Below are positions 1 through 34,292 of a DNA stretch of 34,292 bases, piece after piece. The position numbers and the translations under genes are program-made. A model generated the notes under the pieces. That model made no database searches and was not told where the DNA came from. It was given only the letters and a program-made list of their open reading frames with translations. The stretch comes from a virus. How positions within the stretch are numbered: position 1 is the stretch's first letter; each line of letters opens with the position of its first letter. The DNA is taken from the IMG/VR virus record IMGVR_UViG_3300042401_000322, positions 1-34,292 of that record. The stretch is one strand, 5' to 3'.

Positions 1-134
1 TAAGCATCAATCTGAGAATAGCGAAATTGTATCGAAAGAGGAAGTTGACTATTTAATTGAGAAAGAAAAACGCATAGCTGAAAGTTACTCGCAAAGGTTT
101 TTAGACTATATTTGTAAGAACAATAGCTTGTTTC
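1..134 (+). repeat. Terminal direct repeat, left copy
   Basis: Bases 1-134 match 34159-34292 with one difference: C at 127 against T at 34285. It changes AGC to AGT, both serine. This is what the overlap of a circular or circularly permuted genome looks like when assembled as a linear contig. The reading frame of the connector gene is continuous across the join. Confidence 0.95.
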
Positions 135-208
135 CTGAGTACACAACCAACGAGAATGGAGATGTATATCCGCAACATAATAACTATCTAACTAATTGGT
201 ATTTATGA
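1..208 (+). CDS. Head-tail connector protein, 3' part (gene crosses the contig ends)
   Basis: Open from the first base (codons begin at base 2) to the TGA at 206-208. The encoded residues continue exactly the reading frame of the truncated gene at 33866-34292, and the first 134 bases repeat the window's last 134. Joined across the ends the protein would be 166 aa. It follows the portal gene and begins with a helical sequence of the kind seen in head-tail connector proteins (gp6-like), so I infer a neck role joining portal to tail. The family call rests on position and general look, not on a catalytic motif. Confidence 0.6.
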   Translation, partial: KHQSENSEIVSKEEVDYLIEKEKRIAESYSQRFLDYICKNNSLFPEYTTNENGDVYPQHNNYLTNWYL

Positions 209-300
209 AGAAAAAAAAAGAATACAAACCAAAGGAAGAAAATGTAATTAAACTTAAAAGATATTTAAATGATATTAGCAAACCACGGGATAATAAGTAG
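205..300 (+). CDS. Small basic hypothetical protein (31 aa)
   Basis: The ATG overlaps the TGA of the connector gene in the ATGA style common in this genome. The product has a lysine-rich N-terminus (four lysines after Met) and is basic throughout. It ends at TAG 298-300, after the LamG gene has started at 269. I do not recognise it. It may be a real small protein or a translational coupling cistron between the connector and the LamG gene. Confidence 0.45.
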   Translation: MKKKKEYKPKEENVIKLKRYLNDISKPRDNK

Positions 301-1000
301 TAGTACGTTACAAACTACATTATTAACGAATTTATATGCAGTTTACAAAGCTGAGTCAAACGCAAACGACTCATTAGGAGGTTATAATGGCACAGCGCAG
401 GGTGGATTGACTTATTCAACAGGGAAAAGCGGTAATGCTTTTACATTTAATGGTTCAAATGCTTATGTGAATTATGCAGATAATGCTTTCAATTTTACGG
501 GTGATTTTTCTGTGAATTTATGGGTTTATTTTAATTCATCACCATCAGGAGCGCAATATGACATTATTCAATCTGTGCGTCAAAATAGTTTAAATACAGG
601 GTGGAAATTTGTCGTTAGATTAGGCAAGCCAGAAGTTCAATTTTATAATAATAGCGCTTTAGGAGCGTTATGGTATACGCCTTCTTTAGATTTAGTTGCG
701 AATACTTGGTATAACATTTCTATTGTTAACGTTTTTGGACAGATACCATCTATTAAGTGTGATAATGTTAGTTACACAGTAGGATTGCGAGCTGGGAACT
801 CAGCAGTTACCGATCCTCAATATACATCACCTTGTTATTCGGTTATAGGTGCGGCGAAATATGATACGGGGTCATTAGGTAATTACATGCCTTCAAACTC
901 AAAATTAGATGAAGTAGCCCTATGGAATAAAGCATTAACAACACAAGAGGAAACAGAATTATATAACAGTGGAACAGGAAAGTTCTACCCAATATTTTAA
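269..1000 (+). CDS. LamG/concanavalin-like adhesin, probable virion surface protein
   Basis: The 243-aa product has a LamG (laminin G-like, concanavalin A-type jelly roll) layout: an N-terminal strand with the AVYKAESNANDS motif around residues 24-35, then GLTYSTGKSGNAFTFNGSNAYVNY around 47-70, a FSVNLWVYF strand near 80-88, and a C-terminal LDEVALWNKALTTQE motif near 212-227. Such domains bind glycans and are common on Bacteroidota phage tails and capsids. No signal peptide is seen, which fits a virion protein. It sits between the connector and the lysis genes, so a decoration or receptor-binding role is inferred. The start at 269 overlaps the small upstream gene. Confidence 0.75.
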   Translation: MILANHGIISSSTLQTTLLTNLYAVYKAESNANDSLGGYNGTAQGGLTYSTGKSGNAFTFNGSNAYVNYADNAFNFTGDFSVNLWVYFNSSPSGAQYDIIQSVRQNSLNTGWKFVVRLGKPEVQFYNNSALGALWYTPSLDLVANTWYNISIVNVFGQIPSIKCDNVSYTVGLRAGNSAVTDPQYTSPCYSVIGAAKYDTGSLGNYMPSNSKLDEVALWNKALTTQEETELYNSGTGKFYPIF

Positions 1001-1002
1001 TT

Positions 1003-1233
1003 ATGAAAGTTAGACAATTAACATTAGAGCAAAAGAACACACTTGTAGGTAAAGTATGGGGTTTTCAAGGTCAAGTATTCAATCCGCAAATTGACGCAAA
1101 CGGAAATTGGTTTATATCAAATGAGGAGGTTAACGGTTGCACTTTACAACAAGCTGAATCAATTCCATGCGATGCGTGGCTGTTAACGTTGCCTGAGATT
1201 GATTATAACCCAGTTGTCGTTGAATTCCCATGA
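1003..1233 (+). CDS. Hypothetical late protein (76 aa)
   Basis: Begins two bases after the LamG stop. The small globular protein contains a GNWFISNEEVNGC segment and ends with a run of acidic and hydrophobic residues (LTLPEIDYNP). Similar short proteins often follow fibre or adhesin genes in Bacteroidota phages, so it may be an adhesin-associated or chaperone-like protein. I do not recognise a named domain. Its stop overlaps the ATG of the next small gene. Confidence 0.6.
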   Translation: MKVRQLTLEQKNTLVGKVWGFQGQVFNPQIDANGNWFISNEEVNGCTLQQAESIPCDAWLLTLPEIDYNPVVVEFP

Positions 1234-1352
1234 AGCGTAAATACTACGAAGGGCAACAACTAAACGGTAAGATAGTAGCCACAATTTGGCACGATTCAAG
1301 TAATTATTTAATAAAGTTTACGGATGGAAGTTTTGAAGAGTTTAAAAAATAG
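1230..1352 (+). CDS. Hypothetical small protein (40 aa)
   Basis: ATGA overlap with the preceding stop, ending at TAG 1350-1352, overlapping the holin-like gene by 29 bases. The sequence suggests a short beta-rich fold: KIVATIWHDSSNYLIKFTDGSFEEF looks like a two- or three-stranded sheet of a tiny SH3-like module. Function unknown. Confidence 0.5.
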   Translation: MKRKYYEGQQLNGKIVATIWHDSSNYLIKFTDGSFEEFKK

Positions 1353-1533
1353 ATGGAATGCACCTACACCAAACTTTTGGAAGAAAGTGCAATCAGTAGG
1401 AATAGTTATCGGAGGGTTAGGAGCAGTGTTTGTTGCGCCACCTTTCGGGCTTACCTTAGTAGGTGGTTATATGGTTGCCGTTGGGTCGGTGGCTGGTGTT
1501 TTATCTCAATTAACAATAGATGAACAACGTTAA
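1324..1533 (+). CDS. Holin-like small membrane protein
   Basis: A 69-aa protein with a basic N-terminus (KSLKNRWN) and two closely spaced hydrophobic, glycine-rich segments (about residues 24-38 and 42-60) separated by a Pro-Pro turn, with a short charged C-terminus. Small size, two membrane passes and location directly before a cell-wall enzyme gene fit a holin, which would permeabilise the inner membrane at lysis. Holins have no diagnostic motif, so the call is inferential. It overlaps the next gene by 14 bases. Confidence 0.6.
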   Translation: MEVLKSLKNRWNAPTPNFWKKVQSVGIVIGGLGAVFVAPPFGLTLVGGYMVAVGSVAGVLSQLTIDEQR

Positions 1534-2101
1534 GAATTATACCGACAAACAGATACTCGATAGAGTAAAGAGTTTAAAATCCTTCAAAGGTATTCCACAA
1601 GGGTATTGGATTGTAGGTGTTAGAAGTGAGGAAGATGCGCCTAACAAATATGACGATAAGTTCTACTTATTCAACGGTGAGCAATTTGTTAAGGTTGTAA
1701 CAGGCACAACCAACCCAGGCACACCAATCTTACAAGGTGGTTATCTTAAATATAATAGAGTAGGTGCTGCTGTTGTTAAAGCTGATGAAGTGTATTACGA
1801 CGTTTGGAAGTTCGGACTGCATCAAGGTAAGATGCCTGCCCTAAAACAAGTAGGTAACTTTATTGTTTATCGTGACGGAGATAAAGACGGTAAGAGTGAG
1901 GATATAGGTGCGCCAATTACTGGGAGTGGTTATGGTATCAACTTTCATACGTGTAGCTATTTAGAAAAAATAATAGGTGAAAACATTGGTGGTTGGAGCG
2001 CTGGTTGTCAAGTAGTTAACAATACAGAACAATATTACATGGTAATTAACCTAATCAAGAATCAAAACAGAATAACCTATTGTTTATTGAAGGAATTTTA
2101 G
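1520..2101 (+). CDS. Putative lysin with a YkuD-like His/Cys motif
   Basis: The 193-aa protein has a C-terminal INFHTCSY segment with His143, followed by GGWSAGCQVV with Cys163. An H then S-x-GC arrangement is the hallmark of L,D-transpeptidase/YkuD-like catalytic domains, and the W-S-A-G-C-Q form recurs in phage and bacterial wall-active proteins. The upstream part (about residues 20-130) is beta-rich and includes an aspartate-rich loop, YRDGDKDGKSEDIG. No signal peptide, so export would depend on the holin-like protein upstream. It is the last gene before a strong terminator. A peptidoglycan-cutting activity is inferred, not shown. Confidence 0.65.
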   Translation: MNNVKNYTDKQILDRVKSLKSFKGIPQGYWIVGVRSEEDAPNKYDDKFYLFNGEQFVKVVTGTTNPGTPILQGGYLKYNRVGAAVVKADEVYYDVWKFGLHQGKMPALKQVGNFIVYRDGDKDGKSEDIGAPITGSGYGINFHTCSYLEKIIGENIGGWSAGCQVVNNTEQYYMVINLIKNQNRITYCLLKEF

Positions 2102-2122
2102 TATCTTTATACGTGTGTTTTA

Positions 2123-2152
2123 AGCGGTTAAGAAATTAATCGCTTTTTTTTT
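2123..2152 (+). terminator. Rho-independent terminator closing the late operon
   Basis: Stem AGCGGTTAA / TTAATCGCT (9 bp with one G-U) around a GAAA tetraloop, followed by nine T residues. It lies 22 bases after the lysin stop and separates late genes from the early operon promoter at 2162. Confidence 0.9.
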
Positions 2153-2161
2153 GCTCAAAAG

Positions 2162-2193
2162 TTTGATGTATTCATTATTAATATATATATTTG
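2162..2193 (+). promoter_or_regulatory. Bacteroidota-type promoter for the early small-gene operon
   Basis: TTTG at 2162-2165, a 20-base spacer, then TATATTTG at 2186-2193, matching the TTTG / TAnnTTTG consensus of Bacteroidota. Transcription would start near 2197, giving a leader of about 22 nt before the ATG at 2219. The -7 context ATATATTTGTTG is shared with the promoters at 4302 and 10530. Confidence 0.8.
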
Positions 2194-2218
2194 TTGCATA
2201 ATTAAAAACATAAACACA

Positions 2219-2404
2219 ATGGAAGCACAAGATTTAAAAATGATTGAAGATTTAAAAGCATACGCAAAAGCAATAAATTTTTCAATAACTTCAGAAAACG
2301 ATTTACAAGTTTTGTTGAAAAAATGGGTTAACCATAGAGTTCAATTAACGCCTCAAGTTTTAGACAAATGTTGGGATGATTATTTAACAGCTAAAGGATA
2401 TTAA
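2219..2404 (+). CDS. Hypothetical early protein (61 aa)
   Basis: First gene behind the promoter at 2162-2193, with an A-rich leader. The product is predicted to be mostly helical and mixed in charge, with a KKWVNHRVQLTPQVLDKCWDDY segment. No recognisable domain. AT-rich codon use compared with the CG-containing genes from 2896 onward. Confidence 0.6.
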   Translation: MEAQDLKMIEDLKAYAKAINFSITSENDLQVLLKKWVNHRVQLTPQVLDKCWDDYLTAKGY

Positions 2405-2405
2405 A

Positions 2406-2603
2406 ATGAGATATAAAAACGAAGCAACAAGATTAGTGTCTAATTATTTTCAACAAGTAGTAAAAAGCGATTATAGATTTAATCGTGAAACTTTTACCAT
2501 ATATGAAGAAATAGCTAAATTATACGCTGTACTATTTATAGTAGAAAATGGAAGTAAGCAATTTGATAAAAAAAGATTAATAGAAGAAATAAAAGGATTA
2601 TGA
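2406..2603 (+). CDS. Hypothetical early protein (65 aa)
   Basis: Starts two bases after the previous stop and ends in an ATGA overlap with the next gene. Predicted helical, basic at both ends, with an aromatic YEEIAKLYAVLFIV core. I do not recognise it. Confidence 0.6.
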   Translation: MRYKNEATRLVSNYFQQVVKSDYRFNRETFTIYEEIAKLYAVLFIVENGSKQFDKKRLIEEIKGL

Positions 2604-2773
2604 AAACAGCAGATTTAATTGAAAGCCAAATTTCAGAAATACGTGAAAAGGTTGGCTATGGTAACAGATTCGACAAAGTACCATTCTCAGAGCAGTTAGT
2701 AACCGAAGCGCAGAAGGTTGCGGGCGAAAACTATTTATTCATCTTAAAAATAATGGGTCATGAAAAACGCTAA
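2600..2773 (+). CDS. Hypothetical early protein (57 aa)
   Basis: Starts in an ATGA overlap and stops at TAA 2771-2773, overlapping the next gene by 14 bases. The sequence reads as two helices with a GYGNRFDKVPFSEQL turn. No known family recognised. Confidence 0.5.
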   Translation: MKTADLIESQISEIREKVGYGNRFDKVPFSEQLVTEAQKVAGENYLFILKIMGHEKR

Positions 2774-2915
2774 GAAATTATTATACGCATTGGTTTGTAT
2801 TATCATAGTAGGTTTTGTGAATCAATATTGGAACACATCGACAGCATTTTGGACTGCATTTGGGTTATTAGGTTGGACTTTAACAGGAATAAGTTATGAA
2901 AAAGATAATAAATAA
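2760..2915 (+). CDS. Small two-segment membrane protein
   Basis: The 51-aa product has a basic start (MKNAKK), a hydrophobic segment at about residues 7-20 and a second at about 29-46 (FWTAFGLLGWTLTG), then a short charged tail. It precedes a secreted glucosaminidase-like gene and a lipoprotein gene in the same operon, so it could be a second holin or an antiholin. That role is inferred from membrane topology and neighbours only. It overlaps the next gene by 20 bases. Confidence 0.5.
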   Translation: MKNAKKLLYALVCIIIVGFVNQYWNTSTAFWTAFGLLGWTLTGISYEKDNK

Positions 2916-3225
2916 AATATTTAACGTTGACACACTGATAATGCCATCAGACGTTGAATTTATGAAGATTGACAGTGATAGTGTATACGCATCGTTTGAA
3001 GACCTTAGAGAGCGTTTATACATAGATGACGGGCTTGTATATAGTGAAGAGGGCGACCGCATCTGTACTACGATGGAATTAGAGCAGTTTGATGAGTTTG
3101 CAGAACTAAACAAATGTATTACGTGTGGTGGATCAGGTGAATACATGGTAACCGATTACGACCAAGAAGGTCCATTTCAAAACATTTTAATCAACTGCTA
3201 CTGTGCGAAGCCCTTCGAACTATAA
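2896..3225 (+). CDS. Hypothetical protein with a Cys cluster (possible zinc site)
   Basis: The 109-aa acidic protein ends with a CITCGGSGEY motif and a later NCYCAKP, i.e. CxxC then CxC about 30 residues apart, suggesting a small zinc-binding knuckle resembling half of a DnaJ-type CxxCxGxG element. The N-terminal two-thirds is rich in Asp, Glu and Tyr. I do not recognise a family. It overlaps the HTH gene that follows by 23 bases. Confidence 0.6.
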   Translation: MKKIINKIFNVDTLIMPSDVEFMKIDSDSVYASFEDLRERLYIDDGLVYSEEGDRICTTMELEQFDEFAELNKCITCGGSGEYMVTDYDQEGPFQNILINCYCAKPFEL

Positions 3226-3502
3226 TTATATCTACGATAGAGTTCGTAACATGCTCGAAGCTGGATGGATTCAGCTCGATATCGCAAAACATTTAAATGT
3301 ACCCGTTGCAACCGTAGGTCATGCGATTGCAACATGGGAAGGAAAAAAGTATATAACAAGCCTATATTTTGGCTACAAAAACCAAGCATATAATGAGGAA
3401 GATTACATTTATCAAGCCCCTACTTTTGACGAGCTTTCTGATAGCGAGCAAGCTATCTATCGGTCAATTGAGTTTACAGCAAATAAAGGACAAGGGCATT
3501 AA
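3203..3502 (+). CDS. Small helix-turn-helix protein, possible regulator
   Basis: Reads from a GTG at 3203; an in-frame ATG at 3251 would give a shorter form that still keeps the HTH. The segment VRNMLEAGWIQLDIAKHLNVPVATVGHAI (about residues 14-42 from the GTG) has the pattern of a homeodomain-like or Hin-type HTH: helix, turn at LN-V, recognition helix starting at VATV. The acidic C-terminal half is of unknown role. It is the only clear small DNA-binding candidate in the early operon, lying 0.6 kb upstream of the repeat cluster at 4048-4392, so it might bind there; this is speculation. Confidence 0.55.
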   Translation: MRSPSNYNYIYDRVRNMLEAGWIQLDIAKHLNVPVATVGHAIATWEGKKYITSLYFGYKNQAYNEEDYIYQAPTFDELSDSEQAIYRSIEFTANKGQGH

Positions 3503-3761
3503 ACACCCTGAGATTGTTTACGCACAATACCGACTTGAAACAGGTAATGGCAAGAGTAGAGCATTCCGAGAGTATAACAATGCGTTCGGATTCATCTATA
3601 AACGCAAATTAATGCGATTTAAGAGCGTTTCAGAGTGCGTAGAGTACTACAAGACATGGCAGGCTAAAAGATACGTTAAAGGGGATTATTTCGAATTCCT
3701 AAAAAAGATAGGATACGCAGAGGAAGAGGGTTACATAGAACTATTAAAAAAGATGTTATGA
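3393..3761 (+). CDS. Secreted glucosaminidase-like (GH73-type) endolysin
   Basis: I start it at ATG 3393 rather than the upstream TTG at 3369 because this gives a typical signal sequence: basic MRKITFIK, a hydrophobic stretch through about residue 18, then a polar region. The mature part (122 aa total) has the GH73 N-acetylglucosaminidase pattern: IVYAQYRLETGNGKS with the likely catalytic Glu49, NNAFGF at 62-67, a CVEYYKTWQ helix and a C-terminal IGYAEEEGY motif. It would cut glycan strands of peptidoglycan after export. It overlaps the HTH gene by 110 bases in another frame. It is small but the core motifs are all present. Confidence 0.75.
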   Translation: MRKITFIKPLLLTSFLIASKLSIGQLSLQQIKDKGIKHPEIVYAQYRLETGNGKSRAFREYNNAFGFIYKRKLMRFKSVSECVEYYKTWQAKRYVKGDYFEFLKKIGYAEEEGYIELLKKML

Positions 3762-4009
3762 AAAAACTAATAATTGCAGCATCATTGCTCATGGTAGGAT
3801 GCGCTAAAGAGGAAGTTAAAACGTGCGATTGTTTACGCATAACGGACATAAAACATGATTCGTTGGTATTTTACGAGAATACCGTATACACCGCAGAAAT
3901 AACAACTATAAGCGATTGTACGTTTCTGCAAACAAAAAGGATGTTTAGTAGTGAAATAGAACCCTACAAACAAAACAAAGTCGGTGAATGCTGGCAACCT
4001 CCATTCTAA
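3758..4009 (+). CDS. Small lipoprotein, possible outer spanin
   Basis: ATGA overlap with the lysin-like gene. The N-terminus MKKLIIAASLLMVGC is a classical lipoprotein signal with Cys15 as the lipidated residue. The mature part (about 69 aa) has further cysteines, including CDC right after the lipobox region. A short lipoprotein directly behind an endolysin suggests an outer-membrane spanin-type role, but no inner-membrane spanin partner is obvious. It resembles the lipoprotein at 4422-4646 in size and plan. Confidence 0.65.
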   Translation: MKKLIIAASLLMVGCAKEEVKTCDCLRITDIKHDSLVFYENTVYTAEITTISDCTFLQTKRMFSSEIEPYKQNKVGECWQPPF

Positions 4010-4017
4010 ACATCAAG

Positions 4018-4044
4018 CCCAATCTTTAACGGTTGGGTTTTTTT
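4018..4044 (+). terminator. Rho-independent terminator after the early operon
   Basis: Stem CCCAATC / GGTTGGG (7 bp, one G-U), loop TTTAAC, then seven T residues. Located 9 bases after the lipoprotein stop and just before the non-coding repeat region. Confidence 0.9.
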
Positions 4045-4047
4045 GTG

Positions 4048-4392
4048 TGTAAACTATTTTGTAAAGTTGACAGGTTGACAACATGAAAATAAAAATAAAA
4101 TTGAAAATAAAATTTTAAAAATTGAAAATGCTGTCAACTTGTAAACTAAACGCCCGAAACCCTTGGTATCATTGAATAGTTTGGTTGACAATAGGTTTAC
4201 AAAAGTTGTCAATACATTAAAAAAGTTTACAACTATTATTTAGATTGAATTTAAATTACGATTATTTTAAAATAAATAGAATTTAATTAAAATATAATAT
4301 ATATATTTGTTGACGTGTTAGATCTCATACATAGTAACACTTAAGGTATTTGCCCTGTCAATTTGTAAACGTGAGATCTTTACTTTTTGACA
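4048..4392. repeat. Cluster of GTTKACA heptamer repeats, candidate origin or operator region
   Basis: Within 345 bases there are nine exact copies of GTTKACA (K = G or T) in either orientation, starting at 4048, 4066, 4074, 4132, 4140, 4184, 4195, 4225 and 4364, plus one-mismatch copies at 4060, 4205, 4356 and 4386. Three pairs are direct repeats 8 bases apart (4066/4074, 4132/4140, 4356/4364). A nearly pure A/T block (about 4084-4128) lies between groups, as in iteron-type origins. Apart from the promoter and RNA at 4302-4401 I see no gene in this stretch (4010-4421). Origin or repressor operator are both possible. Confidence 0.65.
4302..4309 (+). promoter_or_regulatory. Promoter -7 element upstream of the structured RNA
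   Basis: TATATTTG matches TAnnTTTG, in the same ATATATTTGTTG context as the promoters at 2186 and 10530. No good TTTG box is seen about 20 bases upstream; the region is A/T only, so an activator or the A/T tract may substitute. The expected start is near 4313, just before the first hairpin. Confidence 0.65.
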
Positions 4393-4401
4393 GGGCTTTT
4401 T
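4313..4401 (+). ncRNA. Predicted structured RNA with complementary hairpin loops (sRNA or leader)
   Basis: Hairpin 1: GTGTTA (4315-4320) pairs with TAACAC (4335-4340). Hairpin 2: GCCCTGTCAA (4352-4361) pairs with TTGACAGGGC (4387-4396), then a TTT/TTT internal loop and an inner GTAAA/TTTAC stem (4365-4369 / 4379-4383). The loop of hairpin 1 contains GATCTCA (4321-4327), perfectly complementary to TGAGATC (4372-4378) in the loop of hairpin 2, giving a 7-bp kissing interaction. Hairpin 2 is followed by five U, so it may act as a terminator. A promoter lies just upstream. This is either a free small RNA of about 87 nt or an attenuating leader for the operon starting at 4422. Confidence 0.55.
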
Positions 4402-4421
4402 AATTTATTAAATAATTTATT

Positions 4422-4646
4422 ATGAAAAAAAAGATTTTAATTTTTAGCATTGCTTTGCCAATGTTAAGTTGTTCAAAAGAACCATCTTCATGTGGTAGAA
4501 TTGTAAGTGATAATGTGCATGAGTATTCTATTACAATTAGAAATTCAAACACTAACAACTTGAAAACTTTTTACCTTACTGAGGGTGATTGGATGAACGC
4601 ACACCCTGGAGATAATTATTGTATCACTAACACAACACAATGGTAG
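4422..4646 (+). CDS. Small lipoprotein (74 aa)
   Basis: The N-terminus MKKKILIFSIALPMLSC is a lipoprotein signal with Cys17 as the predicted lipidated residue. The mature part carries two more cysteines (SSC after the lipobox and YC near the end) and an ITIRNSNTNNLKTFYL strand pair. It shares its plan with the lipoprotein at 3758-4009. It is first in the operon behind the structured RNA; an outer-membrane or superinfection-exclusion role is possible but unproven. It overlaps the start of the helicase-methyltransferase gene. Confidence 0.65.
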   Translation: MKKKILIFSIALPMLSCSKEPSSCGRIVSDNVHEYSITIRNSNTNNLKTFYLTEGDWMNAHPGDNYCITNTTQW

Positions 4647-6832
4647 TTATGGAAGATTACAACAAGTTTTTAGAAACAAAGAAAAAAACATTTATTTCAA
4701 GTGGATTTGAAATAGAAGAAAGTGAATTAAACTCAAACTTATTTGACTTTCAAAAATATGCAGTAAAAACAGCTTTATCAAAAGGTAGATTTGCTTTGTT
4801 CTTTGATTGCGGTTTAGGAAAAACATTAATGCAATTAGAATGGGCTTCAAAAGTTGTTAAAGAAACGAAAGGAAGTGTTTTAGTTCTTACATCGCTTGCA
4901 GTTGTAGAACAAACTAAAAAAGAATTTGCTAAATTTGGAATTGATAATAAAAACATTGATGTTTTAAACTATGATCAATTATCAAATGTAGATTGTTCTA
5001 ATTATACAGGAGTAGTTTTAGATGAAAGTTCTATTTTAAAAAACAACGCTGGTAAAACAAGCCAATTAATAATAGAAAGCTTTAAATCAACACCATATAA
5101 ATTAGCTTGTACTGCAACACCATCACCAAACGATCATATGGAATTAGGTAATCATAGCCAGTTTTTAGGTGCTATGAGTTATTTAGAAATGTTAGCTATG
5201 TATTTTGTTCATGATGGTGGTGAAACTTCTAAATGGAGATTAAGAAAACACGCTAAAGACCCATTTTGGAAGTATGTATCTACATGGTCAATGGCTTGTG
5301 ACAACCCTAAAACATTAGGTTTTAATAATGATGGTTATGATTTACCTGAAATTGAATTTGTAGAACATATTATACCAGTTGAAAACAATACTGAAACTCT
5401 ATTTGGTGATGTTGCTGTTTCTGCTACTGATCTACATAAAGACTTAAATAGATCGTTTGATTTAAGAATAAAAAAAACAATTGAACTTGTTAATTCAAAT
5501 AATAATCAATGGTTAATATGGGGTTTAAAAAATAATGAAACAGATACACTATCAAAACTATTAGATAATAGTGTAAATGTTCAGGGATCAGACAAACCAG
5601 AATATAAAGCAAAATATTTAAATGGATTTGCAAATAATGAATTCCAAACTTTAATTACTAAAACATCTATCGCATCTTTTGGGATGAATTATCAAAATTG
5701 TAATCAAATGGTTTTCATGTCTTATGATTTTAAATTTGAAGCATTTTATCAAGCTGTTAGACGTTGTTATAGATTCGGTCAAAAAAATAAAGTTACAGTT
5801 CATATTTTAATTCCTGAATCTCAAACTAATGTTAGAAGTACAATTTTAGAAAAACAACAAAGACATTTTGAAATGATAAAAGAAATGGCTAAATATTCAT
5901 CAGAAAATGATTACAAATCAAATAAATCAAAAGTTATGATTAATAAAAAAGAAATAAAAACAGAAAACTATCATTTATTAAATGGTGATTGCGTCCAAGA
6001 AATTAAAAAAATTGAAGAAAATAAAGCTGATATAGTTGTTTTTTCACCTCCATTTGCTGAATTATATGTTTATTCAGATAAAGAGGAAGATATGGGAAAT
6101 GTAAGCGATTACAAACAATTTGAACAACATTTTAAATATTTAATACCTGAATTAAAAAGAGTTTTAAAACCCGGTAGAATTTGCGCTATTCATTGCATGG
6201 ATTTACCAATTCAAAAAGGTAAAGAAGGTTATATTGGGTTAAGAGATTTTAGCGGCATGATAACAGAATGGTTTAAAGAACAAGGTTTTATTTATCATTC
6301 ACGTGTTACAATATGGAAAAATCCAGTAACAGAAATGCAAAGAACAAAAGCATTAGGTTTATTACATAAGACAATAAAAAAAGATAGCTCAATGACAAGA
6401 GTAGGTATACCTGATTACATTTTATTTTTTAGAAATGAAGGTGATAATTTAGTTCCAATTACTCACCAAGATAAAGATCAAAGTAAAAGCGATTATTTAC
6501 CAGTTGATTTGTGGCAAAAATACGCATCTCCAGTATGGTATGATATTGATTATAGTAGAACATTACAATATAGATCAGGGCGTGATGGGAATGATGAAAA
6601 ACATATATGCCCATTACAATTAGATACAATAGAAAGAATATTACATTTGTATTCAAATGAAGGTGAAACTGTATTAAGCCCATTTGGAGGTATTGGTAGC
6701 GAGGGTTTTTGCGCGTTAAAAATGAACAGAAAATCTATATCGATTGAATTAAAAGAAAGTTATTTTTCTATTAATCAAAAAAACCACAAAGACTGCATAG
6801 ATGAAAAAAACTCTATATTAACACTTTTTTAA
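4640..6832 (+). CDS. SF2 (SNF2-like) helicase fused to a DNA methyltransferase
   Basis: The 730-aa protein has two parts. Residues about 35-410 form an SF2 helicase: Walker A DCGLGKT (56-62), a Walker B variant LDESS (127-131), TATPSPND (158-165) and motif VI QAVRRCYRFGQ (371-381). Residues about 440-715 form an amino-methyltransferase: motif IV SPPF (469-472), then at the C-terminus HICPLQ (655-660) and motif I PFGGIGSEG (681-689), an order typical of beta-class N4/N6 enzymes. No nuclease motif was seen, so self-modification of phage DNA with translocation is more likely than restriction. Codon use is more AT-rich and CG-poor than its flanks, suggesting separate acquisition. An in-frame ATG at 4649 is an alternative start. 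Confidence 0.85.
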   Translation: MVVMEDYNKFLETKKKTFISSGFEIEESELNSNLFDFQKYAVKTALSKGRFALFFDCGLGKTLMQLEWASKVVKETKGSVLVLTSLAVVEQTKKEFAKFGIDNKNIDVLNYDQLSNVDCSNYTGVVLDESSILKNNAGKTSQLIIESFKSTPYKLACTATPSPNDHMELGNHSQFLGAMSYLEMLAMYFVHDGGETSKWRLRKHAKDPFWKYVSTWSMACDNPKTLGFNNDGYDLPEIEFVEHIIPVENNTETLFGDVAVSATDLHKDLNRSFDLRIKKTIELVNSNNNQWLIWGLKNNETDTLSKLLDNSVNVQGSDKPEYKAKYLNGFANNEFQTLITKTSIASFGMNYQNCNQMVFMSYDFKFEAFYQAVRRCYRFGQKNKVTVHILIPESQTNVRSTILEKQQRHFEMIKEMAKYSSENDYKSNKSKVMINKKEIKTENYHLLNGDCVQEIKKIEENKADIVVFSPPFAELYVYSDKEEDMGNVSDYKQFEQHFKYLIPELKRVLKPGRICAIHCMDLPIQKGKEGYIGLRDFSGMITEWFKEQGFIYHSRVTIWKNPVTEMQRTKALGLLHKTIKKDSSMTRVGIPDYILFFRNEGDNLVPITHQDKDQSKSDYLPVDLWQKYASPVWYDIDYSRTLQYRSGRDGNDEKHICPLQLDTIERILHLYSNEGETVLSPFGGIGSEGFCALKMNRKSISIELKESYFSINQKNHKDCIDEKNSILTLF

Positions 6833-6834
6833 TT

Positions 6835-9057
6835 ATGATAACTAAAGATTATTTAAAGAAACTTTCATCAATAGGGTATAGTATTATACCCTGTGATGAA
6901 ACTAAAAAACCAATATGTGTATGGAAAGAGTATCAAAGTAAAAACCGTACAAGCGATGAAATCGAGTTATTAAATAGTCCTAAATACGGACTTGTAACAG
7001 GTTTTAATGATTTAGAGGTTATAGATGTAGACTTAAAAGTTATAGCAACGGTAAGCGAAAAAAAACAATGGTGGGATGAATACCTTGCATTTCTTTGTGA
7101 TAACATTGTTGATTTTATGGATAAGGTTGTTATATCAAGGACACAAAGCGGAGGCTATCACATTCTGTACAAGTCAAAAACTATTGTTGGAAATACAAAG
7201 ATAGCAAAGCTTGAAGGTATGACAGAGGCAATAATTGAAACAAGGGGTGTTGGTGGCTTTGTAGTTATTTATGATAACTTTCTAACTGAAAAAGAATATC
7301 ACCAAATAGATTATATTACTGAAGAAGAAAGAGAAATAATATGGTCTATTTCAAAAACTTATAATTATGAAAGTCCTGAAACATTAGAGCTACCTAAAAA
7401 GTCAGAGTACATTGTAGAGAATGAGATTACACCATGGGAAGACTATAATAATAAACATTCAGTATTTGACATTATTGACGATGAATTTACTATTGTTAGG
7501 AATACACAAAATTCTTATGTAATCAAAAGACATGGAGCAACAAGCCCACATTCAGGATATGTATTTAAAAATACAGGATGCTTATTTCTATTTACAACAG
7601 GTACACAATACCCAAATGAAAAGTTATTAAGTCCATTTAACTTATATACTATCAGATACCACAATGGAGATTATACAGCTTCAGCAAGTGAAATCTATAA
7701 AAAAGGTTATGGAAGTAGAGTAGTAAAAGAAGTTGAATCAATACGTAAAGAAGTAGTATTGAACCAAGAAGACTTAACTTTTCCTTTAGATATATATCCT
7801 GACAATATTAAAAACTATCTGTTAGAATGTAACAGGACATTAAATAGTTCAATTGACTACATGGGTTGCGCTTTCATGTGGGTACTTTCTGTAATTATCG
7901 GTAACTCAATAAAGGTGCAAGTGAAAACCGGATGGATTGAATCAGTTAATATGTGGTTGGCTTTGGTTGGAAAACCTGGAGTCGGTAAAACGCCGAACAT
8001 TGAAAACGTAATTTTCCCATTACACAAAGCAAATAGTAATGAGATAAAGAGCTACATTAAAAAAATGACTGCCTTTGAGAAATATCAAGAGTTGGATAAA
8101 AAAGAAAAGGAACGTGTTGAAGAACAAAAAGAACCTAAAAAAACTCAGTTTATCGCAAATGACATTACACTTGAAGCCCTTATTGATCTACATTCAGAGA
8201 ATAAAAATTCTATAGGTGTGTTCAAAGATGAGTTGTCAGGATGGTTAAAGGATATGAATAAATATAGGGCTGGATCAGATTTAGAGTTTTGGTTATCTAC
8301 ATGGTCAAATAAGGGTGTTTCATTGAATAGAAGGACATCAAAAAACGCTTTTATAGAAAGTCCAATCATCCCTGTTTTGGGAGGTATACAGCCGGGTATT
8401 TTAAATGGTTTTTTTAGTACTGAAAACAAAGACAACGGTTTTGTAGATAGGATGCTAACATGCTATCCTGATGTAAAGATTGAAGAATTTAGCGATGCTG
8501 AAATGGATGAACAAGTACACGAATGGTATAATAGTTATATTTTAAATTTTTACGATAAGATTAAAAAAGACTATGTGTTAAAAGATACTGAAGATGAAAT
8601 TGTTTCACACGTTGCACTATTAAGTCCAGAAGCGAAAAAGGAATACATAAGAATAGATAAAGAAATTACAGCAATTCAAAATTCTGACATCGAAAACGAA
8701 TACATGAAAAGTATGTTACCGAAACAAAAATCTTATATTCCAAGGTTTGCACTAATGTTAAACGTATTGTACGCACATGAAAACACATCAAATAGCATGT
8801 TTATTATATCAAAGGAATCAATGTTAGCTGCTGAAAAATTAAGTAAGTATTTTATTAACATGGCTAAAAAGATTAAGATTGATAGTGTTGAAGTAGGAGA
8901 ATTAAAACAAGTTATTAGCAATAACAAAACTAAATCTAAAAAAGAGCAAATAGCTGAAGCATATAAATTAAATCCTGAGTTTAATAAAAGAGAATTAGCT
9001 GAATTATTAGGTATAAGTAGACAAAGAGTTTATAACGTATTAAATGAAATAAAATAA
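6835..9057 (+). CDS. Prim-pol / DUF3987 helicase-primase with C-terminal HTH
   Basis: The 740-aa protein starts with a bifunctional primase-polymerase domain: IPCDETKKP near residue 18, YGLVTG (51-56), the metal-binding VIDVD (62-66) and SGGYHILY with His109. A DUF3987-type P-loop ATPase follows, with Walker A GKPGVGKT (379-386) and a VFKDELSGWL Walker B-like segment further on. The last 25 residues form an HTH (KRELAELLGISRQRVYNVL). It would prime and unwind DNA at the phage origin. It lies two bases after the helicase-methyltransferase and is coupled to the next gene by TAATG. With no other DNA polymerase seen in the genome, its prim-pol domain or the host polymerase must do synthesis. Confidence 0.85.
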   Translation: MITKDYLKKLSSIGYSIIPCDETKKPICVWKEYQSKNRTSDEIELLNSPKYGLVTGFNDLEVIDVDLKVIATVSEKKQWWDEYLAFLCDNIVDFMDKVVISRTQSGGYHILYKSKTIVGNTKIAKLEGMTEAIIETRGVGGFVVIYDNFLTEKEYHQIDYITEEEREIIWSISKTYNYESPETLELPKKSEYIVENEITPWEDYNNKHSVFDIIDDEFTIVRNTQNSYVIKRHGATSPHSGYVFKNTGCLFLFTTGTQYPNEKLLSPFNLYTIRYHNGDYTASASEIYKKGYGSRVVKEVESIRKEVVLNQEDLTFPLDIYPDNIKNYLLECNRTLNSSIDYMGCAFMWVLSVIIGNSIKVQVKTGWIESVNMWLALVGKPGVGKTPNIENVIFPLHKANSNEIKSYIKKMTAFEKYQELDKKEKERVEEQKEPKKTQFIANDITLEALIDLHSENKNSIGVFKDELSGWLKDMNKYRAGSDLEFWLSTWSNKGVSLNRRTSKNAFIESPIIPVLGGIQPGILNGFFSTENKDNGFVDRMLTCYPDVKIEEFSDAEMDEQVHEWYNSYILNFYDKIKKDYVLKDTEDEIVSHVALLSPEAKKEYIRIDKEITAIQNSDIENEYMKSMLPKQKSYIPRFALMLNVLYAHENTSNSMFIISKESMLAAEKLSKYFINMAKKIKIDSVEVGELKQVISNNKTKSKKEQIAEAYKLNPEFNKRELAELLGISRQRVYNVLNEIK

Positions 9058-10265
9058 TGAAAACACTTAGAGACTACCAAGTTGACCTATCTAAAAAAGC
9101 GGTCGACATACTTAAAGAAAAGAAAATAGTTTACCTTCAATTTAGCGTGCGTGTTGGAAAAACGGCAACGGCACTTGAAACATGTAGACTATACGGCGCT
9201 AAAAAAGTGCTATTCTTAACAAAGAAAAAAGCTATTGGCTCGATTGAAAGTGACTACAAAGATTTTGGATTTACATTCGATTTAACGGTAATAAACAATG
9301 AGTCATTACAAAAGGTAACAGACAATGATTTTGACATCGTTATACAAGATGAAGCGCATTCTATGGGTGCGTTTCCTAAACCAAGTAATAGGACGAAAGA
9401 TTTTAAGTTACGGTTTTCACGTGTGCCAATGATATTACTTTCGGGTACACCTTCAGCAGAATCTTACTCGCAATGGTACCATCAGTTTTGGCTTAGTGCA
9501 TACAACCCGTTTGCACAATACAAAAACTTTTATCAATGGTCAAAGACTTTCGTAAATGTTAAGCAAAGGCAGTTAGGTCATGGATTGATTAACGACTACT
9601 CAGATGCAAAGATTGATTTAATTGATGCAGTTATACAACCTTACATATTGAAGTTCACTCAAGAAGAGTCAGGATTTGAATCAAAGGTTAATGAACACGT
9701 GATTTATTACCCTACTCTTTGCAGAAACTTAATCGAGAGATTGGAAAAAGACTTAATCATTGAAGGCAAAGAAAACGTAATATTAGCAGATACACCGGTT
9801 AAGCTACTTCAGAAGGTACACCAATTGGAGTCTGGCACGATTAAGTTTGAATGTGGCAAATCAATGATTCTTAATACTCGAAAAGCCGAGTTTATACGTG
9901 ACTACTTTGAAGGCAAAAAACTTGCAATACTTTACTATTTTGTAGAAGAGTTTGAACTATTAAAACTTGTATTTCCTAACTTTACAAATGATATTGAAGA
10001 ATTTAATAAGACCGACAAACATTTTATAGGTCAATCTTATTCATGTAGCATGGGTGTTAATCTAAGTGCGGCACATTGCTTAGTTTACTATAATTTTGGA
10101 TATTCAGGGACAAATTTTATCCAAGGTAGAGATAGGCTAACAACTAAAAATAGAAAAGAAAACGATGTATACTTTGTTTATGGTAAGGGGTCACTAAGCG
10201 AGAAAATACATAAGACAGTTTCTCAGAAAAAGAACTTTACATTAAAGATGTATGTTAGAAAGTAA
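9057..10265 (+). CDS. SF2 DNA helicase
   Basis: The 402-aa protein has the superfamily 2 order: Q-motif-like LRDYQ (4-8), Walker A SVRVGKT (30-36), DEAH box IQDEAHSMG (97-104), motif III SGTPS (129-133), and a C-terminal motif VI-like IQGRDRLTTK. It is shorter than SNF2 proteins and resembles phage DEAD/DEAH helicases that sit beside VRR-NUC nucleases. It is coupled to the prim-pol gene by a one-base TAATG overlap and overlaps the nuclease gene by 14 bases, suggesting a replication or recombination-repair complex. Confidence 0.85.
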   Translation: MKTLRDYQVDLSKKAVDILKEKKIVYLQFSVRVGKTATALETCRLYGAKKVLFLTKKKAIGSIESDYKDFGFTFDLTVINNESLQKVTDNDFDIVIQDEAHSMGAFPKPSNRTKDFKLRFSRVPMILLSGTPSAESYSQWYHQFWLSAYNPFAQYKNFYQWSKTFVNVKQRQLGHGLINDYSDAKIDLIDAVIQPYILKFTQEESGFESKVNEHVIYYPTLCRNLIERLEKDLIIEGKENVILADTPVKLLQKVHQLESGTIKFECGKSMILNTRKAEFIRDYFEGKKLAILYYFVEEFELLKLVFPNFTNDIEEFNKTDKHFIGQSYSCSMGVNLSAAHCLVYYNFGYSGTNFIQGRDRLTTKNRKENDVYFVYGKGSLSEKIHKTVSQKKNFTLKMYVRK

Positions 10266-10518
10266 GATACAAGCATCATGTTTGAAGTATGCGAAATCAA
10301 AAGGTTGGTACGTTCTTAAAATAATAAAGTGCAATGTAAATGGTTTCCCCGACTCAGTTATATTTAAAGACGGTAAAACAATTTTTGTAGAATTTAAATC
10401 GTTGATAGGCAAACAATCAGAGCTTCAGAAGTACCAACAAAAACAACTTGAAGCGCAAGGTTTCAAATATTATTTGATAAATAATTTAAAAGATTTTAAA
10501 GAAATGCTTGCAGATTAA
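10252..10518 (+). CDS. VRR-NUC domain nuclease
   Basis: The 88-aa protein is almost only a VRR-NUC (PD-(D/E)XK) fold: Glu3 in the first helix, then NGFPDSVIF with Asp34, FVEFKS with Glu47 and Lys49, and a KQSELQKYQQKQ helix. These stand-alone proteins are Holliday-junction or branched-DNA nucleases in phages. Its overlap with the helicase gene supports joint action on replication or recombination intermediates. All core residues are present. Confidence 0.85.
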   Translation: MLESKIQASCLKYAKSKGWYVLKIIKCNVNGFPDSVIFKDGKTIFVEFKSLIGKQSELQKYQQKQLEAQGFKYYLINNLKDFKEMLAD

Positions 10519-10537
10519 TAATTAATGTGTATATTTG
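10508..10537 (+). promoter_or_regulatory. Bacteroidota-type promoter upstream of the tRNA-like gene
   Basis: TTG at 10508-10510, a 19-base spacer and TATATTTG at 10530-10537. The -7 region sits in the shared TATATTTGTTG context. The start would be near 10541, so the transcript would include the tRNA-like element and continue into the recombination genes. The -33 box lies inside the end of the nuclease gene. Confidence 0.75.
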
Positions 10538-10586
10538 TTGTATAATTCTTTGACGTACTAATAAAACAAGTAGAGCCTTTGGGCTG

Positions 10587-10662
10587 GTAGGGATGCGTAA
10601 TGAGGCAAGGTGCCAAATCCTGTTAAGGTTGATTAAGGTGGGTTCGATTCCCACTCCCTACC
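10587..10662 (+). tRNA. tRNA-Asn-like gene, anticodon GTT
   Basis: The acceptor stem GTAGGGA (10587-10593) pairs with TCCCTAC (10655-10661), and the helix extends two more pairs outward. The T arm is perfect: GTGGG, loop TTCGATT, CCCAC (10638-10654). The anticodon loop CTGTTAA (10620-10626) has GTT at 10622-10624, as in tRNA-Asn. Weak points are a D stem with wobble pairs, a mismatch at the outer anticodon-stem pair, a six-base variable region, C at the discriminator position and no encoded CCA. It could be a working divergent tRNA or a tRNA-like decoy. It sits alone behind its own promoter. Confidence 0.65.
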
Positions 10663-10686
10663 ACTAACTATAAAACACAAAAAACA

Positions 10687-10794
10687 ATGGCAGGATGTTA
10701 TGGAAGTGATGCTTACGATAGATATTGGGAAGCGCAATTAGATAAATACCTTGACGATCAAGATGACGATCAAGACGAAGAAGAAGAAGAATAA
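10687..10794 (+). CDS. Small very acidic protein (35 aa)
   Basis: MAGCYGSDAYDRYWE is followed by a tail made almost only of Asp and Glu, ending in five Glu. Short proteins with this CYGxDxYDR start and acidic tail recur in Bacteroidota phages as far as I recall. The acidic tail could mimic DNA or bind a basic partner. Function unknown. A-rich leader, preceded by the tRNA-like gene. Confidence 0.55.
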   Translation: MAGCYGSDAYDRYWEAQLDKYLDDQDDDQDEEEEE

Positions 10795-10810
10795 CTTAAA
10801 ACACACACAC

Positions 10811-11023
10811 ATGAAAACAAACCTTAGAAAATTAGCGTTGATCCTTCAGAAGGTAGACGCTTCAAAGTTCCTTTATATTAGCACAACAAGATATGAGATA
10901 GTGTTTGGAGCTTCGGAACAAGAGGTACTAATTGACGACCTAAACATTAATTGGGATTCAATCGAGTACGATTTAGAAATTACAATATTCAAAAAAAATA
11001 ACGTTAAATTATTTGTATCATGA
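10811..11023 (+). CDS. Hypothetical protein (70 aa)
   Basis: The frame is open further upstream, but I start it at ATG 10811, directly behind a CA-repeat leader, because the upstream extension is low-complexity Lys/Thr and overlaps the acidic gene. The product has three or four predicted beta strands (FLYISTTRYEIVFG, then EYDLEITIF). It is coupled by ATGA to the ERF gene, so it may assist recombination. No family recognised. Confidence 0.6.
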   Translation: MKTNLRKLALILQKVDASKFLYISTTRYEIVFGASEQEVLIDDLNINWDSIEYDLEITIFKKNNVKLFVS

Positions 11024-11523
11024 AAAATATTTATAAAGCATTGGCAAACTTCCAACAAGAAGTCCCAACAATACACAAAGGAACAGCGGGTTATGGTTAC
11101 TCATACGCAGACCTTACAGCAATCTACAAAATCATTAACCCGTTGATGAAGAAACACGGGTTAGGGTTTACGCAACCAATCGTAAACAATCAAATGAAAA
11201 CGATAGTGTTTCACATTGAAAGTGGTGAATCAATTGAAAGCATTGCAGATATTCCAATGAACGTACAGCTCAAAGGAATGAATGACTATCAGGTTATGGG
11301 TTCTGCATTCACATACTTCAGACGTTATACTTTGAGTTCAATGTTAGGACTTGTAACAGATAAAGACATCGATGCAAGTGGTGAGCAAACAGGCAAACGC
11401 AAAGAGACAATAACCGACGAACGTTTACACGCTGCACTTGATAAGATTAAAAAAGGCGAGTACACGATGGAAAAGCTAAAAGAGAAATTTGAATTAACTA
11501 CCCAGCAATTAGAGTTATGTTAA
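11020..11523 (+). CDS. erf: ERF-family single-strand annealing protein
   Basis: The 167-aa protein has the ERF signature: YGYSYADLTAIYKIINPLMKKHGL near residues 25-47 and QVMGSAFTYFRRYTLSSMLGL near 91-111, followed by a short acidic linker and a helical C-terminus. ERF proteins anneal complementary single strands and work with a 5'-3' exonuclease. The exonuclease gene follows with a seven-base overlap and an SSB-like gene comes shortly after, making a complete annealing recombination module. Confidence 0.9.
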   Translation: MKNIYKALANFQQEVPTIHKGTAGYGYSYADLTAIYKIINPLMKKHGLGFTQPIVNNQMKTIVFHIESGESIESIADIPMNVQLKGMNDYQVMGSAFTYFRRYTLSSMLGLVTDKDIDASGEQTGKRKETITDERLHAALDKIKKGEYTMEKLKEKFELTTQQLELC

Positions 11524-12140
11524 TACGTTGCAGTTCACTACCCAAAATCATGACGGCGTCCCGCACTAAAGGGGCGCTATCAGAAACAGCGAAAAGCTAC
11601 ATCAAGTCAATCGCTAAACAGGACTACTTTGGTTACGATGTAGAGCTTAATAATAAGTATGTAACGAAGGGTTTGCAATGTGAAGAGCATTCAATCGCAT
11701 TACTTAACGACGTTCTATTTACTAACTACGAAAAGAACACCGAGCGAAAGTCAACGGACATATTGACAGGAGAGTGCGATTTGTACACGCCTGAGTTAAT
11801 TATCGACATTAAAACGTCCTGGAGCTTTGAAACGTTCCCGGCAACACCCGACGATATTAATATCAAAGATTACGAATATCAGTTAAGAGGTTACATGTTT
11901 TTGTACAACGTTGATAAAGCTGCATTAGCTTATTGTATGGTTAATACCCCACAAGAGCTTATAGGCTACGAAAACGAGCAACTGCACCGAGTAGGCAACG
12001 CACCGAGCGAATCACTTGTAACCATGTTAACAATAGAGCGTGACTTAGAGCTTGAACAAAAGATGTTAGAAACGTGTAAGCAAGCAATTGATTATTATAG
12101 TGAATATATAAATAACATAAATGAAAAAAAGTATAATTAA
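11517..12140 (+). CDS. YqaJ/lambda-Exo-like recombination exonuclease
   Basis: The 207-aa protein has PD-(D/E)XK exonuclease features of the YqaJ family: RCSSLPKIMT at the start, GLQCEEHSI with Glu56/57, TGECDLY with Asp88, and IIDIKTSWS with Asp97 and Lys99, then a YEYQLRGYMFLY helix. It would resect double-stranded ends for the ERF protein. Start at ATG 11517 inside the end of the ERF gene indicates coupling. The C-terminal 50 residues are helical and glutamate-rich. Confidence 0.85.
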   Translation: MLIRCSSLPKIMTASRTKGALSETAKSYIKSIAKQDYFGYDVELNNKYVTKGLQCEEHSIALLNDVLFTNYEKNTERKSTDILTGECDLYTPELIIDIKTSWSFETFPATPDDINIKDYEYQLRGYMFLYNVDKAALAYCMVNTPQELIGYENEQLHRVGNAPSESLVTMLTIERDLELEQKMLETCKQAIDYYSEYINNINEKKYN

Positions 12141-12273
12141 CTTTGAGGACATACCAATCGACACGATTCGAATGCGTCTAAAATACCAAAAGAAAAAATA
12201 CAGTGTAACCGAATGTGTGAAGGAAGCATTCAGAATAGCAAATCAAAAAATAAAAGAAGATGAAAGCAAATGA
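12121..12273 (+). CDS. Hypothetical small basic protein (50 aa)
   Basis: Overlaps the exonuclease gene by 20 bases and the SSB-like gene by 14. The core IDTIRMRLKYQKKKYSVTECVKEAFRIA reads as two helices with a basic first half, loosely like a ribbon-helix-helix fold. No firm family; a DNA-binding accessory role is only a guess. Confidence 0.5.
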   Translation: MKKSIINFEDIPIDTIRMRLKYQKKKYSVTECVKEAFRIANQKIKEDESK

Positions 12274-12559
12274 AATGATTTTTAAAGGTACAATCACAAA
12301 TGTATTGGAAGTGATTGAGGTAGGTGCAAACAAAAAGATTGAGTTTGTAGTTAAGGAAAACGAAGGGCAATATCCTCAGAGTGCGAAATTTAGTATCTTT
12401 GGTACTGAGAAAGTAGATAAGTTCTTGCAGTACAATAAGGTTAACCAAGAAGTAGAGGTGCATTTTAACTTTAAAACAACCGAATGGCAAGGGAAGTATT
12501 TCACGAATAACGAAGCGTGGAGAGTTAACAAAGTTCAATCAGAAGAAACACCGTTTTAA
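12260..12559 (+). CDS. DUF3127-type SSB-like OB-fold protein
   Basis: The 99-aa protein matches the DUF3127 pattern, a Bacteroidota OB-fold family: FKGTITNVLEV, EFVVKENEGQYPQSAKFSIFG near residues 28-48, VEVHFNFKTTEWQGKYFTNNEAWRV near 65-89, and an acidic-hydrophobic tail EETPF resembling the partner-binding tip of bacterial SSB. Position beside ERF and exonuclease fits single-strand binding during recombination and replication. Confidence 0.8.
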   Translation: MKANEMIFKGTITNVLEVIEVGANKKIEFVVKENEGQYPQSAKFSIFGTEKVDKFLQYNKVNQEVEVHFNFKTTEWQGKYFTNNEAWRVNKVQSEETPF

Positions 12560-12560
12560 C

Positions 12561-12881
12561 ATGATAACAAGTGCAGAATATGAACAAGCATTAAGAATAT
12601 GTTTGCAATATAAAAGTCAAATAAATTCAGAAGTAGAATCTGTTACTGATAAATTATTAGTTAATATGTCCAATAATGGAGAGATTAGCATTCGCCTTTT
12701 TAATGTTGCAATTACAGAATTAGATTATTTTTTACCTTATTTAAAAGGTGTTGACCGTTATAATTATCAATTGTCAGATTTGTTAAAATTAGAACCACAT
12801 CAACTTTTAAAAATAAGAAATGTTGGTAAAAAAACTGTGTTGGAATTAAAAAATTTAAAAGAAAAATATTCAAAATTATGA
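12561..12881 (+). CDS. RNA polymerase alpha-CTD-like (helix-hairpin-helix) protein
   Basis: The 106-aa protein has an unrecognised helical N-terminal part (about 1-40) and a C-terminal part that follows the RNA polymerase alpha C-terminal domain: ISIRLFNVAI near 42-51, then LSDLLKLEPHQLLKIRNVGKKTVLELKNL near 71-99. The LKxRNxGKK(T/S)xxEL core is the DNA- and activator-contact helix-hairpin-helix of alpha-CTD. It has no alpha N-terminal domain, so it cannot replace alpha; it may bind UP-like DNA or compete with host alpha-CTD contacts. Very AT-rich codon use compared with its neighbours. Confidence 0.7.
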   Translation: MITSAEYEQALRICLQYKSQINSEVESVTDKLLVNMSNNGEISIRLFNVAITELDYFLPYLKGVDRYNYQLSDLLKLEPHQLLKIRNVGKKTVLELKNLKEKYSKL

Positions 12882-13186
12882 AAAAGAAAGTAACAAGCCT
12901 CAGCGATTTGACTGAGGCTAAACGTCAGCAAGCAATCGAATACTACAAACACATAGCTCATGCTACAATGCTTTGTCAATCGGCTTTGCATTCCTTAGAT
13001 GATGTGTCGGACAACATGTTTCACAAGCGAGAAATAAAGCAAACAATAAATGCTTTTATTACAGGAGTTGAAAGATTCGCATCTACATTTGTAGAGAACA
13101 ACAACGATACAATGGCGCAGACCTATTCCAATGTTATCAAACAAATAGATGAGTTCAAAGAAAACATTAATATCGAGATACAATGA
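12878..13186 (+). CDS. Hypothetical helical protein (102 aa)
   Basis: ATGA overlap with the alpha-CTD-like gene. The product is predicted to be all helical (SLSDLTEAKRQQAIEYYKHIAH start, then two amphipathic helices with a NDTMAQTYSNVIKQIDEF end). No motif recognised. Codon use contains CG, unlike the gene upstream. Confidence 0.6.
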   Translation: MKKKVTSLSDLTEAKRQQAIEYYKHIAHATMLCQSALHSLDDVSDNMFHKREIKQTINAFITGVERFASTFVENNNDTMAQTYSNVIKQIDEFKENINIEIQ

Positions 13187-13416
13187 CACCGAAAGAAAAA
13201 GCAAAAGAGTTGGTTGAGAAAATTATGTTAAAAATGCCACCTGAAATAATACCAACTGAATTTGGTTGTGATATTAAATTAAAAGGCTATACTAAAAATG
13301 CAATACAGTGCACATTAATTGCAGTTGATGAGGTTATAAATTATTTAGAAGTAGATGGTTTTTCAACTCAAATTAATTATTGGCGAGAAGTTAAACAAGA
13401 CCTAGAAAAATTATGA
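13183..13416 (+). CDS. MTPKEKA small protein, copy 1 (77 aa)
   Basis: Starts in an ATGA overlap with the previous gene and shares MTPKEKAxEL, a central ALIAVDE-like segment (here TLIAVDEVINYLE) and a C-terminal W-x-x-VKQ(D/E)L with the next gene. Proteins of this plan are frequent in Bacteroidota phages; function unknown. The central insertion (about residues 18-35) is missing from copy 2. Confidence 0.65.
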   Translation: MTPKEKAKELVEKIMLKMPPEIIPTEFGCDIKLKGYTKNAIQCTLIAVDEVINYLEVDGFSTQINYWREVKQDLEKL

Positions 13417-13610
13417 CACCAAAAGAAAAAGCACACGAGTTATTTGATAAGTATAATGAATTATTATCAAATCATATTTTTAATGGTACTTTTGATATAG
13501 TGAAACAAAGCGCATTAATTGCAGTTGATGAGATATTAGACAATGGGTTTCAATTTATTGATGAATCTGAGTTTTGGAAAGATGTTAAACAAGAACTATT
13601 GAGACTATGA
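13413..13610 (+). CDS. MTPKEKA small protein, copy 2 (65 aa)
   Basis: Tandem paralogue of the preceding gene, linked by ATGA. Similarity is visible also in DNA: the segment around 13511-13530 (ATTAATTGCAGTTGATGAG) repeats 13313-13332. It lacks the copy 1 insertion. Recent duplication followed by divergence is inferred. Function unknown. Confidence 0.65.
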   Translation: MTPKEKAHELFDKYNELLSNHIFNGTFDIVKQSALIAVDEILDNGFQFIDESEFWKDVKQELLRL

Positions 13611-13759
13611 AAAAGGACAATAAGAACCGCAACCGATGGATGATCGCGATAGCGTTTGACATTGATAGGTGGAAGAGACGAGAGAATAGAGTAGGGGTTA
13701 AGAATTTAGGACGCATGATTAGAAAAGCATTAAACAATAAAGAAGATGACAACAATTGA
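13607..13759 (+). CDS. Hypothetical small basic protein (50 aa)
   Basis: ATGA overlap with copy 2. Strongly basic: KKDNKNRNRW at the start and IDRWKRRENRVGVKNLGRMIRKAL in the middle. Could bind nucleic acid. Overlaps the following gene by 14 bases. No family recognised. Confidence 0.5.
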   Translation: MKKDNKNRNRWMIAIAFDIDRWKRRENRVGVKNLGRMIRKALNNKEDDNN

Positions 13760-13922
13760 AGAACAGATTACAGAATTGAAAGGTATGTTAACGGGTGATC
13801 TATTTCAGGACGGTGACATCCAACAGAAGATTTATGACCTTAAAAAGCAATTAAACCCTGCTATTGTAGACAATCCAGAGTTGGACGACGACCTTGAGGA
13901 GTGCCTCGCATGTGGGTCGTAA
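13746..13922 (+). CDS. Hypothetical small protein with a CxxC end (58 aa)
   Basis: A helical start (TTIEEQITELKGML), then an IYDLKKQL helix, an acidic PELDDDLEE stretch and a C-terminal ECLACGS motif with CxxC. The acidic-plus-CxxC end could bind a metal. Located directly before thyX. Function unknown. Confidence 0.5.
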   Translation: MTTIEEQITELKGMLTGDLFQDGDIQQKIYDLKKQLNPAIVDNPELDDDLEECLACGS

Positions 13923-13944
13923 CTAATTAAAAAACAAAAACATT

Positions 13945-14589
13945 ATGAGTAAAATTGAATTACTATCGGTGTACGGAAGTGACACCATGGTTGTAGATGT
14001 TGCACGTGTATCATTTGATAAGAAATCGGATAACTATACATCAGAACAAAATAATAGACTGTTAACGTATTTGGCAAAACATAATCATTGGAGTTGTTTT
14101 TCCCATGCAAGATTGCAGTTTAGGTTACAAGTTCCAATTTATGTTGAACGTCAATTAATTAAAACGCAGATAGGAGTTGAATACAATTCAATATCAGGAA
14201 GATACGTAGATTTCAGTGATACATATTCTTTAGTCAGTGAATGGAGAACACAATCAAAAGATAGCAAGCAAGGCAGTGCTGAACCTTTGGACTATGAAGG
14301 TCAAGAGGCTTGTAACATAATCGAGCATAACGTTGTTGAAGCTTGCAAACAAGCGTACAAGGACTTAATAAAGTTAGGAGTCTCTAAAGAGCAATCGAGA
14401 ACAATTCTACCATTGAATCTTAATACAACAATGATTTGGACAGGCAGTCTATACGCATTCATCAGACTATGCAAGCAACGTTTGAAGCCAGATGCTCAAG
14501 CAGAAACACGTGAAATTGTTGCGGAAATGCTTTCACAATTAAAAGAAAATGGTAACTTTACCGAGTCATTAAAAGTGTTTGATTTATGA
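13945..14589 (+). CDS. thyX: FAD-dependent thymidylate synthase ThyX, divergent motif
   Basis: The 214-aa product has the ThyX plan: HNHWSCFSHARLQF (46-59), PIYVERQLIK (64-73), NSISGRYVDF (81-90), and a C-terminal RTILPLNLNTTMIWTG with LKPDAQAETREI, as expected for the dUMP- and FAD-binding end. The enzyme makes dTMP from dUMP with methylene-tetrahydrofolate. The signature usually read as RHRxxSxNExSxR is here KTQIGVEYNSISGR (73-86), so the Arg-His-Arg head is Lys-Thr-Gln. Phage homologues often have KHR at this place; KTQ is unusual. MazG downstream fits a nucleotide-pool role. Activity may be altered. Confidence 0.85.
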   Translation: MSKIELLSVYGSDTMVVDVARVSFDKKSDNYTSEQNNRLLTYLAKHNHWSCFSHARLQFRLQVPIYVERQLIKTQIGVEYNSISGRYVDFSDTYSLVSEWRTQSKDSKQGSAEPLDYEGQEACNIIEHNVVEACKQAYKDLIKLGVSKEQSRTILPLNLNTTMIWTGSLYAFIRLCKQRLKPDAQAETREIVAEMLSQLKENGNFTESLKVFDL

Positions 14590-14948
14590 AGATAAAAGTT
14601 AGTACAAGAATAGTTTTCATATTCAAAGACCACGTTGTTAAAGTACCCATATCATTACGTGGGTACTTGCAGTGTATACAAGAGCGCAACGTTTGGGAAA
14701 AGTACAAGCATTTAGATTTATTAGGCGAGTTGTATAGTTACAAGCGTGGAATCATTAAGATGAAACGTTACAATCCTGTTCCATACGTGGACTATAACGA
14801 CATCGCAAATGTTAAAGAATCTATTGAAGAGCTTAATATCGACAACTGCGACCTTTACAACAAAGCGAACTGGGGGCAATTGAATGAAAAAAGATACTTA
14901 ATAGACTACGGAGTAAATGAAGAGATAAGCAAAATGTATAATTTATGA
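14586..14948 (+). CDS. Minimal protein-kinase-like fold protein (tentative)
   Basis: The 120-aa product shows kinase-like landmarks in order: VVKVP with Lys19 (VAIK-like), Glu33 in the next helix, a strand pair with a hinge (GIIKMKRY, 55-62), a catalytic-loop-like CDLYNKANWG (88-97) with Asp89 and Asn95, and LIDYG (105-109) resembling DFG. It lacks a C-lobe beyond this, and the Asp-Asn spacing is one residue longer than usual. Related phage proteins with a DLxxxNWG / LLDYG pattern are familiar to me but of unclear activity. It is coupled by ATGA to thyX and to the next gene. Confidence 0.5.
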   Translation: MKIKVSTRIVFIFKDHVVKVPISLRGYLQCIQERNVWEKYKHLDLLGELYSYKRGIIKMKRYNPVPYVDYNDIANVKESIEELNIDNCDLYNKANWGQLNEKRYLIDYGVNEEISKMYNL

Positions 14949-15148
14949 ATGAATATTATATATCCTACGGTCACGTAGAAGGCAGGAGAGTTAAAGCAAA
15001 TGCAGGTTTAGAAGAATTGGTTTTGGGAATACATAGCGAATCTAATTTAGGTAGTTGGGTAGAGTTTACAAGTTTTTTAGATAAAACTTTCTACGTAAAA
15101 GCAAGCGAAATTTATAGTATAGAGCAGATATTATCAAACGAGTGGTAA
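14945..15148 (+). CDS. Hypothetical protein (67 aa)
   Basis: ATGA overlap with the kinase-like gene. Beta-rich, with NEYYISYGHVEGRRVKANAG at the start and FYVKASEIYSIEQI near the end, suggesting a small SH3-like barrel. No family recognised. Confidence 0.55.
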   Translation: MNEYYISYGHVEGRRVKANAGLEELVLGIHSESNLGSWVEFTSFLDKTFYVKASEIYSIEQILSNEW

Positions 15149-15208
15149 GATGCAGAAAAAAAGGTAACTTTGTTCAAGACCTTGAGAAAACAAAATTTTT
15201 AATTGATT

Positions 15209-15216
15209 TATATTTG
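15209..15216 (+). promoter_or_regulatory. Candidate promoter -7 element before mazG
   Basis: TATATTTG fits TAnnTTTG. The nearest TTG boxes (15182 and TTTG at 15169) are spaced too far for a good -33. If used, transcription would begin about two bases before the mazG ATG at 15222, giving a nearly leaderless message. The 73-base gap holding this element contains no gene. Confidence 0.45.
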
Positions 15217-15221
15217 AAAGA

Positions 15222-15506
15222 ATGGAAAGAGAAATAATCAACTGGGCTAAGGCTCGTAATTTAGACAACCCCGACAATAAGTTCCAACAGCTTTCAAAGG
15301 TTATGGAGGAGCTTGGAGAGCTATCCTCCGCAATATTAAAGAAGGACATAACAGAGTCAATAGACGCCCTTGGTGATACTTATATCACACTTGTTATATT
15401 AGCACATCAAATGGGTTACTCACTTGAAGACTGCGCTAAAAGAGCGTTTAAAGTTATTGAATACCGAAAAGGAAAAACAGTAAACGGAACATTTATCAAA
15501 GACTAA
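15222..15506 (+). CDS. MazG-like nucleotide pyrophosphohydrolase
   Basis: The 94-aa single-domain protein has the all-alpha NTP-PPase motif: EELGEL with Glu29, Glu30 and Glu33, then ESIDALGD with Asp48 and Asp52. The enzyme hydrolyses (d)NTPs to monophosphates, and phage versions may also alter alarmone levels or clear unwanted dNTPs. It pairs logically with thyX. Start chosen at 15222 because the usual IINWAK opening helix begins right there. Terminator follows at once. Confidence 0.85.
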   Translation: MEREIINWAKARNLDNPDNKFQQLSKVMEELGELSSAILKKDITESIDALGDTYITLVILAHQMGYSLEDCAKRAFKVIEYRKGKTVNGTFIKD

Positions 15507-15512
15507 CTTACA

Positions 15513-15543
15513 CCCTTGCAGCTAACGTTGTAAGGGTTTTTTT
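15513..15543 (+). terminator. Rho-independent terminator after mazG
   Basis: Stem CCCTTGCA / TGTAAGGG (8 bp, one G-U), loop of eight, then seven T residues. It marks the end of the early/middle region. The late sigma-like gene starts only three bases after the T run, so that gene must be reached by read-through or antitermination, or the hairpin also limits its translation. Confidence 0.85.
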
Positions 15544-15546
15544 ATT

Positions 15547-16029
15547 ATGAATCTAACAGAAATAGCAAAGCATCACGATGAATGGGTGCGCATCGTAAAG
15601 CGGTTCGGAGCTAAGACCGAAGCTGAAGACATTGTTCAGGACATGTACATTCGTTTTCATAAGTACGGCAAAGGCCAAGTCATAACCAAGTCATTCATTT
15701 GGATAATGCTGCGTAACATCTTCTTTGACTATTGCAAGCGAGAAATATCAATGGTCGACATCGACCTTATGGTAGACCTATCCGAAGATGAAAACAACAA
15801 AACATACGAAATAGAGTTATACTATCAAAGCGTTGAAGAACAAATAAAAACATGGGAGTGGTTCGACCAACAATTATTTTTATTATATTTGCGAAGCGGT
15901 AAAAGTATGCGTGAACTTGAAAAGGAAACAAAGATATCTTTGACCTCGATTTTTCACACAATAAAAAAATGTAAACGAAAATTAAAAATATGGCAAAAAG
16001 AGTATCAAAGGGATTTGGTGATACAGTAG
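15547..16029 (+). CDS. RNA polymerase sigma-70-like factor
   Basis: The 160-aa protein has region 2-like EAEDIVQDMYIRFHKYGKG near residues 26-44 with a following SFIWIMLRNIFFDYCKRE helix, and region 4-like LFLLYLRSGKSMRELEKETKISLTSIFHTIKKCKRKLK near 111-148 with an HTH. No region 3 is visible, as in small ECF-type factors. It heads the late region directly upstream of the packaging genes. Proteins of this type occur at the same place in many Bacteroidota phages and may direct late transcription; a DNA-recognition role in packaging is an alternative. Confidence 0.75.
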   Translation: MNLTEIAKHHDEWVRIVKRFGAKTEAEDIVQDMYIRFHKYGKGQVITKSFIWIMLRNIFFDYCKREISMVDIDLMVDLSEDENNKTYEIELYYQSVEEQIKTWEWFDQQLFLLYLRSGKSMRELEKETKISLTSIFHTIKKCKRKLKIWQKEYQRDLVIQ

Positions 16030-16367
16030 CTAAATTTACAGAGGCAACGGGAATAGATAAAGTAGTTCATTTCATTGCTGGAGAGGATTGTGGATGCGAT
16101 AAACGTAAAGAGAAACTAAACAAAATGTTCCCTTACAAAACACCTGAATGTCTTACAGAAGTAGAACATGAACAATTAACTTTTTTACTTCCTAAAATGA
16201 CCGTAAGAGTTAGACCTTCGGAACAATTACAATTCCTAAAGGTTTACAATAGAGTATTTAAAACGAATGAGCAACCAACTTCATGCGCTTCTTGTTTGAA
16301 CGATATGCTTCGTAAAATGAAACAAGTATACAACGCTTATGAAGATAAGGGAGCGTTATTAGGGTAA
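15990..16367 (+). CDS. Conserved Cys-containing late protein (125 aa)
   Basis: Overlaps the sigma-like gene by 40 bases. The start GFGDTVAKFTEATGIDKVVHF is followed by EDCGCDKRKEKLNKMFPY with a CxC pair near residue 35 and later TSCASCLNDML with CxxC near 100. The four cysteines suggest a zinc site. Homologues of this layout usually lie just before the terminase genes in Bacteroidota phages, as recalled. Function unknown. Confidence 0.65.
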   Translation: MAKRVSKGFGDTVAKFTEATGIDKVVHFIAGEDCGCDKRKEKLNKMFPYKTPECLTEVEHEQLTFLLPKMTVRVRPSEQLQFLKVYNRVFKTNEQPTSCASCLNDMLRKMKQVYNAYEDKGALLG

Positions 16368-16390
16368 TCGAATAATCAAAACTTTTTTCG

Positions 16391-16681
16391 ATGGCAGGCA
16401 AAGGAGGAGCAATACCAGGAGCAGGAAGAAAACCAGTAGCAGACGAACAGAAAACGAATAATATATTCTTAGCTGCTATAAAACAAATAAAGTCAGTTAA
16501 TACAGACGATGAAGCACGTATTGAATTAGCAAAAGATTTGTTAACGTTTGAACGTGGTAAAATATTTATATCTGAACATTTGTTTGGTAAAGCAAAAGAA
16601 AGAATTGAATCAGATGTTAACGTTACTACAATGAATTTAAAAGACATTATTAGTTTTGGTAGTTCTGAATCCGAAATATAA
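16391..16681 (+). CDS. Terminase small subunit-like protein
   Basis: The 96-aa protein starts with GGAIPGAGRKPVADEQK, the glycine-arginine GAGRKP motif found at the N-terminus of many TerS and related DNA-binding phage proteins, followed by helices. It overlaps the large terminase gene by 26 bases. It would recognise the phage DNA for packaging. It is shorter than typical TerS (about 140-170 aa), so part of the role may lie in a neighbour such as the 125-aa protein. Confidence 0.65.
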   Translation: MAGKGGAIPGAGRKPVADEQKTNNIFLAAIKQIKSVNTDDEARIELAKDLLTFERGKIFISEHLFGKAKERIESDVNVTTMNLKDIISFGSSESEI

Positions 16682-17861
16682 AGCTTTTGCAAATGATAGT
16701 AGGTATTTCATTGTTACAGGTGGTAGGGGTAGTGGTAAGTCATATTCTATTAATTTACTATTACTACTCCTTACATACGAAACCAACCATGTTATCTTAT
16801 TTACAAGGTACACTCTTACTTCTGCTCACGTCTCTATTATACCTGAATTTATTGATAAGATTGATATATTAGATAAACATAAGGATTTTCATATTACCAA
16901 AGACGAGATAATTAATCTAAGGACGGGTAGTAAGATATTATTCAAAGGAATCAAAACATCGAGCGGAACCCAAACAGCTAACTTAAAATCTTTAGCAGGT
17001 GTTACTACATGGGTACTTGATGAAGCTGAAGAGTTAACCGATGAAGATACTTTCGATAAGATTGACTATTCAATAAGACATAAAGAGAAACAAAATAGGG
17101 TAATACTTATACTAAATCCTGCAACGAAAGAGCATTTCATTTATCAAAAGTTCTTTGAGAGTAGAGGTGTAGAGGCTGGAGTAAACACAATTAAAGGCGA
17201 TACAACTTACATTCACACAACGTATCAAGACAATATATCAAACCTTTCAGAAAGTTTCTTAAATCAAATAAAAACGATAAAAGAACGACGTCCTGACAAA
17301 TACAAACACACTATACTTGGTGGATGGTTGGATAAAGCAGAGGGTGTTATCTTTACCAATTGGAGGATTGGAGCATACAATAAAGATAATGGTTCGGTAT
17401 TCGGTCAAGATTACGGATTTAGTACAGACCCATCTACATTGGTTGAGACGTCAATTGATAAGACTAACAAGATTATTTATGTTAGATTACACATTTATCA
17501 AACGGGGTTGACTACATCACAATTAGCACAACTTAATAGGCAGTTTGCAGGGCGTGATTTAATAGTTGCAGATAATGCAGAGCCACGTTTGATAAACGAA
17601 TTAAAGGCGCAAGGTTTAAACATAGTGCCAACAATCAAAGGAGCTGACTCGGTAAAATACGGCATAAGTTTATTACAGGACTATGACTTAATTATTGACG
17701 AAAATTCCGTAGATTTGATAAAAGAATTAAATAACTATTGCTGGTTAGAAAAGAAATCAGAAACACCGATTGATAAGTTCAATCATGGATTAGATGCTTT
17801 GCGCTATGCAGTTAGTTATCAGTTAGCAAACCCAAACAAAGGAAAATATGGAATCAGGTAA
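16656..17861 (+). CDS. terL: Terminase large subunit (PBSX-type)
   Basis: The 401-aa packaging motor. ATPase half: Walker A GGRGSGKS (22-29), Walker B VLDEAEE (120-126), and coupling motif NPAT (154-157). Nuclease half: Asp252 in GQDYGFSTDPSTL, Asp306 in IVADNAEP, and Asp380 in HGLDALRYA, the expected metal ligands. It reads from a TTG at 16656, because an in-frame TAA lies at 16638-16640 and there is no ATG before the Walker A segment. It is coupled to the small-subunit gene by overlap. All key residues are intact. Confidence 0.9.
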   Translation: MVVLNPKYKAFANDSRYFIVTGGRGSGKSYSINLLLLLLTYETNHVILFTRYTLTSAHVSIIPEFIDKIDILDKHKDFHITKDEIINLRTGSKILFKGIKTSSGTQTANLKSLAGVTTWVLDEAEELTDEDTFDKIDYSIRHKEKQNRVILILNPATKEHFIYQKFFESRGVEAGVNTIKGDTTYIHTTYQDNISNLSESFLNQIKTIKERRPDKYKHTILGGWLDKAEGVIFTNWRIGAYNKDNGSVFGQDYGFSTDPSTLVETSIDKTNKIIYVRLHIYQTGLTTSQLAQLNRQFAGRDLIVADNAEPRLINELKAQGLNIVPTIKGADSVKYGISLLQDYDLIIDENSVDLIKELNNYCWLEKKSETPIDKFNHGLDALRYAVSYQLANPNKGKYGIR

Positions 17862-18039
17862 AAGTTTAAGACAAATGATTAACGAAAGTGCGGTTAAGGT
17901 TGCCGATGCTTACAAGGACGAATATGGGGATAATTGGAAATTCCAATGCGTGGAGTCAATCGATAACGAAGTAGCGAAAGCGGAAGCGACATTGAAATAT
18001 TGGAAGGGTGTAAAAGCAAAAGTAATGCAAGTAAGATAA
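17848..18039 (+). CDS. Hypothetical protein (63 aa)
   Basis: Overlaps the end of terL by 14 bases. Helical, mixed charge (KVADAYKDEYGDNWKFQCVESIDNEVAKAEATLKYWKGVK). No family recognised. Encoded between packaging and tail genes. Confidence 0.55.
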   Translation: MESGKSLRQMINESAVKVADAYKDEYGDNWKFQCVESIDNEVAKAEATLKYWKGVKAKVMQVR

Positions 18040-18063
18040 CGAATTGTTAAGACCAACAAAACG

Positions 18064-18255
18064 ATGAAAGTAGAAATAACATTTAAACATTACGAAAGCT
18101 ATTGCGCTGATGGTTGTTGCTCTGATTATGGAATGGTTACAACGGTTAACGGTGAAGAGCTTGATTTTAGAAATAGGGATACAGAAACAATTGTTGAAGG
18201 TATACTTGAAAAGTTAGGTTACAATGTTACAATAGAAAATATTTATGAAGATTGA
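18064..18255 (+). CDS. Hypothetical protein with a CADGCCSDYG motif (63 aa)
   Basis: Begins with a beta strand (KVEITFKHYESY) followed by CADGCCSDYG, three cysteines in a tight loop that could bind metal, and then TTVNGEELDF. The motif is familiar from small Bacteroidota phage proteins. Overlaps the next gene by 11 bases. Function unknown. Confidence 0.6.
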   Translation: MKVEITFKHYESYCADGCCSDYGMVTTVNGEELDFRNRDTETIVEGILEKLGYNVTIENIYED

Positions 18256-18484
18256 AAATAAAAAGACAGCATTACAATGGTTACTAAATGAATGGCAATC
18301 ACTTGAAACAACTTTACCAAATTCTTTAATAGAGAAAGTGTTAGAAATGGAAAAGCAACAGATAATTGATGCCGTAGATTATGGTAAAAATCATTCTTAT
18401 GATTATTCAGAAGATAATGAAGTAGATTATTATAGTGCAGAACAATACTACAACGAAACATTTAACAATGAAAGTAGAAATTGA
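18245..18484 (+). CDS. Conserved hypothetical protein (79 aa)
   Basis: Contains TALQWLLNEWQS, EMEKQQIIDAVDYGKN and a C-terminal YYSAEQYYNETF, a pattern seen repeatedly in small proteins of Bacteroidota phages. Helical with an acidic tail. Overlaps the start of the tail chaperone gene by 17 bases. Function unknown. Confidence 0.65.
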   Translation: MKIENKKTALQWLLNEWQSLETTLPNSLIEKVLEMEKQQIIDAVDYGKNHSYDYSEDNEVDYYSAEQYYNETFNNESRN

Positions 18485-19145
18485 AATACCTTCCAACCTA
18501 TCCGAAATAAGTTTAGATAGGTATCAGAAGTACATGCTAACACTTAACAACTCTGATGATAAAGAGTTTGTGTTTCAAAAAATGATTGAAATCTTTTGCG
18601 GTCTTGAATTGAAGGAAGTTGTTAAGATGAAAGCGTCAACCGTTATCGAGTTGGTGCAACATTTTAATAAAATATTTAACGAAAAGACAGCCTTCAAACA
18701 TAGATTCAAATTGAATGGTGTTGAGTTTGGTTTTATTCCAGACTTAGAAGAGATAAGTTGGGGTGAGTACATCGACATTGAAGCTAACATTGGGGATTTT
18801 CAAAACATCCACAAAGCATTGGCGGTTATGTATAGACCGATTGTAAAAGACGTTAAAGGTAAATATGAAATAGAACCTTACAAAGGTGATTTAAGTTACT
18901 CAGAGGTTCTAAGATACGCGCCGTTGGACGTTGTACTACCTGCATCGGTTTTTTTTTGGACTTTAGGAATCGAATTAATAAACAGTACGCTGTCCTCTTT
19001 GGAACAGATGAAGAACAAAACCCGTATTCAGAAAATGTTCAATTCAGCAAACAATGGGGATGGTATAGTTCAATCTATCACGTCGCTCAAGGAGATATTA
19101 GAAGATTTGACGAAGTTACAGCGCTGGGACTTCATCAGTGCCTAA
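18468..19145 (+). CDS. Tail assembly chaperone, zero-frame product (gpG-like)
   Basis: I start it at ATG 18468, dropping an 11-residue low-complexity extension. The 225-aa product begins KVEIEIPSNLSEISLDRYQKY, common in Bacteroidota tail assembly chaperones. A T9 run at 18949-18957 inside the gene lets ribosomes slip by -1 into a second open frame ending at 19222, as in lambda gpG/gpGT. After the slip site the zero frame still looks coding for another 60 residues (WTLGIELINSTL and on). The tape measure gene lies 4.4 kb downstream, not adjacent, which is unusual. Confidence 0.8.
   Translation: MKVEIEIPSNLSEISLDRYQKYMLTLNNSDDKEFVFQKMIEIFCGLELKEVVKMKASTVIELVQHFNKIFNEKTAFKHRFKLNGVEFGFIPDLEEISWGEYIDIEANIGDFQNIHKALAVMYRPIVKDVKGKYEIEPYKGDLSYSEVLRYAPLDVVLPASVFFWTLGIELINSTLSSLEQMKNKTRIQKMFNSANNGDGIVQSITSLKEILEDLTKLQRWDFISA
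18949..18957 (+). promoter_or_regulatory. Slippery site for -1 programmed frameshifting
   Basis: Nine T residues read in frame as GTT TTT TTT TGG. T TTT TTT at 18950-18956 is a canonical X XXY YYZ heptamer; slipping back one base enters the frame open to 19222. A small hairpin ACAG-TACG-CTGT (18982-18993) lies about 25 bases downstream, weak as a stimulator. Confidence 0.75.
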
Positions 19146-19222
19146 CATTTTTAACGTTCGAACAACAAAAAAGTAGAATTGAAGTTAATCAATTAAAGAA
19201 GTCCCATGAAAAACTACTATAA
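18956..19222 (+). CDS. Tail assembly chaperone, -1 frame C-terminal extension (gpT-like)
   Basis: This 88-codon open frame has no ATG start near its 5' end, only TTG, but begins exactly at the T9 slippery run of the chaperone gene. The residues look coding: KQWGWYSSIYHVAQGDIRRFDEV followed by a basic helix with NQLKKSHEKL. The WGW(Y/I) and GD-x-x-(R/K)-F/W-D pattern is familiar from C-terminal parts of tail chaperones. A slip at 18950-18956 would make a 251-aa fusion with 163 residues from the zero frame. It ends inside the next gene. Confidence 0.8.
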   Translation: MDFRNRINKQYAVLFGTDEEQNPYSENVQFSKQWGWYSSIYHVAQGDIRRFDEVTALGLHQCLTFLTFEQQKSRIEVNQLKKSHEKLL

Positions 19223-19664
19223 CCTATCTACTTTATTACATGATAGTATACTTGCTGACCCATTAGTGAATAGAGTAACTAAGGGAAGTTTGGATAAAAT
19301 TACGAATGCTAAGCAAGATATGTATCCATTGTGCCACATTATATTTAATGACGTGGCTTTTAGAGGTAATACAACGGTGTATAACATATCTTTGGTTATG
19401 ATGTCGATAGTAGATATTAGTAAAGACGATGTTACGGATATATTCAAGGGAAATGACAATGAAGACGACGTGTTAAACACAACGTTAAGTATATTAAACA
19501 GAATCTTTGAGAGAGTTCGACGTGGTGATATTAGTGATTTAGGGTATGAAGTGTTAGACGATACGGCAAGTTGTGAGCCTTTTGTTGATAGGTTTACCGA
19601 TGCGGTTGCAGGATGGACTATGACATTCGACATATTAGCACCTAACGAAATGAGTATATGTTAG
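19206..19664 (+). CDS. Tail completion/terminator-like protein
   Basis: The 152-aa protein has an HDSILADPLVNRVTKG start, a central MYPLCHIIFNDVAF and YNISLVMMSIVD strand, and an acidic loop NDNEDDVLNTTLSILNRI followed by FTDAVAGWTMTFDILAPN. This alpha-beta plan resembles tail terminator or tail-completion proteins in Bacteroidota siphophages. The next gene looks like a gp10-type neck protein, which supports a head-tail joining role. Overlaps both neighbours. Confidence 0.6.
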   Translation: MKNYYNLSTLLHDSILADPLVNRVTKGSLDKITNAKQDMYPLCHIIFNDVAFRGNTTVYNISLVMMSIVDISKDDVTDIFKGNDNEDDVLNTTLSILNRIFERVRRGDISDLGYEVLDDTASCEPFVDRFTDAVAGWTMTFDILAPNEMSIC

Positions 19665-20236
19665 CAGATTTAAGGGAGTCGGGCTTACAGGATGCACTTG
19701 ATAAATTCAAAGCGTCGGTAATTAAACAAGCACGTACTAATCTAACAAAGGGACGTGCGCCATTTGGGTCACATAACAACACACGAAAGTTATACAATTC
19801 TTTAAAGGGACAAGCGAAGGTTTATGCTAAGGGTTATTCGTTAAGCTTTGAGATGGAGGATTACGGGTTTTACCAAGACAAAGGTGTTAAAGGTAAACGT
19901 TCTAATTCACGAGCGCCGAACTCACCTTATAAGTTTGGAAGTGGCAAAGGTGCAAAGGGAGGATTAACAGAGGGTATACAGAAATGGGTTAAGGCACGCA
20001 AATTTCAATTCAGACAGCGTGACCCAGAAACAAAGAAGTCAACTGGTAAATTCTTATCATACGACGCAACAGCATGGATTATAACACGTTCAATCTACGC
20101 GAAAGGGTTAAGACCTACTTTGTTTTTTACTAAGCCATTTGAAGCGGCTTACAAACGTTTACCTCAAGAGTTAGTCAACGATTTAAAAATAGATTTAGAA
20201 AAGATATTTAACTACTCAATAAAACAACCTAAATGA
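19658..20236 (+). CDS. HK97 gp10-like head-tail joining protein
   Basis: The 192-aa protein begins with DALDKFKASVIKQARTNLTKGRAP, a helix followed by a basic loop, then NNTRKLYNSLKGQAKVY and MEDYGFYQDKGVKG, the pattern of gp10-like minor tail or neck proteins (N-terminal helix, KL-x-xS-(L/I), and a YG-x-(Y/F)-x-x-x-G strand). It ends TLFFTKPFEAAYKRLPQEL, also typical. Such proteins stop and join tail to head. Rich in Lys and Gly, loop of about 30 residues in the middle. Confidence 0.65.
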   Translation: MLADLRESGLQDALDKFKASVIKQARTNLTKGRAPFGSHNNTRKLYNSLKGQAKVYAKGYSLSFEMEDYGFYQDKGVKGKRSNSRAPNSPYKFGSGKGAKGGLTEGIQKWVKARKFQFRQRDPETKKSTGKFLSYDATAWIITRSIYAKGLRPTLFFTKPFEAAYKRLPQELVNDLKIDLEKIFNYSIKQPK

Positions 20237-21252
20237 TTAGAGCAAGGTCACCGTATATTATTACAATCAATGAAACAAGTCAAGTTAGTACACGAATAGA
20301 GTTGTTTATTAGTGCAACAACTTACACAACAGACCCACAATACAACTTAAGTAAGGCAATCCCCGCATCGAATGCCCCGACAACTTACTATGATATTGCA
20401 CCGTACATACGTGAATACTTTGACCATAATTCCTACTCAAACATCACATCGTTAACATCTACTTACCTTAGTGTTCAAAAACTAAATGTAAGAGTAAAGA
20501 GATATAAGACCGTGGGAGTCACTGAGACATTGATTGATACAATAAACGAAATTGCAACGGATGGATATAGTGAATTTGCAGATGGTATAAACTATAACGG
20601 TGGCGATTACTTACTGGACGAAAAAACATATTACTATCATAGCGGTTCGAATCCTGGGTTTATATTGGCGCGTGTTCAAACAGGTGATAAAGTAAGATGG
20701 TCGGATGAATTAGGAGTGACTTATTTAAGTTCATCGCTAACTCAAGGTTTCTATTATTTCCCTCGTGCGTATAACAGTAGGTTTACAGAGCAATGGTTAA
20801 CACAAATAATTGATTCGGGTAGTTCAGTTCAAGCATCATGGACATTTAAACCCATTGAAGAGTGTTTGTATACACCAGTTAAAGTTGACTTCATAAATAA
20901 GTACGGGGCTTTTCAAAGGGAGTTTTTCTTTAAAGCTTCGAGCGATAATATCGAGGTGACAAATAAGGATTACAACTTAATGCAACCGTATGATTATAGT
21001 TTGACGGGTGGTCAACGTACTACGTACAATCAAAACGGAATGCAAAGTATTAAGGTTAATAGTGGATGGGTTGAAGAAGATTTTAAAGACAACTTAAAAC
21101 AATTGATGCTTAGTGAAAAAGTGTTAGTAAATGAGAAACCTGCAATACTTAAAACAAAGTCGATTGAACTAAACAAGTCGATTAACACGAAGCAAATCAA
21201 TTATAGTTTGGAGTTTGAGTTCGCTTATGATTTAATTAATAGCATTGTATAA
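20233..21252 (+). CDS. Structural tail protein (339 aa)
   Basis: Starts in an ATGA overlap with the gp10-like gene. The product begins IRARSPYIITINE, a beta-sandwich start common in Bacteroidota tail proteins, and has many Tyr and Thr strands, with a C-terminal DFKDNLKQLMLSEKVLVNEKPAILKTKSIEL that looks like a baseplate hub arm. I infer a distal tail or baseplate component. No enzymatic motif seen. Coupled by TAATG to the 738-aa protein. Confidence 0.55.
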   Translation: MIRARSPYIITINETSQVSTRIELFISATTYTTDPQYNLSKAIPASNAPTTYYDIAPYIREYFDHNSYSNITSLTSTYLSVQKLNVRVKRYKTVGVTETLIDTINEIATDGYSEFADGINYNGGDYLLDEKTYYYHSGSNPGFILARVQTGDKVRWSDELGVTYLSSSLTQGFYYFPRAYNSRFTEQWLTQIIDSGSSVQASWTFKPIEECLYTPVKVDFINKYGAFQREFFFKASSDNIEVTNKDYNLMQPYDYSLTGGQRTTYNQNGMQSIKVNSGWVEEDFKDNLKQLMLSEKVLVNEKPAILKTKSIELNKSINTKQINYSLEFEFAYDLINSIV

Positions 21253-23468
21253 TGAGAAAAGTAGACGTATATATTGAAGTAATCGCTGATTCAAACAATT
21301 ACGAAAAGTTAGAATTGTTTAACGATGAAGAAATACAAATAAATAGCTCGATTCAAAACGTACAAGACCTTGCAAAGGTTTACACTGACTTTACGCAATC
21401 GTTTACCATTCCTGCTTCCCCACATAATAACAGGATATTTGAACACTTTTACCAATCTGACGTGGATGCAAACGACAACCCAAACATAAGACGTAACGCA
21501 TTTATCGAGATAGGTACGATTCCGTTTAGGAGTGGGAAGATATCAATTGAAAGGTCCAACGTTGTTAAGGGTAGAGTTGAAAGCTATTCTATTACGTTTT
21601 ACGGGGATTTAACAAGCTTAAAGGATAAGTTTGGGGATAAGACCTTAAAGGATTTGGATTTACGTTCATACGGAATGAATTACAGCGGTTCAAATGTTAA
21701 AGGTAGAATCATAAATACGACATCAAACGATTTAGAGTTTCCGTTAATCACTTCTAAAAGACACTGGACATACGGATTAAATACAAGTACATGCATAGAT
21801 ACAACGGGTGGTGCAATTGTTTACAATGAGTTGTTTCCTGCATTGAAAGTACAGCGCATTTTTGAAGCAATACAAAACAATTTTAACGTATCATTTAACT
21901 CTAATTTCTTTAATCAAAAGTTATTTACAGAGTTGTTTTTGTGGTTAAAGAGTGGTAAAGATTTTTTAGCTTATAGTGAAACGGAGAATTTAACTTTCAA
22001 TAGTGTAACGGGTACTAATAACATACTTCAAGTCCCACAGTATGCTCAAGTTTCCAGAACACAAAATTTAAAGGTGTCAGCACTTTTTACAAGCGCAACA
22101 GCTGGTATTAGAATTTTCATTGATGCGGTGTTAGATGGTAAACTTATAAAAACAACTGAGATTACAGAATCAGGTTTTGTAGCCATTTATTTTAATGCTG
22201 CATTATTTACGGGTTTTAAATTAGAATTAAGAGCAAGAGCGTCAACAGCAGGAACTGCAACGATAACATTTGTATTTAATTATCAGTATTATCAAACTAC
22301 ATGGAATGGGGGTTATGAGGTTTCACCATATGTAACAAACATAGCAAGCAGTGGAGCGGTTACTTTTTCAAGTCCTTATGTTGACCCGTCTGTATACGCA
22401 CCTAACATGAAGATTAGTGACTTTGTAAGTGGCATATTTAAAATGTTCAATCTTACGTGTTATGCTACATCAGTGGACAACTTCCAAGTAGAGCCGTTAG
22501 ATGATTGGTATTCAAAGGGGGCGGTTGTAGATATTACCAAGTATGTAGACACGGATGAAATAACAATCGAACGCCACAAACTTTACAAAGAAATTTCATT
22601 TGATTACGAGAAGTCAGAGAGTTATGTGAATGAAGCATACTTTAACCAAACAACCAACGCAACGAGAGAGTTTGGAAGTGTTAAGGAGTCATTTGCTAAT
22701 TATGATGGTGGAGATTATAAAGTTGACCTTCCATTTGAAAACATTTACTTTACCAAAGAAGATACAGCAGATGTTGATGAGCCACCGAAAGCATATTTAT
22801 TGAATGAAGACACAGCATCTGAGGGATATGACAATAAACCGATATTGCTTTATTTAGATTCATACCAAAGTACGTCATTTTATTTTAACGATGGTAGTGC
22901 AACAAGTTTATTAACAGCATACAGACCGTTGTGCAATCAAATAACCTACAACAATGTAGTATATTCAAATCACTTTGCAACCGAGCCAAGTGCGTTAAAT
23001 GGTGTGACAATTACAAATAGTTTGTACTCACAATACTATGCAGGTTACTTGCAAAACCTATTCAATCCTAAAAACAGACTGACAAACGTTAAAGCATTAT
23101 TCCCTATTTCATTGCTTACAAGCTTAAAGCTAAATGATAGGTTAATAATCAGAGACAAACGTTATATCATTAACGAGATGAAAGCGAACCTTACAACGGG
23201 TGATGTTGACCTATCTTTGATAAATGATTTTAGAGCGGTAGCTAATGTTAACATACCTGTTCAAAGTGCTGCGGAAAGTGAAGTTGAGATACCTATATTT
23301 CTTGAAGATGGAGTTGCCGATATGTTAGGTTATGGAGTTGACTTTATTACTTACACTACGGAACAATTAGTTACAGTTACTATACCCGAAAATTTAACGG
23401 GGCTTCCAAAAACATTTAATTATTATAGAAATACTAAACCTTACTTAACAATTTACCAAGATGCTTAA
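21252..23468 (+). CDS. Large tail/baseplate protein (738 aa)
   Basis: Begins RKVDVYIEVIADSNNYEKLELFNDEEIQINSSIQNVQDLAKVYTDFTQSFTIPAS, with the conserved TDFTQSFTIPASPHNN motif familiar from Bacteroidota siphophage tail proteins. The rest alternates strand-rich segments (WTYGLNTSTCID, YQYYQTTWNGGYE) and ends in an acidic beta stretch. Probably a distal-tail or central baseplate protein. No peptidoglycan-hydrolase motif seen. It is the largest late gene and overlaps the next small gene by 8 bases. Confidence 0.65.
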   Translation: MRKVDVYIEVIADSNNYEKLELFNDEEIQINSSIQNVQDLAKVYTDFTQSFTIPASPHNNRIFEHFYQSDVDANDNPNIRRNAFIEIGTIPFRSGKISIERSNVVKGRVESYSITFYGDLTSLKDKFGDKTLKDLDLRSYGMNYSGSNVKGRIINTTSNDLEFPLITSKRHWTYGLNTSTCIDTTGGAIVYNELFPALKVQRIFEAIQNNFNVSFNSNFFNQKLFTELFLWLKSGKDFLAYSETENLTFNSVTGTNNILQVPQYAQVSRTQNLKVSALFTSATAGIRIFIDAVLDGKLIKTTEITESGFVAIYFNAALFTGFKLELRARASTAGTATITFVFNYQYYQTTWNGGYEVSPYVTNIASSGAVTFSSPYVDPSVYAPNMKISDFVSGIFKMFNLTCYATSVDNFQVEPLDDWYSKGAVVDITKYVDTDEITIERHKLYKEISFDYEKSESYVNEAYFNQTTNATREFGSVKESFANYDGGDYKVDLPFENIYFTKEDTADVDEPPKAYLLNEDTASEGYDNKPILLYLDSYQSTSFYFNDGSATSLLTAYRPLCNQITYNNVVYSNHFATEPSALNGVTITNSLYSQYYAGYLQNLFNPKNRLTNVKALFPISLLTSLKLNDRLIIRDKRYIINEMKANLTTGDVDLSLINDFRAVANVNIPVQSAAESEVEIPIFLEDGVADMLGYGVDFITYTTEQLVTVTIPENLTGLPKTFNYYRNTKPYLTIYQDA

Positions 23469-23637
23469 CACAATTATACAACTATTGAAGTCTAACGATT
23501 TCTACGGACAAAGCGAAATAATAGACATCGCTAAGGGAAAATATAAACTAACGACTTCGGTTCGTGAAAGCTACAAACAAGCGAAACGGGAGTTATACTT
23601 AAAACAAGCTACAAATGGCAGAAAAGAAAATAATTGA
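23461..23637 (+). CDS. Small basic protein before the tape measure (58 aa)
   Basis: The ATG lies inside the end of the 738-aa protein gene and the gene overlaps the tape measure start by 23 bases. It encodes a helical basic protein (TSVRESYKQAKRELYLKQA). It could be a small tail or tape-measure chaperone by position. Function not recognised. Confidence 0.5.
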   Translation: MLNTIIQLLKSNDFYGQSEIIDIAKGKYKLTTSVRESYKQAKRELYLKQATNGRKENN

Positions 23638-25264
23638 ATTAGAGGTAAAGAATAATTTAGGTTCGCTTAAATCACAATTACGAGAGGCACAAGCGGAAGT
23701 AGCGAAGTTGTCTGAGCAGTTTGGTGCAACGTCACGAGAGGCAGCAAATGCAGCGAAAAGAGCAGCGGAACTTAAAGACCAAATCGAAGATGCGAAGGCG
23801 TTAACGGATGCGTTTAACCCTGATGCTAAATTCAAAGCGTTATCTTCATCTTTGGGAGGTGTAGCGAGTGGATTTGCTGCCTATCAAGGTGCTTTGGGCT
23901 TAGTAGGTGTTGAAAGTAAGAAGGTAGAAGAACAACTTTTGAAAGTTCAAAGCGCCATGGCTTTAGCTGATGGTTTGCAATCAATTGGTGAGGCAAAAGA
24001 TTCATTTATTCAATTAGGAGCAGTAATAAAAAACCAAGTTGTAGCTGCGTTTGCTACACTTAGAGGGGCTATAATGGCAACGGGTATAGGGTTAATAGTT
24101 ACCGCTATTGCTGTTTTATTGCCTAAAATAATAGAATGGGCTGATTGGACGGGTAGAGCACGTAAAAAACAAGAGGAATTAAACGATAGTTTAGAAAGAC
24201 AACAATCAAAAATACGTGAAAGTAGGAAAGAACTTGAAAGAGATTTAGATTTTAGGTTAAGATATGCGAGAGCATTAGGTAAATCAGATGAAGAATTGGC
24301 TAAAATAAAAGAAAGTAATACTAAAAAAACAAACGCAAGTATTTATTCTGAGATTGAAGCCGCTAGAAAAAGATTAAAAGCATTACGTGAAGCTGATTTA
24401 GGGGTTATGGCTTCATCACGTGAAGAATATAACGAGCTTGTAAAAAACAATAGAAAAAAACGTGAAGCAATTGTTCAAGAAATTAAAGGACTGACTGATA
24501 ATATTAAAAGAAATAACGAGGACCTATTAATTGAACAAACAGAACAAAATAGAAAAGAGGTTGATGTAATTGTAAAAGGTTCTAAAGAAAAGAAAGAGGC
24601 AAAAGAGCGTGAAAAACTTGATGAGATAAATACTTTAAAACCTAAAACAGCTGATGAAATTGTAAGTGAAGAACGCAGAAAAAGAGAACAATTAGCACAA
24701 ATAAATAAAGAGGCAAACGAGGAGTATATAAAAGACCTTAAAAAAAGAGTTGAAGATGAAGAACAACTCGAAAAACAAGTAAAAGACCAAAAAATAAGAA
24801 TGGCTTACGATGCGTTTAGCGTTATTCAAGGTGTTGCAGACTTGTTTGCTCAAGGTAATGAAGCTGACCAAAAGAAAGCGTTCCAACTAAACAAAGCGGT
24901 TAACATTGGACAGGCAATTATGAACACTGCGCAAGGTGTGACAGCTGCTTTAAGTGGGGGTGGTAACCTTGGTAAAGTGGCAACGGGTTTGAATTTTGTA
25001 GAGGCTGGATTAATAGGAACGATTGGAGCTTTGAATATTGCAAAGATAGCTAACACACAATTCCAAGGTGGCGCAAATAATGGTGGAGGCAACACACCAA
25101 TAGCAAGCGCACCACGTACACCGAGCTTTGATATTATACAAGCACAACCACAAATGCAGTTAGGAGCTTTGCAACAACAACCGGTTAAAGCTTATGTAGT
25201 AAGTGGTGAAGTGTCAACATCTCAAGCATTAGATAGGAATAGGGTAAGAAATGCAACATTTTAA
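23615..25264 (+). CDS. Tape measure protein
   Basis: The 549-aa protein has a long coiled-coil N-terminus (LEVKNNLGSLKSQLREAQAEVAKLSEQFG and on), a hydrophobic segment near residues 143-170 (ATLRGAIMATGIGLIVTAIAVLLPKII), long charged helices with repeated Lys-Glu pairs (about 175-420) and a glycine-rich C-terminal part. This is the plan of siphophage tape measures, which set tail length and assist DNA entry. At about 1.5 angstrom per residue the tail would be roughly 80 nm, an estimate. The middle is more AT-rich than the ends. Confidence 0.8.
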   Translation: MAEKKIIELEVKNNLGSLKSQLREAQAEVAKLSEQFGATSREAANAAKRAAELKDQIEDAKALTDAFNPDAKFKALSSSLGGVASGFAAYQGALGLVGVESKKVEEQLLKVQSAMALADGLQSIGEAKDSFIQLGAVIKNQVVAAFATLRGAIMATGIGLIVTAIAVLLPKIIEWADWTGRARKKQEELNDSLERQQSKIRESRKELERDLDFRLRYARALGKSDEELAKIKESNTKKTNASIYSEIEAARKRLKALREADLGVMASSREEYNELVKNNRKKREAIVQEIKGLTDNIKRNNEDLLIEQTEQNRKEVDVIVKGSKEKKEAKEREKLDEINTLKPKTADEIVSEERRKREQLAQINKEANEEYIKDLKKRVEDEEQLEKQVKDQKIRMAYDAFSVIQGVADLFAQGNEADQKKAFQLNKAVNIGQAIMNTAQGVTAALSGGGNLGKVATGLNFVEAGLIGTIGALNIAKIANTQFQGGANNGGGNTPIASAPRTPSFDIIQAQPQMQLGALQQQPVKAYVVSGEVSTSQALDRNRVRNATF

Positions 25265-25285
25265 TCAATTCTAAGTTATAAAGAT

Positions 25286-25852
25286 ATGCAGAACATAGAG
25301 CTAACAATAAAGGATGACGAGCAAGGGGTATTCGCAATTTCATTAGTCGACAAGCCCGCGATTCAAGAAGATTTTATTTTCTTAAGTGAGATTAGTGTAG
25401 AATTGAAAGTAACCAACGATGAGAAACGTGAAGTAGTTGGACTTGCCTTAGTGCCTAACAAACAAATTTACAGACGTATACAAGACAAAGAGTTTACGAT
25501 CTCGTTTAGTGAAGAAACGATTGCAAAGGTGCAAGAACTCTACCTAAAAAAGAATTACAATAACAACGTAACCGTCGACCACGAACATAGTGTTGAAGGG
25601 GTTAGCTTAATTGAAAGTTGGATTGTTGAGGATGAGAAATTCGATAAGTCTAATCTTTACAACTTGAATGCGGTTAAGGGGTCATGGGTTGTTAAAATGA
25701 AGGTGTACAATGAAGAAGTTTGGCAACAAATCAAAGATGGTAAATTTAAAGGATTTAGTATTGAGGGTAAGTTTGACGGCTTAGACCAATTGCAAGCGGA
25801 AAGTCATGAGGACATAGTAAACGAAATAAAGGAACTTTTAAAATCAATATAA
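25286..25852 (+). CDS. XkdF-like prohead protease
   Basis: The 188-aa protein has the XkdF/S78_2 plan: SLVDKPAIQEDFIFL near residues 20-34, VVGLALVPNKQIYRR near 51-65, VDHEHSVEGVSLIESWIVED near 98-117, and GSWVVKMKVYNEEVWQQIKDGKFKGFSIEGKF near 132-163. His in DHEH and the neighbouring serine region correspond to the usual catalytic site. It would cut scaffold and capsid precursor during maturation. It is separated from the scaffold by about 3 kb of fibre-type genes. Confidence 0.8.
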   Translation: MQNIELTIKDDEQGVFAISLVDKPAIQEDFIFLSEISVELKVTNDEKREVVGLALVPNKQIYRRIQDKEFTISFSEETIAKVQELYLKKNYNNNVTVDHEHSVEGVSLIESWIVEDEKFDKSNLYNLNAVKGSWVVKMKVYNEEVWQQIKDGKFKGFSIEGKFDGLDQLQAESHEDIVNEIKELLKSI

Positions 25853-25854
25853 AA

Positions 25855-26574
25855 ATGGGAGTAACAATAATTGACAACACGCAAACAATTAACAACGCAA
25901 CATGGAAGGTGCAACCTGATGTGTTGACGTCTGAAAGCGGAATAGTAAAAGAAAACGGAACAATCCATTACATTGATGGTAAGTTGAAATATCATGTTGA
26001 CGGCTCGATTAAAGAGGTCGGTGTTGGACAAGATTACGGTATTACTGTATTGGATAAGATTACAGCCGTTCCTGGTTCACCAACAGTAGGAGATAGGTAT
26101 TTATACGCAACAGGAACGTATGCAGGGGTGATTGAATGGGATGGTACATTTTGGGCTTATGTATTACAGAATTCAGCTGCAACAGTAGGCACTTTGGTAA
26201 CAGCGGTTAAGAATAACACTACTTACAGATGGAACGGTACAAGTTGGGTAACGTACACGCAACAAAAAGTGATTGATCTAAGTTTGTCACGTAAAACGGA
26301 TGATTACACTTTAGTAGCTACTGACAACGGGCAAGTTGTTGAAATGAACAAGGCAACTGCTAACACTTTAACAGTGCCACAAAACATTTTTACAGCAGGT
26401 CAACAAGTGTTAATAACACAATGCGGAGCAGGACAAACAACAATTGCTGCGGGTTCGGGTGTAACGTTACGTTCAGACGGTGGTAAATTGAAAATAAACA
26501 CTCAGTATTCGAGTGCTACGATTCTATTTATTTCTGCTACGGAGGCTTATGTATTCGGTAATTTAGCATTATAA
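25855..26574 (+). CDS. Virion structural protein, fibre-like (239 aa)
   Basis: Two bases after the protease. Contains PTVGDRYLYATGTYAGVIEWDGTFW (about 75-100), a cell-surface binding-type repeat, and KTDDYTLVATDNGQVVEMNKATANTLTVPQN (about 147-177), which is common in fibre and head-fibre proteins. Rich in Thr, Gly and Asn. Could be a head fibre or tail fibre. No enzyme motif. Confidence 0.6.
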   Translation: MGVTIIDNTQTINNATWKVQPDVLTSESGIVKENGTIHYIDGKLKYHVDGSIKEVGVGQDYGITVLDKITAVPGSPTVGDRYLYATGTYAGVIEWDGTFWAYVLQNSAATVGTLVTAVKNNTTYRWNGTSWVTYTQQKVIDLSLSRKTDDYTLVATDNGQVVEMNKATANTLTVPQNIFTAGQQVLITQCGAGQTTIAAGSGVTLRSDGGKLKINTQYSSATILFISATEAYVFGNLAL

Positions 26575-26816
26575 TGAGCTTAATACCTTCGTTTATAAGG
26601 TTTAAAGAAGTCACTACCGCATTGGATAGTGACTCTTTATTTTTACAACCTATTGATAGTGACATACCTAAAAAAATTGATTTGGGAACGTTCAACTCGA
26701 TTAGCGGTGACTTAGATAATAACATTATATTTGGTGGCACGGGTGCAGATGAGGACGTGGATAAAATAATCGGTGGTTTAGGTGTGAGTATTAATTCAGA
26801 TATATACAATTTATGA
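26574..26816 (+). CDS. Hypothetical small structural protein (80 aa)
   Basis: One-base TAATG overlap with the preceding gene and ATGA overlap with the next. Contains SLIPSFIRFKEVTTALDSDSLFLQP and ends with a glycine-rich acidic part. Probably a fibre-associated protein by context. Function unknown. Confidence 0.5.
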   Translation: MSLIPSFIRFKEVTTALDSDSLFLQPIDSDIPKKIDLGTFNSISGDLDNNIIFGGTGADEDVDKIIGGLGVSINSDIYNL

Positions 26817-28159
26817 GCGATATAACAAAGAGAATATTAATAAAAAGGGGTAGTGGCACACCTACTATTCCTGTAAGTTCAGACCATAGGGACGGCACGT
26901 GGTTAGCTACGGATATTTATGAAGCGGAGTTCTATTTAGATACGGCAAACAACCAAGTTTACACGAATATAAATGGTGTAATAACTTCTTTAAATCCTAC
27001 TTCATCACTTTCGGGAAACAACTTTGTATTTGTGTTTAGTAAGAACGATTTTCCACCCGCAGTGGCGAACGTTATAACGCTTGCAAATGAGGTTACCTAC
27101 TTCATTACAACAACAATAGATTTAACGGGTGATAGATTAGTTGGTGGCACTAATAATGCTATCATTGGTGGTTCTTCCGAAAGTTGTATATTAAAAAGTA
27201 CGGGGTTAAGTAGTGGAACGGCTTTAATTACGTCGGTGTATTCCTTACCTATGCGGAATATAACTATTACACACGGCACGGCTTTAAATCTTGATGGTGA
27301 TGGTACCACAACCGCATTGGATTGGTTCGGTGTAAACTTTACGGACTGCGCAACGGTTGGAACGATAAAAGACTATACCAATTTTATCATGGCAGATAGT
27401 GCGTTTCTAAACTCTCAAGGATTAACCTTTGACGGGTCAATTGGAACGATAGGAATGAGTAATTGTTTGTTTGATTGTAGAACTTCGGGAACAGCTTTTA
27501 TTTTACCAAGTACATTAACGGTTACACGTAGGTTTAGAATCATCTATTCGTCGTTTGTTGTGTTGAGTGGGGAAACGGGAATAAATGTAAATGCGAGTGC
27601 GAGTATAGGAGATGAACGATACATTTTAGATACGGTGAACTTCAGTGGTGGTGGAACGTATACAAGCGGTGTTGCCTATACGGATAACAAGGCTTTATTT
27701 GTGAATTGTGTGGGTATTACAAACACGTCGACAAAGGGGTTCATGTACATGGTTAACAACGCAACAGATACAACTATTGGAGTAAGTAACGTTAACGTGT
27801 GGGTTAAAGCAAGTGGTACGACAACGAGTGGGACAAACTCTAAATTCACGCACACAACTAACCGACTAACTTACAACGGAGCATTCACGGGGTCATTTTT
27901 AGTAACGGTTAACGCGACAACACGAAGTGCGACATCGAATCAATCAATTAGTATTGGAGTGGCAAAGAACGGTACTATAATCGCTGAAAGTGAGGGTATA
28001 ATTAGAACAACAACATCGAATGTTGAACACGGTGGAAGTACACAAGCAGTTCTTGAAATGGTGGCGAATGACTATGTAGAATTGTTTGTAAGAAATACAG
28101 GTTCTGCAGATATAAGGGTGACGGATTTCAATTTCAACGTTATCAAAATACCCGTGTAA
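26813..28159 (+). CDS. Putative beta-helix receptor-binding/fibre protein
   Basis: The 448-aa product begins SDITKRILIKRGSGTPTIP, followed by FYLDTANNQVYTN, a frequent tail fibre N-terminus. From about residue 75 to 310 it shows short regularly spaced strands with Asn, Gly, Thr and Ser turns (ITHGTALNLDG, DSAFLNSQGLTFDG, LFDCRTSGTAF), the look of a right-handed beta helix. The last 120 residues look like a jelly-roll trimer end. It probably binds host surface glycans. No catalytic motif identified. Confidence 0.65.
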   Translation: MSDITKRILIKRGSGTPTIPVSSDHRDGTWLATDIYEAEFYLDTANNQVYTNINGVITSLNPTSSLSGNNFVFVFSKNDFPPAVANVITLANEVTYFITTTIDLTGDRLVGGTNNAIIGGSSESCILKSTGLSSGTALITSVYSLPMRNITITHGTALNLDGDGTTTALDWFGVNFTDCATVGTIKDYTNFIMADSAFLNSQGLTFDGSIGTIGMSNCLFDCRTSGTAFILPSTLTVTRRFRIIYSSFVVLSGETGINVNASASIGDERYILDTVNFSGGGTYTSGVAYTDNKALFVNCVGITNTSTKGFMYMVNNATDTTIGVSNVNVWVKASGTTTSGTNSKFTHTTNRLTYNGAFTGSFLVTVNATTRSATSNQSISIGVAKNGTIIAESEGIIRTTTSNVEHGGSTQAVLEMVANDYVELFVRNTGSADIRVTDFNFNVIKIPV

Positions 28160-28195
28160 TTTACAACAAACCGCCAATTTAAAAGTTAATAAAAT

Positions 28196-28810
28196 ATGAA
28201 TGAGATTAAGTACATTTTAGAGCAAATCAGGAAGACAAGAACAATAGTGCTAATCATAATCCTACTTGGTCTCATTCTTTTTTATTACAAGTCTTTAGTT
28301 ACGAAAGTAGTAATAACCAAAATAGAGAAAGTTGACGAAGTGAAAAAAGACATTAATAATAATGTTTTGATTCAACAAATGCTTAACGAGTTAATGTTTC
28401 AATATGGAGCGGATAGGGCTTATGTATTCCAGTTTTCTAACAATGTAATGTACTACGATGGGACACACCGAAACCATACGTCTATGAGTTTTGAAGTGTG
28501 TAACAATGGTGTAAGCTACGAATCAAGAAACTTACAAAAGTTACCTGTTAGCCTATTCCCATTATTCTTACAGGAGGTTATGTTAGACAAATGTAAGTAT
28601 ACCGACATTAATAAATTACAAGAAACATCCACAAGGCTAGCATTGAAGAAACAAGGTATTAAATCTTTATGCGTTGCGCCTTACTTTAAAGATGGTTATT
28701 TCGTTGCTTACATTGGTTTAGACTTTGTAAAAGAGTGTAATAAATTAGATTTTGACTATAAGGATTTTAAACAGAAAACTAACGAAATAGGAAGTATATT
28801 ATGCGAATGA
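28196..28810 (+). CDS. Membrane-anchored GAF-like domain protein
   Basis: The 204-aa protein has one membrane segment at about residues 17-32 (TIVLIIILLGLILFYY) after a basic start, then a short linker and a globular domain with the pattern FQYGADRAYVFQFSNNVMYYDGTHRNHTSMSFEV and a C-terminal GIKSLCVAPYFKDGYFVAYIGLDF, reminiscent of GAF/PAS-type sensor folds. Similar proteins occur in Bacteroidota phages but their role is unclear. It lies between the fibre and scaffold genes in the late region. Holin, signal or injection role are all open. Confidence 0.6.
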   Translation: MNEIKYILEQIRKTRTIVLIIILLGLILFYYKSLVTKVVITKIEKVDEVKKDINNNVLIQQMLNELMFQYGADRAYVFQFSNNVMYYDGTHRNHTSMSFEVCNNGVSYESRNLQKLPVSLFPLFLQEVMLDKCKYTDINKLQETSTRLALKKQGIKSLCVAPYFKDGYFVAYIGLDFVKECNKLDFDYKDFKQKTNEIGSILCE

Positions 28811-28968
28811 GAAAAGGAGGTAAAAAAGGGTGTCAGTGTAAAGATGGCACGTACAGTAAAGAGTGTTGCGACGGTCAATCACAAGGGATTGGAAGCACTG
28901 AGCAACAGGTAGTAAGTAATGTAAACCATACTATTGAAGTAAGGCAAATTACAACAGAAAGAGGTTAA
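28807..28968 (+). CDS. Small Cys-rich protein
   Basis: I take the ATG at 28807 (ATGA overlap with the GAF-like gene); 28801 is an in-frame alternative. The product has CQCKDGTYSKECCDG, four cysteines in 12 residues, followed by QGIG. This CxCxDGxYxxxCC-G-QGIG layout recurs in small Bacteroidota phage proteins. A metal- or disulfide-stabilised knob seems likely. Function unknown. Confidence 0.6.
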   Translation: MRKGGKKGCQCKDGTYSKECCDGQSQGIGSTEQQVVSNVNHTIEVRQITTERG

Positions 28969-28992
28969 ATAAGTTATTAAAGAAAAACGTTT

Positions 28993-29574
28993 ATGAATAA
29001 AGAAATAAAAGATGCGTTGAAGACTATCAAGACATTTTTAGGAATGGAAGTGAAGTTGGAGCAAATGAAGTTGATCGACGGCAACACGGTAATCGAAGCA
29101 GATTCTTTTGAACCTGGTGCAAGTGTTATGATTGTAGTTCCTGAAGGTGAACCAGTACCATTGGAAGTTGGAAAGTATGAACTTGAGGACGGTCGCTTAT
29201 TGGTAATTGAAGAAGTTGGAATTATTGCTTCAATCGAAGAAATGCCAAAGGAAGAAACAGAAGAAGAGATGCCTGTTGAAGCGGATGTGACTCCAGAAGT
29301 TGAAGTTAAGCAACCGAAGAAAGTTGTGCAAATCACTGAACAACACTTCGCAGAAATGGAGGCAAAGATTGCAGAGCTTGAAGCTAAATTAGCAGCAATG
29401 ACTCCTGAAGTAGTTGAAGAGCAACCAACGGACGTTATCGAATTTAGTGCTGAACCTAAACCGATTCAATTCAATCCTGAGAACGTACAACCAATGGAGA
29501 GAGTAGATTTAGCAATCAATACTCCAAAATCTTTGAGAGATAGAATTTTAGAAGAAGTATATAACAACAAATAA
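28993..29574 (+). CDS. Capsid scaffolding protein
   Basis: Immediately upstream of the major capsid gene, with an A-rich leader. The 193-aa protein is acidic and mostly helical or unstructured: a PLEVGKYELEDGRLLVIEEVG strand, a long acidic linker rich in Pro, Glu and Val, a coiled coil HFAEMEAKIAELEAKLAAM and a basic-hydrophobic end (RDRILEEVYNN). The N-terminal start plus coiled coil plus capsid-binding tail is a typical scaffold plan. It would be removed by the XkdF-like protease. Confidence 0.8.
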   Translation: MNKEIKDALKTIKTFLGMEVKLEQMKLIDGNTVIEADSFEPGASVMIVVPEGEPVPLEVGKYELEDGRLLVIEEVGIIASIEEMPKEETEEEMPVEADVTPEVEVKQPKKVVQITEQHFAEMEAKIAELEAKLAAMTPEVVEEQPTDVIEFSAEPKPIQFNPENVQPMERVDLAINTPKSLRDRILEEVYNNK

Positions 29575-29585
29575 ACAAATAAAAA

Positions 29586-30545
29586 ATGGCTACAACAGTT
29601 AACATTTCAACTTCATACGCTGGACAGGATTCTAAGCTATGGGTAAAAGCTGCTTTATTAAGCGGTAACACATTGGCAAATGGAGGGATGACTATCATTC
29701 CTAACATTGCTTATAAAACAACAATGCATAAGCTATCTACGGATGCTTTATTGAAAAATGCAACGTGTGACTTTACAGCACTTTCTGAGGTTTCTTTGAC
29801 TGAAAGAAGTTTGACATTGGAAAATTTCCAAGTTAACCTACAATTATGTAAAAAAGATTTTGAAGCTACATGGGAAGCTGAAGAAATGGGAGTTTCTGCT
29901 CACAAAGTATTGGCTAAATCATTCGTTGATTACTTATTAGCTTATATCACTGAGAAAGTTGCTTCAGCGGTTGAAACATCTATTTGGACGGGTGCAACGG
30001 CTACGGCTGGACAAATTGACGGTATCGCTACCTTATTAGCTGCTGATGCTGGTTTGCCAACTGCTAACGAGGTTGCTGGTTCTTCTGCTATTTCTGCTGC
30101 ATCTACTGTAATTGCTGAATTAGGTAAAATTGTAGATGCTATTCCAACAGCTTTGTACGGTTCTCCTGATTTGAAAATCTACATTCCTCAAGGTGTGGCT
30201 CGTGCCTATGTAAGAGCGTTGGGAGGTTTCTCTGTTGCAGCTACATCTAACAACGGTGTTGAAGCTAAAGGAACACAATGGTACAATGGTCAAGGTTTAA
30301 CTTTTGAAGGGATTCCTTTATTCGTTGCAAATGGTATGGCTGCTAACACTGCTATCGCTGCTGAAACTTCAAATTTGTTCTTCGGTTGCGGTTTATTAAA
30401 CGACCAAAACGAAGTTAAGGTAATAGATATGAGCCCATTAGACGGTTCGCAAAATGTACGTTTTGTACTTAGAGCTGGAATGGCAGTTAACTATCATTCA
30501 GTTTCGGATATCGTTACTTACAATATTCCAAACGCAGCTAACTAA
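29586..30545 (+). CDS. Major capsid protein
   Basis: The 319-aa product, directly behind the scaffold gene and with a strongly A-rich leader (AATAAAAA before the ATG). Sequence features: a TTMHKLSTDALLKNATCDF region, many Ala, Gly and Thr in strands, a VDYLLAYITEKVASAVETSIWTG helix consistent with the HK97 spine helix, a PDLKIYIPQGVARAYVRALGG beta strand, and a C-terminal QNVRFVLRAGMAVNYHSVSD end. Location, size and composition fit an HK97-fold capsid. A strong terminator lies directly behind it. Confidence 0.85.
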   Translation: MATTVNISTSYAGQDSKLWVKAALLSGNTLANGGMTIIPNIAYKTTMHKLSTDALLKNATCDFTALSEVSLTERSLTLENFQVNLQLCKKDFEATWEAEEMGVSAHKVLAKSFVDYLLAYITEKVASAVETSIWTGATATAGQIDGIATLLAADAGLPTANEVAGSSAISAASTVIAELGKIVDAIPTALYGSPDLKIYIPQGVARAYVRALGGFSVAATSNNGVEAKGTQWYNGQGLTFEGIPLFVANGMAANTAIAAETSNLFFGCGLLNDQNEVKVIDMSPLDGSQNVRFVLRAGMAVNYHSVSDIVTYNIPNAAN

Positions 30546-30567
30546 TTAATTAGCAAACAGATAACGT

Positions 30568-30601
30568 GGGGAGGAGCTTAAAGTCCCTCCCCTTTTTTTT
30601 T
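30568..30601 (+). terminator. Rho-independent terminator after the capsid gene
   Basis: Stem GGGGAGG / CCTCCCC (7 bp, all G-C but one A-T), an 11-base loop, then nine T residues. Strong; probably limits transcription into the tail-tube genes relative to the capsid gene. Confidence 0.9.
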
Positions 30602-30621
30602 AAAATTTAAAACTTAATCAG

Positions 30622-31164
30622 GTGGCTTGCAATTTAACAATAGGACGCGCGGAGGCGTGCAAAGAGGCAATCGGAGGACTGAAAGCCGTATACTTTATTA
30701 ATTTTCAGATAGTTCCGTCTGACGTGACTTTCTCGAATGACTTAATCACTGCGGTGACTAACGTGGATAACTTATACAAATATGAGTTGAAATCAAACGA
30801 AAACGTATTTGACCAAGAAATCGTTTCAAGCCGTGAAGCGGGAACAACTTTCTTCCGTCAAACGTTAACAATTAAGTTGAAGAAACAAGACGCTACGACG
30901 CACAAAGAAATAAAATTATTAGCTTACTCAAGACCTCACGTGTTAGTTGAAAATAACAACGGTCAGTTCTTCTTAATGGGATTGTACAGAGGAGCTGATT
31001 TAACGGCGGGAAGTATCAATTCTGGCGGGGCGCTTTCAGATTTTTCAGGATATAGTTTGACTTTCACTGCTGAAGAGGCTCTACCGGCACCATTCACGGA
31101 TATTACAAGCTCTACAACTATCGTTTCTGATTGTTTCACTGGCGCAACCGTTGTAACTGCTTAA
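30622..31164 (+). CDS. Tail-tube-like structural protein, copy 1
   Basis: The 180-aa product reads from a GTG at 30622, only 20 bases behind a terminator. It shares ACxxxxGRxxxCK at its start, a central YELKSNENVFDQEIVSSRE, FFRQTLTIKLKKQD and a C-terminal GADLTAGSINSGGALSDFSGYSLTFTAEE with the next gene. The GYSLTFTAEE ending is common in tail-tube or major tail proteins of Bacteroidota phages. Capsid decoration is the alternative. I favour major tail protein. Confidence 0.65.
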   Translation: MACNLTIGRAEACKEAIGGLKAVYFINFQIVPSDVTFSNDLITAVTNVDNLYKYELKSNENVFDQEIVSSREAGTTFFRQTLTIKLKKQDATTHKEIKLLAYSRPHVLVENNNGQFFLMGLYRGADLTAGSINSGGALSDFSGYSLTFTAEEALPAPFTDITSSTTIVSDCFTGATVVTA

Positions 31165-31166
31165 CC

Positions 31167-31757
31167 ATGGCTTGTTTAATAACTTCGGGACGTATAGAGC
31201 CGTGCAAGGATAGCCTTGGTGGGTTGCGTAATGTATACTTCATTAATGAAGATATTTCAGCGAACTACATGTATAGGGAGTCAGCTCCAGGAGTTTATGT
31301 TGTCGATACTGACTTTAGCGAGTCAATTGATTACGTAAATTTTGTGGAGAAACTTTACAAGTTTGAATTGAAATCTAATGAAAATGTTTACGATCAGGAG
31401 ATAGTAAGTTCACGTGAAAACGGTACTACTTTCTTTCGTCAAACATTGACTATTAAACTAAAAAAACAGGACATTGCTACGCACAACGCTGTAAAAACTT
31501 TAGCGTACGCAAAACCGAGAATTTTAGTTGAAAACAACGAAGGACAATTTTTCTTAGTTGGACTTTTAAGAGGTTGTGATTTGACAGCGGGAAGTATAAA
31601 TAATGGGGGTGCGCTTGGTGATTTTAGCGGTTATTCCTTGACATTCCAAGCGGAAGAGCTACTCCCGTCGCAATTCGTTGCAAGTGGTACAAGTGCTTTC
31701 TATTACGACATTGACCCATCAGGTGGGCAAACAGCAAGTATAATTGTAACAAGTTAA
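31167..31757 (+). CDS. Tail-tube-like structural protein, copy 2
   Basis: I start it at ATG 31167, two bases after copy 1 ends, because residues from here on align with copy 1, while an upstream ATG in the same frame lies inside copy 1. The 196-aa product repeats the copy 1 motifs (YKFELKSNENVYDQE, TTFFRQTLTIKLKKQD, GYSLTFQAEE) but has an insertion near residues 30-55 and a Gly-Ser-Thr tail. Tandem duplication is inferred. It is followed by its own terminator. Confidence 0.65.
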   Translation: MACLITSGRIEPCKDSLGGLRNVYFINEDISANYMYRESAPGVYVVDTDFSESIDYVNFVEKLYKFELKSNENVYDQEIVSSRENGTTFFRQTLTIKLKKQDIATHNAVKTLAYAKPRILVENNEGQFFLVGLLRGCDLTAGSINNGGALGDFSGYSLTFQAEELLPSQFVASGTSAFYYDIDPSGGQTASIIVTS

Positions 31758-31764
31758 TTTTTCG

Positions 31765-31793
31765 GAGGGGTTTAATAGCCCCTCTTTTTTTTT
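31765..31793 (+). terminator. Rho-independent terminator after the tail-tube pair
   Basis: Stem GAGGGG / CCCCTC (6 bp), an eight-base TTTAATAG loop, then nine T residues. The second strong terminator within 1.2 kb of the structural operon. Confidence 0.85.
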
Positions 31794-31818
31794 GCAACAA
31801 AAACACTAATTTTAAGTT

Positions 31819-31837
31819 ATACTATTAATGATAGTAT
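31819..31837 (+). promoter_or_regulatory. Inverted repeat enclosing a start codon
   Basis: ATACTAT (31819-31825) and ATAGTAT (31831-31837) form a perfect 7-bp stem around a TAATG loop that holds the ATG at 31828. In RNA the stem is weak (one G-C pair per arm) but exposes the start codon in a hairpin loop, so it could tune translation. Confidence 0.45.
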
Positions 31838-32145
31838 TAACGACATCCACATCACCGCAAACGGTTTATTTTATCCCACGTGAAGGAACGGGGAATTCAG
31901 ATAAGATATTTCTTACAGACGAACAAACAAACGTCACTACAACGATTAATATAACGACCTACGCAACGGGTGATTATTACCACACGGCGACCGCTACATT
32001 TGCATTAAAAGAAGGTCATACGTATATTTGTAAAATAGGTAAAACAAACGACATTCGCTTCTACGGACGTGTATTTTGCACGGATAATCCAAGCTCGAAT
32101 TTCACACAAACGGTAACAACCAACGAATTTATTATATATGAATAA
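31828..32145 (+). CDS. Hypothetical structural protein (105 aa)
   Basis: Small beta-rich protein (Thr-rich strands such as TSTSPQTVYFIPREG and TTTINITTYATGDYYHTATATF) ending in TTNEFIIYE. It lies between the tail-tube genes and the portal gene and overlaps the portal start by 8 bases. Likely virion component; function unknown. Its start codon sits in the loop of the inverted repeat at 31819-31837. Confidence 0.6.
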   Translation: MIVLTTSTSPQTVYFIPREGTGNSDKIFLTDEQTNVTTTINITTYATGDYYHTATATFALKEGHTYICKIGKTNDIRFYGRVFCTDNPSSNFTQTVTTNEFIIYE

Positions 32146-33859
32146 TAACATTATACAATTATCCTCCTATACTGCCCCCGTAATTGTTGAGAACAATAAG
32201 AATGAGTGGGTTGAATATGGTGAAGATAATAACTACTATCAGTTTTTAATTGACCGATATAGCAATTCAGCAACGAACAACGCTGTAATTAATAACATTT
32301 GCAGATTGATATTCGGGCAAGGGTTAACGGCTACTGATAGCGCAATGAAGCCAAACGAATGGGCTCAATTACTATCTATATTAAAGGAAGATGATTTAAG
32401 ACGTATTATCTTTGATTTGTACGCATTAGGGCAATGTGCCTTGCAGATTCACTATGACAAAGGACATAAGGCTATTACAAGGGCTTTTCACACACCTATA
32501 CAATTGTTAAGACCTGAGAAGTGTAACCAAGACGGGGACATAGTAGGGTATTTCTATTCCGACAATTGGAGCGACCCTAAAAAGTACGTACCTAAAAGAT
32601 TCGATGCTTTCGGAACGTCGAAAAAAGAAGTTGAGATTTTGTATTTGGCACCTTATTCTGCTGGTATGAAATACTTTTCAAATGTAGACTATCAAGGTGG
32701 GATTGATTACGCATTGTTAGAAGAGAAAATAGCTGAATACCTTATAAATGAGGTTAGTAACTCATTCGCTCCCACGACGATCGTGAACTTTAATAATGGT
32801 ACCCCAACCGACGAGATGAAGGATGAAATTTCTGCATCTGTAATCGGTAAATTAACAGGGTCAAAAGGTAAGAAAGTTGTAATATCATTTAATGAGAATG
32901 AGGCTACTAAAACAACGGTAGACACTATACCATTACAAGACGCTGCGGACCATTATTCTTATTTATCAGATGAGTCAACAGCTAAGATATTACGCAGCCA
33001 CAATGTAACTACACCATTATTGTTTGGTGTGACTTCAGCAAGTGGGTTCAGCTCAAATGCTGATGAAATGAAAACAGGTGCATTGTTGTTTGAAAACATG
33101 GTAATCAAACCAAAGCAACAAATGATCCTTGAAATGGTTAAAAAGATACTTTCGTTTAATGGTGTATCTTTAAACCTTAGATTCAAAACGTTGAACCCTT
33201 TACAAGGTGATGAGCCACAGCCCGTACAAGAGGTTAAAATGAGCGCCCAGGATGAATTGTACGTTGCGAAATATGGTGAGGACATTGATTTAGATGAATG
33301 GGTGTTGATTGATAGCCACGAAGTAGATTATGAGCTTGAAGATGAATTAGACGAGCAATTACGCAAACTTAACGAGCCTACTAAATTGTCTAAGGTTCTA
33401 AACTTAGTAAAAACGGGTACATCACGACCAAACGCAAAGAGCTTACAAGATGGTGAGCTTTTCAAACATAGATATAGATACGTTGGTGAAACATCGGATA
33501 AATCGAGATTGTTTTGTAAGAAAATGATTCAAGCTAACAAGGTTTACAGAAAAGAGGATATTGTAAGAATGAGCAGTGAAATTGTAAACCAAACAAGTAC
33601 AAGAGCAGACGGAACAGAAGGCGGTTTTGGACCACGTGGGGCAACTACTTATGACATATGGTTATACAAAGGCGGTGGGGCATGCCACCATAAATGGGTG
33701 CGTGAAACTTACTTAAGAAAATCAGACGTTAATTCACCATTAGCTAAAAAGTTCACACCGGCACAAACTCGCAAACTTGGTGAAATAGCACCGACAAACG
33801 ATAAGCGAGTTTACACACGTCCAATTGATATGCCTAACAAAGGATTTTTACCTAAATAA
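32138..33859 (+). CDS. Portal protein with fused C-terminal domain
   Basis: The 573-aa protein has a portal plan in its first 400 residues: NNKNEWVEYGEDNNYYQFLIDRYSNSATNNAVINNI near the start, a FDLYALGQCALQIHYD crown region, FHTPIQLLRPEKCN, and LLEEKIAEYLINEVSNSFAPTTIVNF with the stem helix further on. From about residue 440 it carries an extra part beginning KHRYRYVGETSDKSRLFCKKMI and ending with WLYKGGGACHHKWVRETYL, a domain seen in Bacteroidota phage head or minor head proteins. The fusion suggests portal and minor head functions in one chain. The CHH cluster may bind a metal. Confidence 0.8.
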   Translation: MNNNIIQLSSYTAPVIVENNKNEWVEYGEDNNYYQFLIDRYSNSATNNAVINNICRLIFGQGLTATDSAMKPNEWAQLLSILKEDDLRRIIFDLYALGQCALQIHYDKGHKAITRAFHTPIQLLRPEKCNQDGDIVGYFYSDNWSDPKKYVPKRFDAFGTSKKEVEILYLAPYSAGMKYFSNVDYQGGIDYALLEEKIAEYLINEVSNSFAPTTIVNFNNGTPTDEMKDEISASVIGKLTGSKGKKVVISFNENEATKTTVDTIPLQDAADHYSYLSDESTAKILRSHNVTTPLLFGVTSASGFSSNADEMKTGALLFENMVIKPKQQMILEMVKKILSFNGVSLNLRFKTLNPLQGDEPQPVQEVKMSAQDELYVAKYGEDIDLDEWVLIDSHEVDYELEDELDEQLRKLNEPTKLSKVLNLVKTGTSRPNAKSLQDGELFKHRYRYVGETSDKSRLFCKKMIQANKVYRKEDIVRMSSEIVNQTSTRADGTEGGFGPRGATTYDIWLYKGGGACHHKWVRETYLRKSDVNSPLAKKFTPAQTRKLGEIAPTNDKRVYTRPIDMPNKGFLPK

Positions 33860-33865
33860 TAAGAC

Positions 33866-34292
33866 ATGGCAGAAGCATTACTAATTTCGAAAAAAGACCT
33901 ACAGGAATATACTTCTTTGAACGCAAACACGGACGTTGATAAAGTGATTCAATTTGTACTTGTAGCACAAAATATTTGGATTCAGCAATACACAGGTACT
34001 AAGCTACTTGATAAGATTAAAACGGATATTACCAACAATACACTTGCTGGTAATTACATAACGCTTGTAAGGTCATATTTAAAACCAATGTTGATACATT
34101 TTACCATGGTTGAGTATTTGCCTTTCTGCGCTTACACAATATCAAATAAAGGGATATATAAGCATCAATCTGAGAATAGCGAAATTGTATCGAAAGAGGA
34201 AGTTGACTATTTAATTGAGAAAGAAAAACGCATAGCTGAAAGTTACTCGCAAAGGTTTTTAGACTATATTTGTAAGAACAATAGTTTGTTTC
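33866..34292 (+). CDS. Head-tail connector protein, 5' part (continues at the left end)
   Basis: Starts six bases after the portal stop: AEALLISKKDLQEYTSLNANTDVDKVIQFVLVAQNIWIQQYTGTKLLDK, a helical opening typical of gp6-like connectors. It runs off the right end and continues in frame at base 135 of the left end. A complete protein would be 166 aa. It would fit between the portal and the tail-completion proteins. Confidence 0.75.
   Translation, partial: MAEALLISKKDLQEYTSLNANTDVDKVIQFVLVAQNIWIQQYTGTKLLDKIKTDITNNTLAGNYITLVRSYLKPMLIHFTMVEYLPFCAYTISNKGIYKHQSENSEIVSKEEVDYLIEKEKRIAESYSQRFLDYICKNNSLF
34159..34292 (+). repeat. Terminal direct repeat, right copy
   Basis: Copy of bases 1-134 with T instead of C at 34285 (window position 127). 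Both give serine in the connector frame. It indicates that the two ends overlap. Confidence 0.95.

Follow-up and report, generated by a model that had tools for sequence, protein, structure and literature searches.

The stretch of DNA analyzed here (the window, the 34,292 bases of an IMG/VR virus record) encodes a predicted leader RNA of approximately 87 nt in which the loop of a terminator hairpin pairs with the loop of a hairpin at the 5' end. This RNA belongs to a phage family of about 60 distinct sequences with >25 loop words, and comparison of its members supports the placement of the promoter, the two hairpins with the kissing helix that joins their loops, and the gene context. We regard the fold, two hairpins with loop-loop pairing, as all but certain from the aligned sequences. 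For the function, our working interpretation, which we hold at about even confidence, is that the family consists of cis-acting conditional intrinsic terminators (attenuators) heading early or replication operons. The family is new in its anatomy, a terminator loop kissing a 5' hairpin; the kind itself is known.

The kissing-loop RNA was confirmed on the plus strand at window positions 4314 to 4401 by sequence, folding, architecture scan, and alignment. All elements listed by the first-pass annotation (two hairpins with 7-base complementary loops, a TAnnTTTG element, a 10-bp stem, and a U run) were found at the coordinates it had given. A TAnnTTTG -7 box of the flavobacterial sigma-A type (TATATTTG; 4302 to 4309, plus strand) precedes the RNA. 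In F. psychrophilum this box lies at -12 to -5 (PMC9723704), and with the same spacing +1 is expected at approximately 4314. The starts of the first hairpin (H1) are in keeping with this position, as H1 begins at +1 or +2 in 36/62 unique family members and at +2 in the window. H1 (4315 to 4340) has a 6-bp stem (GTGTTA at 4315 to 4320 and TAACAC at 4335 to 4340) and contains the loop word L1, GATCTCA (4321 to 4327), which forms the first half of the kissing helix. An A-rich linker of 11 nt (TTAAGGTATTT; 4341 to 4351) leads to the terminator hairpin (4352 to 4396), which consists of a 10-bp outer stem (GCCCTGTCAA at 4352 to 4361 and TTGACAGGGC at 4387 to 4396), a TTT/TTT internal loop, and a 5-bp inner stem (GTAAA at 4365 to 4369 and TTTAC at 4379 to 4383). 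Its loop holds the second half of the kissing helix, the loop word L2, TGAGATC (4372 to 4378), a perfect complement of L1. The U run of the intrinsic terminator (T5; 4397 to 4401) is retained in most relatives, not all. Thus, as in an attenuator leader, a G+C-rich hairpin with a U run lies between the promoter and the first gene. The window RNA had a folding z-score of -3.8, with 1/200 shuffled sequences equally stable. Its minus strand folds about equally well, as expected for hairpins, and the plus strand is fixed by the promoter, the U run, and the downstream gene. Across the family, the complement between the terminator apical loop and the first loop is 7 to 9 nt long and the linker is 10 to 38 nt long.

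BLAST with the RNA region alone returned no homologues among named phages. Because the primary sequence is too variable for BLAST, homologues were reached through the neighboring helicase-methyltransferase gene and through the architecture. The gene led to 50 viral loci, several of which share the layout with other loop words. The architecture was sought with a pseudoknot-aware scanner, which accepted a locus only if the TAnnTTTG box was accompanied by H1, by a terminator ending in a U run, and by a kissing word at least 6 long. In 975 kb of related phage DNA (both strands) it gave 30 matches at a score of >=26, a score reached by none in shuffled copies of the same DNA; the window scored 31.5. 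Applied to 1.4 Mb of viral and cellular contigs, most of them unrelated, the scanner recovered only more phages of the window-RNA type. The scanner was tuned on visible examples, and the later pattern tests therefore weigh more. No match at the gathering score was obtained with the Rfam 15 covariance models for the window or 15 related loci, and permissive Rfam searches gave only low-scoring, chance-level matches. Literature searches of open-access text found no description of the present RNA.

A blind test used the type B pattern (GTAATGAAGTNNNNNGCATTAC), in which H1 is specified except for five loop bases and the second hairpin is unconstrained. The pattern matched 27 viral loci, 25 of which have an exact 8-nt complement downstream, with five loop words (GTGAGACG, GTGAGAAG, GTGGAACG, GTGGAAAG, and GTAGAGAG); the other two are chance matches with no downstream complement. 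A related pattern matched 38 cellular loci in GTDB genomes, none of them (0/38) with a complement. In the type B alignment (18 RNAs), 99.6% of cells are paired and 12/26 pairs changed on both sides; covariation as high as the real value was seen in 0/500 shuffles, and pairings slid out of register were only 30 to 45% paired. The window subtype was aligned as six distinct RNAs with the window as the first sequence. Here, 100% of cells are paired and six pairs changed on both sides, including three of the seven pairs of the kissing helix, in which no pair breaks; GATCTCA/TGAGATC is exchanged for GGTCGGA/TCCGACC in otherwise near-identical RNAs. The first-pass annotation had predicted a compact RNA of about 87 nt with kissing loops behind a TAnnTTTG promoter and had proposed a search of homologues for compensatory changes; both the downstream complements and the covariation in the two subtypes bear out that prediction. 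The low variation of H1 is uninformative, as H1 was fixed by the search patterns. The motif A[AG]A..TT occurs in 34/62 linkers, compared to 10.9 expected from shuffled linkers, a count over sequences that are related and not independent. Linker length was not correlated with hairpin length (r = -0.16), and since the two are uncoupled, the linker does not decide between intramolecular and intermolecular kissing.

The first-pass annotation considered such an RNA unusual for a phage leader. However, it recurs in many flavobacterial phages, where it stands at the heads of gene clusters. Carriers include FCL-2, FCOV-F46, and FCV-1, the Muminvirus-group phages morran9-1, snusmum9-1 (two copies), filifjonk9-1, and mumin6-1, and the Cellulophaga phages phi19:1 and phi10:1. 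Several phages hold two copies of the RNA with differing loop words. The LMO phages except laban6-1 have been described as virulent (PMC7077304). No copy was found in cellular genomes with the subtype A and B patterns, and a protein scan of GTDB genomes found no relative. The type B covariance model, which barely recognizes other subtypes, found none in 399 genomes of one family, a result that is uninformative because no more than ten candidates were scored in each genome and the search there lacked a positive control. When as many as three mismatches were allowed, seven matches to the type A pattern were obtained in 399 genomes, and they look like chance.

In the window, the first gene behind the RNA is a small lipoprotein-like open reading frame of 74 amino acids (4422 to 4646, plus strand), which begins 25 nt past the terminator stem and is followed by a helicase/DNA methyltransferase fusion of 730 amino acids (4640 to 6832, plus strand). 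The helicase/DNA methyltransferase gene lies directly behind the RNA in several relatives. The distance from the end of the terminator stem to the next ATG has a median of 21 nt and is <=35 nt in 45/61 cases. Among TAnnTTTG promoters, the only type searched for, a second box between the RNA and the ATG was present in 3/61, equal to upstream control stretches. The short distance and the near absence of a second TAnnTTTG promoter indicate that the downstream gene is mostly reached by readthrough. The RNA had been tied to the lipoprotein/helicase-methyltransferase operon in the first-pass annotation, but the same RNA stands before many different genes: one subtype precedes genes for helicase-methyltransferase, primase-type, and replisome-organizer-like proteins, HNH endonucleases, and small proteins. 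Because these genes are unrelated, no gene-specific signal is visible. The window RNA contains no ATG for a leader open reading frame. A leader peptide was rejected for types A and B as well, where the ATGs, read by eye, give unlike or two-codon peptides.

The U run is present in 16/19 type B RNAs. In the other three (FCV-1, L145, and L141) it is degenerate or lost, with both hairpins and the kissing helix kept, suggesting that the fold may matter apart from termination. The loci noted for this combination are L141, L055 (9879 to 9972), and L145. Behind the terminator, a 5'-untranslated-region motif, TAATAGTTATCGGTAATCTTAAAACC, was noted at L128 (10458 to 10486) and elsewhere, before small proteins in unrelated phages.

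In full-length RNAs, the terminator was the best nested fold in 57/60, and the extended nested pairing of L1 with L2 beat it in 0/46; for the window, the predicted energies are -14.6 kcal/mol for the nested L1:L2 pairing and -25.6 kcal/mol for the terminator. According to the folding model, L1:L2 can coexist with the finished terminator only as a kissing pseudoknot. At the nascent stage at which L2 has emerged but the 3' arm is still to be made, L1:L2 was the predicted best nested fold in 56/60. L1:L2 pairing would thus be an early folding step and no competitor of the finished terminator. The natural order would be H1, then L1:L2, and then the terminator, an order that is partly expected from any perfect complement of 7 to 9 nt. 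It had been proposed that a longer pairing could break the terminator and switch the RNA between states; the early pairing in nascent RNA agrees with this proposal, but a pairing that overcomes the full terminator does not occur in the predictions.

A conditional terminator acting in cis is the most economical function for an RNA with its own promoter, a terminator just before a gene, and no second promoter, although we put its probability no higher than an even call. The first genes are in line with this reading, as they include those for helicase-methyltransferase, primase-type, and replisome-organizer-like proteins, and attenuation, one of the roles suggested by the first-pass annotation, remains the best one. 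In the proposed mechanism, polymerase would start at the host sigma-A promoter, and H1 would be made at once. Once the upper half of the terminator hairpin has cleared the polymerase, L2 would pair with L1. As the 3' arm emerges, the terminator would zip up and the transcript would end about 20 nt before the first gene unless there is interference. Termination would leave a compact product of about 85 nt, held together by a kissing helix of 7 to 9 bp, and the operon would be expressed through readthrough. We infer that only a regulated fraction of transcripts terminates and that the timing of folding and the stability of the RNA are tuned by the kissing helix. Readthrough could be modulated by a trans-acting RNA, by a protein, or by the speed of polymerase. 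Should its level be set by the kissing helix, the terminator's own loop would be the sensor of this attenuator. The analysis adds a strongly supported RNA family to phages whose gene regulation is almost unstudied, and its presence in cultured systems (Flavobacterium sp. LMO9 with Muminvirus, Cellulophaga phi19:1, and FCL-2) makes the proposal directly testable.

Classical attenuators and riboswitch leaders are promoter proximal, have an intrinsic terminator just before the first gene, and form an earlier pairing that precedes the terminator. The RNA described here is similar in the first two respects and is predicted to be so in the third. In contrast to them, no leader peptide is shared among the subtypes and no ligand junction was seen. 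Since the early helix pairs with the loop of the terminator and not with its arms, the early helix and the terminator are not mutually exclusive. The pRNA of phi29 likewise contains a pair of loops that complement each other and vary in sequence from phage to phage. In pRNA, a three-way-junction scaffold presents loops that join one molecule to another (PMC5340915), whereas the present RNA has two hairpins, a linker of 10 to 38 nt, and a terminator, and is found at operon heads with no tie to packaging genes. Given the two-hairpin fold and the position at replication-type operons, we did not assign it to the pRNA class.

A different use of the same features would be a stand-alone small RNA, in which the terminated 85-nt transcript is itself functional, with RNAs or proteins of the host or the phage as its targets (decoy and counter-defense roles included), and with the gene served by leaky readthrough. 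The RNA does have its own promoter and its own strong terminator, its structure is constant while the neighboring genes vary, and the kissing helix persists where the U run decays. However, the near-fixed short distance to the start codon and the lack of a second promoter are not in favor of this explanation, and the loop words show no excess of extra sites in phage genomes (6, compared to 14.8 expected). We therefore consider it unlikely, though worth keeping in view.

The loop words vary freely and always match, and phages with two copies carry unlike words, as would be seen if the RNA recognized itself. Both loops of the accumulated short RNA would then pair with those of a nascent leader from the same phage (a double kiss), so that readthrough is set by genome copy number. 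Antisense RNAs of plasmids and the CI RNA of P4 exert comparable control. Neutral compensatory drift of an intramolecular helix yields the same pattern, however, and the observation on two-copy phages has no statistical power, and we hold this explanation to be doubtful. Equally speculative is its extension to flavobacterial phages in general, in which the complementary loops would be a freely changing identity tag, the RNA from sibling copies would set the expression of the replication operon, and paralogous copies or phages bearing different tags would not interfere. If loops do act between molecules, they would constitute a copy-specific RNA tag system, and what plasmids achieve with copy-control RNAs would be achieved in phages with an RNA built from a terminator loop. 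The P4 CI and P1 c4 RNAs are short leader RNAs of replication operons with internally complementary segments and premature termination; they function in the immunity of temperate elements as processed or antisense RNAs that terminate the operon transcript in trans. The present leader RNA is similarly short with internally complementary segments, but its complementarity is between the loops of two neighboring hairpins, and some carriers are described as virulent (PMC7077304), indicating that lysogenic immunity is not its use there.

The putRNA of HK022 (putL/putR) is a cis-acting nascent RNA of about 70 nt with two stem-loops by a phage early promoter (PMC9378689). By analogy, the nascent leader could act on RNA polymerase and confer resistance to its own or later terminators. 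The RNA resembles putRNA in its size, its two stem-loops, its place directly at the promoter, and the irrelevance of the downstream gene. In contrast, the second hairpin here has the canonical form of a terminator, most members have a U run behind it, and it is joined to the first hairpin by a covarying kissing helix. The putRNA suppresses termination through the zinc-binding domain of the polymerase beta' subunit and has no terminator of its own at its end, and the text consulted describes no loop-loop pairing between its hairpins (PMC9378689). No sequence relation to putRNA was found, and we judge such a role to be very unlikely.

The first-pass annotation also raised an origin RNA, which fits some loci only. 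In the window, eight GTTKACA/TGTMAAC words (4048 to 4231), a possible operator or origin, adjoin the RNA and lie outside it. The window holds 26 GTTKACA words in total, these eight within 184 bases just upstream of the RNA promoter, and a ninth near the RNA lies inside the terminator hairpin (4364 to 4370). The relatives L007 and L011 have different repeats upstream of the RNA in the same place. With replication genes downstream, these repeats would suit an RNA acting as a replication primer or in copy control. However, most members lie directly behind a coding gene with no repeat region like that of the window, and several phages have two copies, which makes an origin RNA highly improbable. 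Finally, although a 7-base complement by itself would be weak evidence, chance complementarity beside an ordinary terminator is already refuted by the 30 versus 0 scan matches, the covariation, and the blind pattern test, and its probability is negligible.

Several minor features were noted in the window and its relatives. The extended promoter TATATATATTTGTTG has a second copy in the window at 2179 to 2196, before the genes from 2219 on, with no RNA behind it. A lipoprotein-like open reading frame at 3758 to 4009 weakly matches the PHROG for Cor superinfection exclusion (E value of 4e-4), and a tRNA-Asn gene is located at 10586 to 10664. The helicase-methyltransferase fusion of the window corresponds in snusmum9-1 (L057, 9166 to 12231) to two genes, one for each protein, that flank an endonuclease gene. 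In type A RNAs, the terminator internal loop, AGUA/GAA (L103, about 8160 to 8200), resembles the sarcin-ricin (bulged-G) motif, and other subtypes have different internal loops at this place.
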